DNA of 64,000 nucleotides from Pedococcus dokdonensis (GTDB taxonomy: Bacteria; Actinomycetota; Actinomycetes; Actinomycetales; Dermatophilaceae), in the NCBI RefSeq assembly GCF_900104525.1, contig NZ_LT629711.1, positions 1,984,001 to 2,048,000 on the forward strand, written 5' to 3'. This document shows positions 1 to 64,000 of the stretch, piece by piece. Below the pieces are notes generated by a model that was not told the origin of the DNA, searched no databases, and saw nothing but the letters and a program-made list of their open reading frames with translations. Positions within the stretch are counted from its first letter, which is position 1, and each line of letters opens with the position of its first letter. Position numbers and translations under genes: made by a program.

Positions 1-1088
1 CCGTTGCGGGACATCGCCAGGTAGGCCCAGCCCGGCTGCACCGAGGGGTAGGTGGTCGTCGTAGGTGGGCTGACCCGCTCACCCTTGTCGCCTACGTCGT
101 CGGGGTCCACGGGGACGAGCGTGCTGCCCACCCGCAGCACCGGCTTGACGTCCGGGTCGCCCGGGCTCGGGAAGCCCAGCACCGACAGGCTCTCGACGGT
201 GCTGTCGCCGTTCGGCATCTGCAGGTCGGCGCCCTCGAGGCGCAGGGAGACCCGGTCGACCCCGGGAGCCTGGGTGACGGTGGCCAGGAACTGGGCGCCG
301 AGGTTCTGGCGCTGGCCCGGGTCGTTGCCCAGCTTGCTGGCCGCGAGGTCGACCTTGGCGGTCCCCGACTCGGTCGTGACGGCGTCCACGGCCAGGCGCG
401 TGCCGGTCGGGATGTCGGTGCGCACCGCTCCCCTGAGGTAGTCGGGCACTCCGGTGAGCAGCGCCCGGGCGAGCCGGGTGGCCAGGCCGGTGCCGAGCTG
501 CAGCCACCGGACGTCGGGCACGAGCCGGTGGTCCGCCGCCGAGACGTAGTAGATCCGGAACGGGTCGTAGAGCCGGTCGAGGTCGGCCTGGCTCAACCAC
601 GTGCCGAAGGTGTCGGGGACCTCGCTGATCCGCCACTCCCCACCGGTGCGCTCGAGCCGGAAGGTCGCTTTCACGGTCGACTTGGGTGGCAGCTCCTCGT
701 AACGGCCCGATCCGTCGATCCGGGCGATCGCACGGGCCACGGCGGTGACCGTGCCGTCGTCGGTCAGGCGGTAGTCCAGCTCGGTGTCCGAGCCGAAGAC
801 GACCACGGACGAGTTGGGGCGCCAGGTGCTCTGCGGCCCGCTGGCGAGGTAGGAGCGCGCCACCTGGTACTCGTCGTCACTGGCCGCGGCGGCCCGGATG
901 AAGCCCTGCACCACCTGCTGTGGTGAGGATCCCGGCGCGACCGGGTTGACCTCGACCCGCACCTCGTTCTCCTGCACCGCGCCCACCTCGAGCCCGGGCT
1001 GGATCGCCGAGCTGGTGGACAACCCTCCGCAGCCCGCGACGGCGAGCAGCGCGGTCGCGGCGAGTGCCCCGGCATACCTGCGCCTCAC
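1..1088 (-). CDS. lpqB: LpqB, MtrAB-associated GerMN-domain lipoprotein (3' end beyond window)
   Basis: The frame read from GTG at 1088 is open to the left edge (362 codons, C-terminus missing). It starts with a short basic stretch, a hydrophobic core and the lipobox LAVAGC, so the product is a lipoprotein anchored outside the membrane. The next ~340 residues match the LpqB pattern: a Q-V-V-Q-G-F-I helical start, a GerMN-like region ending in AKVDLAAS, then the beginning of the beta-propeller part (PDVKPVLRVG, WAYLAMSRN). In mycobacteria LpqB binds the MtrB sensor and modulates MtrA phosphorylation. The start overlaps the mtrB stop as GTGA, so it is translationally coupled as the third gene of mtrA-mtrB-lpqB. 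Identity is firm from order and lipobox; only the distal propeller is unseen. Confidence 0.9.
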   Translation of the reverse strand, partial: MRRRYAGALAATALLAVAGCGGLSTSSAIQPGLEVGAVQENEVRVEVNPVAPGSSPQQVVQGFIRAAAASDDEYQVARSYLASGPQSTWRPNSSVVVFGSDTELDYRLTDDGTVTAVARAIARIDGSGRYEELPPKSTVKATFRLERTGGEWRISEVPDTFGTWLSQADLDRLYDPFRIYYVSAADHRLVPDVRWLQLGTGLATRLARALLTGVPDYLRGAVRTDIPTGTRLAVDAVTTESGTAKVDLAASKLGNDPGQRQNLGAQFLATVTQAPGVDRVSLRLEGADLQMPNGDSTVESLSVLGFPSPGDPDVKPVLRVGSTLVPVDPDDVGDKGERVSPPTTTTYPSVQPGWAYLAMSRN

Positions 1089-2956
1089 CGGGTGCGCCCC
1101 GGTGCGGTGGGGGTGTGCCGGGTGCTCACCACCCGGGGCACTGCGTCGTCCGGTCCGGTCGCGCCGCGGAGCGGCCCCGGCGCCTCGGGTGCGTCGGCGA
1201 CGTCCTCGGGCCGCAGCGGCAACGGGGCCTCGACGATGTGGGTGCCGACCCGCCGGGGCAGGGTCAGCCGGAAGCACGAGCCCGCGCCCGGCTCCCCCCA
1301 AGCCTGGAGCCAGCCGTCGTGCAGCCGGGCGTCCTCGAGCGAGATGGCCAGGCCCAGGCCGGTGCCACCGGTGGTGCGCGCCCGGGCCGGGTCGGCCCGC
1401 CAGAACCGGTTGAACACCAGGGCCCCCTCGCCCGGTCGCAACCCCACCCCGTGGTCGCGCACGGTGACCGCGGCGGCCGTGTCGTTGACGGCGACCGCGA
1501 TCTCCACCGGCCGGCCCTCACCGTGCTCGAGGGCGTTGACCACGAGGTTGCGCAGGATGCGCTCGACCCGCCGGGCGTCCATCTCGGTGTCACAGGGCCC
1601 GTCCGCGGCGACCGTGATGGTGCTCCCCCAACGGTCCGCGATCGGCTGGGCGGAGTGGACCGCTCGTTCGACCGTCGCCCGCAGGTCGGTCACCTCGGCG
1701 TCGAGCGCGGCTGCGCCGGCGTCGAAGCGGCTGATCTCGAGCAGGTCGGCGAGCAGCTCCTCGAAGCGGTCGAGCTCGTTGTGCAGCAGCTCCGCGGAGC
1801 GCGACACGGCCGGGTCGAAGCCGGTGCGCGAGTCGTGGATGAGGTCGGCGGCCATCCGGATCGTCGTCAGCGGCGTGCGGAGCTCGTGCGAGACGTCGGA
1901 GACGAAGCGCTGCTGCACCCGCGACAGCCCCTCCAGCTGGCGGATCTGGGTCTGCAGGCTGTCGGCCATCTCGTTGAACGACTTGGCCAGCCGGGCCAGG
2001 TCGTCCTCGCCGCGGGCGCGCATGCGTTCGTTGAGCCGGCCCGACGAGAGCCGCTCGGCCACGATGGCGGCCCGGCGGACCGGGCTCACCACCTGACGGG
2101 TCACCACCCACGCGATCACCCCGACGAGGAAGACCAGGGCGAGGCCGCCGACGAGGAAGGTGCGGGTGATGAGGTCGAGGGTGGCCTGCTCGCGCTGCAT
2201 CGGGAACACGGCGTAGAGGTCGTAGCGCCCGGCCAGCGGCGGCTCGACCTGCGACCCGACGATGACGGCGGGCACGTTCCCGCCGCCCTGCGGGTCGGTG
2301 ATCGAGATCAGCATCACCTGCTGGCGCCTCGGGTCGGCGCTGACCGCCTCGCGCAGCGCCCGCGGGACCATCGACAGGCCGAGGTCACCGCTGCTCATCG
2401 TCTGCACCGAGCGGTTCGAGGTGTTGGCCAGGCTCCGGGTCAGCACCAGGTAGCGGTTGTTGTCGCCACCGGACGCGGCCGCACTCTTGACGGCCTGGCT
2501 GGCGAGGACGTTGACGTCGGCCTCGCTGCTGGTGCGGTCGCTCTGGTCGAAGGCGTCCTGCACGTCGGTGGTGATCCGCGAGGTCTCCACCTGCGCGGAG
2601 GCGATCCGGTCCTGCTCGAGGCCGTCCGAGATCGACGAGAACAGATAGGAGCCCAGCAGGAGCACCACGACCAGGCCGAGCAGCATCGTCGTGGACACCA
2701 CCCGGAACTGCAGGGAGGCCCGCCACAGGTGCGCGACGACGCGGGCCGCCCGCGCGGCATACCGGCGCGTGCGGCTGAGGGACGACCGGGCGACGCGCAC
2801 GCCCTGGGCGCGGTGGTCGGAGAAGCGTGGGGGCGGCTGGCGGCCAGGCCCTCGACCACGTTCGCGACCAGCCTCTCCACCGGGCTCCCGGTCAGGCTCC
2901 CGGTCAGGCTCCCGGTCAGGCTCCCGGTCAGACTCCCGACCGGCCGGCTCGGACAT
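1085..2956 (-). CDS. mtrB: Two-component sensor histidine kinase MtrB
   Basis: A 623-residue membrane histidine kinase that phosphorylates MtrA and controls envelope and division genes. The N-terminal ~75 residues are cytoplasmic, basic, and contain four Arg-Glu-Pro-Asp repeats encoded by 12-bp DNA repeats. Then follow TM1 (~86-108), an extracytoplasmic sensor domain (~109-264), TM2 (~265-287), HAMP (~288-340), HisKA with the phospho-acceptor His357 in VSDVSHELRTPL, and HATPase_c with N (LVVNALEHG), G1 (DHGVGL) and G2 (GGTGLGLAI) boxes. ATG 2956 lies 2 bases after the mtrA stop, and the 3' end overlaps lpqB by 4 bp. Membrane topology is inferred from hydrophobicity; family identity is very secure. 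Confidence 0.97.
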   Translation of the reverse strand: MSEPAGRESDREPDREPDREPDREPGGEAGRERGRGPGRQPPPRFSDHRAQGVRVARSSLSRTRRYAARAARVVAHLWRASLQFRVVSTTMLLGLVVVLLLGSYLFSSISDGLEQDRIASAQVETSRITTDVQDAFDQSDRTSSEADVNVLASQAVKSAAASGGDNNRYLVLTRSLANTSNRSVQTMSSGDLGLSMVPRALREAVSADPRRQQVMLISITDPQGGGNVPAVIVGSQVEPPLAGRYDLYAVFPMQREQATLDLITRTFLVGGLALVFLVGVIAWVVTRQVVSPVRRAAIVAERLSSGRLNERMRARGEDDLARLAKSFNEMADSLQTQIRQLEGLSRVQQRFVSDVSHELRTPLTTIRMAADLIHDSRTGFDPAVSRSAELLHNELDRFEELLADLLEISRFDAGAAALDAEVTDLRATVERAVHSAQPIADRWGSTITVAADGPCDTEMDARRVERILRNLVVNALEHGEGRPVEIAVAVNDTAAAVTVRDHGVGLRPGEGALVFNRFWRADPARARTTGGTGLGLAISLEDARLHDGWLQAWGEPGAGSCFRLTLPRRVGTHIVEAPLPLRPEDVADAPEAPGPLRGATGPDDAVPRVVSTRHTPTAPGRTR

Positions 2957-2958
2957 GG

Positions 2959-3636
2959 CTAGCTCGGGCCTGCCTTGTAGCCCACGCCCCGGACCGTCAC
3001 GACGATCTCGGGGTGCTCCGGGTCGTGCTCGATCTTGGAGCGCAGCCGCTGCACGTGCACGTTGACGAGCCGGGTGTCACCGGCGTGGCGGTAGCCCCAC
3101 ACCTGCTCCAGCAACACCTCGCGGGTGAACACCTGCCACGGCTTGCGGGCCAGCGCGACCAACAGGTCGAACTCGAGCGGCGTGAGCGACAGCGGCGTGC
3201 CGTCGCGCTTGACCGAGTGCCCCGCCACGTCGATGGCGAGGTCACCGATCTCGAGGCGCTCCGGCTCGGGCTCGTCGCCCCGGCGCAGCCGTGCGCGGAT
3301 CCGGGCGATCAGCTCCTGCGGCTTGAACGGCTTCACGACGTAGTCGTCGGCACCGGACTCGAGACCGACCACCACGTCGACGGTGTCGGTGCGGGCGGTG
3401 AGCATGACGATCGGCACGCCGGACTCGGCCCGGATCCGGCGGCAGACCTCCATGCCGTCAAGGCCCGGCAGCATGACGTCGAGCAGGACCAGGTCGGGAC
3501 GGTGCTCCCGGAAGGCGCCCAGGGCCCCGGCGCCGTCGGCGACGTGGGCGACGTCGAGCCCCTCGTTGCGCAGCACGATGCCGAGCATCTCCGCCAGCGC
3601 CAGGTCGTCGTCGACGATGAGCACGCGACCGTTCAC
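2959..3636 (-). CDS. mtrA: Two-component response regulator MtrA
   Basis: A 225-residue OmpR/PhoB-class regulator. The receiver domain (1-~120) shows the acidic pair Asp9/Asp10, phospho-acceptor Asp53 in VLLDVMLPG, and the conserved Lys in DYVVKPF. The winged-helix DNA-binding domain (~130-225) contains LTPLEFDLLVALA and VRGVGYKAG. GTG at 3636 is chosen because GAGAAGG lies about 9 bases upstream and the protein then starts directly with the receiver strand. It is first of the mtrA-mtrB-lpqB operon; in related actinobacteria MtrA acts on cell-wall hydrolase and division genes. The 239-bp gap to the divergent pseudopilin genes should hold promoters for both directions. Confidence 0.97.
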   Translation of the reverse strand: MNGRVLIVDDDLALAEMLGIVLRNEGLDVAHVADGAGALGAFREHRPDLVLLDVMLPGLDGMEVCRRIRAESGVPIVMLTARTDTVDVVVGLESGADDYVVKPFKPQELIARIRARLRRGDEPEPERLEIGDLAIDVAGHSVKRDGTPLSLTPLEFDLLVALARKPWQVFTREVLLEQVWGYRHAGDTRLVNVHVQRLRSKIEHDPEHPEIVVTVRGVGYKAGPS

Positions 3637-3812
3637 CTGCGTCTACCTTCTCTCTGCTGCACGTCAAGATTTCCCCCCGAATCATCACACACGGGCCTGC
3701 CCCGGCGGTGCACCTTCCCGATGACAAACGGGACCACCCACGGCCATTCGGCGAGATGACTTCATCCGTACGGCGGATGCCCACGCGCACCCGCATTGAC
3801 AGAATTCGATCT

Positions 3813-3856
3813 GGACGCCTGAGGGGGCGTCCACGCGGACGCCTGAGGGGGTGTCC
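3813..3856 (+). promoter_or_regulatory. Two direct-repeat hairpin motifs before the + strand pseudopilin operon
   Basis: Two 20-base copies, GGACGCCTGAGGGGGCGTCC (3813-3832) and GGACGCCTGAGGGGGTGTCC (3837-3856), sit at a 24-bp period. Each is itself an inverted repeat: GGACGCC, a 6-base loop, then GGCGTCC, with one T change in copy 2. They end 5 bases before the AGGAGAG ribosome site of the TadE-like gene. TTGACA (3796-3801) could be a -35 element, but I see no good -10. They could be a tandem operator or an RNA structure in the leader; the role is inference. Confidence 0.5.
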
Positions 3857-3875
3857 CTTGCAGGAGAGAGAACAC

Positions 3876-4385
3876 ATGCTTCCCCGGCGCCCACGCACGA
3901 CCCGACGACGCTCCGAGAGCGGAGCCTCAGCCGTCGAGTTCGCCCTGATCCTGCCCGTCTTCGTGCTGATCATCGCGGCGATCCTGGACTTCGGTTTCAT
4001 CTTCGCCCAGCAGGTCCAGCTGAACAACGCAGCCCGTGACGCCGCACGCCAGGCGGTCGTCAAGAACCTCGCCGGCACCGCCATCACCTGCACCGAGACG
4101 GTGTCGAAGGCACGGGCCGGGTCGCAGACCGTGGGCATCTCCGGCGCCGAGACCGCGAAGGTCGGCGTCAGGGTCGAGCGAGCCGACACGGCGAACAGCT
4201 GCTACGCACCCCCGTCGGGCTCCGTCACCTCCTCGACCACGCCGTGCACCGGTGCCGGTAGCACCCCCGCCAACAACCCCCTGACGGTCACGCTGACCTA
4301 CACGTCGACCGCTCCCCTGCCCCTCCCCTACCTCAACAGCAAGGTGCTGACGGCCCAAGGAGTCTTCCAGTGCGAGTACAAGTGA
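3876..4385 (+). CDS. TadE-like pseudopilin
   Basis: A 169-residue protein with an Arg-rich cytoplasmic head, then SESGASAVEFALILPVFVLI, the class III (Tad/Flp) pseudopilin signature with Glu after the cleavage region, followed by one hydrophobic helix (~20-45) and a Thr/Ser-rich exported domain. TadE-type proteins are minor pseudopilins processed by a TadV/CpaA prepilin peptidase and used in Flp pilus or Tad secretion assembly. ATG 3876 is chosen over upstream in-frame starts because AGGAGAG lies 8 bases upstream and the pseudopilin head then has normal length. The next gene overlaps its end by 16 bp. No TadA, TadB, TadC or peptidase gene is in the window. Confidence 0.85.
   Translation: MLPRRPRTTRRRSESGASAVEFALILPVFVLIIAAILDFGFIFAQQVQLNNAARDAARQAVVKNLAGTAITCTETVSKARAGSQTVGISGAETAKVGVRVERADTANSCYAPPSGSVTSSTTPCTGAGSTPANNPLTVTLTYTSTAPLPLPYLNSKVLTAQGVFQCEYK
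4357..4362 (+). promoter_or_regulatory. Ribosome binding site fixing the GTG start of the TadG-like gene
   Basis: AAGGAG is followed by 7 bases and GTG at 4370. The alternative ATG at 4385 would be 22 bases away. The site therefore favours GTG 4370 and a 16-bp overlap with the preceding gene. Confidence 0.65.
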
Positions 4386-5665
4386 TGCGCAGCAGGAGAG
4401 AGCGTGGGGCGGTAGCCCTCACGGCCGGTCTCCTCATGATTCCGGTCCTCGTCATCGCCGCCTTCGGCGTCGACTTCGGGAACGCCTACACGCAGGGACA
4501 GGCCTTCGCCGCAGGCGCCGATAGTGGGGCCCTGGCCATCACGCAGCGGGCCCAGTCGATGATGACCCAGAGCCCCTCCACCTACCCCAACTGCGCTGCG
4601 GTGGTGAACGCCGACCCGGGCTTCACGAACGCCAAGGCGCTCGCCCTCTCGGCGGTCAACGCCAACGCCCCGTTCAGCAGGCAGCTGCCCGCTTCAGCCG
4701 TGAACGCCACCATGACGTGCCAGGGCGCTTCGCTCGTGGCCGACGTGACCGTCCAGGCCAATGTCGGCACCTCCATCGGAGGCATGGTGGGCGTCTCGTC
4801 GATCGCGGCGAACCGGGCCGCACAGGCCGTCATCGACCTCGGCGGTCGCTCCAAGTGCGGGCTCTGCATCATCGGCCCCGGCTCCCACGACCTCCAGAAC
4901 GGCAGTGTCACGGTCAACCAGGCCGGCGTCAGCGTCAACGGCACCGTGGTGGCCAACCCCCAGGGTGAGATCACCATCGTCACCACCGGCACCGACGTGA
5001 TCAGCTTCCAGGGCTCCACGCCCAACAAGGGCACCTACGTCCCCACCCCGCTGGAGAACCAGCCGCCCATCGCCGACCCGCTCGCGGGTCTGCTCCTCCC
5101 GCCGGCCAGCGTCAGCACCCTCGCGGTGAAGACCAACCCGTGCACCGACGGACCGGGCATCTACCTCAACAGCATCGACGCCTCCGACCCCTGCATCATG
5201 AGCACCGGTCTCTACGTCTTCGCCGGCCAGTTCGACCTGAAGAACCGCACCGTCCGCGCCAACGGCGTCACGATGTACTTCACCTGCAAGACGACCACGA
5301 GCCCGATCACGATCCGCCCGTGCAGCTCGGGCGGCGAGGACGGCGGGAACATGCAGCAGGCCGGTAATGGCGACTTCATCTTCAGCGCTCCGACCACCGG
5401 TGACACCGCGGGCCTGGCCCTGGTCGCCGACCGCAACAACACCGCGACGTCGTCCTACCGTGGCAGCGCGACGGGTCAGAGCACCGGGACGATCTACCTG
5501 AAGTCCGGGACGCTCGACTTCCGGGGCACGGCCGGCACGACCAGCCTGGACTCCCTCGTCATCACCGGGAACATGACCTTCAGCGGTCAGGCTCCCGTGA
5601 TCATCACCTACACCGAGAGCAAGAACGTCCCGATCCCCGCGACCAACAACCGGCTGACCAGGTAG
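4370..5665 (+). CDS. TadG/TadE-N-like exported pseudopilin-type protein
   Basis: A 431-residue protein starting RSRRERGAVALTAGLLMIPVLVIAAFGVDFGNAYTQG. This is the N-terminal domain of putative Flp pilus-assembly TadG-like proteins: a single helix followed by an Asp and an alpha-helical Ala-rich segment. From ~150 it becomes Gly/Thr/Ser-rich with two Cys in SKCGLCIIG and many beta-strand-like repeats (VTVNQAGVSVNGTVV), ending in ITGNMTFSGQAPVIITY, which suggests a beta-solenoid or adhesin-like exported domain. It likely acts with the TadE-like protein just upstream, with which it is translationally coupled. A strong hairpin lies 18 bases after the stop. The exact role is unknown. Confidence 0.75.
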   Translation: MRVQVMRSRRERGAVALTAGLLMIPVLVIAAFGVDFGNAYTQGQAFAAGADSGALAITQRAQSMMTQSPSTYPNCAAVVNADPGFTNAKALALSAVNANAPFSRQLPASAVNATMTCQGASLVADVTVQANVGTSIGGMVGVSSIAANRAAQAVIDLGGRSKCGLCIIGPGSHDLQNGSVTVNQAGVSVNGTVVANPQGEITIVTTGTDVISFQGSTPNKGTYVPTPLENQPPIADPLAGLLLPPASVSTLAVKTNPCTDGPGIYLNSIDASDPCIMSTGLYVFAGQFDLKNRTVRANGVTMYFTCKTTTSPITIRPCSSGGEDGGNMQQAGNGDFIFSAPTTGDTAGLALVADRNNTATSSYRGSATGQSTGTIYLKSGTLDFRGTAGTTSLDSLVITGNMTFSGQAPVIITYTESKNVPIPATNNRLTR

Positions 5666-5683
5666 GTCCGCCCGGACTCGACG

Positions 5684-5719
5684 CGACGCCCGGCACCACG
5701 TGAGTGGTGCCGGGCGTCG
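5684..5719 (+). terminator. Perfect 16-bp hairpin after the + strand TadG-like gene
   Basis: CGACGCCCGGCACCAC (5684-5699), loop GTGA, then GTGGTGCCGGGCGTCG (5704-5719): a perfect 16-bp stem with a 4-base loop, 18 bases after the stop codon. No U-tract follows, as is common in high-GC actinobacteria, so terminator function is inferred from position and stability. Confidence 0.75.
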
Positions 5720-5723
5720 CCGT

Positions 5724-6214
5724 CGCGACTTCTGGCCGGAGGTGTGCGGTGCGAGCCGATCTGATGCCGCCACACCGCATACCGGTGGCCAGAAGTGGGT
5801 CCACCCTCGCGACTTCTGGCCGGAGGTGTGCGGTGGAGCCGATCTGATGCCGCCACACCGCAGACCGGTGGCCAGAAGTGGGTCCACCCCCGCGACTTCT
5901 GGCCACGAGTACGCGGTGAAGCCGGCGTCGAGGGCCGCACACCGCAGACCGGTGGCCAGAAGTGGGTCCACCCTCGCGACTTCTGGCCACGAGTATGCGG
6001 TGGGGCCGGCGTCGAGGGCCGCACACCGCATACCGGTGGCCAGAAGTGGGTCCACCCCCGCGACTTCTGGCCACGAGTATGCGGTGGAGCCCGGCGCGAG
6101 GGCCGCACACCGCAGACCGGTGGCCAGAAGTGGGTCCACCCCCGCGACTTCTGGCCACGAGTATGCGGTGGGGCCGATCTGATGCCGCCACACCGCAGAC
6201 CGGTGGCCAGAAGT
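5724..6214. repeat. Six-unit tandem array of 83-84 bp palindromic repeats
   Basis: Units begin at 5724, 5808, 5891, 5975, 6059 and 6143, each with CGCGACTTCTGGCC. Each unit folds on itself. The outer arms are CTTCTGGCC(AC) and (GT)GGCCAGAAG, the inner arms TATGCGGTG-type and CACCGCATA-type, around a 15-20 base centre. The unit-to-unit junction GTGGGTCCACCC is also palindromic, so neighbouring arms can pair as well. Centres are of two kinds: CCGATCTGATGCCG in units 1, 2 and 6, and CCGGCGTCGAGGGCC-like in 3-5. Left arms are also of two kinds (units 1-2 against 3-6). Because 84 is a multiple of 3, several long but meaningless open frames run through the array on both strands. Confidence 0.95.
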
Positions 6215-6236
6215 CGGTTTCGGCTGGCGGACGCCA

Positions 6237-6273
6237 CGACGCCCGGAACCACTCGAGGTGGTCCCGGGCGTCG
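6237..6273 (-). terminator. Hairpin after the reverse-strand pseudopilin operon
   Basis: CGACGCCCGG + AACCAC at 6237-6252 pairs with GTGGT + CCCGGGCGTCG at 6258-6273: 10 bp, one mismatch, then 5 bp. It lies ~37 bases past the stop at 6311 of the reverse gene. Its arm sequence is nearly that of the hairpin at 5684, so the repeat array is bracketed by two related terminator-like stems. Confidence 0.7.
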
Positions 6274-6310
6274 GGGGTTGCCGGGCGCTTGAGGGAGAGC
6301 GCCCGGACGC

Positions 6311-7927
6311 TCACTCCACGAGGCGGACCGGGTCGCCGGCGACGTTGGCGGTCCAGGACGTGGTGTCAGCGGGTCCCGATCCCGGGCCGTAGTAGAACTC
6401 GAGGCGCAGCCAGCACCCCGTCGGGGAGGTGTCCTGGCACGTGTAGCCCGAGGGGATGGGCACGGTGACGTCCTGCCACTGGCCGTTGAACGCGGAGCTG
6501 ACGTTGATGGTGCAGTCGGTCAACGCCCCGTTCTGGACGCCGCTGCCCTGGCAGCCCGAGAAGGTGTTCCCGTACTCCTGGGGCGGCATCACCTTGACGG
6601 TGCTGCCGGCGGTGGCGCCGTCACCGATGTCGAAGAGCCGCACGGTGAACAGCTGTCCCCGGGAACCGGTCGGCACCTTGGCCAGGTAGAACTTGGACGT
6701 GCCGTTCGGGGTGTTCCCGTACATCGCCATCTTGGCGTAGCCGGAGATCGAGATGTGGTCCTTGTCGCCGCCGCTGCTGCCATAGGCCCGGAGGCTGAAC
6801 CGGTTGTGGCCGCTGGCGGCGTCGCTGCCGAGGCCGTTGGTCTTGATCTGCACGAGGTAGGTGCCCTTCGAGACCCCACCGGTCATCGTGCAGAGCGGCT
6901 TCCACTGCCGGAAGTTCGCCGCCACGTCGGGCCGGGCGTTGTATTCGGGGCTGTTCTTCTTCAGCACCTTGGCCATGTCGCCGTCGTAGCCGGCGAACGT
7001 CTTCGCCGCACAGCTGGCGCTGGTCATGACCGGGTAGCTCAACGGGTCCCAGGCGTTCTGGCTGAGGCCACGCATGGTGAACTGCGTCTGCACCTCGCCG
7101 GTCCCGCCGAACCGCACGTCACCGGTGCACATCGGCGAGGTCGCGTTCGGGGCGTACCGGACGTCGGGGTCGGAGACCACCGTCTGCCCCAGGCTGTAGC
7201 TCAGGTTGTCGGCGCCCGCGAGGTTGTTGACGTCGCACTTGTCGCCCACGGCGATCAGGGCGGGGTCGAACGCCTCGATGGTGAGCGACGGCATGTCCTG
7301 GTCGAGGGTGATGCTGTAGAAGTACCCGTTCGCGTCGTAGTCGCTGTTGCTGCCCATGCTGTTCTGGAACGCGTCGCCGTTGCCCTTGGGCGCCTGGGGA
7401 GAGCCGACGTTCGCCCAGAACGCACCGGTGTTGTTGCAGTTGCTGCTGCGGTTGCCGGAGGGGTAGGGGTCGTCGCCGTACTCGTTGCAGGGGCTGCCCA
7501 TCGGGACGGGTCCGGCGTAGTCGGCGACGGCCGACCGCGCGATCGTCGTCGTCGGCACGCCGAGCAGCCAGCCGAACTGGTTCTTCACCGTCGTCGTGAC
7601 CTTGACCCGCAGGCGGGTGGGGCGACCGTCGATGGAGGGGGTGACGGTGGTGACGCCGACGTTCTCGAACTCGTTCTTCTTCGACTGCAGGCGGGCCGTG
7701 CTGAAAGCCGACGCCTGGTCGCTCGGCAGGTAGGGCACGCCGGCGAGGGCCGCGGCATCCGCCGCCTTCTGGGCCTTCTGGCCCACGTAGTACCAGTTGC
7801 CCACGTCGACGGCGAAGGCACAGAAGCCCAGCAGGACGGTGAGCATGATCGCCACGGTGACGGCGACGTAGCCGCGCTCGCTCCGGGCCCGCAGCCGTCG
7901 CAGGACCCTGGGTTGCAGCCGGCTCAC
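6311..7927 (-). CDS. TadG-like exported protein with N-terminal pseudopilin domain
   Basis: A 538-residue protein. The head SERGYVAVTVAIMLTVLLGFCAFAVDVGNWYYVGQKAQKAADAAALAG is the N-terminal TadG/pilus-assembly domain: one helix, then the D-x-G-x-x-Y and A-A-D-A-A-A-L-A pattern. The exported remainder (~60-538) is rich in Asn, Gly and Thr with several Cys, and its C-terminal ~130 residues look like a beta-sandwich (VKVMPPQEYGN, WTANVAGDPVRLVE). The GTG start at 7927 overlaps the preceding TadE stop as GTGA and gives a normal short basic head. It is the third gene of a tadE-tadE-tadG set. The product is probably a large minor pseudopilin or tip adhesin; the ligand is unknown. Confidence 0.78.
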   Translation of the reverse strand: MSRLQPRVLRRLRARSERGYVAVTVAIMLTVLLGFCAFAVDVGNWYYVGQKAQKAADAAALAGVPYLPSDQASAFSTARLQSKKNEFENVGVTTVTPSIDGRPTRLRVKVTTTVKNQFGWLLGVPTTTIARSAVADYAGPVPMGSPCNEYGDDPYPSGNRSSNCNNTGAFWANVGSPQAPKGNGDAFQNSMGSNSDYDANGYFYSITLDQDMPSLTIEAFDPALIAVGDKCDVNNLAGADNLSYSLGQTVVSDPDVRYAPNATSPMCTGDVRFGGTGEVQTQFTMRGLSQNAWDPLSYPVMTSASCAAKTFAGYDGDMAKVLKKNSPEYNARPDVAANFRQWKPLCTMTGGVSKGTYLVQIKTNGLGSDAASGHNRFSLRAYGSSGGDKDHISISGYAKMAMYGNTPNGTSKFYLAKVPTGSRGQLFTVRLFDIGDGATAGSTVKVMPPQEYGNTFSGCQGSGVQNGALTDCTINVSSAFNGQWQDVTVPIPSGYTCQDTSPTGCWLRLEFYYGPGSGPADTTSWTANVAGDPVRLVE

Positions 7928-8511
7928 GGCTTGCACCCCGAGAGCGCCGGGAATGGTTCGAGGAACAAGGCTGACCCCTCTGAGATGCTCGTGTTGCCGA
8001 TGATTCCGGTGATGGCGTTGTGCCTGACCTTCAGGTAGACACCCACCCGGTCCGGCGGACCGCCGGCCGATGTGGTGCAGGCGTTCTGGCTCGAGGCGGC
8101 CCACGTCGGAGTGGTGCTGCCGATGAACTTCTGAGTGCCGCTGTCCCAGGTGAACTTCACGCAGGTGGTGCAGTTCGAGTAGTTGGTGAAGCCGAACGGG
8201 TAGTCGTTACCCGGGTTGGCCTTGTAGACCCACAGCTCCTGGACGTCAGCAGGGTTGATGACGGTGCCGGCCTCCCGCATCTTGGCGACCGCGTCCGAGG
8301 CGAAGAGAGAGTTGCGCGGCTCGGCCGACGCGGTGCGCACCCCGGCGCGAATCGCCGACTGGACGCCCAGGTAGTCCTTGAAGAGCATCCCGAACTCGAT
8401 GATCCCGAAGATCATCGCGACCACGACCGGGGTGACGATGGCGGCCTCGACCGCCGACCCCCCGCGCTCGCGGCGCTGGCGGCCCTCGGGATGCCGGAGA
8501 CTCAGTCGCAT
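7924..8511 (-). CDS. TadE-like pseudopilin
   Basis: A 195-residue protein: head LRHPEGRQRRERGGSAVEAA, then IVTPVVVAMIFGIIEFGMLF, a type TadE transmembrane helix with the Glu of the E-x-A signature. The C-terminal domain has paired Cys (NYSNCTTCVKF, ends SGCKP), as in the sister gene upstream. It likely assembles as a minor pseudopilin. ATG 8511 overlaps the previous stop (TGATG), and the end overlaps the TadG-like gene by 4 bp, so the three genes are tightly coupled. The 8511-9065 neighbour ends in a closely similar way (LGACKP), pointing to an old tandem duplication. Confidence 0.83.
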   Translation of the reverse strand: MRLSLRHPEGRQRRERGGSAVEAAIVTPVVVAMIFGIIEFGMLFKDYLGVQSAIRAGVRTASAEPRNSLFASDAVAKMREAGTVINPADVQELWVYKANPGNDYPFGFTNYSNCTTCVKFTWDSGTQKFIGSTTPTWAASSQNACTTSAGGPPDRVGVYLKVRHNAITGIIGNTSISEGSALFLEPFPALSGCKP

Positions 8512-9065
8512 CACGGCTTGCACGCTCCGAGCGAGGTGTAGGGCTCGAGCCGCATCGTGGTGGTCTCGGCGAGCACCTTGTTGTTCCACAGGAAGCCGAG
8601 GCGGGACGGGTAGCGGTACTCGACGTAGACGCCGAGCTGGTCCTGCTCGCCGGCACACGCGTTCTGGGCGGTCGGAGCCCACGAGCCACCGGTGGCGACG
8701 AGGGTGCCGCTGGTGCCGGTGTAGCTGAGGCAGTTGCTGGAGCAGGAGGACGGGCGGGCTCCGGTGGTCGCATCGGCCTTGTAGACCCACACCTTGTCGA
8801 TCCGGTTGGTCTGCATTCCGGCCATCGCGTCCTCGACCTGGTCCTTCGCCTGTGTCGCGAAGCCGGTGGTGCGAGGAAGGGAGGAGCCGATGCGGGCGCC
8901 GGCCCGGGACGCGGACGCGACGACCATGCCGTCCCGCAGCAGGAAGGAGGTCTCCGCGATGGAGTAGAGCATGCTGATCAGCAGCATGGCGACGAACGCC
9001 GTCTCGACGGCGACGGCTCCCCTTTCGCGGCGATTGCCCCGCCGGCCCATGCGGCAGCGAACCAT
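8511..9065 (-). CDS. TadE-like pseudopilin, first gene of reverse cluster
   Basis: A 184-residue protein with GRRGNRRERGAVAVETAFVAML, the Arg-rich head and E-containing TadE signature, one helix (~20-40), then an exported domain with Cys in PSSCSSNCLSY and a final LGACKP. ATG 9065 is preferred because AAGGGGGC lies ~8 bases upstream; the longer frame to 9140 has no better site. Its architecture parallels the 195-residue gene that follows, including C-x-x-x-C pairs and the motif FLWNNK or VRHNAI before a C-terminal EPxxxLxxCKP. It is probably a pilin-complex partner of that protein. Confidence 0.82.
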   Translation of the reverse strand: MVRCRMGRRGNRRERGAVAVETAFVAMLLISMLYSIAETSFLLRDGMVVASASRAGARIGSSLPRTTGFATQAKDQVEDAMAGMQTNRIDKVWVYKADATTGARPSSCSSNCLSYTGTSGTLVATGGSWAPTAQNACAGEQDQLGVYVEYRYPSRLGFLWNNKVLAETTTMRLEPYTSLGACKP

Positions 9066-9223
9066 CGGTCTTGCCCCCTTGCACCATCGTGTCGGTTCCC
9101 CCCGAACGATCGAGATTCTGGCCGAAGTGGGAGCGCGCACGACGAGGTGTTGACCGACTCCATACGAACATCGCCGCAGGCTCGGCCTTTCGGCTGAGCG
9201 ACGTTACGGGCCAAACCGGGACA

Positions 9224-11071
9224 TCACGCCCAGGGCGTCCGAGCCCCGCCATGTCGGATCACCGACACGGCAATTTTTCGGATCACCGACACGCTTTGTC
9301 TGGGCAAATCGGGACGGACCGGGATCCTCTGGACGTCAGGGGCGCAGGCGTAGCGCGCCCGCACGTCAGGCTCATCCCGGGTCGAGAGGACCGCCGGGGC
9401 GTCCGACTCGGACAGCAGCTGACACTCGGTCGCCACGTCGAGACCACCCTGCGCCGTCCTCGCCGGGGTCTGCGCCACGCGGTAGTAGTCGAGCAGGATC
9501 CGGCTGATGGTGTCGTCGGCACCGTCGCCGGTCCACACGACCTGCGCGTCGGCGGCCCTGGGTGTCGTGACGGCGCGGAGCACCACGGCCCCGTGCGGTG
9601 AGGGCCAGGCGCCGGAGGCCCCGATGAGGGGGTTGGCCAGGCAGCCGAGCACCACCGCCCCGATGGCGGCGCCGGCGCCCAGCCACAGGACCCGCGCCGC
9701 GCCCTTGGCGCGCGACTCGAGCATCCCCATCAGCCGGCCCCCGAGCACTGCGGTCGGAGCGAGCCCGAGGACGGCTGCGTGCCACAACAGCTTGCTGGGG
9801 TAGTACGTCGTCGGCGAGATGCCCACCCTGGCCGCCAGCAGGGGTCCGCTGAGGGCGGTCCCGAGCACGGCCAGCGCCACGGTCACCACCACGAGGTCGC
9901 GGCGGCGGCGCACCAGCAGGACGACCGAGCTCACCAGTGCGAGGGTCAGGAGGACGAACGGCACGGGGGCGTCGACCCCGGCGTCCGTGGCGTGCTGGAT
10001 GCCCACCTTGGTCGCCACCGCGGCAAGGCTGGGGACCGCCGATGCGGCCGCAACCAGCACCGTGCCGCCGACCCAGGCCGCGGACGCCCCACCGGATCCA
10101 GTGCGACGTCCAGGGTCAGCTGCGCCAACCAGTCCGGGTCTCAGCTGGGCCAGGGCGACCAGGGCGAAGCCGAGGGCGGCGGCCGGCAGGAGCAGCTGCC
10201 AGGTGTGCGCCATCACCAGGACGCAGGAGCCGGTCACGACCACGGCCCTGCGGGTGGCCGGCCGCACGACCACCTCACGCGCCGTCACGGCCAGGAGCAG
10301 GGCTCCCACCACCGAGCTGTGCAGGCCGAGCACGAGGTAGTTCGAGATCAGGGTCGGCACCAGCGTCAGGGCCGCGGCGACCAGCCCGCAGAGCGCAGCC
10401 GACCGCGCCGGCAGACCGCACCGCGCGCCCAGTGCCTGGGCCGTGAGCCCTGTGGCGAGGCTCAGCAACGCGTAGAGCAGCCAGATGCCCGTCGACAACA
10501 GGTCGACCAGGCTGAGCAGGCCAGCCGCATCGCCGTGGGCTCCGGTGGCCGACCACACGCACGCCATGAGGGTGTGCCAGGCCCGCGGATAGGGCTCGAC
10601 CGAGTAGTCGAGGAAACCGGTCGAGCGCTCCGCCGCGGTCATCACCACGTGCCGCACGCTGTCGCCACCCAGGAACCACTCCCAGCGTCCCGGTCCGGAC
10701 TGGAACCGGGACACCACCGCATACCCGGTCAGGACCAGGGCGGGCACGGCCGGTGCCCACCCGGCCAGGAGCCGGGTCGACCGGTCGGTCGCACCCGTGC
10801 GACTCCCCCGATCTCTCTCCCCGCTCCCCGCGCTCCCCCGGGCACTCACTGCGGCACCCCGCAGACTGGTGACCACGACCAGGGCGACCGCGGCCGTCAG
10901 GACGACGCGGCTCCAGGCCACCGAGGACAGGAACGGCCAGTCCACCCAGCGGGCCAGCTCGGCCACCACCACGAGGGCGGCCATCGCCACCACCACCGTC
11001 GGTGCGAGCTCGCCCAGCAGTCGGCGCGCCACGCCACCCTCGGGGGGTGCCGGCGCGGCACTGGCTCTCAT
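9224..11071 (-). CDS. Large multi-pass membrane protein, GT-C glycosyltransferase-like
   Basis: A 615-residue protein with about 12 hydrophobic segments and a soluble tail of ~130 residues. The first outside loop holds EWFLGGDSVRHVVMTAAE, an acidic residue in the position where GT-C enzymes (polyprenyl-phosphate-sugar-dependent transferases) keep their catalytic Asp/Glu. I do not recognise a precise family. ATG 11071 has AAGGGA five bases upstream. The gene stands alone, divergent from the acyltransferase gene. The last 16 codons are encoded by DNA with two copies of the palindrome TCGGATCACCGA, giving the repeated peptide SVIR. Membrane location is secure; catalytic function is inference. 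Confidence 0.6.
   Translation of the reverse strand: MRASAAPAPPEGGVARRLLGELAPTVVVAMAALVVVAELARWVDWPFLSSVAWSRVVLTAAVALVVVTSLRGAAVSARGSAGSGERDRGSRTGATDRSTRLLAGWAPAVPALVLTGYAVVSRFQSGPGRWEWFLGGDSVRHVVMTAAERSTGFLDYSVEPYPRAWHTLMACVWSATGAHGDAAGLLSLVDLLSTGIWLLYALLSLATGLTAQALGARCGLPARSAALCGLVAAALTLVPTLISNYLVLGLHSSVVGALLLAVTAREVVVRPATRRAVVVTGSCVLVMAHTWQLLLPAAALGFALVALAQLRPGLVGAADPGRRTGSGGASAAWVGGTVLVAAASAVPSLAAVATKVGIQHATDAGVDAPVPFVLLTLALVSSVVLLVRRRRDLVVVTVALAVLGTALSGPLLAARVGISPTTYYPSKLLWHAAVLGLAPTAVLGGRLMGMLESRAKGAARVLWLGAGAAIGAVVLGCLANPLIGASGAWPSPHGAVVLRAVTTPRAADAQVVWTGDGADDTISRILLDYYRVAQTPARTAQGGLDVATECQLLSESDAPAVLSTRDEPDVRARYACAPDVQRIPVRPDLPRQSVSVIRKIAVSVIRHGGARTPWA
9253..9290. repeat. Twin palindromes at the 3' end of the membrane-protein gene
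   Basis: GTCGGATCACCGAC (9253-9266) and TCGGATCACCGA (9278-9289) are two copies of one inverted repeat (arms GTCGG/CCGAC around ATCA), 25 bp apart. They lie inside the last codons of the reverse gene ending at 9224. They could be protein-binding sites or weak stem-loops; no function can be assigned. Confidence 0.5.
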
Positions 11072-11245
11072 CGGGTCCCTTCGGGCGTGCGACCAGGCCA
11101 CGGTGACCTGCGCAGGGAGGCTACCCGCACACCAGCGCGGTCCGGGGCCGAGCGACGCAACGACACCTGGCGCCCTCGGCCGAACGGGTCCATTTTCGCC
11201 GCGGCCACCCTGTCGGCCCGCTGCGCCCGGCAGGATTGGCGCGTC

Positions 11246-12334
11246 ATGACAGCAACGGTCGACACCTACGTGCTCGGCCGGCGTCCGGCGCTCGACGGGC
11301 TCCGCGGCCTCGCCGTCCTCGCCGTGGTCGCCGGCCACTCGTTGCTGCCGTTCTCGGGCAACTCCGGCACCACCGGGGTCACCGTCTTCTTCACGTTGTC
11401 GGGGTTCCTCATCACCCGCCTCCTGCTCGAGGAGCACCGGGCGACCGGTCGGGTCGACGTGCGGGCCTTCTACGTGCGCCGGGCGCGCCGCCTCGGCCCG
11501 GCCCTCGTGCTGTTCCTCGCCGTCAGCGCCGTCTTCCTCGCCCTCTCCTCGGCGGACTTCACGCCCTGGGTGGCCTCGACGCTCCAGGTGGCGAACTTCG
11601 CGAACCTCGCCCGCACGCCCATGGGCGGCCTCGCCCACATGTGGTCGCTGTCGATGGAGGAGCAGTTCTACCTCGTGTGGGCTCCGCTGCTCGCGCTGCT
11701 CCTCGCCCGGGGCCGGCGCGGGCTGCTCGGCCCGGTCCTGATCGGCGGCACCGTGCTCTCGGTCGCCATCCGGCTCGGCCTGGTGCTGGGCGGGGCGTCT
11801 AGCCAGCGGATCATGTTCGGGCCCGACTCACGGGCCGACGCCCTGCTCATCGGCTGCCTCGTGGCGGTGTACCTGCCCCACCTGCAGAGCCGGCACACCG
11901 CGCGGCTCGCGGCGCTCGGAGCCGTCGTCCTGGTCGCCTGCCTCCCCCTCGGTCCGCAAGGCGCCTGGACGCTGCTGCCGGTCGCGCTCGCGACGGCCGC
12001 CGTGGTGCTCTGGGCGGTCACCACCGATGCCACCGGGCCGGCGCATGCGCTGTTGACCTGGCGGCCCCTCACCGGCCTCGGCCGGATCTCCTACGGCATC
12101 TACCTCTGGCACCTGCCGTTCGCGCTCGCCTTCGCCACCGGGCGCTCGACCTGGACCGCCGCCGCGCTCACGCTGGTCACCAGCCTCAGCCTGGCCACCG
12201 TCTCCTACCTGCTCGTCGAGAAGCCCTTCCTGCGTGGCCGCGGCTCCTCGCGACCCACCCTCGTCGTCGACTCCCCCGTGCCCAGACAGCGGTATGCCGC
12301 CCACTCCGGGTCCCACGCTGCGCGCGGGCGGTGA
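11246..12334 (+). CDS. Acyltransferase 3 family membrane protein (OafA/YrhL-like)
   Basis: A 362-residue integral membrane O-acyltransferase of the AT3 family, which transfers acetyl or other acyl groups to exported glycans or wall polymers. Typical features are RRPALDGLRGLAVLAVVAGHS with the family His after the first helix, the FFTLSGFLITRLLLEE motif, FYVRRARRLGPA, SMEEQFYLVWAPLLALLL, and the late GRISYGIYLWHLPF. About ten helices fill the chain and there is no SGNH domain, so it is the short form. ATG 11246 begins just before the first helix; its ribosome site (AGGA ~11 bases up) is weak. The nearby glycan genes suggest a surface polysaccharide substrate, but this is not shown. Confidence 0.9.
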   Translation: MTATVDTYVLGRRPALDGLRGLAVLAVVAGHSLLPFSGNSGTTGVTVFFTLSGFLITRLLLEEHRATGRVDVRAFYVRRARRLGPALVLFLAVSAVFLALSSADFTPWVASTLQVANFANLARTPMGGLAHMWSLSMEEQFYLVWAPLLALLLARGRRGLLGPVLIGGTVLSVAIRLGLVLGGASSQRIMFGPDSRADALLIGCLVAVYLPHLQSRHTARLAALGAVVLVACLPLGPQGAWTLLPVALATAAVVLWAVTTDATGPAHALLTWRPLTGLGRISYGIYLWHLPFALAFATGRSTWTAAALTLVTSLSLATVSYLLVEKPFLRGRGSSRPTLVVDSPVPRQRYAAHSGSHAARGR

Positions 12335-12349
12335 GTGGACGGCATACCG
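12290..12349. terminator. Hairpin between convergent acyltransferase and ahcY genes
   Basis: Arms CGGTATGCCGCCCACTC (12290-12306) and GAGTGGACGGCATACCG (12333-12349) match at 16 of 17 positions around a 26-base GC-rich loop. The acyltransferase stop codon (12332-12334) overlaps the right arm. It lies between convergent genes, so it may serve both directions. Confidence 0.55.
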
Positions 12350-12391
12350 GGTGGTGCGTGTGGCGGCAGAGCCGCCGGTGAGGTCGGAGCC

Positions 12392-13825
<1,434 letters not shown>

Positions 13826-14038
13826 GGTTGAGCTCTTCCTTTGATTGGTGGTTTGCGGACCCGGCGCAGCCCATCTGGGCGAACACGTGAGAGCGGGGTA
13901 TCACCCGCGCCGGCGGTCGCCCACTCTACCGGAGGAGGGCCGCCAGCCCCCAACCTCGCGCGGGCGTCCGGCACCGCCCGGGGTGCGGGTGGGGCCGTCC
14001 GGCGCTAGGAAGGGAGCACCAACGACGGACGGAGCACC

Positions 14039-14338
14039 ATGAGCGAACCCAGCAGCGGGGTCCCCAGCGAGATCGCCGACGCGGACGTCGAGACCCCTGA
14101 GGGTGACGGCACGGCGGACGAGCCCACCACCGTCGAGCTCGACGTCGACGAGGAGAAGCTCGAGGCCTGGGACGAGGTCAAGGGCGACTACCAGGTCGAC
14201 CCCGATGGCGAGCCGGTCCCGAACAGCATGGACCAGGGCCAGCCGGCCGGCACCGACGCGGACGACGACGCAGGTGACGACGACGCTGGCGACGACGGCG
14301 CGGGCGACGCAGGTGACGACGGCGCTGGCGACGACTGA
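14039..14338 (+). CDS. Small Asp/Glu-rich protein of unknown function
   Basis: A 99-residue, extremely acidic protein. The middle block TVELDVDEEKLEAWDEVKGDYQVDPDGEPVPNSMDQ looks like a real folded or binding segment. The last ~27 residues are degenerate Asp-Asp-Ala-Gly-Asp repeats encoded by repeated GACGACGCxGGTGAC triplets. CGGAG lies ~6 bases before ATG 14039. No family was recognised. There is no signal peptide, so it is probably cytosolic. It is alone between ahcY (divergent) and the glycan operon. The repeat tail may vary in length between strains. Confidence 0.65.
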   Translation: MSEPSSGVPSEIADADVETPEGDGTADEPTTVELDVDEEKLEAWDEVKGDYQVDPDGEPVPNSMDQGQPAGTDADDDAGDDDAGDDGAGDAGDDGAGDD

Positions 14339-14497
14339 CCGCTTCGTCCGCATTCCGCGTGCTGCGACGATCCCACGAGGATGGCCTCAGCCGTTCGGTC
14401 AGATCGTCCCGGCACCCCTCCACATCGGGCTGCCGGACTGCCACTGTGTCAGCGTGCCCGAACTGTGTCGGGCCCTTTCCGACAGGCGGAGCACCAC

Positions 14498-15238
14498 GTG
14501 GACAGCGGCACGGCAGGCGCGGGCAAGCTGCTCGTCGTCATCCCCGCGTTCAACGAGGAAGCTTCGGTCGCCGGTGTCATCGCGTCGGTACGCGTCGCCG
14601 TGCCCCACGCCGACGTGCTCGTCGTGGACGACGGCTCCCGCGACCGCACGTCCGAGGTGGCGCGTCGGGCCGGTGCCCGCGTCGCCACCCTCCCGTTCAA
14701 CCTCGGGGTCGGCGGCGCCATGCGCACCGGCTTCCGCCACGCCGCCCGCGGTGGCTACGCCGCCGTGGTGCAGGTGGACGGCGACGGCCAGCACGACCCC
14801 GCGCAGATCCCCCTGCTGCTCGCCGGCCTGTCCGGCTCCGACGTGGTGATCGGTGCCCGGTTCGCCGGCAGCGGCGACTACGTCGTCCGCGGACCGCGCA
14901 ACTGGGCCATGCAGGTCCTCGCCCGCCTGATGTCGTGGATCCTCGGGGTCCGGCTGAACGACTCCACCTCCGGCTTCCGTGCGGCCGGTCCGCAGGCGAT
15001 CCGCGTCTACGCCCAGCACTACCCGGCCGAGTACCTCGGTGACACCCTCGAGACCCTCGTGATCGCCCACAAGGCAGGTCTGCGGGTCTCCCAGGTGCCG
15101 GTCGCCATGCGTCCGCGGCTCGGTGGACACCCCAGCCGAGGGATCATCGGGTCGACCTTCGACCTCGCGCGGGCGTGCGTCGTGGTCGTGCTCGGACTGG
15201 TGCGCGACTGGTCGCTGGCCCCGGACGGTGCGGCATGA
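14498..15238 (+). CDS. Family 2 glycosyltransferase (dolichyl-phosphate-mannose-synthase-like)
   Basis: A 246-residue GT-A fold enzyme: LLVVIPAFNEEASVAGVI, VLVVDDGSRDRT with Asp44/Asp45, and QVDGDGQHDP as the metal-binding region, then NDSTSGFRA. The pattern is that of DPM1/GtrB-type polyprenyl-phosphate hexosyltransferases, which make a lipid-linked sugar donor on the inner membrane face. GTG 14498 is selected because GGCGGAG lies 7 bases upstream and the protein then begins just before strand 1. It is first of the glycan operon, and its stop overlaps the DUF2304 start (ATGA), a partner commonly found beside such enzymes. The leader 14456-14490 can form competing small hairpins (GCCCGA/TCGGGC and TGTCGG/CCGACA), which might be an attenuator. 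Confidence 0.88.
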   Translation: MDSGTAGAGKLLVVIPAFNEEASVAGVIASVRVAVPHADVLVVDDGSRDRTSEVARRAGARVATLPFNLGVGGAMRTGFRHAARGGYAAVVQVDGDGQHDPAQIPLLLAGLSGSDVVIGARFAGSGDYVVRGPRNWAMQVLARLMSWILGVRLNDSTSGFRAAGPQAIRVYAQHYPAEYLGDTLETLVIAHKAGLRVSQVPVAMRPRLGGHPSRGIIGSTFDLARACVVVVLGLVRDWSLAPDGAA

Positions 15239-15636
15239 GCCACGACGCCTACTGGATCGGCGTCGCGGGCGGCTTCCTGCTGGTCGCCGTCGTCATCGAG
15301 ATGGTGCGTCGCCGCTACCTGCGCGGCCGGTATGCCGTGGTGTGGGTCGCGGTGGGCGTGGGCGCCGCCACGCTGGCGCTCTTCCCGGACCTGCTCGGGA
15401 TGGCTGCCCGGGCCACCGGCGTCGTCGTCCCGCTCAACCTGCTCCTGTTCCTCGGCATCCTGGCCATGCTGATCATGCTCATGCAGCTCAGCTCGGAGGC
15501 CGGTCGTCTCCAGGAGCGCACGCGCGTCCTCGCCGAGGAAGTGGCCCTCCTGAAGTCCCGGCTGGACGCGGTGGAAGCCCCCCACTCCCCCGCCCAGCCC
15601 GACCCGTCGACGCTGGAGCCGGTCCGGCTGCCGTGA
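15235..15636 (+). CDS. DUF2304 family membrane protein
   Basis: A 133-residue protein with three helices (~8-24, ~36-52, ~63-84), the motif RGRYAVVWVAVGVGA, and a C-terminal coiled coil (SSEAGRLQERTRVLAEEVALLKSRL) followed by a Pro-rich tail. DUF2304 proteins usually sit directly after a DPM1-like GT2, as here, and are thought to anchor or assist it. Both ends overlap neighbours by 4 bp, so the gene is cotranslated with the GT2 genes around it. The function is known only by association. Confidence 0.85.
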   Translation: MSHDAYWIGVAGGFLLVAVVIEMVRRRYLRGRYAVVWVAVGVGAATLALFPDLLGMAARATGVVVPLNLLLFLGILAMLIMLMQLSSEAGRLQERTRVLAEEVALLKSRLDAVEAPHSPAQPDPSTLEPVRLP

Positions 15637-16637
15637 CGACCCTGAGCGTCGTGGTCGTCGGCTTCGGCGACGAACCGGACCTGCCCGCCTGCCTGGCAGC
15701 GATCCGCGCCGACCTGGCACCCGGCGACGAGGTCGTCCTCGTCGACAACGGGATCACCACGCCGCCACCGCTCGACGGCACCCGGCTCGTCACGTCGGGA
15801 CGCAACGGCGGGTTCGCGGCCGGCTGCCACCTCGGGGCCGACGCCACCGACGGTGACGTCCTCGTCTTCGTCAACTCGGACGCCGTCGTCCAGCCCGGGT
15901 CGCTCGAGGCGCTGCGCACCGAGGCCAGCCGGCCCGAGGTCGGACTGGTCACGGGACTCGTGGTCATGGCCGACCGCCCGGAGGTCGTCAACGCGGCGGG
16001 CAACCCGGTCCACTTCCTCGGGATCAGCTGGGCCGGTGGCTACGGTGAGGACGTGGACCGGCACCGGCAGGCACGCGAGGTGGCCTCCGTCAGTGGAGCG
16101 CTGTTCGCGGTCAGGCGTGAGGTCTGGGACCGGCTCGGGGGGCTCGACCCGGCCTACTTCCTCTACCACGAGGACGCCGACCTGAGCATCCGCTGCCGCC
16201 TCGCCGGGTTGAAGGTCAGCTATCACCCCGGCGCCGTCGCGACCCACGCCTACTCGTTCGCCAAGAACCCGCAGAAGATGTTCCTCCTGGAGCGCAACCG
16301 GCTGGTCACGGTCCTCACGACCTACCCGCGGCCGCTGCTGGTGCGGGTGCTGCCCGCGATCCTGGTGACCGAGCCTCTGCTGCTCGTGATGGCGGCGATG
16401 CAGGGGTGGGCCGGGTCGAAACTGCGGTCGTGGGCCTGGCTGCTGTCCCACGCCCCCCGCCTCGCCGCCCGTCGCCGCCGGGTCCAGCCCGACGCGACGC
16501 AGTGGCGCGCCCTGGCCGCCCGCCTCGAGCCGCGGATCCAGCAGGACGTCACCGCCGCCCCCGCCGCCATGTCCGTCCTCAACGCGGCGCTCGCGGCCTA
16601 CTGGACCGCGGTCGCCAGACCGGCGAGGTCCGCATGA
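15633..16637 (+). CDS. Family 2 glycosyltransferase, rhamnosyltransferase-like
   Basis: A 334-residue protein: LSVVVVGFGDEPDLPACLAAI, a short strand EVVLVDNG, RNGGFAAGCHLGA, DVLVFVNSDAVVQPGSL (metal/nucleotide site), SGALFAVRREVWDRLGGLDPAYFLYHEDADLSIRCRLAG (acceptor/base region with ED), then hydrophobic segments (~235-275) that probably attach it to the membrane. This fits WbbL/rhamnosyltransferase-type GT2 enzymes. GTG 15633 overlaps the previous stop as GTGA. It presumably adds a sugar, perhaps rhamnose, to the lipid-linked repeat unit of this locus. Confidence 0.85.
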   Translation: MTTLSVVVVGFGDEPDLPACLAAIRADLAPGDEVVLVDNGITTPPPLDGTRLVTSGRNGGFAAGCHLGADATDGDVLVFVNSDAVVQPGSLEALRTEASRPEVGLVTGLVVMADRPEVVNAAGNPVHFLGISWAGGYGEDVDRHRQAREVASVSGALFAVRREVWDRLGGLDPAYFLYHEDADLSIRCRLAGLKVSYHPGAVATHAYSFAKNPQKMFLLERNRLVTVLTTYPRPLLVRVLPAILVTEPLLLVMAAMQGWAGSKLRSWAWLLSHAPRLAARRRRVQPDATQWRALAARLEPRIQQDVTAAPAAMSVLNAALAAYWTAVARPARSA

Positions 16638-17686
16638 GCGCTTCCACCCCGGCTCCCGGGACGGGCCGAGGGGCCGTCGTCCTCGCGGCATACCGGCCCG
16701 ACCCTGAGCTGTTCACCACCCAGCTGCGCAGCATCCAGTCGCAGACCCACCGCAACTTCGTCTGTCTGGTCGGGGCTGACAGCGGGGTGACCGAGGTCCG
16801 AGAGCTCGTCGCCGCGGCCGTCGGCGGCGACGACCGGTTCGTCGTGGTGGGCTGGGAAGACAACGTCGGCTTCTACCTGAACTTCGAACGACTGCTCGAG
16901 CAGGTCCCCGACGACTGCACGTGGGTCGCGCTGAGCGACCACGACGACCGGTGGTACGACGACAAGCTCGCCCGGCTCCTCCCCGGTCTCCGCGAGTCGG
17001 TGCTCGTGACCGGACTGGCCCGCGTCGTGGACGACCGGACCGGCGCCGTGCTCCAACCCCGCACCGAACGACGAGTCGTCGCCCCGGGTGCCCTCCTCCT
17101 CCAGAACCAGGTCTCGGGTGCGCTGTGCGTGTTCCGACGTGACCTGCTCGACGTCGCCCTGCCGTTCCCGCGACTGCACACCGTGACCCAGCTGCACGAC
17201 CACTGGCTCGCGATGTGCGCCGTCGCGGTGGGGAGCTACGCCGTGGTGGACGAGGTGGTCCAGGACTACGTCCAGCACGCGTCCAACGTCGTCGGCGAAA
17301 GTGGGAACAACCATAGGCAGTTCGGACCTGGCGACCTGGTGCGCGAGCTACGTGCCCTCGCCGCTGACTACCAGGGCGACAGCGGGCTGGCCAGTTGCCT
17401 GCGGGCCGCCCGGGACGCCAGCTTCGGGTGGCGAAGCGCGATGCTCGACACCTTGGCGGATCGGGCTTCACTACCCGTGGACCTTGCCCGGACGCGGCGT
17501 CGGGTGCACAGCCAGCCCGGCGCCATCGCCATCGTGGCGTCCGCGCTGTGTACTCGCGACGTCGCCCTGTCGGTTGCCGCTACCTTCGTGGCCGGCCTTC
17601 CCGGACAGCTGATGTCTGACAGGCACCCGATAACGCCGAGGGCGGCCGCAGACGCCGGTAGGTTGCGGCGAGGAGAGGCAATCTGA
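16634..17686 (+). CDS. Family 2 glycosyltransferase
   Basis: A 350-residue protein. AVVLAAYRPDPELFTTQLRSIQSQTHRNFVCLV is the GT2 opening, WVALSDHDDRWYDDKL carries the D-x-D site, and LLLQNQVSGALCVFRRDLLD with HDHWLAMCAVAVGSYAVVDEVVQDYVQHASNVVG forms the acceptor half, as in enzymes of rhamnan-type polysaccharides. Start ATG 16634 overlaps the previous stop (ATGA); its own stop shares a base with the aminotransferase start. The 3' third (from ~17280) has visibly lower GC and more A/T-ending codons than the 5' part, which marks the left edge of the low-GC segment. Confidence 0.84.
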   Translation: MSASTPAPGTGRGAVVLAAYRPDPELFTTQLRSIQSQTHRNFVCLVGADSGVTEVRELVAAAVGGDDRFVVVGWEDNVGFYLNFERLLEQVPDDCTWVALSDHDDRWYDDKLARLLPGLRESVLVTGLARVVDDRTGAVLQPRTERRVVAPGALLLQNQVSGALCVFRRDLLDVALPFPRLHTVTQLHDHWLAMCAVAVGSYAVVDEVVQDYVQHASNVVGESGNNHRQFGPGDLVRELRALAADYQGDSGLASCLRAARDASFGWRSAMLDTLADRASLPVDLARTRRRVHSQPGAIAIVASALCTRDVALSVAATFVAGLPGQLMSDRHPITPRAAADAGRLRRGEAI

Positions 17687-18849
17687 TGAGCATCGAGCTG
17701 CACCACGACCAGCTGACCGATCCGGTCCCCACGGGCCGCCAGCTGCACGTCGGGCGTCCCAACCTCGGCCCCCGCGAGGAGCTGGACCGCCTCATCGACG
17801 GCATCTACGCGCGGCGATGGGTCACCAACGACGGGCCCCTCGTCCGTCAGCTCGAGGACACCCTCACTCAACGGCTTGGCGTGCGCCACTGCATAGCGAT
17901 GTGTAACGGCACGGTGGCCCTCGAGATCGCCATCCGAGCCCTCGGGCTCACCGGCGAAGTCATCGTGCCCAGCTTCACTTTCGTGGCTACCGCGCATGCC
18001 CTCAGCTGGCAGGGCATCACTCCTGTCTTCGCGGACATTGACCCCCGCACGCACAACCTCGACCCCTCCGCGGTCGAGCGCGTCATCACCGAGCGCACGA
18101 CCGGCATCATCGCTGTCCACCTCTGGGGACGCCCCGCGCCTGTCGGTGAGCTGCAGTCCCTCGCGGACCGTCACGGACTGCAACTCATGTATGACGCGGC
18201 CCACGCCTTCGACTGCACCGTCGGCGGGAAGCGGGTCGGTGGCTTCGGGCGTGCAGAGGTCTTCAGCTTTCACGGCACGAAGTTCTTCAACACCTTCGAG
18301 GGTGGGGCGATCGCCACCGACGACGATGAGCTTGCTGCTACCGCGCGCCTCATGCGGAACTTCGGCTTCTCCGGCTACGACAACGTCATCCACCCCGGCA
18401 CCAACGGCAAGATGTCCGAGGTGTGCGCGGCCATGGGGCTGGTGAACCTCGACCACCTCGACACCGTGGTGAAGGAGAACCGGCGGGCACACACCACGTA
18501 CACCAATCTGCTGCGCGACGTGCCGGGTGTCTCGGTGGTTCAGCCAGATCCGGGCGAGGCGCACAACCACCAGTACGTCGTCCTGGAGGTGGACAACGAC
18601 CGCGCGTCGCGAGACGGCATCCTGGCCAGGCTGCACGCGAACGACGTCTTGGCCCGCCGCTACTTCTGGCCGGGGGTCCACCGCATGCAGCCCTACGCCT
18701 CAGCCGACCCGAAGGCCGGGGAACGACTCCCCGTCACCGAACGGCTCGCGGCGGGCATTCTCGTTGTGCCGACCGGACCCTCGGTGAGCGACAGCGACAT
18801 CGAGCGAGTCGTTTCGATCATCCGCGACGCCGTGGACGGTCGACCGTAA
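17686..18849 (+). CDS. DegT/DnrJ/EryC1-type sugar aminotransferase
   Basis: A 387-residue PLP enzyme that aminates a keto-nucleotide sugar. Key residues visible: the GTVALEIAIRAL phosphate-binding start, SFTFVATAHA, Asp170 in YDAAHAF, and Lys199 in SFHGTKFFNTFEGG, the Schiff-base lysine. The Phe-rich sequence near the lysine (H-G-T-K-F-F-N-T-F-E-G-G) is close to WecE/VioA/FdtB-type sugar aminotransferases. It starts at the last base of the preceding stop. Together with the downstream GNAT-WbqC fusion it implies an N-acylated amino sugar in the polymer. No dTDP-glucose synthase or dehydratase gene is in the window, so the precursor must come from elsewhere. Confidence 0.92.
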   Translation: MSIELHHDQLTDPVPTGRQLHVGRPNLGPREELDRLIDGIYARRWVTNDGPLVRQLEDTLTQRLGVRHCIAMCNGTVALEIAIRALGLTGEVIVPSFTFVATAHALSWQGITPVFADIDPRTHNLDPSAVERVITERTTGIIAVHLWGRPAPVGELQSLADRHGLQLMYDAAHAFDCTVGGKRVGGFGRAEVFSFHGTKFFNTFEGGAIATDDDELAATARLMRNFGFSGYDNVIHPGTNGKMSEVCAAMGLVNLDHLDTVVKENRRAHTTYTNLLRDVPGVSVVQPDPGEAHNHQYVVLEVDNDRASRDGILARLHANDVLARRYFWPGVHRMQPYASADPKAGERLPVTERLAAGILVVPTGPSVSDSDIERVVSIIRDAVDGRP

Positions 18850-18886
18850 TGTGCGCGGACCTGACGCATCGACGAGAGGCCTGACC

Positions 18887-19528
18887 GTGGAGAGTCCGCT
18901 CACCGTGAGCCAGCTGATGGAGGGCTACCGCACCCTGCGTGCGGCACCAGTTCGCGTCTCGTCGCGAGTCCTGCGGCCACGGCTGACCAAGCAGCTCGCG
19001 GAGCACACCAAGGTCCACCTCGGCTGCGGGCCATACACCTTCGACGGCTGGGCCAACCTCGACCTCGGCGGAGGCTCGGATGTCGTCTCCTTCGACTTGA
19101 CCGCCCGACTCCCGTTCGAGGACGCATCCCTCGACCGGATCTTCACCGAACACTTCATCGAGCACGTCACCCGTCAGCGTGGCGCACGATTTCTGCGCGA
19201 GTGCGCGCGTGTGCTCAAACCAGGTGGAGTGCTCCGGGTCAGTACGCCAGACCTTGTCAGGCTCGTGGACGAGTACCTGGCCGGGCGGACGACAGAGTGG
19301 ACTGACCAGGGCTGGACACCAGCGACTCCGGCACAGATGCTCAACGAGGGTATGCGCCAATGGGGTCACCGGTTTGTCTACGACGAACCGGAGCTCATCG
19401 CTGCCATCCGTTCCGCGGGGTTCGCCGACGTCACACGTGTGGCTTGGCGAGAGAGTCAGCACGAGGACCTTCGTGGCCTCGAACAGCGAAGCTTCCACGG
19501 CGATCTGATCGTCGAGGCGACGCGGTGA
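18887..19528 (+). CDS. SAM-dependent methyltransferase
   Basis: A 213-residue class I methyltransferase. VHLGCGPYTFDGWANLDLGGG is motif I plus the acidic end of strand 2. LPFEDASLDRIFTEHFIEHV is motif II, and LRECARVLKPGGVLRVSTPDL is motif III. GTG 18887 is chosen because GAGAGG lies ~8 bases upstream; GTG 18851 is an in-frame alternative adding 12 residues without a ribosome site. It has the size and motif order of the small methyltransferases of O-antigen and capsule loci. It may methylate a sugar or amino group of the glycan; substrate unknown. Confidence 0.83.
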   Translation: MESPLTVSQLMEGYRTLRAAPVRVSSRVLRPRLTKQLAEHTKVHLGCGPYTFDGWANLDLGGGSDVVSFDLTARLPFEDASLDRIFTEHFIEHVTRQRGARFLRECARVLKPGGVLRVSTPDLVRLVDEYLAGRTTEWTDQGWTPATPAQMLNEGMRQWGHRFVYDEPELIAAIRSAGFADVTRVAWRESQHEDLRGLEQRSFHGDLIVEATR

Positions 19529-19544
19529 CGGGAGCCGGCGCGCT

Positions 19545-20984
19545 GTGGTGAGGCGCCGTGAGGTCAGAGCCACGTTGGGGAGCGGCGCCGACCTCGCGCT
19601 GCGCCAAGGAATTCAGTTCGTAGTCCTGTTGCTTCTGGCTCGAATCCTGACTCCGGCCGACTTTGGAACGGTCGCACTCCTGGCCATCTACGTTTCCCTC
19701 GCCGGCGTGGTGGCCGACCTCGGTCTGACCACAGCGATCGTCCAGTCACGCGAGCTGAGCCGCGCCGACATCAGCACCGCATTCTTGGCCTCTACAGGGG
19801 TGGGCCTGGGCCTCACGGTTGCTGGGGCCTTGCTGGCTGTCCCGCTGGCGGGCGCCTTCGGCAAGCCGGCACTAGGTCCCCTGGCAGCGCTGATGTCAGC
19901 CAGCATCTTCTTCACCGCCCTGGGTTGCGTCCCCTCAGCGCTCCTCGTGCGAGAGCTGCAATTCGGCAGGCTGGTGATTGTCGGCGTCATCGGGACTGTG
20001 TCGTCGGGATTGGTCGCCGTGGCCCTGGCCATCTCCAACCAAGGAGTGTGGGCCTTGGCCGCTCAGGCGGTCGTCATGAGCATGACAACCGCGCTCGGGG
20101 CTTGGTTAGCAGCTCAGATGCGCCTGTCGTTCCACTGGGCGGGCGAATCGGCTCGCCGCCTGCTCGGCATGGGGAGATTCGTCCTGGCGGCAAACGTCTG
20201 CGACGCGGTGTACGGGCGCGGTCAAACGCTGCTCATCGGTGGGGTTTTCGGCCCAGCCCCGCTGGGGCAGTACATGCGAGCAGACTCCACCCAGCAGCTA
20301 CCGGCAGACGCAGCATCTGCGGTGGTCGGACGCGTCGCCCTGCCCTTGTTCGCGAGATCTTCCGACAACCGACTGGCCCTGGCCAATGGCCTGCGCACGT
20401 CGCTGCGGTCCGCGATGGCAGTGAACGCGGTCGTCATGGCCTTGCTGGCCTCGCTGGCCGGCCCCCTGGTCACCGTCCTGTACGGGCCCCGCTGGGACCA
20501 AGCCGTGCCCCTCCTCACCCTCCTGGCGGTCGCCGGCCTTGTCTGGCCGATGCACGTCATGAACATCAATGCCCTCTATGCGGTGGGGGCTGCCCGGACC
20601 GTGTTCAGGATCGACCTTGTCAAGAAGGGGATCGCGGTGGCGCTCATCGGGATCGGCGCCCTTTTCGGACTACGTGGCGTTGCGAGCGCACAGATCGTCA
20701 TAGGCCTGGTCGCGGCCTGGATCAACGCCCGGGCCGCGGAGGAGGTCACCGGGGTGGGACCACGGCAGCAGGCCCGTCTGGTCCTTCCGATCATCTGTGT
20801 GGCGCTCGCGACTGGTGGTCTGCTCTGGCTCGCACAGCACGTCTGGAGTGGTGACTCTGCTCTCGAGCTCGTCGTTCTCGGCGGCGTCGGCGGCTTGGGG
20901 TATGTCTTGCTGGCGCGACTGCTCGGGGCGACGGCAGTTGGAGACACCCTGAACATGATGCGCGCCGGGAGGAGCACGCCGTGA
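19545..20984 (+). CDS. Wzx-like lipopolysaccharide/oligosaccharide flippase
   Basis: A 479-residue protein with about 12-14 helices, ALRQGIQFVVLLLLARILTPADFGTVALLAIY at the start (Polysacc_synt family), ELSRADISTAFLAST, and the central GRFVLAANVCDAVYGRGQTLLIGGVFGPAPLGQYMRADS. It belongs to the MOP exporter superfamily and likely flips the undecaprenyl-linked repeat unit across the membrane. GTG 19545 has GGGAG 10 bases upstream; GTG 19548 is also possible. The stop overlaps the following GT2 start by 4 bp. No Wzy polymerase or Wzz is obvious in the operon. GC is lower than the window average. Confidence 0.9.
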   Translation: MVRRREVRATLGSGADLALRQGIQFVVLLLLARILTPADFGTVALLAIYVSLAGVVADLGLTTAIVQSRELSRADISTAFLASTGVGLGLTVAGALLAVPLAGAFGKPALGPLAALMSASIFFTALGCVPSALLVRELQFGRLVIVGVIGTVSSGLVAVALAISNQGVWALAAQAVVMSMTTALGAWLAAQMRLSFHWAGESARRLLGMGRFVLAANVCDAVYGRGQTLLIGGVFGPAPLGQYMRADSTQQLPADAASAVVGRVALPLFARSSDNRLALANGLRTSLRSAMAVNAVVMALLASLAGPLVTVLYGPRWDQAVPLLTLLAVAGLVWPMHVMNINALYAVGAARTVFRIDLVKKGIAVALIGIGALFGLRGVASAQIVIGLVAAWINARAAEEVTGVGPRQQARLVLPIICVALATGGLLWLAQHVWSGDSALELVVLGGVGGLGYVLLARLLGATAVGDTLNMMRAGRSTP

Positions 20985-22009
20985 GCAAGCCACTCGTGAG
21001 CGTTCTTGTCATGGCCTACAACCATGAGCAATTCATCGGACGAGCACTCGACAGCATCGTGTCCCAGCACCTCGACGAGCCCTTCGAGGTGCTCGTCGGT
21101 GAGGACTGCTCCACGGACAATACCCTCCACATCGTCCGGGACTTCGAAGTCCGCCACCCGGGCCTGGTCCGTGTTGTCACGTCCGAATCCAACGTCGGGA
21201 TGCACGCCAACCACAAAAGACTCGTGCTGGCCGCCGAAGGCGAGTACGTCGCCTATTGCGAAGGCGATGACTGGTGGTTTCCCGGCAAGCTCCGTGCGCA
21301 GCTGAACCAGCTTCGGGCTCAGCCCTGGCTCATTGGCAGCCACACGGACTTCACTCATGTCATCCCTTCGCAAAGCGGGTGGCGAGGTCGCGTTGGCTAC
21401 GCGACGCGCGTGCGCAAGGTGGCCCCCACACCGACACGCTTCGTCGACCTTCTAGAGCGAAACTTGGTGCAGACCTGCACCCTCGTCCTCCGACGTTCAG
21501 TAGCCACCGACTACGTTCGGTCGGGCCACCTGGAGCGCGGCTATGCGGTTGGTGATTGGCCACTCTGTCTCTATGCGACGCAGTTCGGAGACCTCGGTTT
21601 CGATACGACGCCTTTGGCGGCATACAGGCGGGTCGCCGGCTCGGTCACGAACGTTGGCATCGAGCGCCAGGTCGAGCGAGTGCGCGACCAGCACCGGATG
21701 ATCGACGACTTTGCTGACGAAGCCAGGGGGCGCGGCATTCCCGGCAGCGAGGTCGCCGCCCGCCGAGGGCACCAGGTCACGGATTCCGCCGTCGTCTGGT
21801 CGAGCCTAATGGCGGGTAGGCCACGGTTGGCCTGCAGCTCGAACGAGTCCACCTCGCGGTCCCTGCTCAGCAGCGTGCACCCCCTCGTGCGGCTCGCTTG
21901 GATCAGTGCGGCCCGGATCCCACTGCTGGCGAAGGGAATGCGGTTGTTCGCGGAAACGGCCGTGCGATGTCGTGAGCTGCTGACCTACAGGCGGATCGAT
22001 GTCGGATAG
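20981..22009 (+). CDS. Family 2 glycosyltransferase
   Basis: A 342-residue protein: PLVSVLVMAYNHEQFIGRALDSIVSQ, FEVLVGEDCSTDNT (E-D in the nucleotide site), EGEYVAYCEGDDWWFPGKL as the metal site (G-D-D-W-W, typical of capsule GT2 enzymes), and GDWPLCLYATQFGDLGF. The C-terminal ~120 residues are Arg/Ser-rich with one hydrophobic stretch (LAWISAARIPLLAKGMRLF) that may touch the membrane. The GTG start overlaps the flippase stop, and the end overlaps the next gene by 11 bp. Codon use is noticeably less GC-biased than in genes before 17 kb. Confidence 0.85.
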   Translation: MSKPLVSVLVMAYNHEQFIGRALDSIVSQHLDEPFEVLVGEDCSTDNTLHIVRDFEVRHPGLVRVVTSESNVGMHANHKRLVLAAEGEYVAYCEGDDWWFPGKLRAQLNQLRAQPWLIGSHTDFTHVIPSQSGWRGRVGYATRVRKVAPTPTRFVDLLERNLVQTCTLVLRRSVATDYVRSGHLERGYAVGDWPLCLYATQFGDLGFDTTPLAAYRRVAGSVTNVGIERQVERVRDQHRMIDDFADEARGRGIPGSEVAARRGHQVTDSAVVWSSLMAGRPRLACSSNESTSRSLLSSVHPLVRLAWISAARIPLLAKGMRLFAETAVRCRELLTYRRIDVG

Positions 22010-23129
22010 CTCAGAGGTCCGTTCCCTAGAGCTCTCTTCTGAGAGCCTGCTTGAGAGCAGCATCGTCGCGGCGCTGCAGGATCTGGACCCAGCCCACATT
22101 CGCATTGCCGATCTGGCGTCCTACGCCGCCAAGGTGACGAGCTTGGGCCAAAACCTTCACGTGGCGGACGGCAACTCGCTCGTCTCCTTCGTCCTCTACT
22201 ACGAAAATGATGCCGAGTTCTTTGTGAGCATGGTGTGGACGGACACCTCGCGGCAGGGGCAGGGCCACGCACGCCGGTTACTCCGGGCGTTGATGGCTGC
22301 GGCACGTGGCACGGCAAAGCCGATCCGCCTTGTGGTGAACGCGGCCAATCCCGCCCTCGACCTCTACTCGCAGCTGGGTTTTGTCGAGGCATCGCGCGAG
22401 GGCGACCAAGTGACGATGATCCGCCCACTCAGAGCAGCGATCATGCAGCCCTACGTCTTTCCATACCTCGGCTACTTCCATCTCATCGAGGCCAGCGACA
22501 CGTTTGTCTTCTACGACGACGTGCAACACATCCGACGTGGGTGGGTCAACCGCAACAACCTGCTGGTCAACGGGGCGCCCCATCGGTTCACCATTCCGCT
22601 CGCCGAGGCCACGCAGAACGCGCGCATCAACGAGATCGGTACCTCTATCGACCAGCGGTGGCTGGACAAGCTCCGAGCGACATTGGTGCAGGCGTATGCG
22701 CATGCTCCGTTCAGGGAGCCAGTGGTCGACCTCGTCATGGGAACCCTCACGGCCACATATGCCAGCGTGGCTGACCTCGCCATCGCCTCCGTCCGTCAGG
22801 TCTACGACTACCTGGACCTCCCACTCCGCTGCACGACCTCCAGCGCATTCAGTCCTCAGACACAGGAATTGGAGCGAATGGATCGACTCGTGGCGATTAC
22901 CCGCGACCTCGGCTATTCCGCGTACGTCAACGCACCAGGCGGGGCGATGCTCTACGAGAAGGAGCAGTTCCTGGCCCAGGGAGTCCACCTCAGCTTCGTC
23001 GAGAGTGAGAGCGTGTCGTACCACCAGGGGCCGCGACCGTTCGTCCCGTCACTGTCGATCCTCGACGTGCTGATGCACAACAGCCCGAGCGACACCCGCG
23101 AGCTGCTCACGCGATTCCGGTATCGCTGA
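21999..23129 (+). CDS. GNAT acetyltransferase fused to WbqC-like protein
   Basis: A 376-residue two-domain protein. Residues 1-~143 are a GNAT fold: SFVLYYENDAEFFVSMVWT (strands 3-4), RQGQGHARRLL (acetyl-CoA pyrophosphate loop, 85-95), NPALDLYSQLGF (motif B, ~117-128). Residues ~146-376 are WbqC-like: AAIMQPYVFPYLGYFHLIEASDTFVFYDDVQHIRRGWVNRN, then YEKEQFLAQGVHLSFV and SILDVLMHNS near the end. WbqC proteins occur in O-antigen loci next to sugar aminotransferases. As I recall, WbqC was named from an E. coli locus whose glycan carries an N-acetylglycyl amino sugar. The fusion may acylate the amino sugar made by the aminotransferase of this operon. That job is inference. Confidence 0.82.
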   Translation: MSDSSEVRSLELSSESLLESSIVAALQDLDPAHIRIADLASYAAKVTSLGQNLHVADGNSLVSFVLYYENDAEFFVSMVWTDTSRQGQGHARRLLRALMAAARGTAKPIRLVVNAANPALDLYSQLGFVEASREGDQVTMIRPLRAAIMQPYVFPYLGYFHLIEASDTFVFYDDVQHIRRGWVNRNNLLVNGAPHRFTIPLAEATQNARINEIGTSIDQRWLDKLRATLVQAYAHAPFREPVVDLVMGTLTATYASVADLAIASVRQVYDYLDLPLRCTTSSAFSPQTQELERMDRLVAITRDLGYSAYVNAPGGAMLYEKEQFLAQGVHLSFVESESVSYHQGPRPFVPSLSILDVLMHNSPSDTRELLTRFRYR

Positions 23130-23233
23130 CCGGTACCCGGCTCGGCGAGGAACCGGCACCATCACATCGACCGGTAGGCTCGGCTCGTGGCCGCACCCCA
23201 TGACATGACCGCACTCATGCCCCCGGTGAACTG

Positions 23234-24181
23234 ATGGCTGGTGGACTCTTCGCGCTGCTCGACGACATTGCCGTGCTGGCCAAGGCCGCTGCGGCGTCGG
23301 TCGACGACGTGGGCGCCGCCGCCAGCCGGGCCAGCGTCAAGGCGGCCGGCGTCATCGTCGACGACACGGCGGTGACCCCGCGCTACGTCGAGGGCCTCTC
23401 CCCCGCCCGCGAGCTGCCGATCATCAAGAAGATCGCGATCGGCTCGCTGCGCAACAAGCTGCTCTTCATCCTCCCCGCGGCGATCCTGCTGAGCCAGTTC
23501 TTCCCGGTGGCGCTCACCCCGCTGCTCATGCTCGGTGGCACCTACCTCTGCTTCGAGGGCGTCGAGAAGATCTGGGAGCGGCTCGCCGGGCACGGTGAGA
23601 CCGACGCCGACGCCGCGCACGAGCGTGGTGAGGTCGCTGACGAGGACTCGATCACGAGTGGCGCGATCCGCACCGACTTCATCCTGTCGGCCGAGATCAT
23701 GGTGATCTCGCTCAACGAGGTGGCCGACGAGCCGTTCGTCAGCCGGGCGATCATCCTGGTCGTGGTCGCCCTCGCGATCACCCTGCTCGTCTACGGCGTC
23801 GTGGCCCTGATCGTGAAGATGGACGACGTGGGCCTGCACCTGTCCGAGCGCGACTCCCAGACGAGCCGCAGCATCGGGCGGGGGCTGCTGGCGGCCATGC
23901 CGCGCCTGCTGTCCACCCTGTCCGTCGTGGGAGTGGCCGCGATGATCTGGGTCGGTGGCCACATCCTGCTGGTGGGCCTCGACGACCTCGGACTGCACGC
24001 GCCGTACTCCTGGGTCCACCACGCCGAGGAGGCGGTCCACGACGCGACGGGCGCGCTGGGCGGCGTCTTCGGCTGGCTGACCAACACGGTCGGGTCGGCG
24101 ATCCTCGGCCTGATCGTGGGCTCGATCGTCGTCGCTGTCATGCACGTCATCCCCCGGCGCGGCGCGGCCCGCGAGCACTGA
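23234..24181 (+). CDS. DUF808 family membrane protein (YedI-like)
   Basis: A 315-residue inner-membrane protein with the DUF808 opening GGLFALLDDIAVLAKAAAASVDDVGAAA and VKAAGVIVDDTAVTPRYVEG, followed by GSLRNKLLFILPAAILLSQF, GGTYLCFEGVEKIWE, and several more helices ending LGLIVGSIVVAVMHVI. E. coli YedI belongs to the same family; no biochemical role is known. It is a separate transcription unit with normal high GC, marking the right end of the low-GC glycan segment. No clear ribosome site precedes ATG 23234. Confidence 0.92.
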   Translation: MAGGLFALLDDIAVLAKAAAASVDDVGAAASRASVKAAGVIVDDTAVTPRYVEGLSPARELPIIKKIAIGSLRNKLLFILPAAILLSQFFPVALTPLLMLGGTYLCFEGVEKIWERLAGHGETDADAAHERGEVADEDSITSGAIRTDFILSAEIMVISLNEVADEPFVSRAIILVVVALAITLLVYGVVALIVKMDDVGLHLSERDSQTSRSIGRGLLAAMPRLLSTLSVVGVAAMIWVGGHILLVGLDDLGLHAPYSWVHHAEEAVHDATGALGGVFGWLTNTVGSAILGLIVGSIVVAVMHVIPRRGAAREH

Positions 24182-24250
24182 CTCGTCCCTTCGGTCGGAA
24201 GTGGGCCTGTCGGCGCGGCCGGGACCCGGCCCGGCTCCATACTCGTGGGG

Positions 24251-26551
24251 ATGACGACCACGCAGGCCCCTCCGGAGAGCCTCGTGCCCTCCGTCGCGCC
24301 CGTGGGCGACCGGGGCGCGGGGTCGTGGGCGACCCGCAGCGCCGGCCCGATGCTGGCCGCCGTGCTGTCCCTGCTCGCCGCGGTGCAGGCGTTGCGGCTG
24401 TGGGAGTGGCGCCCGGGCACGCCGCTGAGCCTCGCCGGTGACTCCCCGCAGCTGCTCACCCAGGTCACCGCCATCCTCGACGGGGCCCGCTACCAGTCGA
24501 CCGGTCACGTGGGCGCGCCGTTCGGTCTCAACGGCAGCTGGTTCGCGACCGCCGACCAGCTCAACTTCGCAGCCATCCGGTTCATCGGCCTCTTCACCGA
24601 CGACCCTGCGACGGCCGCGACCCTCTTCTTCCTCGCCGGCTTCCCGGCCGCAGCCCTCTCGGCCTACTGGCTGGCCCGGCAGCTCGGCACCCACCGACCC
24701 GCCGCCGTCATGGTCGGCACGCTCTTCGCGGTGCTGCCGGGGCACCAGACCTGGTTCAGCCACCCGTGGATCGCGGCCTACTGGGTCGTCCCGCTCGGCC
24801 TCTGGCTGGCGCTGCGCACCCTGCAGGGCGCCATCCTGTGGCCCCCGGTCCGCGACCTGCGCCAGCCCGGCCCGGGCCGCCGACCCGCGGTGCTGCTCGC
24901 CCTGCGCACGGTGCTGGTCGCCGTGGCCGTCGGCCTGTCCGACGTCTACTGGGTCGCCTTCACCCTGGTCCTGCTCGGGGTGGCGTTGCTCGTCCGCATG
25001 GCGCGGACCCGCCGGGCGGTCGGGCTGGTCCCCGGCGTCGCAGCTGCCCTGTTCGTGGCCCTCCCCTGCGTCATCAGCCTCGCCCTCACCACCCGGGGCC
25101 GCGCCGCCGACGTGATCACGTCCGACCTGCCCGCCCAGCGCACCATCGGCGAGGCCGAGCGCTACTCCGGCAAGCTGATCGACCTCGTGCTCCCGTGGTA
25201 CGAGCACCGGTTCGAACCGTTCTCGTTCCTCACCACCGCCTACGGGTATGCCGCGCCGCCGAGTGTGGAGCACCCTGCCCTCGGCATCGTGGCCCTGGTC
25301 GGCGTGACCGGGCTGCTCTGGGTGACGGTGCGCAACCTCGCGAGCGGTCACCGCGTGCCGGCCGCGCTCGGCTCGCTCACCGCCCTGCTGCTCGTGGCAC
25401 TGGCCTTCTACACCAAGGGCGGGCTCGGCTCCCTCTTCGCGTTGTTCGTGACCCCGCAGATCCGCACCTGGTCGCGGCTGGTCGTCGTGATCGGGCTGTT
25501 GGGGCTGCTCGCGGTGGGTCTCTGGGCCTCGCGACCGGGGCGCAGCCGTGGTGCCGCCTGGCCACTGGCCGCCGGGCTGATCCTGCTGGGCGTCCTCGAC
25601 CAGACGAACCCGGGCGTGGCCCCCGACTACACCGCCCTGCGCGCCACCCAGCAGGACCTCACCCGCTTCACGTCGGACCTGCGGGCGGCCACCGGTCCGG
25701 GGTGCGCGGTCTTCCAGCTCCCGGTCACCCGCTTCCCCGAGGAGCCGCCGGCCGGGGCGATGGGCGACTACGACCACTTCCTCCCCTCCCTCGCGTCGCC
25801 GAAGGACCTGGCCTGGAGCTACGGCGCGATGCGCGGCACCTCGCGCGCCGACTGGCAGCTCGCCCTGCCCGTCGGGGACACCCCCGCCCTGCTCGACGAC
25901 CTCGCGGCGGCAGGCTTCTGCGCCGTCGAGGTCGACCGCGCCGGCTACTCGACCGCGACCGCGACCGACCCGACGGCCGATCTCACCAAGGCGCTCGGCC
26001 CCGCGACCGCGCAGACCCGCGACGGCGGCCTCACGGCATACTCCCTCGCCCCGCTGCGCGACGCGGCGCGCGCCCGGCCGGCCGCCGAGCAGGCGACCCG
26101 GCGCGACGACGTGCTGCGCCCCACCCTGGTGACGCTCGGCGGGTCGCTCGTCGACCTCGACGGCGACGGCGTGCCGCGGCAGTGGACCGGGCCGACCGCC
26201 GACCTGCGGGTCGCCACCATGGGCTCCGCCGCACGCACGGTCACGGTCAGCTTCGACCTCGTCGCCCTCGACGGGAAGCCCGGTGAGGTCACCGTCACCG
26301 GGCCGGTCCAGGGGTCGACGACGATCTCGCTCACCGACGCCCCGACCCACGTCGTGCTGACCATCGACGCCGCACCCGGCCTGAGCACGGTCACCCTGAC
26401 CAGTGCCGCCGAGGTGACCGCCATTCCCGGCGAGGACGGCGCAGTGGCCTCGTTGCGGTTCGACAACCTGCGGGTCGAGAGCGCGACCGGATCGGCCAAC
26501 GCGACCACGGGGCAGCAGTTCGCCGCCGACTCGCCGCCGTCCGGCCGCTGA
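24251..26551 (+). CDS. Large membrane protein with GT-C-like N-terminus and exported C-terminal domain
   Basis: A 766-residue protein. Residues ~35-470 hold about 11-12 helices. The first outside loop reads PLSLAGDSPQLLTQVTAIL, with an acidic residue where GT-C enzymes keep one, and FFLAGFPAAALSAYWLARQ follows. The last ~280 residues are outside, beta-rich and soluble (FQLPVTRFPEEPPAGAMGDYDHFLPS, later VTVTGPVQGSTTISL). ATG 24251 is preferred to GTG 24245, but neither has a clear ribosome site. It is followed 2 bases later by another membrane gene, so they probably form a pair. Such actinobacterial proteins are usually annotated only as integral membrane; a lipid-linked sugar transferase role is plausible, not shown. 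Confidence 0.62.
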   Translation: MTTTQAPPESLVPSVAPVGDRGAGSWATRSAGPMLAAVLSLLAAVQALRLWEWRPGTPLSLAGDSPQLLTQVTAILDGARYQSTGHVGAPFGLNGSWFATADQLNFAAIRFIGLFTDDPATAATLFFLAGFPAAALSAYWLARQLGTHRPAAVMVGTLFAVLPGHQTWFSHPWIAAYWVVPLGLWLALRTLQGAILWPPVRDLRQPGPGRRPAVLLALRTVLVAVAVGLSDVYWVAFTLVLLGVALLVRMARTRRAVGLVPGVAAALFVALPCVISLALTTRGRAADVITSDLPAQRTIGEAERYSGKLIDLVLPWYEHRFEPFSFLTTAYGYAAPPSVEHPALGIVALVGVTGLLWVTVRNLASGHRVPAALGSLTALLLVALAFYTKGGLGSLFALFVTPQIRTWSRLVVVIGLLGLLAVGLWASRPGRSRGAAWPLAAGLILLGVLDQTNPGVAPDYTALRATQQDLTRFTSDLRAATGPGCAVFQLPVTRFPEEPPAGAMGDYDHFLPSLASPKDLAWSYGAMRGTSRADWQLALPVGDTPALLDDLAAAGFCAVEVDRAGYSTATATDPTADLTKALGPATAQTRDGGLTAYSLAPLRDAARARPAAEQATRRDDVLRPTLVTLGGSLVDLDGDGVPRQWTGPTADLRVATMGSAARTVTVSFDLVALDGKPGEVTVTGPVQGSTTISLTDAPTHVVLTIDAAPGLSTVTLTSAAEVTAIPGEDGAVASLRFDNLRVESATGSANATTGQQFAADSPPSGR

Positions 26552-26553
26552 CC

Positions 26554-27972
26554 GTGCCCGACCTGCGCCCGGCCCGCGGCCCCGCGCCCACCGGGGTCCT
26601 GCGCTGGGCGCCGGTCGGGCTGCTCGGGCTGATGCTGCTGGCCCTGACCCGCACCGCGGGCTCCGGCATCGCCGACCCCGACACGCTCTGGCACGTGCTG
26701 GCCGGTGACCACCTCCGCGCCACCGGGCAGTTCGCCGGCCCCGACCCCCTGTCCCCGTTCACCACCGAGCCGTGGGTGCTCACCCAGTGGCTGCCCGAGC
26801 TCGGGCTGTCGATCGCCCACGACTGGGGCGGGCTGGCTGCCGTGACGTTCCTCGCGGACCTCGGCCGGGTCGCCGTGTGTCTCGCCGTGTATGTCGGGTG
26901 CCGCCGCCAGGCAGGACCGTTGGCCGCCGCCCTCGTCACGGCCGTCACCGTACTGGGCAGCTCAGCGAGCCTCAGCCCGCGGCCGCAGCTCGTCGGTTTC
27001 GCGCTGCTCGCCGTCACGACCTCGGCCTGGCTCTCGACCACCCGCGACCTGCGGGTGCGGTGGTGGCTGGTCCCGCTCACCTGGGCCTGGGCGAGCAGCC
27101 ACGGCACCTGGGTCGTCGGGGTGATGCTCGGCGTCGCCGTCGTCGCGGGGCTGGCCGCCGACCGGCGGGTCGACCTCCGGCTGGGGACCCGGCTGCTCGC
27201 CGTGCCGCTGCTGTCCGGCCTGGCGGCCCTGCTGACCCCGCTCGGACCTCGGGTGCTCGAGACGTTCGGCACCGTGCGGGCGGTGAGCCCCTACATCCAG
27301 GAGTGGCGCCGCCCCGGCCTCACCGAGCCTGCGACCCTCGCCCTCCTGGCACTCGCCCTGGCGGTCCTCGCGACCTGGGTGGTGCGTCGTGACCTGGTCA
27401 CCTGGGCGCGGGCCGCCGTCCTCCTGGTCGGGCTGGGTTGGGGTCTCAGCACCGCCCGCGGGGTGGCGCTCGGTGCGATCATCGTGGCGCCCTTGGCGGC
27501 CGAGGCCGTCGACCGCCTGCTGGGTCGCGCCCGGCCCGAGAGGGGACGGGAGCCCGCCGTGGTCGCCGCCCTGGTCGCCGTCGCCGTCGCCGTCGGGGCG
27601 GTCCTGGCCTGGACCGGACCGAGAGAGCCGGTCGGCGTGCCCACCGCGCTCACCCCCGCTCTGCGCGCGCTTCCCGCTGGCGCCGTGGTCTACGACGACG
27701 ACCTGCTCGGCGGCTGGCTGCTCTGGTCGTTCCCCGAGCTGCAACCGACCGCCGACACCAGGGCGGAGCTCTACGGACCGGAGGCCGCGCGGGCCTACCT
27801 TCGGGCGCTCCGGGCCGAGGAGGGCTGGCAGGCATCGGTCGAGCAGCACCGTCCCGCGGCTGCCCTGATCGGCTCGGACACCCCGCTGGCGCAGGCACTG
27901 GTGCGCGACGCCCGGTGGACGGTCGTCGGCCGCGACCGGGGCTACCTGCTGCTCCAGCCGCCGCCGGGCTAG
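26554..27972 (+). CDS. Multi-pass membrane protein, GT-C-like
   Basis: A 472-residue protein with about 10 helices and a short soluble C-terminus. After helix 1 comes GSGIADPDTLWHVLAGDHLRATG, an Asp-rich loop of the kind found in GT-C transferases, followed by PWVLTQWLPELGL. Late parts read AVVYDDDLLGGWLLWSFPELQPTADTRAELYG and WTVVGRDRGYLLLQ, as in dolichyl-phosphate-mannose-dependent membrane proteins. GTG 26554 follows the preceding stop by 2 bases, giving a two-gene unit with the 766-residue protein. The donor and acceptor are unknown. Confidence 0.62.
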   Translation: MPDLRPARGPAPTGVLRWAPVGLLGLMLLALTRTAGSGIADPDTLWHVLAGDHLRATGQFAGPDPLSPFTTEPWVLTQWLPELGLSIAHDWGGLAAVTFLADLGRVAVCLAVYVGCRRQAGPLAAALVTAVTVLGSSASLSPRPQLVGFALLAVTTSAWLSTTRDLRVRWWLVPLTWAWASSHGTWVVGVMLGVAVVAGLAADRRVDLRLGTRLLAVPLLSGLAALLTPLGPRVLETFGTVRAVSPYIQEWRRPGLTEPATLALLALALAVLATWVVRRDLVTWARAAVLLVGLGWGLSTARGVALGAIIVAPLAAEAVDRLLGRARPERGREPAVVAALVAVAVAVGAVLAWTGPREPVGVPTALTPALRALPAGAVVYDDDLLGGWLLWSFPELQPTADTRAELYGPEAARAYLRALRAEEGWQASVEQHRPAAALIGSDTPLAQALVRDARWTVVGRDRGYLLLQPPPG

Positions 27973-27981
27973 CCTCGCGTC

Positions 27982-28509
27982 ATGAGCAGCGCCGAGGGAA
28001 ACCTGACCTGGGAGCCCGCCGCCGGGCACCCCGACCTGTTGGCCGCGCCGGTGGCCGCCGCGATCGCCGGCACGCCGTCGGCCAGGGTGGCGCCGATCGA
28101 TGCCGACCTCGCCGACACCGCCGCGTTCTGCGCGGCCTACGACGTGGCCATGGAGAGCTCGGCCAACTGCGTCGTCGTCGCCGGCAAGCGCGGCGGTGAC
28201 GTGCGGTATGCCGCGGTGCTGGTGCTCGCGTCGATGCGCGCCGACGTCAACGGCGCGATCCGCCGCCACCTGGACGTGCGCAAGATCAGCTTCGCGCCGA
28301 TGGACACGGCCGTGTCGCTGACCGGGATGGAGTACGGCGGCATCACCCCGATCGGGCTCCCCGCCGACTGGCCGATCCTGGTCGACGAGGCGGTCGTGGC
28401 GGCCGGCGACGTGGTGATCGGGAGCGGCATCCGGGGCAGCAAGGTGCTGGTCCCCGCTGCCGAGCTGGCCGCGCTGCCCTCGGCCGAGGTGCTCGCGCTC
28501 GCCCTCTGA
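27982..28509 (+). CDS. YbaK/EbsC family aminoacyl-tRNA deacylase-like protein
   Basis: A 175-residue YbaK/ProX-fold protein. These enzymes hydrolyse misacylated tRNA (for example Cys-tRNA-Pro) in the cytosol. Visible are NCVVVAGKRGGDVRYAAVLVLASMRADVNGAIRRHL, VRKISFAPMDTAVSLTGMEYGGITPIGLP (the family M-x-x-G-x-x-P segment) and VVIGSGIRGSKVLVPAAEL. In this subgroup the usual catalytic Lys neighbourhood reads AGKRGG. It starts 9 bases after the membrane gene and converges on the ROK kinase gene. Confidence 0.85.
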   Translation: MSSAEGNLTWEPAAGHPDLLAAPVAAAIAGTPSARVAPIDADLADTAAFCAAYDVAMESSANCVVVAGKRGGDVRYAAVLVLASMRADVNGAIRRHLDVRKISFAPMDTAVSLTGMEYGGITPIGLPADWPILVDEAVVAAGDVVIGSGIRGSKVLVPAAELAALPSAEVLALAL

Positions 28510-28533
28510 GCCACTACCCCAGGTTCCGGCCAC

Positions 28534-28597
28534 TTGGCCGAAAGTCTCACGTCAGGGCGGTCCCGGCGGCCCGGGTGCGGGCGGTTGGCCGAAAGTC
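28534..28597. repeat. Pair of TTGGCCGAAAGTC direct repeats between convergent genes
   Basis: TTGGCCGAAAGTC occurs at 28534-28546 and again at 28585-28597, 51 bp apart, between the YbaK stop and the ROK stop. The GC-rich spacer (GGCGGCCCGGGTGCGGGCGG) could fold. A terminator region or small dispersed repeat are both possible. Confidence 0.45.
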
Positions 28598-28609
28598 CGG
28601 CGCCGATCG

Positions 28610-29554
28610 TCAGGACGTCGGCCAAGCCGTCACGAGGTCGCCGAGCCCAGCCGCCTCGAAGGCGAGGACGGCCGCACCCACCCGACCGGCCCGGTCGCCG
28701 AGCCGGCTGACCGCCACCTCGGGCGGTGCGCGCCAGGCGAGCCCGTCGCGCAGCTCGGCCCCGAGCGGCACCAACAACGCCTCACCGGCGTGGGAGAACC
28801 CGCCACCGAGCACGATCACCGACGGGTCGAGCAGCAGGGTCAGGATGGCCAGCCCCCGGGCGAGCACCGTGACCGCCTCGGCCCACACCTCGTCGGCATC
28901 CGGGTCGGAGCCCAGCCGGGCCACCACCTCACGTGCGGTCGCCACCGACCCGGTGCGGGCGGCATACCGTCGCGCGACGCCGGCCCCGGACGCGTAGACC
29001 TCGAGGCACCCACGCTGCCCGCAGGCACACGGCTCACCGTCGGGCACGACCGGGATGTGGCCGAACTCGCCGGCCGTACCGGTCGCGCCCGTGACGAGCC
29101 CGCCCGCGCTGACCACTGCGGCGGCGACCCCGGTGCCGATCGGCACGAGCACGACGTCGTCGGACCCGCGGGCAGCGCCGAACCGCCACTCCGCCAGACC
29201 CGCCGTGCGCACGTCGTGGGCGACCGCGATCGGCAGACCGACGGCCGGCTCCAGCAGGTCGCGCAGCGGCACGTCGCGCCAGCCGAGGTTCGACGCGTAG
29301 CGCACCACTCCCTGCCCCTCGTCGACCGACCCGGGCGAGACCACGGCCGCCCCGACCGGGGTGAGTCCCTGGCCGCGGGCGACCGAACCCAGCTCGCCGA
29401 GCAGGTCACCGAGCGCCTCGACCACGCCGGCCGTCGGTGTCGGACGCTCGAGGTCGGCGACCTCGCGGCCGGTCTCGTCGACGACGACCCCCTTCATGGT
29501 CGTGCCCCCGAGGTCGACGGCCAGGACGACGCGCGTGGCCACCGCCGGGCTCAT
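28610..29554 (-). CDS. ROK family sugar kinase (glucokinase-like)
   Basis: A 314-residue ROK kinase, cytosolic, phosphorylating a hexose or amino-sugar with ATP. LAVDLGGTTMKG is the phosphate-binding loop, VAHDVRTAGLAEW holds the catalytic Asp, GTGVAAAVVSAG the second ATP loop, and GEFGHIPV plus CACGQRGCLEVYASG the zinc site (C-x-C-G-x-x-G-C-x-E). No N-terminal helix-turn-helix is present, so it is the kinase and not the repressor form. ATG 29554 overlaps the CutC stop (ATGA), placing it last of a three-gene reverse operon with asparaginase and CutC. Confidence 0.93.
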   Translation of the reverse strand: MSPAVATRVVLAVDLGGTTMKGVVVDETGREVADLERPTPTAGVVEALGDLLGELGSVARGQGLTPVGAAVVSPGSVDEGQGVVRYASNLGWRDVPLRDLLEPAVGLPIAVAHDVRTAGLAEWRFGAARGSDDVVLVPIGTGVAAAVVSAGGLVTGATGTAGEFGHIPVVPDGEPCACGQRGCLEVYASGAGVARRYAARTGSVATAREVVARLGSDPDADEVWAEAVTVLARGLAILTLLLDPSVIVLGGGFSHAGEALLVPLGAELRDGLAWRAPPEVAVSRLGDRAGRVGAAVLAFEAAGLGDLVTAWPTS

Positions 29555-30270
29555 GCCGTCTCCCGGTCCGCGCCGAGGGCGGCCCGGACCGCGGCCACGA
29601 CCTCACCCGAGGTGACCTGGCCCTGGGCGCCGGGGAGGTCGCGGCCGACTGCTCGCAGGTGCACCTCGCCGACCCCTGTGTCGGCGACCAGGCGCTGCAC
29701 GTGGTCGGCCCGCACCCGACCGCCGGCGAGGACGGTGATCCGCTGGTCGGCCCTGGCCACGAGCTCGCGCAGCATGTCGGCCCCCTCCAGCGCGGTGGCC
29801 CGGCCACCGGAGGTCAGCACCCGCTGCACCCCCAGGTGCACCAGGTCGTCGAGTGCCGCCAGCTGGTCGACGCAGTCGTCGAACGCCTTGTGGAACGTCA
29901 CCGGCGTCCCCGCCGCTGCGTCCACCAGCCGTGCGGTCACCTCCCGGTCGACTGCGCCGGCTCGGGTCAGCGCGCCCACGACGACTCCCACGGGCACCGC
30001 GGCCGCAGCGCCGGCCGCCACGATGGCTCGGACATCGAGCTCCATGGCGCGGACCTCGCCCGCGCTGTAGACGAAGTCGCCGGGTCGCTGGCGGACCAGC
30101 ACCTGGACCCCCACGCGGCGCACCGAGTCGAGCACCGCCTCGAGCGTGCCGATGCTGGGCGTGGTGCCGCCCGACCGCAGGTCGGCGCAGAGCTCGAGGC
30201 GGTCGGCTCCGGCGTCCTCCGCCACGGGCGCGCCGTCGACGTCGTCGAGGCAGATCTCGAGGAGAGTCAC
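29551..30270 (-). CDS. cutC: CutC family protein
   Basis: A 239-residue TIM-barrel protein starting LLEICLDDVDGAPVAEDAGADRLELCADLRSGGTTPSIG, the CutC signature, followed by VLVRQRPGDFVYS, TFHKAFDD and QRVLTSGG. It was described in E. coli as a copper-homeostasis protein, although its enzymatic role remains unclear. GTG 30270 overlaps the asparaginase stop (GTGA), and the end overlaps the ROK kinase start. Grouping with a ROK sugar kinase fits a metabolic role better than copper handling here (inference). Confidence 0.93.
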   Translation of the reverse strand: MTLLEICLDDVDGAPVAEDAGADRLELCADLRSGGTTPSIGTLEAVLDSVRRVGVQVLVRQRPGDFVYSAGEVRAMELDVRAIVAAGAAAAVPVGVVVGALTRAGAVDREVTARLVDAAAGTPVTFHKAFDDCVDQLAALDDLVHLGVQRVLTSGGRATALEGADMLRELVARADQRITVLAGGRVRADHVQRLVADTGVGEVHLRAVGRDLPGAQGQVTSGEVVAAVRAALGADRETA

Positions 30271-31328
30271 CGCGTCGCCTCCAGCGTGGCCAGGGCCCGC
30301 TCCAGGTCGGCACCCGGCTGGATCCGACCGACCGGTGCCCCACCTCCCAGGACAGCCACCTCGGTCAGCTCCCCGGCCTGCGACACGTCCGCGCCCATCG
30401 CCTGGAGGACGTGCAGCGCGATGACCGTCGTGGCCCGAGGGCTCCCGTCGACCACCTTCATCGCCACCGCCGCACCGTCCGGGCCGGCCACGCCGATGAC
30501 GCCTTCGGCGCCGCCCTTGGCCAGCGCTCCCGGCACCTGGGTCATCAGGGTCGTGTTGGCCTGCCCCGTGCCGCCGACGTGGAGCGGGTGGGCCCGCATC
30601 GCGTCGGCGACCAGGGCACCCGGGCTGCCCGGCTCGGCCAGCACGAGCGAGCCGAACGCCCTCGCCAGCCCGCGCACCGACGTGGAGAACAACGGAGCGC
30701 CACACCCGTCCACCGCCGCGGTGGTGACGTCCAGGCCGGTCAGCTCCGCGACGGTGAGCCGCACCTCGCGCTGGAGTGGGTGGTCGGCGTCGAGGTAGTC
30801 GCGGGTGGGCCAGCCGTTCGTCGCGCAGGCGAGCAGCATCGCGGCGTGCTTGCCTGAGCAGTTCATCCGGATCCGCGCGGTCCCGACCCCCTCGCGCACC
30901 AGCCGCTCGTAGGTCTCCTGGTCCTCGGGCCGGTCCGGAGGACAGCCGAGGGCATCCTCGTCGAGGCCGGCGCGGTCGAGGAGGGCGCGCACCACGCGCA
31001 CGTGCTCGTCCTGGCCGGTGTGGCTGCCCGCGGCGATGGCCAGCTCCGGCCCGTCCAGTGGCGTCCCGACCGCGAGGCAGGCAACGGCCTGGAACGGCTT
31101 GGCGGTGGAACGGGGCAGCACCGGCGCGTCGGCGGTGCCGAGCGCGAGGGCCGTGCTGCCGTCCGGCCGCATCGCCACGAGCGATCCGTAGTGGCGGCTC
31201 TCGACCATCCCTGAGCGGGTGACGACGGCGAGCTCGGCGAACGGACCGGCAGGGGTGGCGACCACGGCCCGAGTATGCCGGGTGGTCACGGCACGCTGCA
31301 GCGCCGGGCCGCGGCGATCCGCCGGCAC
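30267..31328 (-). CDS. Type II L-asparaginase-like protein (asparaginase_II family, PF06089)
   Basis: A 353-residue protein of the thermolabile rhizobial asparaginase family. Blocks seen: ELAVVTRSGMVESRHYGSLVAM, VLPRSTAKPFQAVACL, GSHTGQDEHVRVV, IRMNCSGKHAAMLLAC (S-G-K), VDGCGAPLFS and GTGQANTTLM. The start is uncertain: GTG 31328 gives the longest protein, while GTG 31289 would start at VTTRHTRAVV, nearer to the conserved region; neither has a good ribosome site. It heads the reverse operon asparaginase-CutC-ROK and shares an 84-bp divergent region with the operator-controlled + operon. Confidence 0.85.
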   Translation of the reverse strand: MPADRRGPALQRAVTTRHTRAVVATPAGPFAELAVVTRSGMVESRHYGSLVAMRPDGSTALALGTADAPVLPRSTAKPFQAVACLAVGTPLDGPELAIAAGSHTGQDEHVRVVRALLDRAGLDEDALGCPPDRPEDQETYERLVREGVGTARIRMNCSGKHAAMLLACATNGWPTRDYLDADHPLQREVRLTVAELTGLDVTTAAVDGCGAPLFSTSVRGLARAFGSLVLAEPGSPGALVADAMRAHPLHVGGTGQANTTLMTQVPGALAKGGAEGVIGVAGPDGAAVAMKVVDGSPRATTVIALHVLQAMGADVSQAGELTEVAVLGGGAPVGRIQPGADLERALATLEATR

Positions 31329-31345
31329 CCTCGTGCACGCCGGAC

Positions 31346-31359
31346 TTGAACATGTTCAA
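31346..31359. promoter_or_regulatory. Palindromic operator TTGAACATGTTCAA (copy 1)
   Basis: A perfect 14-bp palindrome, TTGAACATGTTCAA, in the divergent promoter region between the asparaginase operon and the small membrane-protein operon. A second near-copy lies 43 bp downstream (centre to centre), about four helical turns, on the same face of DNA. The TetR-family gene at the end of the right-hand operon is the obvious candidate to bind both. Binding is inference. Confidence 0.7.
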
Positions 31360-31388
31360 AGGGCTCTGCTACCGTTCCGGTCATCAAC

Positions 31389-31402
31389 TTGAACACGTTC
31401 AA
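31389..31402. promoter_or_regulatory. Palindromic operator TTGAACACGTTCAA (copy 2), overlapping the ribosome site
   Basis: TTGAACACGTTCAA has the same TTGAAC/GTTCAA arms as the site at 31346. Its right end runs into AAAGGAG (31401-31407), the ribosome site for GTG 31413, so a bound repressor would cover the transcription start or leader of the operon. Confidence 0.7.
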
Positions 31403-31412
31403 AGGAGTCCTC

Positions 31413-31841
31413 GTGGACCACGCAGTCATTGCATACGTGCTGTACCTCGCCATCGCCGTCCCCCTGACCATCTGGGTCGGCTCGACCCTGTCGCGCAACG
31501 GCCGGGTCTTCCTGGTCGACGTGTTCGACGGCAACGACGAGCTGGCCGAGGCGGTCAACAAGCTGCTCGTCGTCGGCTTCTACCTGCTCAACCTCGGCGT
31601 CGTCGCGCTCTACCTCAGGGTCGGCGACGACCTCAGCAGCGCCCGCGACGTCGTCGAGGTCGTCAGCGTGAAGCTCGGCGTCGTCCTGCTCATGCTGGGG
31701 GTCGTGCACCTCACCAACGTCTACGTCTTCAACCGGATCCGTCGGCGCAGCCGGCTCGACGCCATGGCCACTCCCCCGGTGCCCCCGCAGGCCTGGACCC
31801 AGCCGGCCCAGCCGTGGACGCCTCCGCCGGCCTCGGCATGA
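31413..31841 (+). CDS. Small membrane protein, first gene of a TetR-associated operon
   Basis: A 142-residue protein with three hydrophobic helices: VIAYVLYLAIAVPLTIWVG, LLVVGFYLLNLGVVALYL and VVLLMLGVVHLTNVYVFNRI. A loop reads RNGRVFLVDVFDGNDELAEAVNKL, and the tail is Pro/Trp-rich. GTG 31413 is set by AAAGGAG at 5-6 bases. No family with known function was recognised. The four genes after it overlap each other, so the whole set (two membrane proteins, a 53-residue protein, DCC thiol protein, TetR regulator) should be one transcript under the two TTGAAC palindromes. Confidence 0.75.
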   Translation: MDHAVIAYVLYLAIAVPLTIWVGSTLSRNGRVFLVDVFDGNDELAEAVNKLLVVGFYLLNLGVVALYLRVGDDLSSARDVVEVVSVKLGVVLLMLGVVHLTNVYVFNRIRRRSRLDAMATPPVPPQAWTQPAQPWTPPPASA

Positions 31842-32266
31842 GCACCCGCACCCGCACCCGCGTGGCGGTGGTCGGCGCCGGCCTGTGGTCGGTGGCGCTC
31901 CTCCTCGGCGCCGTGACCCTGCCCGTCTACTCGGGGAGCTCGGCCACCACCACCTCCGACGGCACCACGACCGAGACCACCAGCTCGGCCACGCTCGTGC
32001 AGGAGAACGGCTCGGGCGTGCTGATCGTGCTGGCGCTCCCGCTCCTGGCCAGCCTCGCCGTCGCGGCCCTGCTGCTGGTGCGGGGGCGGGTCGGCGCACG
32101 ATCCCGGCCCGGGCGGTGGCTGCTCGCGGGGGCCTGGGTGGCGGTCGCCGCGTGCGGTGCGCTGGCCGTCCTCGGCCTCCTCAGCATCGGCGTGTTCGTG
32201 CTCCCGGTCGCGGTAGCGCTCGCCGTCGCCGTGGCCACCGTCGACCCCCGGCCGGGCCCGGCATGA
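31838..32266 (+). CDS. Membrane protein of unknown function
   Basis: A 142-residue protein: helix 1 VAVVGAGLWSVALLLGAVTLPV, then a Ser/Thr-rich outside loop (~40 residues, GSSATTTSDGTTTETTSS), helix 2 GVLIVLALPLLASLAVAALLLV and helices 3-4 near the end. ATG overlaps the previous stop (ATGA). No recognised family. Confidence 0.7.
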   Translation: MSTRTRTRVAVVGAGLWSVALLLGAVTLPVYSGSSATTTSDGTTTETTSSATLVQENGSGVLIVLALPLLASLAVAALLLVRGRVGARSRPGRWLLAGAWVAVAACGALAVLGLLSIGVFVLPVAVALAVAVATVDPRPGPA

Positions 32267-32424
32267 GCCGGGCCGGTGAACCCAGTGCCGTGACGTGGTC
32301 ACTGCTGGGGCCGGCCGTCGCGTACGCCGCCGCAATGGTCGGGTGGGCCCTGGTGGACGCGGAGATGGGCGTGCTGCTGTGCGCCGCGATCCTCGCGCCG
32401 CGCCGTCGGTGGGACCGAGCGTGA
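32263..32424 (+). CDS. Small single-helix protein, 53 residues
   Basis: Reads from ATG 32263 (overlapping the previous stop) to TGA 32424: a short head, one hydrophobic segment WSLLGPAVAYAAAMVGWALV, then GVLLCAAILA and RRRW at the end. The 4-bp overlaps on both sides and its frame fit support a real gene. Unknown function; it could also be a fragment or a leader for the next gene. Confidence 0.5.
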   Translation: MSRAGEPSAVTWSLLGPAVAYAAAMVGWALVDAEMGVLLCAAILAPRRRWDRA

Positions 32425-32852
32425 ACCGGCTCTGGGTGCTCTACGACGCCGGCTGCCCGATGTGCTCGCGGTTCCGCACCTGGCTCGTCGAGCAACCACA
32501 CCTCATACCGGTCACGGCGGTCGCCGCCGGCTCGCCCGAGGCGCTCCGGCTGCTCCCCCACCTCGACCACGACGCCACGCTGCGCGAGATCACCGTGGTG
32601 GCGGACACCGGCGCGGTGTGGACCGGCGCGAGCGCCTGGGTCACCTGCCTCTGGGCCACCGTCGAGCACCGCGACCTCGCCACCCGGCTGTCCACACCCG
32701 TCGGCCTCCCGGTCGCCAGGGCCATGGCGTATGCCGCGGCCGGGCTGCGCGCCTCGCTCACCACGACGTCCGTGCCCGCCGCGCGTCCGTCCGGCCCGAC
32801 CAGAGGGGGTGGTTACGCTGACGACTGTGACGGACACTGCGCACCGGTCTGA
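32421..32852 (+). CDS. DCC-motif thiol-disulfide protein (DUF393 family)
   Basis: A 143-residue thioredoxin-like DUF393 protein. The opening VLYDAGCPMCSRFRTWL has the DCC family D-x-x-C-P-x-C pattern with Cys12 and Cys15. The later part lacks the usual long C-terminal extension. Such proteins are predicted oxidoreductases of unknown partner. GTG 32421 overlaps the previous stop as GTGA; the last 26 bp overlap the TetR gene, which suggests coupled expression. Confidence 0.8.
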   Translation: MNRLWVLYDAGCPMCSRFRTWLVEQPHLIPVTAVAAGSPEALRLLPHLDHDATLREITVVADTGAVWTGASAWVTCLWATVEHRDLATRLSTPVGLPVARAMAYAAAGLRASLTTTSVPAARPSGPTRGGGYADDCDGHCAPV

Positions 32853-33519
32853 CCCGGCGAACCGGTCCGACCGTGGTGAGCAGACCAGAGCCGCCATCGC
32901 CACCGCCGCCCAGGAGCTGTTCCGCGAGCGCGGCTACGACAAGACCACGATGCGCGCTGTTGCCGACCGGGCCGGGGTCAGCATCGGCAACGCCTACTAC
33001 TACTTCGCGTCCAAGGAGCACCTGGTCCAGGCGTTCTACGACCAGATCCAGGTCGAGCACGCGGCTGCGGCGCAGGACGCGCTGGGCGGCACGGACAAGT
33101 TCGCCGACCGGCTCCGCGCCGTCCTCATCACGTGGGTCGACGTGGCCGAGTCGTTCCACGAGTTCGCGGGCAAGTTCTTCAAGGTGGCCGCCGAGCCGAC
33201 CAGCCCGCTCTCCCCGTTCAGCAGCGAGTCCAAGGGGGCGCGGGAGGCCAGCATCGGCCTGTTCCGGCAGGTCGTCGAGGGCTCGGACCTCAAGGTGCCG
33301 GCGGTGATCCGCGCTGAACTGCCCGAGCTGCTGTGGCTGCTCCAGATGGGGGTGGTGCTGTTCTGGGTGCACGACTCCAGCGACGGCCAGAAGCGCACCC
33401 GCGCCCTGGTGCGCCAAGTGGTGCCGTTGGTCGACAAGCTCGTGCGGCTGAGCCGCCTGCCTGGCATGCGCGGGGTCGTGGGCGACATCACCGAGCTGAT
33501 CCGCTCCGTCCGCTCCTGA
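32827..33519 (+). CDS. TetR/AcrR family transcriptional regulator
   Basis: A 230-residue repressor-type protein. The helix-turn-helix reads AAQELFRERGYDKTTMRAVADRAGVSIGNAYYYFASKEHL (about residues 25-65), typical of TetR. The C-terminal ligand domain is all-helical (EGSDLKVPAVIRAELPELLWLLQMGVVLFWV). The start is uncertain: GTG 32827 is used here, and GTG 32809 is 6 codons longer; both overlap the DCC gene. It is last of the operon preceded by the TTGAAC palindromes, so negative autoregulation is likely. The ligand is unknown. Confidence 0.9.
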   Translation: MTDTAHRSDPANRSDRGEQTRAAIATAAQELFRERGYDKTTMRAVADRAGVSIGNAYYYFASKEHLVQAFYDQIQVEHAAAAQDALGGTDKFADRLRAVLITWVDVAESFHEFAGKFFKVAAEPTSPLSPFSSESKGAREASIGLFRQVVEGSDLKVPAVIRAELPELLWLLQMGVVLFWVHDSSDGQKRTRALVRQVVPLVDKLVRLSRLPGMRGVVGDITELIRSVRS

Positions 33520-33613
33520 GACCGGCCCATCGGCCGCTCTCCTGCCCGCCCGGCGGAGGGATGGCGCGGGGACCCGGCCAATCGGCCGCGTCCCTGGGTG
33601 GGTGCGGTCGCCC

Positions 33614-34807
33614 CTAGCCGCCGGCGCGGTCGCGGAGGTCGGCCACGTGCGGCGAGACCGCCGGATCGAGGCCGAGGCCGAGGGCGAGGTAGGTCGCCGC
33701 GTAGTCGGTGGTGGCCATCTGCCCCGCGAGCCGGGTGAGCGGGTGCCCCGCCTGGGCGGTCACCTCGCTGACCCGCACCCCGGCCTCCCGGGCGGCCGTC
33801 GTCACGGCCTCGGCGAGGTGTCTCGCCTCGTCCGCCTCGCGGGTCATCGGGTCGGGCAGCACGTCCCGCAGCATCAGCAGCGAGAGGCGTGGCGCGGCAG
33901 GTCCGTCGAGGAACGGGTCGGCGAAGATGTCGTCGGTCGAGCGGGCCCCCGCGGGCGACGGCTGCCCTCCGGAGTAGGCCGCCGTGAACGGGCCGTCGAA
34001 ACAGGCCACGATCTGCGCAGCGTCGTCAGGGAGCTCACCCGACGTCGCCGGCACCCGCGCCGTCCGCGCCAGCATCGAGGCCGCGCGTCCTGCGGCCACG
34101 CCGTTGAGGGGACCGTCGCCGAGCACGACCGGCACGCCCTCGGCGAGGTCAGCGGCCAGCACCTTGGCCGGGTTGACGAAGGACTCCGACGACGGGCGGC
34201 AGGTCTCGGCCAGCTCGTCGAGGCGGTCGGCGGTCTGGGCCAGCACGCGCGCGTCGACATCGACCAGGCCGAGGTGCCCGACGCCGAGCAGGACCGGCGC
34301 GAGCAGCGACCACAACGCCGTGCGTGACGTCGTCCGCCCGCGGCCGATGCCGATGTGCACCCCCCTGGCCCGGGCGGTCACCTCGGCCAGCGGCGACTCC
34401 ACGGCCCCGACGGTCAGCAGTGCGGCACCGCGGCGGGCAGCCTCGGCCGCCAGCGCGAGTGGACCGGGCGCGCGACCCGAGAGCGACACCGCGACCACCA
34501 GGTCGAGCGGCCCCACCCAGCCGGGCAGCGGCACGTTGCGACGCACGCTGACCGGCACCGGCGACCCCGGCTCGGCCAGCAGCTCGAGGACGTCGCAGAC
34601 GACAGCCGATCCGCCCAGCGACGCCACCAGCACCGACCGCGGTCGCTCACCCCCGGCGACCCGCTCGATGCCGGCCTCCTCGGCGAGCGACACCGCTTCG
34701 CGCACCTGGGCGCCCGACGTCGCGAGCCCCCGCAGGGTCTGGTGCGAGTCGAGCGCGGCCAGCGCATCGTCACTGTCGACGCGCGACTCGTCGAAGAAGG
34801 AGGCCAT
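33614..34807 (-). CDS. SIS-domain sugar isomerase-like protein (bifunctional PGI/PMI type)
   Basis: A 397-residue protein with two SIS halves: SVLVASLGGSAVVCDVLELL and LVVAVSLSGRAPGPLALAAEAARRGAALL in the first, VPVVLGDGPLNGVAAGRAASMLARTARVPA and EARHLAEAVTTAAREAGV in the second. It resembles the C-terminal phosphoglucose/phosphomannose isomerase family that actinobacteria carry beside manB. It should interconvert hexose 6-phosphates feeding GDP-mannose, though the substrate is inferred. ATG 34807 is 18 bases after the Trm112 stop, in the same operon (manB-trm112-SIS). Confidence 0.85.
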   Translation of the reverse strand: MASFFDESRVDSDDALAALDSHQTLRGLATSGAQVREAVSLAEEAGIERVAGGERPRSVLVASLGGSAVVCDVLELLAEPGSPVPVSVRRNVPLPGWVGPLDLVVAVSLSGRAPGPLALAAEAARRGAALLTVGAVESPLAEVTARARGVHIGIGRGRTTSRTALWSLLAPVLLGVGHLGLVDVDARVLAQTADRLDELAETCRPSSESFVNPAKVLAADLAEGVPVVLGDGPLNGVAAGRAASMLARTARVPATSGELPDDAAQIVACFDGPFTAAYSGGQPSPAGARSTDDIFADPFLDGPAAPRLSLLMLRDVLPDPMTREADEARHLAEAVTTAAREAGVRVSEVTAQAGHPLTRLAGQMATTDYAATYLALGLGLDPAVSPHVADLRDRAGG

Positions 34808-34825
34808 CGTCGCGCCGGTCGTCCG

Positions 34826-35032
34826 TCAGGCCGGCTTGCGGGCTTCGTCGACCAGCAGCACCGGCACGCCGTCGTCGATGCGGTACTGCAGGCCGCACTC
34901 GGCGTTGGTGCAGTGCAGCTCGGGCTTGCCCTCGACGGTTGCGTCGGCGAGCTCCGAACGGCAGGCGGGACACCTCAGGATCTCCCGCAGCCACGGCTCG
35001 ATCCGCACGTCCTGTCCCTGTCCTGGCGCCAT
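34826..35032 (-). CDS. Trm112/UPF0434 family zinc-finger-like protein
   Basis: A 68-residue protein with EPWLREILRCPACRSELADA and ELHCTNAECGLQYRIDDGVPVLLVDEAR: four Cys at 21, 24, 41 and 46 for one zinc, then the G-I/V-P-V-L-L Trm112 signature. In other bacteria Trm112-like proteins activate methyltransferases. It starts one base inside the manB stop (TGATG) and lies before the SIS gene, a common arrangement in this phylum. Confidence 0.9.
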   Translation of the reverse strand: MAPGQGQDVRIEPWLREILRCPACRSELADATVEGKPELHCTNAECGLQYRIDDGVPVLLVDEARKPA

Positions 35033-36474
35033 CAGCGTTCTCCTCTCACCAGTGCGAGCACATCGTCTCGCACCTGGGTCATCGTGTCTCGGTCGGCCGC
35101 CTCGACATTGAGGCGCAGCAGCGGCTCGGTGTTCGAGGCCCGCAGGTTCAGCCACCACATCGGCGCCTCCGGGGTCGCCGGGTGGGTGGCGGTGAGGCCG
35201 TCCAGCTCGTCCAGCTGCGCCCCCCGCTCCGTCGCCCACGCGCGGACCGTGGCAGTGGTGGCCGCCGCGTCGGCGACGGTCGAGTTGATCTCGCCGGACG
35301 CGGCATACCGGCTGTAGGCGGCGGTGAGCCGGCTCAGCGGCTCGGCCTGCTCACCCAAGGCGGCCAGCACGTGCATCGCCGCGAGCATGCCGGTGTCGGC
35401 GAACCAGAAGTCGCGGAAGTAGTAGTGCGCGCTGTGCTCGCCCCCGAAGACGGCACCCTCGCGGGCCATCTCGGCCTTGATGAACGAGTGCCCCACCCTG
35501 GTGCGCACTCCGCGCGCGCCCTGCTCGGCGATGATCTCCGGCACCGCGGCCGACGAGATGACGTTGTAGACCACGGCCACGTCGGCGGCCGGCGTGCCGC
35601 CGGCCACCTCCTTGGCGACCTCACGCGTCGCCACCAGGGCGGTGATGGCGCTCGGGCTGACCGGCTCGCCGCGCTCGTCGACGACGAAGCACCGGTCGGC
35701 GTCGCCGTCGAACGCCAGGCCCAGGTCGGCGCCGTGCTCGACCACGGCGGCCTGCAGGTCGCGCAGGTTCTCCGGCTCCAGCGGGTTGGCCTCGTGGTTG
35801 GGGAAGGTGCCGTCGAGCTCGAAGTAGAGCGGCACGACCTCGAGGGGCAGTCCCGGCAGACCGGCGGCGGTGCCGAGCACGGCCGGCACGGTGTGGCCGC
35901 CCATGCCGTTGCCCGCGTCGACGACCACCTTGAGCGGCCGGACCCCGGACAGGTCGACCAGCCCGCGCAGGAAGGCTGCGTAGTCGGCTAGGACGTCGCG
36001 CTCGACCACCGTGCCGACCGGCCCGTCGACCGGCCCCGCGCTGGTGCCCGTGTCGAGCAGCCGTTGGGCCAACGCGCTCACGTCCGCGAGGCCGGAGTCC
36101 TGACCGACCGGCCGGGCGCCCGCGCGGCAGAGCTTGATGCCGTTGTACTGCGCCGGGTTGTGGGAGGCCGTGAACATCGCGCCCGGAAGGTCGAGCGCAC
36201 CGCTGGCGTAGTAGAGCCCGTCGGTGCTGCACAACCCGATCAGGGTGGCGTCGAACCCGTGCGCGGTCACCCCCGCGGCGAACGCCCGCGACAGCTCCGG
36301 CGAGGACGGCCGCATGTCGTGGCCGATGACGACACCTGACGCGCCCTCAGGCCCGATGACGGTCTGCGCGAAGGCCGCGCCCAGCGCCCACGCCACGTCG
36401 ACGTTGAGCTGGTCGGGGACCACGCCTCGGACGTCATAGGCCTTGACGAAGTCGGACAGCACGGGTTTCGGCAC
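35032..36474 (-). CDS. manB: Phosphomannomutase/phosphoglucomutase
   Basis: A 480-residue alpha-D-phosphohexomutase: catalytic Ser104 in MFTASHNPAQYNGIK, metal loop FDGDADRC, sugar loop GGEHSAHYYFRD, and phosphate site LNLRASNTEPLLRLNVEA. It makes mannose 1-phosphate for GDP-mannose, hence mannosylated lipids and glycans. The two catalytic loops and full length are intact. It leads the manB-trm112-SIS operon. Position and neighbours (DUF3499 upstream) match manB of mycobacteria (Rv3257c by recollection). Confidence 0.95.
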   Translation of the reverse strand: MPKPVLSDFVKAYDVRGVVPDQLNVDVAWALGAAFAQTVIGPEGASGVVIGHDMRPSSPELSRAFAAGVTAHGFDATLIGLCSTDGLYYASGALDLPGAMFTASHNPAQYNGIKLCRAGARPVGQDSGLADVSALAQRLLDTGTSAGPVDGPVGTVVERDVLADYAAFLRGLVDLSGVRPLKVVVDAGNGMGGHTVPAVLGTAAGLPGLPLEVVPLYFELDGTFPNHEANPLEPENLRDLQAAVVEHGADLGLAFDGDADRCFVVDERGEPVSPSAITALVATREVAKEVAGGTPAADVAVVYNVISSAAVPEIIAEQGARGVRTRVGHSFIKAEMAREGAVFGGEHSAHYYFRDFWFADTGMLAAMHVLAALGEQAEPLSRLTAAYSRYAASGEINSTVADAAATTATVRAWATERGAQLDELDGLTATHPATPEAPMWWLNLRASNTEPLLRLNVEAADRDTMTQVRDDVLALVRGER

Positions 36475-36510
36475 GCCGGAAACCCTAGCGGGCAGCCGAG
36501 CCGGGGTCGG

Positions 36511-36894
36511 TCAGGAGTCCCGCAGGACCCGAAGGTGCCCTCGCCGACCGGTCTCGATCGCCCCGGACGCGTCTTCGTCGGCCGGTCGTGGCCGGGTCGC
36601 CACCGGCGCCTCACCGAGCCGTGGACGCCCCGCCTCGCGGACCGCGTTGGCGAGCGCGAGCAGGTCGTCGTGGGAGGGCTCGGGTTCGACGTACTCACCC
36701 GACAGCCGCACGATCTCCCAGCCCCGTGGGGCCGTCAGCCGATCGGCGTGGTCGGCACACAGGTCGTAGGTGTGTGGCTCGGCGAAGGTCGCCAGCGGGC
36801 CGACCACCGCGGTCTGGTCGCCGTAGACGTAGGTGAGCGTCGCGATGGCGGGCTTGGAGCACGCGGTGCGGGAGCACCTCCTGGACAGACTCAC
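36511..36894 (-). CDS. DUF3499 family protein
   Basis: A 127-residue protein beginning SLSRRCSRTACSKPAIATLTYVYGDQTAVVGPLA and HTYDLCADHADRLTAPRGWEIVRL: Cys and His pairs suggest a small zinc-binding fold. DUF3499 is confined to actinobacteria and sits beside manB in many genomes. The C-terminal ~40 residues are low-complexity. Role unknown. It is transcribed toward manB with 36 bases between. Confidence 0.9.
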   Translation of the reverse strand: MSLSRRCSRTACSKPAIATLTYVYGDQTAVVGPLATFAEPHTYDLCADHADRLTAPRGWEIVRLSGEYVEPEPSHDDLLALANAVREAGRPRLGEAPVATRPRPADEDASGAIETGRRGHLRVLRDS

Positions 36895-36954
36895 ATCGCG
36901 GACTCTATGCCAGCGCTGCGGGGCTCCCGGCTCGGCACGCCGTAGGGTGCGAGG

Positions 36955-37401
36955 GTGACTTCGTCAGGCTCCCCCGCCCGGCGCCCCGGTGCTGCCCACC
37001 GCGACCGTCGCGGCCGCGGTGTCAGGGGTCCGATGGCGTGGCCGGCGGTGCCCGCGATGACCAGCCGACGCCAGCAGTTCGACGACCTCGTGCTCGACAG
37101 CGCCGCGCGGCTCGAGGGCCGGCTGGGCCCGCGGTTCGAGCAGGTGGAGTTCGCGGTCGAGGACGTCCCCCCGACCGACCCGGCCCCGTGGGAGCGGGAC
37201 GGCGTGCCGCTCGGGCGGGCCTTCCCCGCTCGCGGTCGCCAGCCGGCCCGGGTGGTGATCTACCGCAGGCCGATCGAGGCCCGCGCCGAGAGCCAGCGCG
37301 ACCTCACCGCCATCGTGCAGGACGTCGTGGTGGAGCAGGTCGCGGGACTGTTCAACCTCGCGCCGGGCGACCTCGACCCGCGCTACGACGACGGCGGCTG
37401 A
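36955..37401 (+). CDS. Metallopeptidase (zincin_1, PF06262)-family protein lacking HExxH
   Basis: A 148-residue protein: DRRGRGVRGPMAWPAVPAM then FDDLVLDSAARLEGRLGPRFEQVEFAVEDVPP and VVIYRRPIEARAES are the family blocks. Where classical members have H-E-x-x-H, this reads V-E-Q-V-A (126-130), so the zinc-binding His pair is absent. I believe actinobacterial relatives share this, so it is probably a non-catalytic fold. GTG 36955 keeps the conserved RGRGVRGP block; ATG 37033 has a better ribosome site (AGGGG) but would remove it. It is divergent from DUF3499. The last 19 bp overlap the convergent membrane gene. Confidence 0.82.
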   Translation: MTSSGSPARRPGAAHRDRRGRGVRGPMAWPAVPAMTSRRQQFDDLVLDSAARLEGRLGPRFEQVEFAVEDVPPTDPAPWERDGVPLGRAFPARGRQPARVVIYRRPIEARAESQRDLTAIVQDVVVEQVAGLFNLAPGDLDPRYDDGG

Positions 37402-39701
37402 GGCGCGCGCAGCCGGTAGACCGTCGCGCCGCCGGCCCGGAAGACCGGATCCGCCACGTCACCCATCCGGTCGCCGACCGGGTCGTAACCCGGCACCGCG
37501 AGCACCCAGTGCACGCCGCGCTGCGCCAGCTGGTCGGCGCCGGTCGTGCTCGGATCGGCCAGGAACGACCTGACGGCGTCCCACCGGGCGCGGTCCCAGA
37601 ACGGGACCTCCCAGTTGTTCACGGCACCGGTCTCGGTGGCCAGCCGGTTCGCGGTCGCGGTGTAGCCCCAACCGGACACGACGGTGCGCCGTTCCGTGTA
37701 GGCCGCGACCCAGAAGGTGCGGTTGACGCAAACTCCGACCTCAGCGCTGGATCCGTTGCTGCACAACGCATTCGTGACGACGACATCATCCGGCCCGCTG
37801 TGGCTGGCGATCCACCGCGCGGCGCGGACGCCGTCGGCGTCGATCTGCTGCGACGGGTTGGCTTGCTGGTCCACCCACCCCACCGGGTGGCTGGCCACCC
37901 ACCCGACCGCCTGCCCCGGGACCCGCACCGCCCCGGCCCCGGCGAGGAAGAGCACCAGCAGGAGCCCGAGGACGGCGCGGCGGCCCGGCGACCGTCGGAG
38001 GTATGCCGCGGCGGCCAGCGCGAGCACGGCCAGCACCGCCCAGGGGATGAGCACCTGGCCGAACCTGCTGAGTGCGCCCTGCCCGGGCCCGAACACCGCC
38101 CAGTCGCGCAGCGCCAGCACGGCCATCACGACGAGACCGGCGGCGAATGCAACGGCTGCGGGACGCAACGCCTTCACCGGGACACCGCTGGCGACCCGCG
38201 TCGAGACGCCCCAGGCCGCGGCGGCCGTGAGGAGCGGCAGCGCCGTCCGCAGGAAGTACAGGTTGCTCTGACCCTGGTGGTAGAGCAGCACGACGCCGGC
38301 CACACCGAGGATCAGGCCGCCCAGGGCGAGCTGGGCAGCGGGGTCGGTGCGAGCGCGCCGGTCGCTGAGCAGCAGCCCCAGACCGGCGACCGGCACCAGC
38401 AGGGTCGCGAGGCAGGCGATGAGCGCGAGCACGAGGACGAGCGCCGACCGGCCGGGCACCGTGTCGCCGAGCAGCAGCGAGCCCAGGGCTGTCGTCAGGA
38501 CGTAGCGGAACGGCCCCAGCACCAGGCTCTGCGACTGCCCGCCGTAGATCGTGGCCCACGACGCCGCGAACACCACGCCGGCGGCCACGAGTGCGGTCAG
38601 CGCCGGCCGGTTCAACCGGCGCGTGACCCACCACTGGCTGAGCACCACCCAGGCAGTCCCGGCGAGCACGACCGGCAGCACCGAGGCTTTCGCTCCGGCT
38701 CCGACGCCGAGGAGGGGGACCAGCAACCACCACGTGCGGCGTCGAGCGGCCCCGCGCACGACGTCGACGAGCAGGACGGCAAGGGGCGTGAACACCACCG
38801 CGGCGAACGCCCCGCTGGTGCTCCACCAGAAGCTCACGTCGTACGGCACGCCCATGAGGTCGGCGGTCGGCTGGGCGAGCAGCTTCGACCAGGGAAGGGC
38901 CGACGCGTCCTGCACGACGAGCAACAGGCCCCCCGCCAACGGCCCGACCCAGGAGCGTCGCGCCAACCGGGTGGCCAGGGCTCCGGTGCCGAGCAGGACC
39001 AGGGCCATGGCGGGCAGCAGGTCCAGTCGCAGCACCAGCGTGGGCAGCGGCACGCCGGTCAGCTGGGTGGCGCTGGCCAGGTGCTCGGCGAAGAACCAGT
39101 GGTAGAGCAGCGGCTCACCCTGGACCCACGGGAACTCCAGGGGCCACCGGTGCGTCGCCTCACCCGCGAGGGCGAGCGCGAACAGGAGGTCGTTCTCCGG
39201 GCCCCCTCGACCCGTCCACGACACCGGCTGCCGGGCGAAGTACCCGAACGCGAACCAGACGGAGGTCACCAGGGCGATGGCGGCGTACCCCCAGCTCACC
39301 GCCGCAGGCAGGGCCACCCAGGGCCGGGCGGCGCGCCGGCGGATCGAGGGCACGGCCAAGGCGAGGACCGACAGCGCCGAGGGAGCGAGCGCCCCGGCGA
39401 CCGGCGGCAGGCCGGCGGCGGTGAACGCGATCCGGCCCACCACCTCCGCGGCATAACCCAGCGACGCCCCGACCGCCAGGTCCTCGACGCCATACCGGAG
39501 CCGGGGGCCGAGCACCCGCCAGACCAGGACGCCCGGAAGCGCGACGACGCCGACCCAGTAGGCGGCGTAGCGGGCGAGCTCCATCGGCCGCACACCCCAG
39601 GCCGCGAGCAGGACGATCGCCACCAGGACGCAGACCGTCGCCGCGACGACGCCGGGTGAGGCCCTGCGCAGGGGTGTGGGCAGGCGGTCGGCGGTGGGCA
39701 T
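37383..39701 (-). CDS. Large GT-C-like membrane protein
   Basis: A 772-residue protein with about 14 helices in residues ~20-610. An outside loop reads QPVSWTGRGGPENDLLFALALAGEATHRWPLEFPWVQGEPLLYHWFFAEHLAS, with acidic residues as in DUF2298/GT-C enzymes. The soluble C-terminal ~160 residues (WIASHSGPDDVVVTNALCSNG, VNNWEVPFWDRARWDAVRSFL) lie outside. ATG 39701 (MPTADRLP) is the first ATG of the frame; a longer TTG or GTG start up to 39734 is possible. Its neighbours are DUF5719 and the giant GT2, suggesting work on a surface glycan. Reaction unknown. Confidence 0.62.
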   Translation of the reverse strand: MPTADRLPTPLRRASPGVVAATVCVLVAIVLLAAWGVRPMELARYAAYWVGVVALPGVLVWRVLGPRLRYGVEDLAVGASLGYAAEVVGRIAFTAAGLPPVAGALAPSALSVLALAVPSIRRRAARPWVALPAAVSWGYAAIALVTSVWFAFGYFARQPVSWTGRGGPENDLLFALALAGEATHRWPLEFPWVQGEPLLYHWFFAEHLASATQLTGVPLPTLVLRLDLLPAMALVLLGTGALATRLARRSWVGPLAGGLLLVVQDASALPWSKLLAQPTADLMGVPYDVSFWWSTSGAFAAVVFTPLAVLLVDVVRGAARRRTWWLLVPLLGVGAGAKASVLPVVLAGTAWVVLSQWWVTRRLNRPALTALVAAGVVFAASWATIYGGQSQSLVLGPFRYVLTTALGSLLLGDTVPGRSALVLVLALIACLATLLVPVAGLGLLLSDRRARTDPAAQLALGGLILGVAGVVLLYHQGQSNLYFLRTALPLLTAAAAWGVSTRVASGVPVKALRPAAVAFAAGLVVMAVLALRDWAVFGPGQGALSRFGQVLIPWAVLAVLALAAAAYLRRSPGRRAVLGLLLVLFLAGAGAVRVPGQAVGWVASHPVGWVDQQANPSQQIDADGVRAARWIASHSGPDDVVVTNALCSNGSSAEVGVCVNRTFWVAAYTERRTVVSGWGYTATANRLATETGAVNNWEVPFWDRARWDAVRSFLADPSTTGADQLAQRGVHWVLAVPGYDPVGDRMGDVADPVFRAGGATVYRLRAPQPPSS

Positions 39702-39791
39702 CAGGGACGAAGATAGGACGAACACCGTCCCCAAGGCGCCCTGAATGCCCCCATATCGGTCGTTCGGCGGAGGTCGTGGCGGGTCCGCGAG

Positions 39792-41300
39792 CTAGGGGGT
39801 GACCTCGCGGAGCCCCACCGACGTCGTCCGCAGCAGCGCATCGCTCAGCGGCGCGATCGAGATCAGCTCGCCCTGGGCGTCCTCGAGCCGGGAGACGACA
39901 CCAGCGCGCACCTGCCCGACGCCGGACACCCGGTGCACCCAGACCGAGGCGGCCCCGGTGACGTCGATCATCGAGGTGGCATCGACGCCGACCTCGATCC
40001 GGCGGGAGGTCTGCGCCCCCTTGGCGTCGACGGTCACGACCTCGACCCCGGCCGTGTCACCCGACGAGGTCACCGACACCAGCCGCCGGACCGGAGCCGA
40101 GCCGCCGCCCGGAGCCGAGCCACCGCCCGGAGCGGTCAGCGGCATACCGGCCACCCCGGTGAGGACGGGTGTGGACGAGGCCCAGGCCAGGTCACTCGGC
40201 TGGGCGGGCTTGGCCCGCGTCACCAGTGCCGCCGCGACGATCGGCACGTCGGCGCGCACCTGGATGCCGACGGTGGCAGGGGGGAGCTTGGACAGGTCGA
40301 TGTCACGCACCGTGCCTCCGTCGATGCGGATCACTCCCCCGGCCGGCAGGGCACGAGCACCCTGGGCGGTGAGCACCCGCGCCTGGACCACGGCCTCGGA
40401 GCTGCCCGGCACCGCCACCCGCAACAGCGCGGAGCCGGTGACCGAGACGGCGGGGATGACCTGGTCGCGCGACGGCGGGGCCGTGGGCACGGCGTCATCG
40501 GACCCTGCGGCCCGGGTGCCGTCGAGCCAGGTGTCGTTGACGACGGCTCCCACGACGCCGCCCTCGGCCACGACGTGGACGACCGGGCTGACCAGGTCAC
40601 CGGAGATCGAGTCGAGCAGGAACGAGGTGCGCCCGTGGGCCGGCACGAGGATGCCCTTGCCGTTGGGGGACGAGACCGGGCCGTCCGGCCCGTGCAGGGT
40701 CGCGTCGACGGTGACCGGGTTGCCGCCGGGGTTGGTCAGGACCAGCCGCTCCTGGCGGCCCGGGTCACCTCCCCCGGCCACGATCCAGAACTCGGCGCCG
40801 GGCCGGCCGCACGGCGCCCCGCCGAGCGAGCGCAGGTCACCCGAGGGCACCAGCCAGCTCTGGACGGCGGCGACCCCCGCGGCCATCGACTCGGTCCCGG
40901 TGACGAGCACGCCGGATGCGCCGGCCTGGTTCGCGGAGGCGGTCGCACCCCGGGCGGTGACGGGGGCACCGAGCCCGCCACTCGGCATACGGGTCAGGGT
41001 GAGCCGGCCCGCTCCGGAGGCGGGCTGCGTGCCGGTCATGGCGCGCACCGGTGCGGCGGCCGCGGCGACCCGCACCGGCACCTGGGCGTCGTCGACGCCC
41101 TGCAGGCCCTTGAGCTCGGGACCGGGGCAGACGAGCGAGGAACTGCGCACCGGGCTGGTGACGGCGGTGCTGGCCCGGTCGGCGCCGACGCCCGACCCGA
41201 GCGCCAGGGCGCCGTCGCTGTGCGTGGCCGCCACGACGATGCCCACGCCGGCGAGGGCGACGAGCGAGGTGCGGACCAGGCCGCTGGCTGACCGGTTCAC
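39792..41300 (-). CDS. DUF5719 family exported protein
   Basis: A 502-residue protein with a hydrophobic N-terminal helix (VRTSLVALAGVGIVVAA, likely signal anchor), then a Gly/Val/Thr-rich beta-sheet body. Repeated modules resemble LTNPGGNPVTVDATLHGPDGPV and APVRRLVSVTSSGDTAGVEVVTVDAKG. The low-complexity stretch GGGSAPGGGSAP is encoded by a short DNA repeat. DUF5719 proteins in actinobacteria follow the huge GT2 membrane protein gene, as here with a 4-bp overlap (ATGA). It is probably exported and part of a surface-glycan complex; function unknown. Confidence 0.85.
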   Translation of the reverse strand: MNRSASGLVRTSLVALAGVGIVVAATHSDGALALGSGVGADRASTAVTSPVRSSSLVCPGPELKGLQGVDDAQVPVRVAAAAAPVRAMTGTQPASGAGRLTLTRMPSGGLGAPVTARGATASANQAGASGVLVTGTESMAAGVAAVQSWLVPSGDLRSLGGAPCGRPGAEFWIVAGGGDPGRQERLVLTNPGGNPVTVDATLHGPDGPVSSPNGKGILVPAHGRTSFLLDSISGDLVSPVVHVVAEGGVVGAVVNDTWLDGTRAAGSDDAVPTAPPSRDQVIPAVSVTGSALLRVAVPGSSEAVVQARVLTAQGARALPAGGVIRIDGGTVRDIDLSKLPPATVGIQVRADVPIVAAALVTRAKPAQPSDLAWASSTPVLTGVAGMPLTAPGGGSAPGGGSAPVRRLVSVTSSGDTAGVEVVTVDAKGAQTSRRIEVGVDATSMIDVTGAASVWVHRVSGVGQVRAGVVSRLEDAQGELISIAPLSDALLRTTSVGLREVTP

Positions 41301-44300
41301 CGGCGCCGCCGCCTCGAGCTGCGGTTGCCGAACGGCACCGCCAGGAAGACGACCAGGAGCAGCAGGATCCCCTGCGCCGAGCGCCAGGTGGCAGCGCTCG
41401 GGAGCACGTCCACCGTGATCGTGGTGGCCCCGGCCGGCAGGGCGTAGGCCGCCGCGTCACCGGAAGGAGCCAGCACGCGGCCGTTGGCGCTGACCCTGGC
41501 GTGCCGCACCCAGGACCCGGGCTCGGCCAGCACCAGCGAGGCACCCTGGGGGACGACGGCCTTCACGTCGAGGCGGGCGTGCGCACCGGCGACCGGGATG
41601 GCCTGCTCGGAGCGCTTCGTGACGATCTGCGCGCGCGACGGTGCCACCGCGTCGTCGGCGGCGCGGCCACCGCCGGGGAGCACCCGCCAGAAGGTCACGC
41701 CGTCGTGCTCGCCGAGCCGGCTGAGCCCTGCGGTGGCATCGAGCGAGCGGATGCGAGGGTCGGTGGCATCGGCCCGCAGCCCGACGAAACCGACCGCCTG
41801 GTCGGACAGGTCTGCGGCTGGTGTGAGCACCCCCGGCGCCGCGCCCTGCTCGAAGAGCGACCCGACCGCCGTGCCGAGCTCGGTGCTGTCGGGGCGGTCG
41901 GCGGTGGGCGTGGGCAGCGACCGGGCCACGTCGTCGACCTCGCGGCCGAGCAGCTGCCAGCTCAGGCCGTCACCCTCAGGGGTGAGCAGCAGCATGCGGT
42001 TGCCGATCCCGCTCTCGGCCTGGTCGACGGCGACGGCCGGCCGCGGGTCACGCCAGGCACCGAGGTCGTCTCCGACGGTGCGCCAGGTCAGCCACCCCGC
42101 GCTGACCAGGACGGCGCCCACCAGGGCGGCCGCGACCGGCCATCGCGCCAGGGCCTGCCACCCGCCGCGCGCACGGCTCACGGCAAGGCCTTCGGCACCG
42201 AGGAGGGCGGCGGCCACGAGGGCGAGCGCGAGGACCAGCAGTCCGGTGCCGGCCCACGCGGTGATCGGCTCGCCGGCTGCGGGCCGACCCTGCGGGACGG
42301 TGCCGAGGTGGATGCGTGGCGCCACGACGGCATACCCGAGTCCGACCAGGGCCAGGACCGCGAGCACGCTGGCCGCCGCGTCTCGGCGCCCGGCCCGCAG
42401 CAGTCCCAGCAGGCCGGCGAGGACCAGGGGCACGGAGAGCAGCACGGGGTAGGACCCGGCGCCACCCGGGTGCAGCAGGGCGATCTGCCAGGGCAGCGCC
42501 TGGGCGGTGCCCCACACCGAGAGGCCGGGGCCGGTGAAGACCAGCGCGGGCCGCTCGAACAGCTCGGCGACCCACGGACCCAGGAGGAGCACCGGCCCGA
42601 GGGCGAGGGCAAGGCCGCGGACGCGCGCTCCGCCGTGGCCGGCCACCAGCACGACGAGGCCAGCCAGCACGACGAGGACGAGCAGGGCCGGGGCGAACGC
42701 GCCGAGCACGGCCGCGGCGAGGATCGTCGCGGCGGTGGCGGTGGTGCTGCCACCCCGCCGACCTGCGAGCACCACACCGGCCGCGACGAGCGGGAGGAGG
42801 ACCGCGGCGACGATGCCCCCGAGGCGGCCGGAACCGACCGCAGTGGCGAGCACCGCCGTCGTCGACCACGCCAGGGCGGCCAGCGCCCGCGGCAGGCGTG
42901 AGTGGGTCACCACCCGGGCGGCGAGGTATGCGGTGAGCGTCGCCAGCGGGAGGGCGAAGGTGACCAGCGTGGTGACGACCGCACCGGCCGGCGACGCCGG
43001 GGTGCCGACCAGCGGCAGGTGGCTCGCCACCCACGACAGCCCGGCCAGCACCGCGAGGTGTGGGCCCTGCTCACCGCCGGTGCCCAGGCCCGAGCCGTGC
43101 CAGCCGTCGAGCCAGGCGTGCCAGAGCGTGCCGGCCCCGGCGCGGACACCCACTGTCTCGCCACCGCTCAGGCCGTTGTCGAGCCGCTCGCCGAAGCTGC
43201 CACCGAACCCACGGGTGGCCACGGCAGACACCACGGTCATGGCCAGGACGATGAGCAGACCCGGGTTGCGGGCGGCCCGCGACGCCAGCGTGGCGCCGAG
43301 CACGTTGAGGTCCTGTGCCTCGTCGGCCACGGGGCCCGACTCGGCCACCGTGACCCGGCCCGGGTCGCCCTGGCCGGACTCGAGCGCGACCTCGTCGTGG
43401 ATCAGGTCGGTGGTGTGCCGCAGCACGGTCCGTGGGGGCACGAACAACCCCTGCAGGTCGCGGCGCCGCACCCGGCGGGTGCCGCGCGACCGCCAGCGCG
43501 CTCCCAGCACCCGGCCCGGTGTCAGCACCGCGCCGATGTCGGAGAACTCGGCCCACGCGGCGCGAGGCCGCTTCGCGAGGAGCAGGGCGACGGTCGCCAG
43601 GGTGCTCGACAGCACGATCCAGGCGGACAGCAGCGGCAGCGACCACCACGCACAGCGGGCCAGCGCGACCCGGCGGGCCTGCCGCCGCATCCGGGTGGCT
43701 GAGTCGGTCGGCAGGACGTCGTCGGGGCCGCCCCGGGCGCCGGTGCGCACCGTCGCGCGCGGGACCACCACGACCCGACGACCGGACTGCTGGGCGCGCC
43801 AGGAGAAGTCGACGTCGGCACCGAAGTCGCCGAAGGCCCGCTCCGCACCGCCGAGGCCGTCGAGCAGCTCGCGCTCGACGAGCATGCCGGTCGCGGGGAC
43901 CGCCAGCACGTCGCTGCGGCGGTCGTACTGTCCCTGGTCCGGCTCGCCCGGAGCCGGGGACGGGATCACCCGGCCGCTGCGGGTCAGCTGCAGGCCCACC
44001 GAGTGCAGCGCCCCGGCACGGGTCCAGTCGAGGAGCTTGGGGCCGGCCGCCCCCACCGAGGGGCTGCGGCGGACCGCGTCGAGCAGGCGGGCCAAGGTCA
44101 TCGGGGCGGCCGCGCTGTCGGAGGTGAGCACCCACACGTGGGTGGCGGGATCGACTCCTTCCGCGCCACGCGGTTCGGCGCTGGCCAGGGCCGCGCGCAC
44201 GGCGCACGCCAGGGATGCTGTGCCGCGCGACGCACCATCGGCGACGGTCACGAAGCTGACCGAGGGGATGGCCTCCAGCACGGCACGGTGCGAGCGCACC

Positions 44301-44506
44301 GTCTCGACGGCGTTGCCGTCGTGCTCGTCACGGCCGGGGTCGACCACGACGAGGCGGTCCGGGGTCCGGGTCTGGCGGGCCAGGGAGTCGAGGGTCTCCG
44401 GGAGCGCCGAGGCCGGTCCACGCAGGACCAGAACCGCCGTCACCGTCGCGACCGCCGCAGGAGGTCCTGCGGGGTCCGTCACGTCATGGGGCGGGGCAAG
44501 CGTCAT
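41297..44506 (-). CDS. Very large GT2 glycosyltransferase-membrane protein
   Basis: A 1,069-residue fusion. Residues ~20-260 form a GT2 domain: VTAVLVLRGPASALPETLDSLARQTRTPDRLVVVDPG, HVWVLTSDSAAAPMTLARLLDAV, and FGDFGADVDFSWRAQQSGRRVVVVPRA. It is followed by a long membrane domain (at least 11 helices, ~280-800) and an outside soluble tail with a final helix (GILLLLVVFLAVPF). The arrangement is known across actinobacteria, upstream of DUF5719 and near whiB2. Start ATG 44506 is placed just before the GT2 fold. It probably adds sugar to a lipid carrier or lipoglycan; donor and acceptor unknown. Confidence 0.85.
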   Translation of the reverse strand: MTLAPPHDVTDPAGPPAAVATVTAVLVLRGPASALPETLDSLARQTRTPDRLVVVDPGRDEHDGNAVETVRSHRAVLEAIPSVSFVTVADGASRGTASLACAVRAALASAEPRGAEGVDPATHVWVLTSDSAAAPMTLARLLDAVRRSPSVGAAGPKLLDWTRAGALHSVGLQLTRSGRVIPSPAPGEPDQGQYDRRSDVLAVPATGMLVERELLDGLGGAERAFGDFGADVDFSWRAQQSGRRVVVVPRATVRTGARGGPDDVLPTDSATRMRRQARRVALARCAWWSLPLLSAWIVLSSTLATVALLLAKRPRAAWAEFSDIGAVLTPGRVLGARWRSRGTRRVRRRDLQGLFVPPRTVLRHTTDLIHDEVALESGQGDPGRVTVAESGPVADEAQDLNVLGATLASRAARNPGLLIVLAMTVVSAVATRGFGGSFGERLDNGLSGGETVGVRAGAGTLWHAWLDGWHGSGLGTGGEQGPHLAVLAGLSWVASHLPLVGTPASPAGAVVTTLVTFALPLATLTAYLAARVVTHSRLPRALAALAWSTTAVLATAVGSGRLGGIVAAVLLPLVAAGVVLAGRRGGSTTATAATILAAAVLGAFAPALLVLVVLAGLVVLVAGHGGARVRGLALALGPVLLLGPWVAELFERPALVFTGPGLSVWGTAQALPWQIALLHPGGAGSYPVLLSVPLVLAGLLGLLRAGRRDAAASVLAVLALVGLGYAVVAPRIHLGTVPQGRPAAGEPITAWAGTGLLVLALALVAAALLGAEGLAVSRARGGWQALARWPVAAALVGAVLVSAGWLTWRTVGDDLGAWRDPRPAVAVDQAESGIGNRMLLLTPEGDGLSWQLLGREVDDVARSLPTPTADRPDSTELGTAVGSLFEQGAAPGVLTPAADLSDQAVGFVGLRADATDPRIRSLDATAGLSRLGEHDGVTFWRVLPGGGRAADDAVAPSRAQIVTKRSEQAIPVAGAHARLDVKAVVPQGASLVLAEPGSWVRHARVSANGRVLAPSGDAAAYALPAGATTITVDVLPSAATWRSAQGILLLLVVFLAVPFGNRSSRRRRR

Positions 44507-44538
44507 ACGCAGGTCACGAGGTGTCGCCGCGCCGGCGA

Positions 44539-44802
44539 CTAGACCGCACGCTTCTTGAGCTTGCGACGCTCACGCTCGGACAGCCCACCCCAGATGCCGA
44601 ACCGTTCGTCGTGCGCCAGCGCGTACTCGAGGCACTCGGCCCGGACCTCGCACCCGACGCAGACCTTCTTGGCCTCGCGCGTCGAGCCGCCCTTCTCGGG
44701 GAAGAACGCCTCCGGATCCGTCTGGGCGCAGAGCGAACGCTCCTGCCACGACATCTCCACCTCTTCGCCACCCTCGAAGGTGACCAACTGAAGCTCTTGC
44801 AC
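44539..44802 (-). CDS. whiB2: WhiB-family transcriptional regulator, WhiB2/WhmD type
   Basis: An 87-residue Fe-S regulator. Four cluster Cys are at 25, 48, 51 and 57 (C-x22-C-x2-C-x5-C), followed by RFGIWGGLSERERRKLKKR, the G-[IV]-W-G-G turn and basic DNA-contact tail. WhiB2/WhmD is needed for septation in mycobacteria and, as WhiB, for sporulation septation in Streptomyces. The GTG at 44802 is used because GAGGAGGA lies 4 bases upstream, and it adds 16 residues before MSWQERSLCAQ. The upstream region carries a long palindrome (44844-44864). Confidence 0.96.
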   Translation of the reverse strand: MQELQLVTFEGGEEVEMSWQERSLCAQTDPEAFFPEKGGSTREAKKVCVGCEVRAECLEYALAHDERFGIWGGLSERERRKLKKRAV

Positions 44803-44806
44803 GGCT

Positions 44807-44814
44807 TCCTCCTC
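44807..44814 (-). promoter_or_regulatory. Strong ribosome binding site of whiB2
   Basis: On the reverse strand GAGGAGGA (44814 to 44807) stands four bases before GTG 44802, nearly the perfect anti-16S sequence. It decides the start upstream of the otherwise plausible ATG in MSWQER. Confidence 0.75.
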
Positions 44815-44843
44815 GACCCGGTGCGCCGCCCTGTGCCAAAACG

Positions 44844-44864
44844 TGTGACCGGTGCTCGGTCACA
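44844..44864. promoter_or_regulatory. 21-bp palindrome upstream of whiB2
   Basis: TGTGACCG (44844-44851), GTGCT, CGGTCACA (44857-44864): perfect 8-bp arms around five bases, ~42 bp before the whiB2 start. An adjacent palindrome ACACGCGTGT lies at 44876-44885 in an AT-richer stretch that should hold promoters for whiB2 and fbiA. The spacing does not fit CRP (TGTGA-N6-TCACA). The binder is unknown. Confidence 0.6.
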
Positions 44865-45041
44865 ACAATGGAATTACACGCGTGTCATACGTGGTTCGTC
44901 AAGCGGAAGTCTGATATTTGCCCGATCGGTCGAACCTTGATAACGCCTCTTCCGCCAGCGCTAGAGGTGCGGTAGAGGACCGCTTCCCAGCCCGTGGGAG
45001 CCGCCGGGCGCGGCCGACAACCGGGCTGCAAGACTGCGGAC

Positions 45042-46013
45042 ATGCGCATCACGGCACTGGCCGGCGGCGTCGGAGGTGCCCGCTTCCTGCGCGGCCTCCG
45101 CACCCACCTTGACCGCTCCCCCGGCCTCGCGGACACCGAGCTCACCATCATCGGCAACACCGGCGACGACATCAGCCTGTTCGGCCTGCGCGTCTGTCCT
45201 GACCTCGACACCCTGCTCTACACCCTTGGTGGCGGTATCCACGAGGGACAGGGCTGGGGACGGGCCGACGAGAGCCACCGCCTGCTCGGGGAGCTCGCGG
45301 CCTACGGCGCGGTGCCGCAGTGGTTCACCCTGGGCGACCTCGACTTCGGCACCCACGTCGTGCGCTCCCAGTGGCTGGGGCAGGGACTCTCCCTCTCCGA
45401 GGTGACCACTCGCCTGGCGCGGCGGTGGGGCCTGCCCGACCAGCGGATCACCCTCCTGCCGATGAGCGACTCCCCGGTCGAGACCCACGTGGTCGTCGAG
45501 GACGAGGACGGACAGCGGGCCATCCACTTCCAGGAGTGGTGGGTGCGCTACCAGGCCTCGATCCCGGCCCAGCGGTTCCAGGCCGTCGGCATGGACCGCG
45601 CGACCGCGGCGCCCGGGGTCCTCGACGCCATCCGCGGAGCCGATGTCGTGCTGCTCCCGCCGAGCAACCCCGTGGTCTCCATCGGGATCATCCTGGGCGT
45701 GCCCGGGGTGCGAGATGCCTTGCGGGGCACCACTGCTCCCGTCGTCGGGGTGTCGCCACTCATCGGCGGTATGCCGGTGCGCGGCCACGCCGACGCGTGC
45801 CTCGCCGCCATCGGGGTCGAGTCCACCGCGGCGGCCGTGGCCGGGTTGTACGAGGACTTCCTCGACGGGTGGCTGGTGGCGCCCGAGGACGAGGCGTCGG
45901 TGCGCCTGCCCCGGGCGACGGTGCGCAGCCGGCCACTGCTGATGACCGACACCGACGCTGCCGCCGACATCGCCGGGGCTGCGCTCGACCTGGCCCGCGA
46001 GCTGGCAGCGTGA
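45042..46013 (+). CDS. fbiA: 2-phospho-L-lactate/phosphoenolpyruvyl transferase FbiA (CofD)
   Basis: A 323-residue CofD-family enzyme of coenzyme F420 synthesis. It joins the activated phospho-lactyl or phosphoenolpyruvyl guanosine unit to the deazaflavin FO. Signatures: ALAGGVGGARFLRGL, IGNTGDDISLFGLRVCPDLDTLLYTLGG, GWGRADESHRLLGEL, and VVLLPPSNPVVSIGIILGVPGVRDAL near the nucleotide site. ATG 45042 starts directly at strand 1. Its stop overlaps the fbiB GTG start (GTGA), so the two steps are cotranslated. FbiC and FbiD are not in this window. Confidence 0.96.
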   Translation: MRITALAGGVGGARFLRGLRTHLDRSPGLADTELTIIGNTGDDISLFGLRVCPDLDTLLYTLGGGIHEGQGWGRADESHRLLGELAAYGAVPQWFTLGDLDFGTHVVRSQWLGQGLSLSEVTTRLARRWGLPDQRITLLPMSDSPVETHVVVEDEDGQRAIHFQEWWVRYQASIPAQRFQAVGMDRATAAPGVLDAIRGADVVLLPPSNPVVSIGIILGVPGVRDALRGTTAPVVGVSPLIGGMPVRGHADACLAAIGVESTAAAVAGLYEDFLDGWLVAPEDEASVRLPRATVRSRPLLMTDTDAAADIAGAALDLARELAA

Positions 46014-47071
46014 CGATGCCGGCCCTCTCGGTCACCCCCCTCACCGGCATGCCCGAGGTGCGGCCCGGCGACGACCTGGGCACCCTGCTGCTCGACGCCG
46101 CCGCTGCGCTGGACCTCACCTTCGAGGACGGCGACGTCGTCGTCGTGTCGAGCAAGATCGTCTCGAAATCCCTTGGCCTGTGGGCCGACTCAGCCATCAA
46201 GAGCGCGGCGGTCGCCAGCCAGACGGTGCGCGTCGTGGCCGAGCGGATGGCCGGCGACCGGCTGACCCGGATCGTGCAGTCCACCGCCGGACCGATCATG
46301 GCCGCCGCCGGTGTGGACGCCTCCAACACGGGCGACCACGACGGGGTGCTCCTCCTGCCCGCCGACCCCGACGCCGAGGCCGAGCGCCTGCGCGTCACGC
46401 TGCTCGCCGCGACCGGGCTGAGCCGGATCGGGGTGGTCCTGAGCGACACCGCCGGACGTCCGTGGCGGTTCGGCCAGACCGACTTCGCACTGGGGGCTGC
46501 CGGTCTCGACGTGGTCGACGACCTGCGTGGCGGGGTCGACGCCGACGGCCGGGCGCTGTCGGTGACGGCCCGAGCGGTGGGCGACGAGCTGGCCGCCGCG
46601 GCCGACCTGGTCAAGGGCAAGGCCGAGGCCATCCCGGCCGCCGTCGTCCGTGGCACCGCGTGGGCCCGCACCGATCGCGGACCCGGCGCCCGGGCGCTGA
46701 TCCGCAGCGGTCGCGAGGACTGGTTCGACTACGGCCGGGCCGAGGCGGTGCGGGCAGCACTCGGGCTCGAGCCCGGCAGCTCGGGCGCCGAGCAGCTCGG
46801 GATCCCTTCCGTGGCACCGGAACCCGTCGGCGTGCGTGTCGAACGCGCCGTGACGATCGCCGTCTCGCTGAACCCCTTCGGGTGCGGTGCCGACACGAGC
46901 ACCGAGGGAGTCGTCGAGGTCTGCGCCGACACGGCGTTCCAGGTCGGCCAGCTGGTGAGCCGGGTGCGCGTCGCCCTCTGGGGCGAGGGGCTCGACTCGA
47001 CCCTCGACGGCGCCGAGTTCACCGGACCGGACGGCGACGTCCGCGCCCGCCTCACCGTCACCGACCGCTGA
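46010..47071 (+). CDS. fbiB: Coenzyme F420-0:L-glutamate ligase (CofE domain), short FbiB
   Basis: A 353-residue protein. Residues ~1-245 are the CofE ligase domain: DGDVVVVSSKIVSKSLG, IVQSTAGPIMAAAGVDASNTG, VVLSDTAGRPWRFGQTDFALGAAGLDVVDDLRGGVDADG and AAADLVKGKAEAIPAAVVRG. It adds glutamates to F420-0. The C-terminal ~105 residues (from DWFDYGRAEAVRAAL) are an alpha/beta region. They do not show the FMN-nitroreductase pattern of mycobacterial FbiB (448 residues), being only half its length. GTG 46010 couples it to fbiA. Reduction of dehydro-F420 may need another enzyme, or this shorter tail may do it. Confidence 0.88.
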   Translation: MTMPALSVTPLTGMPEVRPGDDLGTLLLDAAAALDLTFEDGDVVVVSSKIVSKSLGLWADSAIKSAAVASQTVRVVAERMAGDRLTRIVQSTAGPIMAAAGVDASNTGDHDGVLLLPADPDAEAERLRVTLLAATGLSRIGVVLSDTAGRPWRFGQTDFALGAAGLDVVDDLRGGVDADGRALSVTARAVGDELAAAADLVKGKAEAIPAAVVRGTAWARTDRGPGARALIRSGREDWFDYGRAEAVRAALGLEPGSSGAEQLGIPSVAPEPVGVRVERAVTIAVSLNPFGCGADTSTEGVVEVCADTAFQVGQLVSRVRVALWGEGLDSTLDGAEFTGPDGDVRARLTVTDR

Positions 47072-47082
47072 CGGCGGTCGGC

Positions 47083-48015
47083 CTAACGCCGGGTGGGCAG
47101 GTGGGTCCGCGGAGCCATCCGCGGACCGCGGCGAGGACGGGCCGCGCCGGACAACGTGAGCAGCTGCTGCACGCGGTAGCGGTGGCCGCGATAGGGCTCC
47201 AGCAGCTCGGCGAGGACATCGTCGTCGCGAGCCTCACCCAACAGCGCCCAGGTGAGGTTCTTGGCCACGTGGTAGTCGCCGAAGCTCACCGAGTCGGGGT
47301 CACCCAGCGCGCGCTGGGCCACCTCGGCCGCCGTCCACACCCCGATCCCGGGCACCGACCGCAGTCGCCGGTGCGCCGCCTCGAGCGGCAGGTCGACGGA
47401 CTGCTCCAGCCGCCCGGCGACCTTGGCAGCCCGGACCACCGTGCCGGACCGGGCTCCGTCGACAGAGGCGGCGAGCCAGTCCCACGTCGGGATTGCCGCC
47501 CACTCCTGCGCGGTCGGCGCGACCCACAGCCGGCGCTGCTCCCCCGGCCCGGGGGCGCGCGACCCGAACCGGTGCACGAGGGTGCGGTAGCCGGCGAACG
47601 CCTCCTGGCCGGTGACCTTCTGCTCGATCGCGGCCGGCACCAACGCGTGCATGACCAGGGCCGAGCGCGGCACGCGCCACGCGGCATACCGCTTCCAGGC
47701 CGTCGCCACCTGCGGGTGGTGCGCCACGAAACCCGTGTCGTCGTCGCCCTCGCCGAGCAGGGACGGCACGTGCGCCAGTGCCCACTCGGCGCCAGCACCC
47801 CAGGCCGTCGCCACCACCTCACCGAGGTCGCTGCGCTGCACGAGCCGCAGCGTGGCCGGTCCCGCCGGCGTGGGCTGGCCCAGCCACCAGCCGTCGCCGC
47901 GGTCGGCCTGGAACGTGGGGTCGCCCCTCCCGCGCCGGAACGCGGAGATGATCAGACCGACCGCCGTCGCCCGGCCCGGACGCCAGGTGCGCGTCAGCTC
48001 GGCAGTCGGGGACAT
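47083..48015 (-). CDS. DNA-3-methyladenine glycosylase-like HhH-GPD protein (AlkA type)
   Basis: A 310-residue base-excision repair protein. The helix-hairpin-helix and catalytic site are visible in LRSVPGIGVWTAAEVAQRALGDPDSVSFGDYHVAKNLTWALLG, where the Asp of SFGDYHV is the usual catalytic Asp. Upstream ALVPAAIEQKVTGQEAFAGYRTLV is the AlkA Q-K/Q-V-T block. The first ~100 residues form the AlkA N-terminal fold. ATG 48015 is preferred over longer in-frame starts because they would lie in the DUF3105 gene's leader. It converges with fbiB (11 bases apart). It removes alkylated purines. Confidence 0.88.
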   Translation of the reverse strand: MSPTAELTRTWRPGRATAVGLIISAFRRGRGDPTFQADRGDGWWLGQPTPAGPATLRLVQRSDLGEVVATAWGAGAEWALAHVPSLLGEGDDDTGFVAHHPQVATAWKRYAAWRVPRSALVMHALVPAAIEQKVTGQEAFAGYRTLVHRFGSRAPGPGEQRRLWVAPTAQEWAAIPTWDWLAASVDGARSGTVVRAAKVAGRLEQSVDLPLEAAHRRLRSVPGIGVWTAAEVAQRALGDPDSVSFGDYHVAKNLTWALLGEARDDDVLAELLEPYRGHRYRVQQLLTLSGAARPRRGPRMAPRTHLPTRR

Positions 48016-48127
48016 GTGGCCAGTGTCGCGCGTTGGGGTGACAGAGCCCGCAGGGAGGGCACGTAGACTCTGCGCGACCCGACCCCTGGTCGACCCCGAT
48101 CGACCCGACGACGACCCCGAGGAAGCC

Positions 48128-48829
48128 GTGGCAAACAAGCGCGCGAGCCAGGACCGCAAGGCCCGACTGGCCGAGATCCAGAACCAGCAGAAGGCAAAGG
48201 AACGCAAGGTCGTCGCCGGCATCGTGATCGGCTGCCTGGTCCTGCTGGCCGGGCTGACCGGGGTCGTCCTCTACGCCGTCAACGACGCGAAGGGCAAGCA
48301 GCTTCCCAGCCTGGGCGTCTCCGTCGCCGCCGCGAAGTGCGACCCCGTCACCACCGACGCCAACAGCGGCTCCGGTGAGCACGTCGGTCCCGGCACCAAC
48401 AAGGAAGACCAGACCTCGGTCCAGTACGCCACGATCCCGCCGAGCAACGGCGCCCACTTCGTCAGCCCCGACGTCAGCGGCCGCGACTTCTACACCGCCG
48501 CCGACCGCCCGGTCCTCGAGACCCTGGTCCACAACCTCGAGCACGGCTACACGATCCTCTGGTACGACGGCACCAAGGTGAAGGACACCACCCTGCTCAA
48601 GGACGTCGCCAACAAGGCCGACAAGCTGCCCGAGTCGAGCGGCAAGTTCAAGGTGGTCGAGTGGGATGCGAGCCGCGGCGCCTTCCCGGCCGACAAGCCC
48701 TACGCGCTGGCGCACTGGGCCAAGGACGCCGGCCACCGCCAGCTCTGTGGCGACCTGTCCGGCCAGGTCGTCATCGACTTCGTGAAGAAGTACCCGAAGG
48801 ACGACACCCAGGAGCCCGGCGCCGCCTGA
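48128..48829 (+). CDS. DUF3105 family membrane-anchored protein
   Basis: A 233-residue protein with a charged cytoplasmic head (ASQDRKARLAEIQNQQKAKERK), one helix VVAGIVIGCLVLLAGLTGVVLYAV, then an outside DUF3105 domain: SVQYATIPPSNGAHFVSPDVSGRDFY, VHNLEHGYTILWYDG and PYALAHWAKDAGHRQLCGDLSG. His and Cys in N-L-E-H-G-Y and R-Q-L-C-G may bind metal, as suspected for this family. GTG 48128 follows GAGGAA by 5-6 bases. A perfect terminator hairpin lies ~25 bases after the stop. Function unknown. Confidence 0.9.
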   Translation: MANKRASQDRKARLAEIQNQQKAKERKVVAGIVIGCLVLLAGLTGVVLYAVNDAKGKQLPSLGVSVAAAKCDPVTTDANSGSGEHVGPGTNKEDQTSVQYATIPPSNGAHFVSPDVSGRDFYTAADRPVLETLVHNLEHGYTILWYDGTKVKDTTLLKDVANKADKLPESSGKFKVVEWDASRGAFPADKPYALAHWAKDAGHRQLCGDLSGQVVIDFVKKYPKDDTQEPGAA

Positions 48830-48853
48830 CGCCCGCCCCCGGCCACACCGACA

Positions 48854-48889
48854 GGTATGCCGCCCGCTCACCCGAGCGGGCGGCATACC
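48854..48889. terminator. Perfect 16-bp bidirectional terminator hairpin
   Basis: GGTATGCCGCCCGCTC (48854-48869), loop ACCC, GAGCGGGCGGCATACC (48874-48889) between convergent genes. There is no U-tract. The arms contain the 8-mer GGTATGCC/GGCATACC that is over-frequent in this window. Confidence 0.85.
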
Positions 48890-48907
48890 GGTGTCAGGGG
48901 GCCGGGC

Positions 48908-49714
48908 CTAGAGGTGGACGGGGTTGACCCGCAGGGCCGGCCCCGCGGGGCTGGTGTCCTTGAAGGCCGCCCAGATGTAGGTGGGTGCCAGCGGCGCGAC
49001 CGCGGCAAGCACCGGCCCGGGCACGCGGGAGACCCAGGTGGGCACCTGGTCGGTGCCGGCGAAGGCGGCGCTGTCTGCGAGCACCGGCAGCGTGTAGTCC
49101 CACACGTCGAAGGCGCCGAACAGGCGGCGCAGGCCGGCCCGGGAGTAGTAGTGCTCGTAGTAGTGCTCGCCCTTGCCGGTCAGCCGCAGGTAGCGGTCGG
49201 CTGCTCGCTGGGGCAGCCACGACAGGAACGGCAGCGTGTAGTGCGGCTCGACGACCTGGTGCTTGTGCCCGATGCCGAGGTAGAGCACCCCGGTCGGGCT
49301 GAGCACGCGGTGGAGGTCGGCGACGACCGACTCGGGGTCGACGACGTGCTCGTAGATGTGGTTGAACACGACGACGTCCATCGAGCCGTCGCCGAAGGGC
49401 AGTGCCTCACCGCGGGCCAGGCTGAACTCGACCCGGTCGCCGAACCGGGCTCGCGCGGCCTGCAGCCCGGGCTCGTCGATGTCGACACCGGTGGTGTGTG
49501 CTCCGGCCAGGGCCAGCTCGTCGGCGATGAACCCGGCCGAGCAGCCCACGTCGAGCGCCCGCAGGCCCGCCAGGTCGTCGCGGCCGAGGGCGTGACGGAC
49601 CACGGCGAGGATCTTCTGGGCCTTCTGCCGACGCTTGCGCTCGTCGAGCATCGCGCCCATCAGCTCGGAGTAGGCGAGCTGCTCCTCGCGCCCGCCGTCC
49701 GGGTCGCGGCTCAT
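48908..49714 (-). CDS. SAM-dependent methyltransferase of the second glycan operon
   Basis: A 268-residue class I methyltransferase: LRALDVGCSAGFIADELALAG (motif I), TGVDIDEPGLQAARARFG, LPFGDGSMDVVVFNHIYEHVVDPESVVADLHRVLSPTGVLYLGIG (motifs II and III). A positively charged helix at the start (EERKRRQKAQKILAVVRHAL-like) and an aromatic-rich C-terminus (HYYEHYYSRAGL) may dock to membrane glycolipid. ATG 49714 overlaps the stop of the UPF0104 gene (ATGA). It is last of the four-gene reverse operon. Confidence 0.87.
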   Translation of the reverse strand: MSRDPDGGREEQLAYSELMGAMLDERKRRQKAQKILAVVRHALGRDDLAGLRALDVGCSAGFIADELALAGAHTTGVDIDEPGLQAARARFGDRVEFSLARGEALPFGDGSMDVVVFNHIYEHVVDPESVVADLHRVLSPTGVLYLGIGHKHQVVEPHYTLPFLSWLPQRAADRYLRLTGKGEHYYEHYYSRAGLRRLFGAFDVWDYTLPVLADSAAFAGTDQVPTWVSRVPGPVLAAVAPLAPTYIWAAFKDTSPAGPALRVNPVHL

Positions 49715-50772
49715 GACCGCGTCTCCTCGGCCGAGCGGTCGGGATCGACGTCGATGTGGTCGTGGGCCCGCTCCTGCGGTGTGGTCACGAGGTGGTGCGA
49801 GCGCGCGTAGACCCAGCCGCCGAGCGCGAACACCACGTCGGCCGCGACGGTCAGGAAGCGCGAGAGGACCACCACGGCGGTCGCCGCCGAGGTCGAGGTC
49901 ACCGGCGCGAGGATCAGCACCAGCACGCCCTCGCGCACCCCGACGCCGGCCGGCAGCACGACGCTGAACATCGCGATCGACGACGCCAGCGCAAAGCCGG
50001 ACAGGCTCGCCAGCAGCAGCTGTCCCGTCGCGACGTCGCCCCCCGTCGCGCGGGCCAGCACGAGGACGTGCAGACCCGAGGAGACCCACGCGGCGATGAA
50101 CAGCAGGGTCGCGCTGAGGACGGCCCGACCCGACAGGCGGTGCTCGAGGGGTTCGCGCCGCAGTATCCGCAGGACCGTCGCGATCCCCCAGTTGAGCAGC
50201 GGCGGCCACAGCACGACGGCCAGGAGCGGCACCGCGAGCAGCAGGGCCCAGCCGGTGCGCGCAGCCGAGTCGTCCCGGGTGATCAGCAGCGGCAGCGCGG
50301 GTGCACCGACGATCAACCCGCAGATGGCGGCCATCGCGACCGAGACGAACGCGACGACGGCCGAGCGCTTGCGCGGGATGTGCAGGCGGGCCCCGATCTC
50401 GGCCTGGGCGACGATGCTCCACACCGCGCCCGGCACGTACTTGCCCAGCTGGCCGACGAAGAAGATGCCACCCGCCGGGGCGACGTGCAGCGGCGACCCG
50501 AGGTCGGCCATCAGGATCCGCCAGCCCAGCACCGTGAAGATCGGCGGCAGGCAGACGAGCACTGCTGCGAGGGCGAAGGTCGCGCCGTCGATCCGCCCGA
50601 TGTCGGCGGACACCTCCCGCCAGTTCTTCGCGACCGCCACCGTGACGGCGCCGACCACCAACAGCGCCAACAGGATCCGCAGCCCGCTGAAGACGCGAGC
50701 GCGGGTGGTGGGAGTCGAGGGGATGGAGGGGGTAGGGGGTGTCGCGTCCGGGCCGGGTTGCGTACTGGCCAT
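49711..50772 (-). CDS. UPF0104/lysylphosphatidylglycerol-synthase-TM-like membrane protein
   Basis: A 353-residue protein with about eight helices and the family block FFVGQLGKYVPGAVWSIVAQAEIGARL, then SGFALASSIAMFSVVLPAGVGVREGVLVL, as in MprF-type transmembrane regions and AglD relatives. It lacks the cytosolic aminoacyl-transferase domain. In glycan operons such proteins are predicted to move lipid-linked intermediates or serve as GT accessories. ATG 50772 lies one base after the preceding gene's stop, and the end overlaps the methyltransferase. Confidence 0.83.
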   Translation of the reverse strand: MASTQPGPDATPPTPSIPSTPTTRARVFSGLRILLALLVVGAVTVAVAKNWREVSADIGRIDGATFALAAVLVCLPPIFTVLGWRILMADLGSPLHVAPAGGIFFVGQLGKYVPGAVWSIVAQAEIGARLHIPRKRSAVVAFVSVAMAAICGLIVGAPALPLLITRDDSAARTGWALLLAVPLLAVVLWPPLLNWGIATVLRILRREPLEHRLSGRAVLSATLLFIAAWVSSGLHVLVLARATGGDVATGQLLLASLSGFALASSIAMFSVVLPAGVGVREGVLVLILAPVTSTSAATAVVVLSRFLTVAADVVFALGGWVYARSHHLVTTPQERAHDHIDVDPDRSAEETRS

Positions 50773-50773
50773 C

Positions 50774-52693
50774 TCAGCGCCTCCGCAGGGTGAGCCGCAG
50801 GAGTCCGTAGGCGGCGTCGGTGCGGGACGAGGAGCCGGAGGCCGACCGCATCCGGCCGGTGATGTCGCCGTCGAGGTCACCGACGAGGACGAAGCCGAAG
50901 TCGTGCGACCGGGCCAGGACCGCCCGGACGTCGGCCGGGCCCAGCGCGCCCTCCGCGCCGAGGTGGCCGATCGGCAGGGTGACGCAGAGCAGCCCGCCGG
51001 ACTTGAGCGCCCACGAGGCCTGGCTCATCGCCTCGTCGATGTCGTCGGCGTCGCACCCGCCCGGGTGCAGCCGCACGATGACGTCGAGCGAGGCGGTGTC
51101 GACGTCGAGCACCTCGACGCTGGACCGGTGTCCGGTGAGCTCGAGCTCCACCGGCGCGAAGCCGATCGCCCGCGCCCACCGCGAGAACGGTGAGCGGCTG
51201 CCCGACTCGTCGACGATGACGGCGCTGCGCCGCCCGTCGTCGCGGACCCGGACGATGGCGGCGAGGGCGCCGAGCGCGGCCCATGCAGCGATGGCGTCAC
51301 CACTGCGGGGGAGGCCGAGGCTGCGGGCCAGCGCCTTTGCGTCATCGGCGTCGTTGCCGTCGGCGAGGATGTCGGAGGCGCGCACCCAGTCGGGCAGGTC
51401 GGCCCGGCCCAGCTCGACCTCGGGGCGGGAGGCCGCCACGACGGCCCGGACCGTGCTGGCGACCCGGTGGCGCAGGTGCCCGACGACGGCTGCGGCTCCA
51501 CTGGGTGCGTCGGTCGCGTCCGCGTCGTCGTCCGGCTCGGCGCCGGCCTCGTCAGCCGCCAGCGCCTCGATCGACCCGATGTAGCGGGCCCACGGCCCCG
51601 ACAGGTCGGGCGGGCGGACCTGCTCGCGCAGCTGGGCCGCCACGCCGGGCTCGGCCAGTCGCTGCAGCGCGGCCACCAGCGCCGCCTTGTCGCCGGGGGG
51701 CACGAGGATCCCGTCGACCCCGTCCCGCACCTGGCCACCGAAGGTGCCGACGTCGGAGGCCAGCACGGGCAGTCCGTGCTGCTGCCCCAACAGGACGTTC
51801 TGCGACGCGGTGGCGCTGCGGTAGGTGAGCGCGAGCACGTCGTGCGCCGCGAACAAGGGGGCGAGCCGGTCGGCGGGCACGTAGCCACCATGCACCTCGA
51901 CGCGGTCGCGCAGTCGGGGGTCCTGGGCGAGCTCCTTGACCCGCTCGCCGCTGGAGCCCCACATCTCGCCGGCCACGGTCAGGGTGGGTCCGGGCACGTC
52001 GGCGAGCGCCTCGAGGAGGAGGTCGACGCCCTTGTAGTCGCGGACCATGCCCAGCGCGAGCAGCCGCGGCGGCCCGTCGTGGGCGACCCGGTCGACCGGG
52101 GCGCCGCCGGGCAGGTGCGGCGGCAGGTCGGTGACCGACACGCGGGGCGCGCCCAGCTCGTAGGCGAGGCGGGCCTGCTCGTCGCTGTGCACGAGCACGG
52201 AGTCGACCCGCTCGAGGAACTGCCGCATCAGCTCGCGGTCACCGGGATGCGTCTCGTGGGGCAGCACGTTGTGGGCGATCACCACGGTGCGGGGTCCGCG
52301 GTGCGCGGCTCTGCGCTGCACCGAGCGGCGTCCGGCTCCCGCGGCCCGCAGCAGAGCCAGGTGGGCCGGCACCACGGCCGGGATGACGTGCACGACCACG
52401 ACGACGTCGAAGGCCCGGAGCCGGCGACCCGTGCGCACCCAGGTGTCAGGTCGGGCCCAGCTCAGCGCGCGCACCGTGCGAGGGAACGGCTCGACGTCGG
52501 GAGCACCCCCGGGCACGGCCTGTTCGCCGGGATAGAGCTTGGACGGGTAGAGGTGCGACCACGACACCAGCGTCACGTCGTGGCCGGCCTCGGCCAGCTC
52601 GTGCGCGAGGCTCGTGGTGTGGGCGGCCACGCCTCCCTTGTAGGGGTGGGTGGGTCCCACCACGGCCACCTTCAGGGCAGCGCTGGGGCTCAC
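50774..52693 (-). CDS. GT4 glycosyltransferase with C-terminal methyltransferase-like domain
   Basis: A 639-residue protein. Residues ~1-400 are a GT-B, GT4-family transferase: PYKGGVAAHTTSLAHELAEAGHDV (N-terminal Rossmann fold), HNVLPHE, LALGMVRDYKGVDLLLEALADV, and SATASQNVLLGQQHGLPVLASDVGTFGGQVRDGVDGILVPPGD with the donor-site Gly-rich region. Residues ~410-639 look like a SAM-methyltransferase-like fold without a clear motif I (ALAAIVRVRDDGRRSAVIVDESG; LDVIVRLHPGGCDADDIDEAMSQASWALKSGGLLCVTLPIG at motif III). GTG 52693 overlaps the upstream GT2 stop. The tail may be regulatory or inactive. Confidence 0.78.
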   Translation of the reverse strand: MSPSAALKVAVVGPTHPYKGGVAAHTTSLAHELAEAGHDVTLVSWSHLYPSKLYPGEQAVPGGAPDVEPFPRTVRALSWARPDTWVRTGRRLRAFDVVVVVHVIPAVVPAHLALLRAAGAGRRSVQRRAAHRGPRTVVIAHNVLPHETHPGDRELMRQFLERVDSVLVHSDEQARLAYELGAPRVSVTDLPPHLPGGAPVDRVAHDGPPRLLALGMVRDYKGVDLLLEALADVPGPTLTVAGEMWGSSGERVKELAQDPRLRDRVEVHGGYVPADRLAPLFAAHDVLALTYRSATASQNVLLGQQHGLPVLASDVGTFGGQVRDGVDGILVPPGDKAALVAALQRLAEPGVAAQLREQVRPPDLSGPWARYIGSIEALAADEAGAEPDDDADATDAPSGAAAVVGHLRHRVASTVRAVVAASRPEVELGRADLPDWVRASDILADGNDADDAKALARSLGLPRSGDAIAAWAALGALAAIVRVRDDGRRSAVIVDESGSRSPFSRWARAIGFAPVELELTGHRSSVEVLDVDTASLDVIVRLHPGGCDADDIDEAMSQASWALKSGGLLCVTLPIGHLGAEGALGPADVRAVLARSHDFGFVLVGDLDGDITGRMRSASGSSSRTDAAYGLLRLTLRRR

Positions 52694-53811
52694 ACGCCGG
52701 TCCGGGAGCGCACGACGAGGTCGGACAGCAGCGCCAGCGACCCGATCATGATCCCGCTGACGATGAGCAGCACCGTGCTCGCCGGGAAGTAGAACGGGTG
52801 GCGCACCATGTCGACGACCCCCTTGACCAGGCCGATCACGATCAGCCACAGGGCCGGCGGCATGAGCACCTTGAGCGGGTCGAAGTACATGACCATGCGC
52901 AGGACCTGGAGGATGTAGCGGTAGGCGTCGCGGACGAAGTGGAACTTGCTCACCCCGGCGCGCTTGGCATAGCTGGTCGGCACGTACTTGATGTCGTGCT
53001 GGTTGGACAGGAACGCCAGCGTGATCGTCGTGACGCAGCTGAAGCCGGGGGGCAGCAGCCGCAGGTAGGGCAGCGACACCTCACGTCGGAACGCGCGGAG
53101 TCCCGAGTTGAGGTCGGGGATGGTCTGGTTGGAGAGCTTCTCGGCGATCTTGCGGATCAGCCACTTGGCCGGGACCCGCGCCCACTTGTGGGTGCCCTCC
53201 TCGGTGGTCCGTGCTCCGACGACCTGGTCGTAGCTCGGGTCGTCGCGCAGGATCCGGACCAGGTCGGGGATCCGCTCGTTCTCGTAGGTCATGTCGGCGT
53301 CGGTCCACACGACGATCTCGCCGTAGGCCTGCTGGGTCCCGATCCGGCGGGCCGTGCCGCTGCCACCGTTGCGGCGGAACGGCATCACCCGGATGTTGGC
53401 GTAGTCGCGGCTGGCCTGCTCGAGCACCTCGAGGGTGTTGTCGGTCGACGCGTCGTCGATGCAGAGCACCTCGTAGGTGAACTCGCTGGAGTTCATCGCC
53501 GCCGTGATCCGGTCGATCTCCTTGAGGACGTGCTCGCCCTCGTTGTAGCAGGGCAGCACGATGGTGACGTAGGGCTTGCCGTGACCGGGCTCGCCGGGCA
53601 GCGGCGCTGCGGCCGGCTCGACCGCCGGGAGGTAGGCCGCGTCGGCGGGGTGCATCGGCGGCTCGGCTGCCGGGGCGGCCGGCGCCGGCGGGGCCGGTGG
53701 GGTCGGCTGGGTCGGGACCACCTCGGTGACGGGGGTCGACACCTGCGGGGGGTCGACGGGAATGCGCTCCGTGACGGGGACGGTGGGGCCGGTGCTGGGG
53801 TGCTCGCTCAT
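52690..53811 (-). CDS. GT2 glycosyltransferase with Pro-rich head and two C-terminal helices
   Basis: A 373-residue protein. A Pro/Ala/Glu-rich, probably disordered head (1-~75) precedes a DPM1-like GT2 domain: YVTIVLPCYNEGEHVLKEID, YEVLCIDDASTDNTLEVL (D-D-A-S), MPFRRNGGSGTARRIGTQQAYGEIVVWTDADMTYENERIPDLV (D-x-D) and NSGLRAFRR. Two helices close the chain (LIVIGLVKGVVDM and TVLLIVSGIMIGSLALL). It should make a polyprenyl-phosphate sugar donor or prime the pathway. First gene of the reverse four-gene operon; its stop overlaps the GT4 start (GTGA). Confidence 0.88.
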   Translation of the reverse strand: MSEHPSTGPTVPVTERIPVDPPQVSTPVTEVVPTQPTPPAPPAPAAPAAEPPMHPADAAYLPAVEPAAAPLPGEPGHGKPYVTIVLPCYNEGEHVLKEIDRITAAMNSSEFTYEVLCIDDASTDNTLEVLEQASRDYANIRVMPFRRNGGSGTARRIGTQQAYGEIVVWTDADMTYENERIPDLVRILRDDPSYDQVVGARTTEEGTHKWARVPAKWLIRKIAEKLSNQTIPDLNSGLRAFRREVSLPYLRLLPPGFSCVTTITLAFLSNQHDIKYVPTSYAKRAGVSKFHFVRDAYRYILQVLRMVMYFDPLKVLMPPALWLIVIGLVKGVVDMVRHPFYFPASTVLLIVSGIMIGSLALLSDLVVRSRTGV

Positions 53812-53855
53812 CTCGCGAGGAGCCTACCCGCCGCCTCTCCTCAGCGGAGTCACCA

Positions 53856-53907
53856 TCGACTCTGAAGGATTGTCCGTGCCCTGGTCCGGAAGATCCTTCA
53901 GAGTCGA
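53856..53907. repeat. Hairpin element A (15-bp perfect arms, 22-base loop) at the end of the 53.9-54.9 kb gene
   Basis: TCGACTCTGAAGGAT (53856-53870) and ATCCTTCAGAGTCGA (53893-53907) pair perfectly around a 22-base loop containing CCGTGCC and CGGAA. The right arm contains the stop codon (53900-53898) of the reverse gene. It is a close relative of the element at 54919. It could be a terminator, but two like copies flank one gene, which suggests a repeated element. Confidence 0.8.
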
Positions 53908-54869
53908 GGCACCTTGCATCCGTGCCGACGACATGGTCGCGGTCGACCCAGCCAGCCGCGGGCGCGCAGGACGGCACCGATGTCGACCGCGGTGTCACAC
54001 GGCGTGGCGGCGACATCCACCCAGAAGACCCGCACGGTGGCGCGATCGACCGACAACAGCTGTCGGTCTCGTCGGCCGTCCTTGACCCGATCCGCCCAGC
54101 GCTCGTGTCCGAGCCGGCCGTCGACCTCGACGACCAAGCGGTAAGGGACGTACTCGTTGTCGTGGAACCTCCTACCGCCCACGTCGGAAGGCGCCTGTCG
54201 GGTGGCCGTGGGGAGCCCGTGGGCTCGCTCGACATCACGGATGTACAGCACCTCCGCCCCGCTCTGCGCACCGTCCTGGACATCGGTCAGGGCAGGAACG
54301 AGCACCCGGCTGTGTCGATGGCCCTGACGGCTCGCCAGCTCTGCACGCAGGAGTCCGGTGGAGACCACCTCCTTCTGGACTGCGCGGGCGACGGTCGCGA
54401 GCGCGTCGACGGCCGTCCCCTGTGCCGCCACGTCGAGGACGGTGGCCGGCAGGGTGGTGCGCCATGGGTATGCCGTGTCGTCCACGAGGTCCTCCCACCG
54501 CACCGAACGACGGACCCGCACGGTCGGCCCCGAGGCGATGGATCGCTCGTACGGGACGACGATCTCGGAGACCTTCGGCGGCCTGCGATCGAGACCCCAG
54601 AGATACAGAGCCGAGCGGCCGCAGAAGGCCGCATCGGCGGTCGGTCCGGCTGACTGGCAGCGCAAGAGGTCGGCCGTGGCCGTGACGTGCCAGCCCTCCC
54701 GGCCCGGTCGCGTCAGGAAGACGCCCGCGCGCATCCGCACCCATCGCCCGGATGACGTCCGCCACTGCACGGCCTCGTCGGTCATGCCGGCAGCGAGGCA
54801 CTGCGCCCGCGTCAACAGGTCGAACTGTCGATCGGCGTGCTGACGAAGCGTCCTCCAGTCCACCCCCAT
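53898..54869 (-). CDS. AbiEi-like antitoxin/DUF559-type endonuclease-like protein
   Basis: A 323-residue protein of a common actinobacterial type. The N-terminal part has a helix-turn-helix like the AbiEi antitoxin family (DLLTRAQCLAAGMTDEAVQWRTSSGRWVRMRAGVFLT), then AFCGRSALYLWGL and PATVLDVAAQG. The C-terminal ~80 residues resemble a Vsr/DUF559 nuclease fold: YRLVVEVDGRLGHERWADRVKDGRRDRQLLSVDRATVRVFWVD, with acidic residues E-x-D then H and R-D. Both its ends lie in or beside hairpin elements A and B. Start ATG 54869 lacks a clear ribosome site. No partner toxin gene is adjacent. Confidence 0.72.
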   Translation of the reverse strand: MGVDWRTLRQHADRQFDLLTRAQCLAAGMTDEAVQWRTSSGRWVRMRAGVFLTRPGREGWHVTATADLLRCQSAGPTADAAFCGRSALYLWGLDRRPPKVSEIVVPYERSIASGPTVRVRRSVRWEDLVDDTAYPWRTTLPATVLDVAAQGTAVDALATVARAVQKEVVSTGLLRAELASRQGHRHSRVLVPALTDVQDGAQSGAEVLYIRDVERAHGLPTATRQAPSDVGGRRFHDNEYVPYRLVVEVDGRLGHERWADRVKDGRRDRQLLSVDRATVRVFWVDVAATPCDTAVDIGAVLRARGWLGRPRPCRRHGCKVPRL

Positions 54870-54918
54870 CGGACCACTCTGACCGGTGTGCGCCCCTGGC
54901 TCCCTGAGTCATCCACAC

Positions 54919-54978
54919 CCCCGCGACTCTGAAGGATCTCCCGTGCCTGGATGCGGAACATCCTTCAGACTCGCGGGG
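54919..54978. repeat. Hairpin element B (19-bp arms with one mismatch) upstream of the same gene
   Basis: CCCCGCGACTCTGAAGGAT (54919-54937) and ATCCTTCAGACTCGCGGGG (54960-54978), 18 of 19 pairing, again with a 22-base loop that holds CCGTGCC and CGGAA. Its core arms ACTCTGAAGGAT/ATCCTTCAGA match element A. It lies 50 bases before the start of the flanked gene and ~38 bases before the phosphatase gene. Confidence 0.8.
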
Positions 54979-55015
54979 TCAGCCAGGGTGGACCCCCTGT
55001 CGGGTCGCGATACGA

Positions 55016-55825
55016 GTGTGGAACGGTGTGGACGTGGACACCCAACAGGTGCTGGACCTGATGAAGCAGGTCGCGGCCGAGGTCATCACCCCGCGGTTCC
55101 GCTCGCTGGCCGACGGCGAGGTGATGGAGAAGAACCCGGGTGACCTCGTCACCATCGCCGACCAGGAGTCGGAGGCGATCCTCACCCGCGAGCTGTCCGC
55201 GGCCTACCCCGACGCCTTCGTCCTCGGCGAGGAGCTGACCTCCACCGACCCGACCGCGATCGACCGGTTCGTCGCGGCCGAGCACGCCTTCACGGTGGAC
55301 CCCGTCGACGGCACCAAGAACTTCGTGCACGGCTCGCCCGACCACGCGGTCATGGTGAGCGAGGTGGTCCGCGGCGAGACGGTGCGCGGGTGGATCTGGC
55401 AGCCCGAGCACCAGGTCGCGTGGGTCGCCGAGAAGGGTGCCGGTGTCTACCGCGACGGCGTGCGGGTCACCCGTGAACCGGTCGGCGACGGCGTCCCGCC
55501 GAAGGGTGTCACCTCGATCTGGCCGCTGCGCGGGCACTCGCTCGGCTCGCTGCCGGCGCTCGTCGGCTCGTGGGTCTGCTGCGGTGTCGACTACCCGCGC
55601 CTGCTCGAGGGCGCCTGCGACTACATCCTCTACGCCCGCAACAGCCCTTGGGACCACTCGCCCGGCACCCTGATGGTCCGCGAGGCCGGCGGCCACGCGG
55701 GGCACGCCGACGGCACGGCATACTCCCCCGTCGTCCTGACCCCCGGCATCATCGTCGCCGCCGACCGCGGCACCTTCGAGGCGGTGCGCCGGCACGCGTC
55801 CGACGCCTTCGCGCGACGCGGCTGA
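55016..55825 (+). CDS. Inositol-monophosphatase-family phosphatase (histidinol- or sugar-phosphate type)
   Basis: A 269-residue Mg-dependent phosphatase. GEEL (Glu72/Glu73), DPVDGTKNF (Asp95, Asp98) and PWDHSPGTLMVREAGG near the C-terminus are the three family blocks. The final domain reads VVLTPGIIVAADRGTFEAV. The substrate could be inositol phosphate, histidinol phosphate or a sugar phosphate; no histidine genes are nearby. GTG 55016 gives the longest form and GTG 55028 or 55034 are alternatives; none has a clear ribosome site. Confidence 0.9.
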   Translation: MWNGVDVDTQQVLDLMKQVAAEVITPRFRSLADGEVMEKNPGDLVTIADQESEAILTRELSAAYPDAFVLGEELTSTDPTAIDRFVAAEHAFTVDPVDGTKNFVHGSPDHAVMVSEVVRGETVRGWIWQPEHQVAWVAEKGAGVYRDGVRVTREPVGDGVPPKGVTSIWPLRGHSLGSLPALVGSWVCCGVDYPRLLEGACDYILYARNSPWDHSPGTLMVREAGGHAGHADGTAYSPVVLTPGIIVAADRGTFEAVRRHASDAFARRG

Positions 55826-55831
55826 CCGACC

Positions 55832-56131
55832 GTGTCGCGCACCTGGCAGCACCACGAGGTATGCCGGGTGGCCGGCCTCGTCGGCGACCCGGCCGCTCTC
55901 GGTGGCGCGGTGACGACGGCCCTCTGCGGGCACTGGGAGCACGACGGCCCGTGCCGGTGGGAGCACTTCACCGACAGCCGCCCGGAGGGCGACGAGGTCG
56001 TGGTGACGGTGTACTTCGAAGCGGGAGTGGAGGACGAGGAGCAGGTGCGGCGGCTGGTCCGCGACGCCCTCGCTGTGGGATCACTCGTCGGTCCCGACGG
56101 CACGACCACGACGTGGAGGCTGCTGGACTGA
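55832..56131 (+). CDS. Hypothetical protein, 99 residues
   Basis: Reads WQHHEVCRVAGLVGDPAALGGAVTTALCGHWEHDGPCRWEHFTDSRPEGDEVVVTVYFEAG and ends TTTTWRLLD. His and Cys residues near the start might bind metal. The starting GTG at 55832 is 6 bases after the phosphatase stop, so the two may be cotranscribed. No known family recognised. It converges with the GT-C gene (10 bases between stops). Confidence 0.6.
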   Translation: MSRTWQHHEVCRVAGLVGDPAALGGAVTTALCGHWEHDGPCRWEHFTDSRPEGDEVVVTVYFEAGVEDEEQVRRLVRDALAVGSLVGPDGTTTTWRLLD

Positions 56132-56141
56132 TCCCCCGGCG

Positions 56142-58256
56142 TCAGCCGAGCCGGGCCAGGTAGAGGCGGATCGGTAGCTCCACCAACGCATCCGGGCGTC
56201 GTTCGAGCAGCCGGTCGTCCTCCTGCACGCGGGCATCGGTCCCCACCACGGCTCCCTTCAGCCCCAGCCGCTCGAGGGCCTCGGTCGAGTCGGCGGCGAC
56301 CAGCACCAGCCGACCACCGCGGTCCTCCACGGCCGACTGCACCTGCTCGACGGCGGCGCCCAGGCGAACCGGGTCGTTGCGCAGCGCCGAGGTGGTCGAG
56401 AGCGCGCTGACGCCGCAGTAGCCGCGCAACACCTGCGGCCACTCGTTGGCGGCCCGCGAGTCGACCATCAGCGCCACGTCACCGGGCCGCAGCGACCGGC
56501 AGGCCGTGTCGACAGCGGCCCACTCCCCCAGCTCGACCCGCTCGTCGACGTGGGGGCGGGTGGCCAGGGCGGTGGGCACGAGCAGGGCGGCCACGACCGC
56601 GAGGCCGGCGGCGACGTTGACGACGTACGGGATGCGGCGCAGCCGCGTCTGCGCGATCCACGCGGAGCAGGCCACGGTGAGGACCACTACGGTCGGCAAC
56701 GCGATGACGAGCCGCCGGTCGGCCCACGGGTGGTCGGGCGTGATGCCCGGGCGGTAGAGGGTGAGGAGGGTCGACCCGATCGTGACGACCGCGGCGCCGG
56801 TCCAGGCGGGCAGCTCGCGGTCGTCCACCCAGGCCGCCGCGGCGCGGTGGGCCAGCACCGCCGTGGCGACGAGGGCCAGCGCGAGCGCCGCGGGACCGAG
56901 CCACCAGGCCATCCAGACGAGGGTGTGCTCGGCGTAGGTGCGACCCCCGTCGACGGGCAGTCCCTGACGCGCCTGCAGACCGGCCACGACGCGGGCGCCG
57001 GGGTCGGCCGCCGACTGGCGCACGACCTGCCACCACGGCCGGCTGGCGAGCACCAGGCCCACGACCACGAACCCACCCGCGAGCACCCGCGGCAGCCAGG
57101 CCCGGGCGACGGTCGGGAGGGACCACCCGCGGCGCCCACCCACGAGGAGCACGACCCCGAGGAGGCAGGCCGCGACCCCCATCGCCACGAGCGGCAGCAG
57201 GGAGCCTGCGATGCTGCGCAGGTACTCGCTCGACGTCAGCCAGGTCACCCCGAACGCGACCGTCGCGGAGACCGCGGTCGCCAGGCCGAGTGCTCGCGCG
57301 TGCGCCTGCCGCTGGAGCGAGGCAAGCACCACGACGGGCACGACGAGCACGACCTCACGCAGTGCGTCGACACGGATCGTGATGGCGCCACCCATGAGCA
57401 CGCCCGCGACCACCGCCGTGCGGCGGGCCAGCAGGACGTCGGGGTATGCCGCGCTGCGGGCTGCCAGCACCATCGCCAGGAGGCCGGCGACCAGGACGGG
57501 CAGGGCGACGGGCTCGGAGTAGGTCGAGCGGGCCACGTGGAGCAAGGGGAAGACGAGGGCGGTGGCCAGGGCGGCCAGTGGCCCCCAGCGCGGACCCACG
57601 ACGGTCGCGGTCAGCAGCCCGACCCCGAGCACGGTGAGGCCGAAGAGGATCGCGGGCGCCCAGGCCACGCCGGCCTGGCCGCCGAGCCACCACGCCACCG
57701 AGTACCACGCGGACGGCCCCACCGGGAACTGCGGCTGGATGCTGGGGTCCTGCGGGGTGCCGGTCTGGTAGAACGCCGGGCTGGCCAGCGTGATGCCGTC
57801 GATGTCGAGCACGTCCGCCCCGCCGACCGTGCCGGGTGCGACGTCGATCGGCCGCTGGTGTCCCGCAGCCAGCTGGATCGCCGACTGCAGGTAGGAGCCG
57901 GAGTCGCGCCGCGGCAGCACCTGCTCGGAGTGCGTCGTGCCGGCCCACACCATCGCGCCGAGGGCGAGCGCCACGAGCAGGCCGGCCGACCAGACCGGCA
58001 GGGGGCGCACGGGGACGAGCGCCGCGACGAAGCCCGAGACCACGGCGAGCCCGAGCAGCACGGCCGCGGCGACCCACGGCTGCCACAGTCCGCCGAGCGA
58101 CAGCAGCGCCGCGGCGAGCGAACCGAGCACCAGCAGCAGCGCCGACCACACCACGGTGCGGGTGACGAGCCAGCCGCCCCAGGCTGCGCCGCGGCCCAGT
58201 GGGGCGTCGCCGGGGTCGGGTGCGTAGGGGTAGCGGCGGGGTTCGCGGCTGCTCAC
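56142..58256 (-). CDS. Multi-pass membrane protein, GT-C glycosyltransferase-like
   Basis: A 704-residue protein with about 14 helices. The first outside loop THSEQVLPRRDSGSYLQSAIQLAAGHQRP holds the D of a GT-C D-x-x-x-Y-like site, followed by FPVGPSAWYSVAWWLGGQAGVAWAPAIL. The soluble end (~590-704) includes DTACRSLRPGDVALMVDSRAANEWPQVLRGYCGVSALST. GTG 58256 (SSREPRRYPYAPDPG) gives the N-terminal cytosolic head; no strong ribosome site is seen. It likely takes sugars from a polyprenyl phosphate; partner glycan unknown. It is divergent from the cytidylyltransferase gene. Confidence 0.65.
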   Translation of the reverse strand: MSSREPRRYPYAPDPGDAPLGRGAAWGGWLVTRTVVWSALLLVLGSLAAALLSLGGLWQPWVAAAVLLGLAVVSGFVAALVPVRPLPVWSAGLLVALALGAMVWAGTTHSEQVLPRRDSGSYLQSAIQLAAGHQRPIDVAPGTVGGADVLDIDGITLASPAFYQTGTPQDPSIQPQFPVGPSAWYSVAWWLGGQAGVAWAPAILFGLTVLGVGLLTATVVGPRWGPLAALATALVFPLLHVARSTYSEPVALPVLVAGLLAMVLAARSAAYPDVLLARRTAVVAGVLMGGAITIRVDALREVVLVVPVVVLASLQRQAHARALGLATAVSATVAFGVTWLTSSEYLRSIAGSLLPLVAMGVAACLLGVVLLVGGRRGWSLPTVARAWLPRVLAGGFVVVGLVLASRPWWQVVRQSAADPGARVVAGLQARQGLPVDGGRTYAEHTLVWMAWWLGPAALALALVATAVLAHRAAAAWVDDRELPAWTGAAVVTIGSTLLTLYRPGITPDHPWADRRLVIALPTVVVLTVACSAWIAQTRLRRIPYVVNVAAGLAVVAALLVPTALATRPHVDERVELGEWAAVDTACRSLRPGDVALMVDSRAANEWPQVLRGYCGVSALSTTSALRNDPVRLGAAVEQVQSAVEDRGGRLVLVAADSTEALERLGLKGAVVGTDARVQEDDRLLERRPDALVELPIRLYLARLG

Positions 58257-58319
58257 AGTCGGCCACGCTACTGGTCGACGATGTGGGGTCGACGGAGGTC
58301 TCGCGATAACCTCACCGCC

Positions 58320-58736
58320 ATGCCTGACGCCACGAGCAGCCCGCGCACGGTCATCACCTTCGGGACCTTCGACGTCCTGCACGTCGGGCACATCCGGATC
58401 CTCAAGCGGGCCGCGTCGCTCGGCGACCGGCTCGTCGTCGGCGTGTCGGCCGATGCGCTCAACGAGGCCAAGAAGGGCCGGGCGCCGGTCTTCTCCCAGG
58501 ACGAGCGGCTGGAGATCATCGGCAGCCTGAAGTTCGTCGACGAGGTCTTCGTCGAGGAGAGCCTCGAGCTCAAGCGCGACTACATCGTCGAGCACGGGGC
58601 CGACGTCCTCGCGATGGGCGACGACTGGAAGGGTCGCTTCGACTTCGTCTCCGACCTGTGTGAGGTCGTCTACTTCCCGCGCACCCCGTCCGTGTCGACG
58701 ACCGAGCTCATCGAGCACATCGCCAACACCGCCTGA
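58320..58736 (+). CDS. Cytidylyltransferase-like protein (TagD/TarD type)
   Basis: A 138-residue nucleotidyltransferase fold: VITFGTFDVLHVGHIRILKRAASLGDRLVVGVSAD contains the H-x-G-H site, and FPRTPSVSTTELIEHI is the R-T-x-x-[IV]-S-T-T block. Length and motifs fit glycerol-3-phosphate cytidylyltransferase, which makes CDP-glycerol for teichoic-acid-type polymers. In this position a role in wall or glycan polymer formation is likely. The stop shares a base with the next gene start (TGATG). Confidence 0.88.
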   Translation: MPDATSSPRTVITFGTFDVLHVGHIRILKRAASLGDRLVVGVSADALNEAKKGRAPVFSQDERLEIIGSLKFVDEVFVEESLELKRDYIVEHGADVLAMGDDWKGRFDFVSDLCEVVYFPRTPSVSTTELIEHIANTA

Positions 58737-59437
58737 TGCCACCCACTCCCGCCGAGGTCCTCGCAGCGCTGCTGCGCTCCGACCCGGGTCGTCCCCGGGT
58801 CACGTTCTACGAGGACACCCCGGGACCGACGAGTGGTGAGCGGATCGAGCTGAGCGCGAAGGTGCTCGGCAACTGGGTCAGCAAGGCCGCGAACGCCCTC
58901 CAGGAGGAGTGGGACCTCGCGCCGGGGTCGCGGGTGCGCCTCGCCCTCCCGCCGCACTGGCGCTCGCTCTACTGGGCGCTGGCCGTGTGGTCGGTGGGTG
59001 CGACCGTCGTCCTCGACGACGGGGAGGCCGACCTCGTCGTCACCGACGACCCCGCCCTGGCGACCACCAGCCCGGCCGTCCTGGTCACCCTCGCCGCACT
59101 GGCTCGCGGCGCCACGGAGCCCGTCCCCGCAGGCGCGATGGACGACGCCAAGGAGCTGGCGACGTATGCCGACCAGTTCAGCGCGTGGGACGAGCCGGCT
59201 CCCAGTGACCCCGCGGTGACGGGCGCAGGCGACGCGGCATACGAAGACGTTGTGCCGCAGCGTGATTGGGGCGTGGGCGTGCGAGTACACACCGCAGCGG
59301 GTGACCTCGGCGCGGTGCTGGGCACCGCGCTTGCTGCCTGGTCGCTGGACGGGTCCCTGGTGCTGTCACGCGGACCCGAGCCGGCCGGCGGCCGGGGCTC
59401 GCGGCTCTCCGCCGAGGGCGTCACGCAAGAGGCCTAG
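58736..59437 (+). CDS. TIGR03089 family protein (AMP-binding-like)
   Basis: A 233-residue actinobacterial protein of TIGR03089, a short relative of AMP-dependent synthetases. Seen: PRVTFYEDTPGPTSGERIELSAKVLGNWVSKAANALQEEWDLAPGSRVRLALPPHWRSLYWALAVWSVGATVVL. It lacks the C-terminal adenylating motifs of true acyl-CoA ligases, so catalytic activity is uncertain. ATG overlaps the previous stop (TGATG), coupling it to the cytidylyltransferase. Its stop TAG shares three bases with the convergent gene's stop (CTAG). Confidence 0.88.
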   Translation: MPPTPAEVLAALLRSDPGRPRVTFYEDTPGPTSGERIELSAKVLGNWVSKAANALQEEWDLAPGSRVRLALPPHWRSLYWALAVWSVGATVVLDDGEADLVVTDDPALATTSPAVLVTLAALARGATEPVPAGAMDDAKELATYADQFSAWDEPAPSDPAVTGAGDAAYEDVVPQRDWGVGVRVHTAAGDLGAVLGTALAAWSLDGSLVLSRGPEPAGGRGSRLSAEGVTQEA

Positions 59438-61086
59438 CGGCGGCGGAGCTCCGCCTCGAGCGCCTGCCAGGTGAGGGTCGCGACGACACCGGTGCGGGCG
59501 AGCTTGGCCCGGCCCTGCAGGGCCTTGACCGCCGTCACCGTCGCCGATCCGAAGACGCCGTCGGCCTTGACCCGCAACGCCTTCTGGAGCGCCGTGACAG
59601 CCGCGCCACGTGAGCCCGGCTTGAGGACCGTGCCGTAGTAGGCGCGCAGCGGGTAGTCGCGGTTCTCCAGTGCCTGCCAGACCTTGCTGTCGACGACGCC
59701 GGTCTGGGCCAGGTGGTGCGACTTCTGGAACGCCTTGACCGCCGACGCGGTCCGGGGCCCGAAGGCGCCGTCGACCGACAGCCCGCCCAGCGCGCGCTGC
59801 AGGGTCTTGACGCCGGCGCCCCGCGAACCGTTGCGCAGCACGGTCGACATGAGGGCGGTGTAGGGCGTGGCCACCCGGGTCGTCCCGCGGGACGCACCCG
59901 TGGAGGTGCCCGTGCCACTCATCAGCGCCGCCCAGGTGGAGGCGCCGACGATGCCCGTGGCCGGGAGGTTGTGCCGGGCCTGGAAGGCCTTCACCGCAGC
60001 CTCGGTCTTCGGGCCGAACGCGCCGTCGGCGGTGATGCCGAGCGCCTTCTGGAGCGCGACCACCGCAGAGCCCGAGGACCCCCTCTTGAGGGTGAGCTTC
60101 GCGTAGGCAGCGAGCGGGCTCACGGGGGCCGTCACCGGCGGCTTCGTGGGCGTCGTCACCGGCGGCTTCGCCGGGGTCGTCGGCGGCTTGGTCGTCGTGG
60201 GCGGCGGCGTGGTCGGCTTGGCCGGCGTGCTCGTGCTGCGCGGCGGGATCAGCTTGAGCGCCACCATCTTCGCCCACGTCGCCGGGTCGAGCTGACCGGT
60301 GACCTTCACCCCGTGGGATCCCTGCCAGGTGCGCAGCGCAGCCGCCGTCTTGGGGCCGAAGATGCCGTCGGGCGTGACGCCGATGACCTTCTGCGCGAGC
60401 ACCACGTCGGGACCTGTCGCGCCCTGGATGAGCAGCGAGTAGACCGCCGACGGGGTCTGTGGCGGGGTGGTCGGCTTCGGCGCCGAGGCCGGGCCGGGGC
60501 TCACCGTCGTGAGCGGCTTGCCGGTCCACCACGACGTGCGGCTGTAGGCGCCGTCCCACGAGAAGGAGAAGTGGATGTGGTCGGTGTGCGGCACTGCGCC
60601 GGTGTAGGGAGCCCAGCCTCGGGCCGGGTCGTAGGCACGCCACATCTTGTGGTTCCAGATGATGTACATGATCCCGAACCGGCGGGCCATCGCGCCGGGT
60701 CGGCCCTGCGCGTCGGGGGCGGAGAGCCACTGGGTGACGGAGTCGGCGATCGCCTTCTCGTTGGGCTTGTTGGCGCTGAGCATCCAGTCCCAGGCCCGGC
60801 CCTCGGAGTGCTCGGTCAGCCCGCTGTTGCAGTTGCGGGTGATGCCCCAGTCGGCGCTGCCGACCTTGTAGTGGCTCGACATCAGCTTGGCGAAGGCCAC
60901 CACACCGGGCTTGGCGTTCGGGTCGCAGAGCCGCTGGGCCTGGTAGGGCGAGGCGACGTCGAGCCCGGACGGCAGGGTCTTGGTCGGCGGCTTGGGCAGC
61001 GTCGCGGCATCCGCGGTCGCCATCCCGACGGGGACGGTGAGGACGGGGATGGCGAGGACGCCGAAGGCACGCACGGCACGCGACAC
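59434..61086 (-). CDS. Secreted M15-like peptidase domain with four peptidoglycan-binding modules
   Basis: A 550-residue exported protein. It has a signal peptide (1-~28, LAIPVLTVPVGMATADAA), then an ARB_07466/M15-like domain (~40-185) with likely zinc ligands His93 and Asp100 in EHSEGRAWDW and the H-x-H at His170/His172. Next come a Thr/Pro-rich linker and four PG_binding_1 modules (about 218-275, 325-388, 412-472, 481-545; each with D-G-x-F-G-x-x-T). It probably binds or cleaves cell-wall peptides. GTG 61086 has GGAG five bases upstream. Upstream DNA contains GTGAC/GTGATC words that could be MtrA sites (inference). Confidence 0.87.
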   Translation of the reverse strand: MSRAVRAFGVLAIPVLTVPVGMATADAATLPKPPTKTLPSGLDVASPYQAQRLCDPNAKPGVVAFAKLMSSHYKVGSADWGITRNCNSGLTEHSEGRAWDWMLSANKPNEKAIADSVTQWLSAPDAQGRPGAMARRFGIMYIIWNHKMWRAYDPARGWAPYTGAVPHTDHIHFSFSWDGAYSRTSWWTGKPLTTVSPGPASAPKPTTPPQTPSAVYSLLIQGATGPDVVLAQKVIGVTPDGIFGPKTAAALRTWQGSHGVKVTGQLDPATWAKMVALKLIPPRSTSTPAKPTTPPPTTTKPPTTPAKPPVTTPTKPPVTAPVSPLAAYAKLTLKRGSSGSAVVALQKALGITADGAFGPKTEAAVKAFQARHNLPATGIVGASTWAALMSGTGTSTGASRGTTRVATPYTALMSTVLRNGSRGAGVKTLQRALGGLSVDGAFGPRTASAVKAFQKSHHLAQTGVVDSKVWQALENRDYPLRAYYGTVLKPGSRGAAVTALQKALRVKADGVFGSATVTAVKALQGRAKLARTGVVATLTWQALEAELRRR

Positions 61087-61420
61087 GAGGACTCCACGGG
61101 GGGATGGCGGCCCGGATCGCGAGCCGCTGGAGGGCGTATGGACACCCGCCCCACAGGTGACCAGGCGTCACTCGTGGAGCAGGCAGGACATTTGTCCCAC
61201 CAGTGATCACCCGTCACAAGCGGTTCGAGTGAACTACAACCACGGAATTCGCATCACCCTCCCCCGAACGGCTCACAGCTCCATCCCCGGCGCACGCGTG
61301 CTCCGTCCGCCACGCGCATGGCTACGCCCACCCGTCGCATGTGGGGTGGGCACCCGGCACACCGGGACGTGGGGAGGGACCGCGAAAGGCGGCCGGAGGC
61401 ATCCGACTAGAGTCCACGCC
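61087..61420. other. Divergent promoter region, no gene seen
   Basis: 334 bp between the wall-binding protein and the CoA-transferase operon. I see no believable short gene or RNA. It holds the 12-bp palindrome GGACATTTGTCC (61186-61197), the word TGATCA next to GTCAC, and an AT-richer stretch (61216-61254, ACTACAACCACGGAATTC) that may hold a promoter. A c-di-AMP (ydaO) riboswitch, common upstream of wall hydrolases, was looked for and not found. Confidence 0.5.
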
Positions 61421-62260
61421 ATGGACAAAGTCGTCTCCACCGCGGCCGACGCCATCGACGGGATCGTCGACGGCTCCTCCCTCTCGGTGGGCGGGTTCGG
61501 GCTCTGTGGCATCCCGAGCGTGCTCATCGCGGCGATCCACGATGCGGGGGTGAAGGACCTCGAGGCGATCAGCAACAACTGCGGCGTCGACGACTGGGGT
61601 CTGGGCATCCTGTTGAAGGACAAGCGGATTCGCCGGATGGTCTCCTCCTACGTCGGGGAGAACAAGGAGTTCGAGCGCCAGTACCTCTCGGGCGAGCTCG
61701 AGGTCGAGCTCACCCCGCAGGGCACGCTGGCCGAGCGGCTGCGCGCCGGCGGCAGCGGGATCCCCGCCTTCTACACCGTGACCGGGGCCGGCACCCAGGT
61801 GGCCGAGGGCGGCCTGCCCTGGCTGTATGCCGCGGACGGCACCGTCGCGAAGTCGTCACCGGCCAAGGAGACCAAGGTCTTCGAGGTCGACGGACAGGAC
61901 AAGGAGTTCGTCCTCGAGCGTGCGATCGTCGCCGACTTCGGGCTGGTCCGGGCCTGGAAGGGCGACCGGCACGGCAACCTCGTGTTCAACCAGAGCGCCC
62001 GCAACTTCAACCCACTGGCCGCGATGGCCGGCCGGGTCACGGTGGCCGAGGTGGAGGAGCTGGTCGAGCCGGGCGAGCTCGACCCCGACTCGATCCACCT
62101 GCCGGGCATCTACGTGCACCGCGTCCTGCCGCTGACCGCCGACCAGGCGAAGGAGAAGCGGATCGAGCGCCGGACCGTGCGCCCCCGCCCCGAAGCCAAC
62201 CCCTCCGCTGCCGGCGCCGGCAGCGAGAGCCTGTCCTCGACCGACCGCCAGGAGGCCTGA
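61421..62260 (+). CDS. scoA: 3-oxoacid CoA-transferase subunit A
   Basis: A 279-residue alpha subunit of a class I CoA-transferase (succinyl-CoA:3-ketoacid type). Seen: [85 protein letters not shown]. It activates ketoacids such as acetoacetate with CoA from succinyl-CoA. The last ~20 residues are low-complexity. ATG 61421 is the natural start. The beta subunit follows after one base. Confidence 0.95.
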
Positions 62261-62261
62261 G

Positions 62262-62900
62262 ATGGCACTGACCCGTGAGCAGATGGCCGCGCGTGCGGCC
62301 GCCGAGCTGTCCGACGGCTCCTACGTCAACCTCGGCATCGGGCTGCCGACGCTGGTCCCCAACTACGTGCCCGACGACGTCGAGATCGTGCTCCAGTCCG
62401 AGAACGGCATCCTCGGGGTCGGCGCCTATCCCGTTGACGGGGAAGAGGACCCCGACCTGATCAACGCCGGCAAGGAGACCGTGACGCTGCGTCGGGGTTC
62501 CTCGTTCTTCGACTCGGCGACGTCGTTCGGGATGATCCGCGGCGGCAAGGTCGACGCCGCCATCCTCGGCGCCATGCAGGTGTCGGCCAAGGGCGACATC
62601 GCCAACTGGATGATCCCCGGCAAGATGGTCAAGGGCATGGGCGGCGCGATGGACCTGGTCCACGGTGCGAAGAAGGTCATCGTCCTGATGGAGCACAACG
62701 CCAAGGACGGCTCCTACAAGATCGTCGACGAGTGCTCGCTCCCCTACACCGGTCGCGGTGTCGTGCAGCGCATCATCACCGACCTCTGCGTCTTCGACGT
62801 CACCGAGGACGGGCTGGTGCTGCGCGAGCTCGCCGAGGGCGTGACCGAGGACGAGGTCCGCGCGAAGACCGAGCCGGCCTTCACCGTCGACCTCGGCTAG
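62262..62900 (+). CDS. scoB: 3-oxoacid CoA-transferase subunit B
   Basis: A 212-residue beta subunit. The catalytic Glu47 lies in [11 protein letters not shown]; other blocks are [47 protein letters not shown] and [24 protein letters not shown] sits 6 bases before ATG 62262. It is cotranscribed with scoA. Downstream lie a short gap and the 14-bp tandem repeat. Confidence 0.96.
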
Positions 62901-62935
62901 CCGACCGCCGGGCGGCTGGCGCCCGCCCGGCGACC

Positions 62936-63019
62936 GTCAGCGCAGGATGGTCAGCGCAGGATGGTCAGCGCAGGATGGTCAGCGCAGGATGGTCAGCGCA
63001 GGATGGTCAGCGCAGGATG
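62936..63019. repeat. Six perfect copies of a 14-bp tandem repeat covering a stop codon
   Basis: GTCAGCGCAGGATG repeats at 62936, 62950, 62964, 62978, 62992 and 63006. On the reverse strand each copy contains CATCCTGCGCTGA, so the last copy encodes the last residues (I-L-R) and stop of the reverse gene ending at 63007, and the others lie behind it as non-coding copies. Since 14 is not a multiple of 3, frame changes between copies. The array is probably variable in length. Confidence 0.95.
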
Positions 63020-64000
63020 GTGGAGAAGATCTGCCAGCCGTTGCCGACGACGACCCTGGGCTTCCACCCGCCCGCCCCGTTGCCGGGGTAGAGGTAGAGC
63101 AGCCCTGAGGAGGTGCGGGCCAGGACGTCGGCCTTGCCGTCGCCGTTGAAGTCGCCGCCGCTCGTCAGTGCCGTGAAGATGTCCCACCCCTTGCCGACCT
63201 GGACGGCCGGCTTCCACCCACCGGTGCCGTCACCGGCATACAGCAAGAACGTGCCGTCGGCCTTGCGCGCCAGCACATCCGGGTGACCGTCGCCGGTGAA
63301 GTCCCCGGGGCTGAGGACGGAGGTGAAGATGTTCCACCCACCACCGATCGTCCGGTAGCCCTTGAAACCGCCGGCGCCGTTGCCGGAGTAGAGCCACAGG
63401 GCACCGTCGCTCGCGCGTCGGGCGATGAGGTCGGTGAGCCCGTCGCCGTCGAAGTCGCCGACCGGGAGGACCAGGTTGTGCATGGTCCACCCGGCGCCGA
63501 TCTTCTTGGCCGCGCCGAAGGTGCCGTTGCCGAGCCCGCTTCGCAGGTAGAGGTTTCCGGCGGTGTCCTGCACGACCACGTCGCTGACCGTGTCGGCGTC
63601 CCAGGTGCCGGCGGTCAGCGCCTTCGCGTAGGAGTTCCACCCACTGGGCTCGGCCACCGTCGTGGGGTTCCAGCCGCCCTTGCCGTTGCCGGAGTAGACG
63701 CGCAGCGCCCCGGTGCTGGCCACGACGGCGAGGACGTCCATCTTCGCGTCGCCCGTGACGTCGCGCGGGAACGACGACGCCGACTCGAGCCGGGGCGCGA
63801 ACCAGTCACTCCACGTGTGCCCGAACACGCTGCGCAGCGACGAGACGCTCGGGCTCACCGATCCCTTGGTCCCGGTGATGGTGGCGCCGAGGACCCGGCC
63901 ACCCTGGTCGCCGAGACCGTTGCGGGAGGTGATCGTCATGGTGCGGAAGGACCCGATGGTCGGATAGCTGGACTCGATGGTCGAGGTCGAGATCGTCTGC
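63007..64000 (-). CDS. Exported SpoIID-like and FG-GAP repeat protein (5' part beyond window)
   Basis: The frame is open to the right edge, so the true start is outside the window. At the far end TISTSTIESSYPTIGSFRTMTITSRNGLGDQGGRVLGATITGTKGSV and SLRSVFGHTWSDWFAPRLES resemble the end of a SpoIID/LytB domain (R-S-x-F-G/L-x-S-x-W-F). Then follow about five FG-GAP/VCBS repeats, each with a D-x-x-x-D-x-x-x-D calcium-like loop (DFDGDGLTDLIARR, DFTGDGHPDVLARK, DFNGDGKADVLART) and the motif YSGNGxGGW. It is probably secreted and wall-related. The stop lies within the 14-bp tandem repeat. Confidence 0.72.
   Translation of the reverse strand, partial: QTISTSTIESSYPTIGSFRTMTITSRNGLGDQGGRVLGATITGTKGSVSPSVSSLRSVFGHTWSDWFAPRLESASSFPRDVTGDAKMDVLAVVASTGALRVYSGNGKGGWNPTTVAEPSGWNSYAKALTAGTWDADTVSDVVVQDTAGNLYLRSGLGNGTFGAAKKIGAGWTMHNLVLPVGDFDGDGLTDLIARRASDGALWLYSGNGAGGFKGYRTIGGGWNIFTSVLSPGDFTGDGHPDVLARKADGTFLLYAGDGTGGWKPAVQVGKGWDIFTALTSGGDFNGDGKADVLARTSSGLLYLYPGNGAGGWKPRVVVGNGWQIFSTILR

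Follow-up and report, generated by a model that had tools for sequence, protein, structure and literature searches.

The six tandem repeat units that lie between two convergent sets of pilus-type genes in Pedococcus dokdonensis are one place of a repeat family dispersed over the chromosome. In the fetched stretches and the window (the whole stretch of 64,000 nucleotides analysed here), this genome holds 72 units at 44 loci when at most 3 of 18 arm positions are allowed to mismatch, and eight of these loci carry arrays of two to nine units. Each unit has two half-sites of about 24 bp, inverted relative to each other, on either side of a 20-21-bp centre without conserved sequence, and its length is 67 bp (69 bp with the outer A and T) at 42 of the 44 loci and 66 bp at two. 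The array most likely works as double-stranded DNA, with a putative protein binding both half-sites at one helical phase; we hold this reading with about even confidence.

The window array and its dispersed family

A preliminary description of the window had proposed six copies of a unit of about 84 bp between convergent pilus-type genes, and this is confirmed. Tandem Repeats Finder places the array at 5724-6218 (period 84, 5.9 copies, score 695), and reading the units from the sequence gives six paired-site units at 5728-6214 with a period of 83-84 bp. From ACTT to AAGT, the units measure 69, 68, 69, 69, 69, and 68 bp; successive periods are 84, 83, 84, 84, and 84 bp, with joints of 15 bp. 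The features are as follows:

5728..6214, no strand: six-unit array of the paired-site repeat (Tandem Repeats Finder and unit reading)
5728..5796, no strand: unit 1, 69 bp, ACTT..AAGT; type-1 left arm, type-1 centre
5797..5811, no strand: joint between units 1 and 2, 15 bp
5812..5879, no strand: unit 2, 68 bp; type-1 left arm, type-1 centre
5895..5963, no strand: unit 3, 69 bp; type-2 left arm, type-2 centre
5979..6047, no strand: unit 4, 69 bp; type-2 left arm, type-2 centre
6063..6131, no strand: unit 5, 69 bp; variant of the type-2 left arm, type-2 centre combination
6147..6214, no strand: unit 6, 68 bp; mosaic of a type-2 left arm and a type-1 centre
5880-5894, 5964-5978, 6048-6062, and 6132-6146, no strand: the remaining four joints
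5684..5719, + strand: terminator-like hairpin of the left (+) operon (folding, z -8.4)
6237..6273, - strand: terminator-like hairpin of the right (-) operon (folded as + strand, z -4.35)
4370..5665, + strand: left flanking gene, without a Pfam match (scan from 4385); a TadE gene lies upstream at 3876-4385
6311..7927, - strand: right flanking gene, Tad/TadE-type pilus assembly (Pfam)

The flanking genes are convergent, and those with Pfam matches encode Tad/TadE pilus-assembly proteins. The unit reading bears out the two left-arm types and two centre types described earlier, including the mixed combination in unit 6, and such mosaic units support recombination within the array. The terminator-like stems said to bracket the array were found again on both sides, and its lack of coding content is likewise supported. 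The predicted fold of unit 1 is strong (-43.4 kcal/mol, z -5.7). Any match to the array site was obtained in 7 of the 11 genus genomes, the own genome included, and was limited to parts of the pilus genes.

Two other short repeats occur in the window. A 14-bp unit, GTCAGCGCAGGATG, is present in six perfect copies at 62936-63021, a few dozen bases past a TAG at about 62899-62901. At 2883-2938, about 4.7 copies of a 12-bp repeat encode a charged stretch; it lies close to the N-terminus in a large open reading frame of the minus strand (1085-2956), which by eye resembles a sensor kinase.

The suggestion that the unit is a dispersed repeat was supported by a BLAST search of the array in its own genome, which matched many places. 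For the family search, a gap-free alignment of 24 units was turned into a sequence model, and the chromosome was scanned with it, the best 150 of 10593 candidates being scored. The 11-mer ACTTCTGGCCA has 105 sites in 3.94 Mb (53 + 52) versus 4 for the reversed control, an excess that identifies a repeat family rather than chance. Among the 100 of these 105 sites that were listed, 98 lie inside units and the other two adjoin units. It had been argued that a special role would be unlikely for a unit confined to this spot at a fixed copy number; the unit occurs at 44 loci, and copy number varies between loci sharing flanks, with five units at L010 against one at L049 and four at L009 against one at L103. 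The proposed tie to pilin rearrangement was not supported, as other loci adjoin infB/rbfA, secA, pdxS-type, and inositol-phosphate-synthase genes. The infB and rbfA genes usually share one operon, and the array between them, at positions 2578-3324 of L012, has nine units.

Half-sites, spacing and arm dialects

When both unit halves are folded together, the half-site resolves into box 1 (ACTTCTGGCCAC, positions 1-12), two free positions, box 2 (approximately RTGC.G.., positions 15-24 or so), and then little. Among the own loci with units of at most 3 of 18 arm mismatches, 26 have none, 12 have one, 3 have two, and 3 have three. Neutral arms would be scrambled like the centres, so this steep fall-off points to constraint on the arms. 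Between own loci, the best identity of the 21-nt centres in 946 pairs is 0.71, the same as the 95% point for the maximum in shuffled sequence (0.71). Within arrays, centres are near-identical in six of eight cases, the exceptions being the window array and the two-unit array of L014 (mean 0.50); these within-array identities are 5% high, since the divisor was 20 for a core of 21 nt.

For 19 locus pairs with one or both flanks in common, the own genome could be compared with P. bigeumensis, Phycicoccus sp. Soil802, or P. cremeus. Their interiors inside box 1 can hardly be aligned, with an identity of 0.497 versus 0.454 (sd 0.079) for unrelated loci, although identity at neighbouring fourfold sites is 0.70 (7349 sites); most of these loci came from an exact-arm search, which builds part of the arm conservation in. 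More generally, the search in the named species required exact arms and a near-fixed length, and that for own loci relied on models of the 67-bp form; conservation of arms and length is therefore partly built in. Length was left free only in the two dialect searches, from 50 to 72 bp for ACTTNNGGCCA and from 50 to 78 bp for ACTTGTTGC. In a closer species pair (G161 and G162), one unit is the same by descent, with identical arms, few changes, and one extra inner base. The centres may have been random from the outset and not through drift.

Single copies of the half-site stand beside full units at L022 (about 1400-1610), L069 (about 1400-1500), and L073 (about 1430-1510), which indicates that half-sites can also duplicate alone. 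A motif, CGGCATACC / GGTATGCCG, recurs near units and at empty sites (L024, L138, L141, L158, and others) and perhaps represents remnants of box 2.

In congeners, the arm letters differ and the design and its ruler are kept, with one dialect shorter by 10 bp, about one DNA turn. Unit lengths were counted in all fetched loci with at most two arm mismatches and length free from about 45 to 89 bp. Under these settings, units measure 68-69 bp in 106 of 110 cases for CTGGCC arms and in 46 of 61 for GTTGC arms (other genera included), and 58-59 bp in 27 of 31 cases for CGGGCC arms; the argument from one helical turn is based on these two length classes. A search for the CTGGCC form with both arms exact in one-genome-per-species GTDB contigs, from which own-genome records may be left out, gave 27 stretches; P. 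cremeus, P. bigeumensis, and Phycicoccus sp. Soil802 account for all of them. The model search detected own-type arms in 4 of 11 genus genomes, and G161 carries P. cremeus units.

The shorter class is represented in G002 and G001, where arms are ACTTCGGGCC and units are 58-59 bp long. Pairs of ACTTNNGGCCA occur in 7 of 186 family genomes, with no reversed-control match in those seven and two and one such matches in two other genomes. Pairs of ACTTGTTGC occur in 11 of the 186, where reversed controls gave none. Within the genus, ACTTGTTGC arms are carried by G005, G001, G008, G003, and G010, and the units listed there are all 68-69 bp long. In two genomes of another genus, the pairs measure 72-73 bp in eight of nine cases, with one of 52 bp (G109), and 69-70 bp in five of five (G111); G170 has one pair of 69 bp. 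The single pairs of G099, G103, and G104 (56-62 bp) resemble plain hairpins and may be unrelated to the paired-site repeat. As 59-bp and 69-bp dialects stand side by side in G001, length is tied to the arms and not to the genome. At one matching site, a two-unit array is present both in the own genome (L020, long form) and in G002 (L083, short form).

The spacing between units is equally regular. In all fetched loci, the tandem joint is 14-15 bp long in 55 of 60 junctions and is present in 30 of 31 arrays; the exceptions measure 12, 13, 23, 24, and 30 bp. This constant joint spans three arm dialects and both length classes, and unit plus joint amounts to 72-74 bp in one class and 82-84 bp in the other, lengths that come near 7 and 8 turns of 10.5 bp.

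Gene ends, base pairing and rival explanations

The repeat sits mostly behind stop codons. With genes called by a crude open-reading-frame caller and the window as the one baseline, 80 of 81 groups could be classified, as 38 convergent, 37 tandem, and 5 divergent, compared with 4, 13, and 8 for the 25 other window gaps that are 40 bp or longer. By Fisher tests, convergent settings are overrepresented (P 0.005) and divergent settings underrepresented (P 0.002). Own loci comprise 19 convergent, 21 tandem, 3 divergent, and 1 unclassified. Other dialects contribute 37 groups (19, 16, and 2) after removal of those less than 250 bp from a stretch end or lacking a called gene on both sides, and a stop codon lies within 30 bp in 26 of the 37. 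In tandem settings, 32 of 37 groups are nearer to the stop than to the start (sign test, P 7e-6).

Matching gaps differ in occupancy. Beside secA, a unit is present in the own genome and G005 (2 of 11 genus genomes), and the other nine have short gaps or other sequence. Before smc, the own genome and G008 carry a unit (again 2 of 11) and G005 does not; in G003, two tandem units of the GTTGC dialect stand there. At L155 (G001) and L163 (G009), the gap before smc contains a different palindromic array, CCGAAGTCYSRGACTTCGG, whose ACTTCGG..CCGAAGT pieces measure about 31-35 bp and which may be one more relative of the paired-site design.

Strong folds and a location behind stop codons would suit a bidirectional RNA hairpin, acting as a terminator or as a stabiliser of mRNA 3' ends common to convergent genes, and palindromy would yield a nearly identical hairpin from either strand. 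Inner folds are on average more stable than shuffles (mean z -1.59 over 24), and the symmetric register as a whole pairs above shuffles (sum of z +19.0 versus -12.8 to +6.2 in eight slid registers). This excess lies chiefly in box 2, at about columns 16-24; we read it as both halves sharing a dialect, yet it is the main evidence on the hairpin side. The centre columns, however, pair no better than shuffles in the symmetric and the eight slid registers, while total length is kept, the opposite of usual hairpins. A hairpin RNA should keep its pairs and let the loop length drift; the reverse is found here, which favours double-stranded DNA. In addition, terminator-like hairpins already flank the window array on both sides, no T-run of the kind that marks an intrinsic terminator follows the units inspected, Rfam has no match in the window at gathering thresholds, and nine units stand between infB and rbfA. 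We therefore regard the RNA explanation as decidedly improbable. The same evidence bears on two earlier suggestions. A transcription block between the operons is possible, but the array is already bracketed by terminator-like hairpins. Two alternative foldings are not supported as the working principle, since the inter-unit palindrome GGGTCCACCC belongs to the window array only, the joints of other arrays differ in sequence, and centre pairing is not conserved.

The closest published design is that of REPINs, REP doublets that form hairpins and stand in tandem clusters; Bertels and Rainey 2011 (PMC3116915) link them to RAYTs and give the distance within a doublet as 71 bp in P. fluorescens. 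The likeness extends to the inverted, short, conserved pair at extragenic positions and fixed distance, to a spacer less conserved than the ends, and to tandem near-identical units, of which our material has 31 arrays overall. Together with the presence or absence of units at matching gaps and the other-dialect array before smc, it could be explained by a selfish repeat whose inverted doublets are copied in trans by a non-Y1/RAYT transposase and inserted preferentially behind genes, with the acceptance of the enzyme setting length and dialects. We consider this the main rival reading, though a rather unlikely one. The Y1 transposase of REPINs (PF01797, the cognate RAYT) was found in none of the 11 genus genomes, with 5 of 14 controls positive, and RAYT/REPIN machinery was set aside as a candidate. 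No pair of own loci shares its centre beyond chance, which speaks against recent copying, and a longer parent with the same ends was not seen among the listed sites of exact box 1. At the smc-side empty site, no target duplication is visible by eye; other sites are too diverged. Unlike REPINs, the paired-site repeat has few singlets (2 of 100 box-1 sites listed), length classes about one turn apart, and a constant joint. As to a conserved hairpin of ends and spacer, its arms pair and box 2 pairs above shuffles, but the centre does not.

Other repeat classes share single traits with it. The CGTC REPs, palindromic pairs apparently without a dedicated transposase in the consulted part of PMC3733652, differ in the GTAG or CGTC tag that such repeats bear at one end of a 20-40-bp palindrome: by eye, neither tag stands at the unit ends, which read ACTT..AAGT. 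With BIMEs, the repeat shares alternating inverted sites, two spacings, 3' intergenic positions, and arrays, a likeness of design. The BIMEs of E. coli are alternating REPs that bind gyrase and IHF. MITEs are short intergenic elements with inverted ends, many copies, and target duplication. Units of the paired-site repeat are also short, intergenic, and multicopy with inverted ends, but their arms appear constrained long after any spread. By design, we thus class the repeat with the REPIN/BIME kind, but not as a member of the REPIN family. Our literature search returned no description of it, or of REPINs, in its clade, and PMC6006769 makes no mention of Actinobacteria or Streptomyces.

A neutral origin, in which old miniature elements persist without selection and arrays arise by slippage, agrees with the restriction of own-type arms to part of the genus and with there being no known partner gene. 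It is nevertheless very improbable, because arm mismatches drop steeply across loci whose centres are randomised and unit length is kept. The search covered the best 150 candidates, so a series of decayed full-length copies may exist.

A putative phased DNA platform

Of the roles suggested earlier, that of a structural or binding site is supported as a possible one. Two protein-bound sites on double-stranded DNA would agree with a length that is fixed though the sequence is free, with the constant joint, and with a dialect shorter by about one turn. One putative protein would read both half-sites, with the centre as a mere spacer, 20-21 bp (about two turns) or 10-11 bp (about one turn) long. 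Tandem units, with repeat lengths of about 7 or 8 turns, would then have all their sites on the same face of the helix, and the arrays would act as phased multi-site platforms, probably growing and shrinking by unequal crossing-over in an 83-bp register. In the cell, they might serve as boundary or topology sites between gene ends, which is the least certain step of the model. Among 20 proteins encoded near array, pilus, and solo loci and compared with Pfam, 14 matched and none was a transposase or recombinase.

REP-type repeats have long been debated as selfish DNA or binding sites. In the present family, ends, length, and joint are kept, centres are randomised, and RAYT was not found, so that copying and selection on geometry can be told apart; dialects that differ by one-turn steps make the idea of phasing directly testable. 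As a tentative broader proposal, which we hold at clearly less than even confidence, the Intrasporangiaceae may possess a novel type of chromosomal nucleoprotein system. In it, a fast-diversifying putative DNA-binding protein family would read pairs of 24-bp half-sites one or two turns apart and line them up at gene ends as phased arrays, and it would also drive the species dialects under a fixed ruler.
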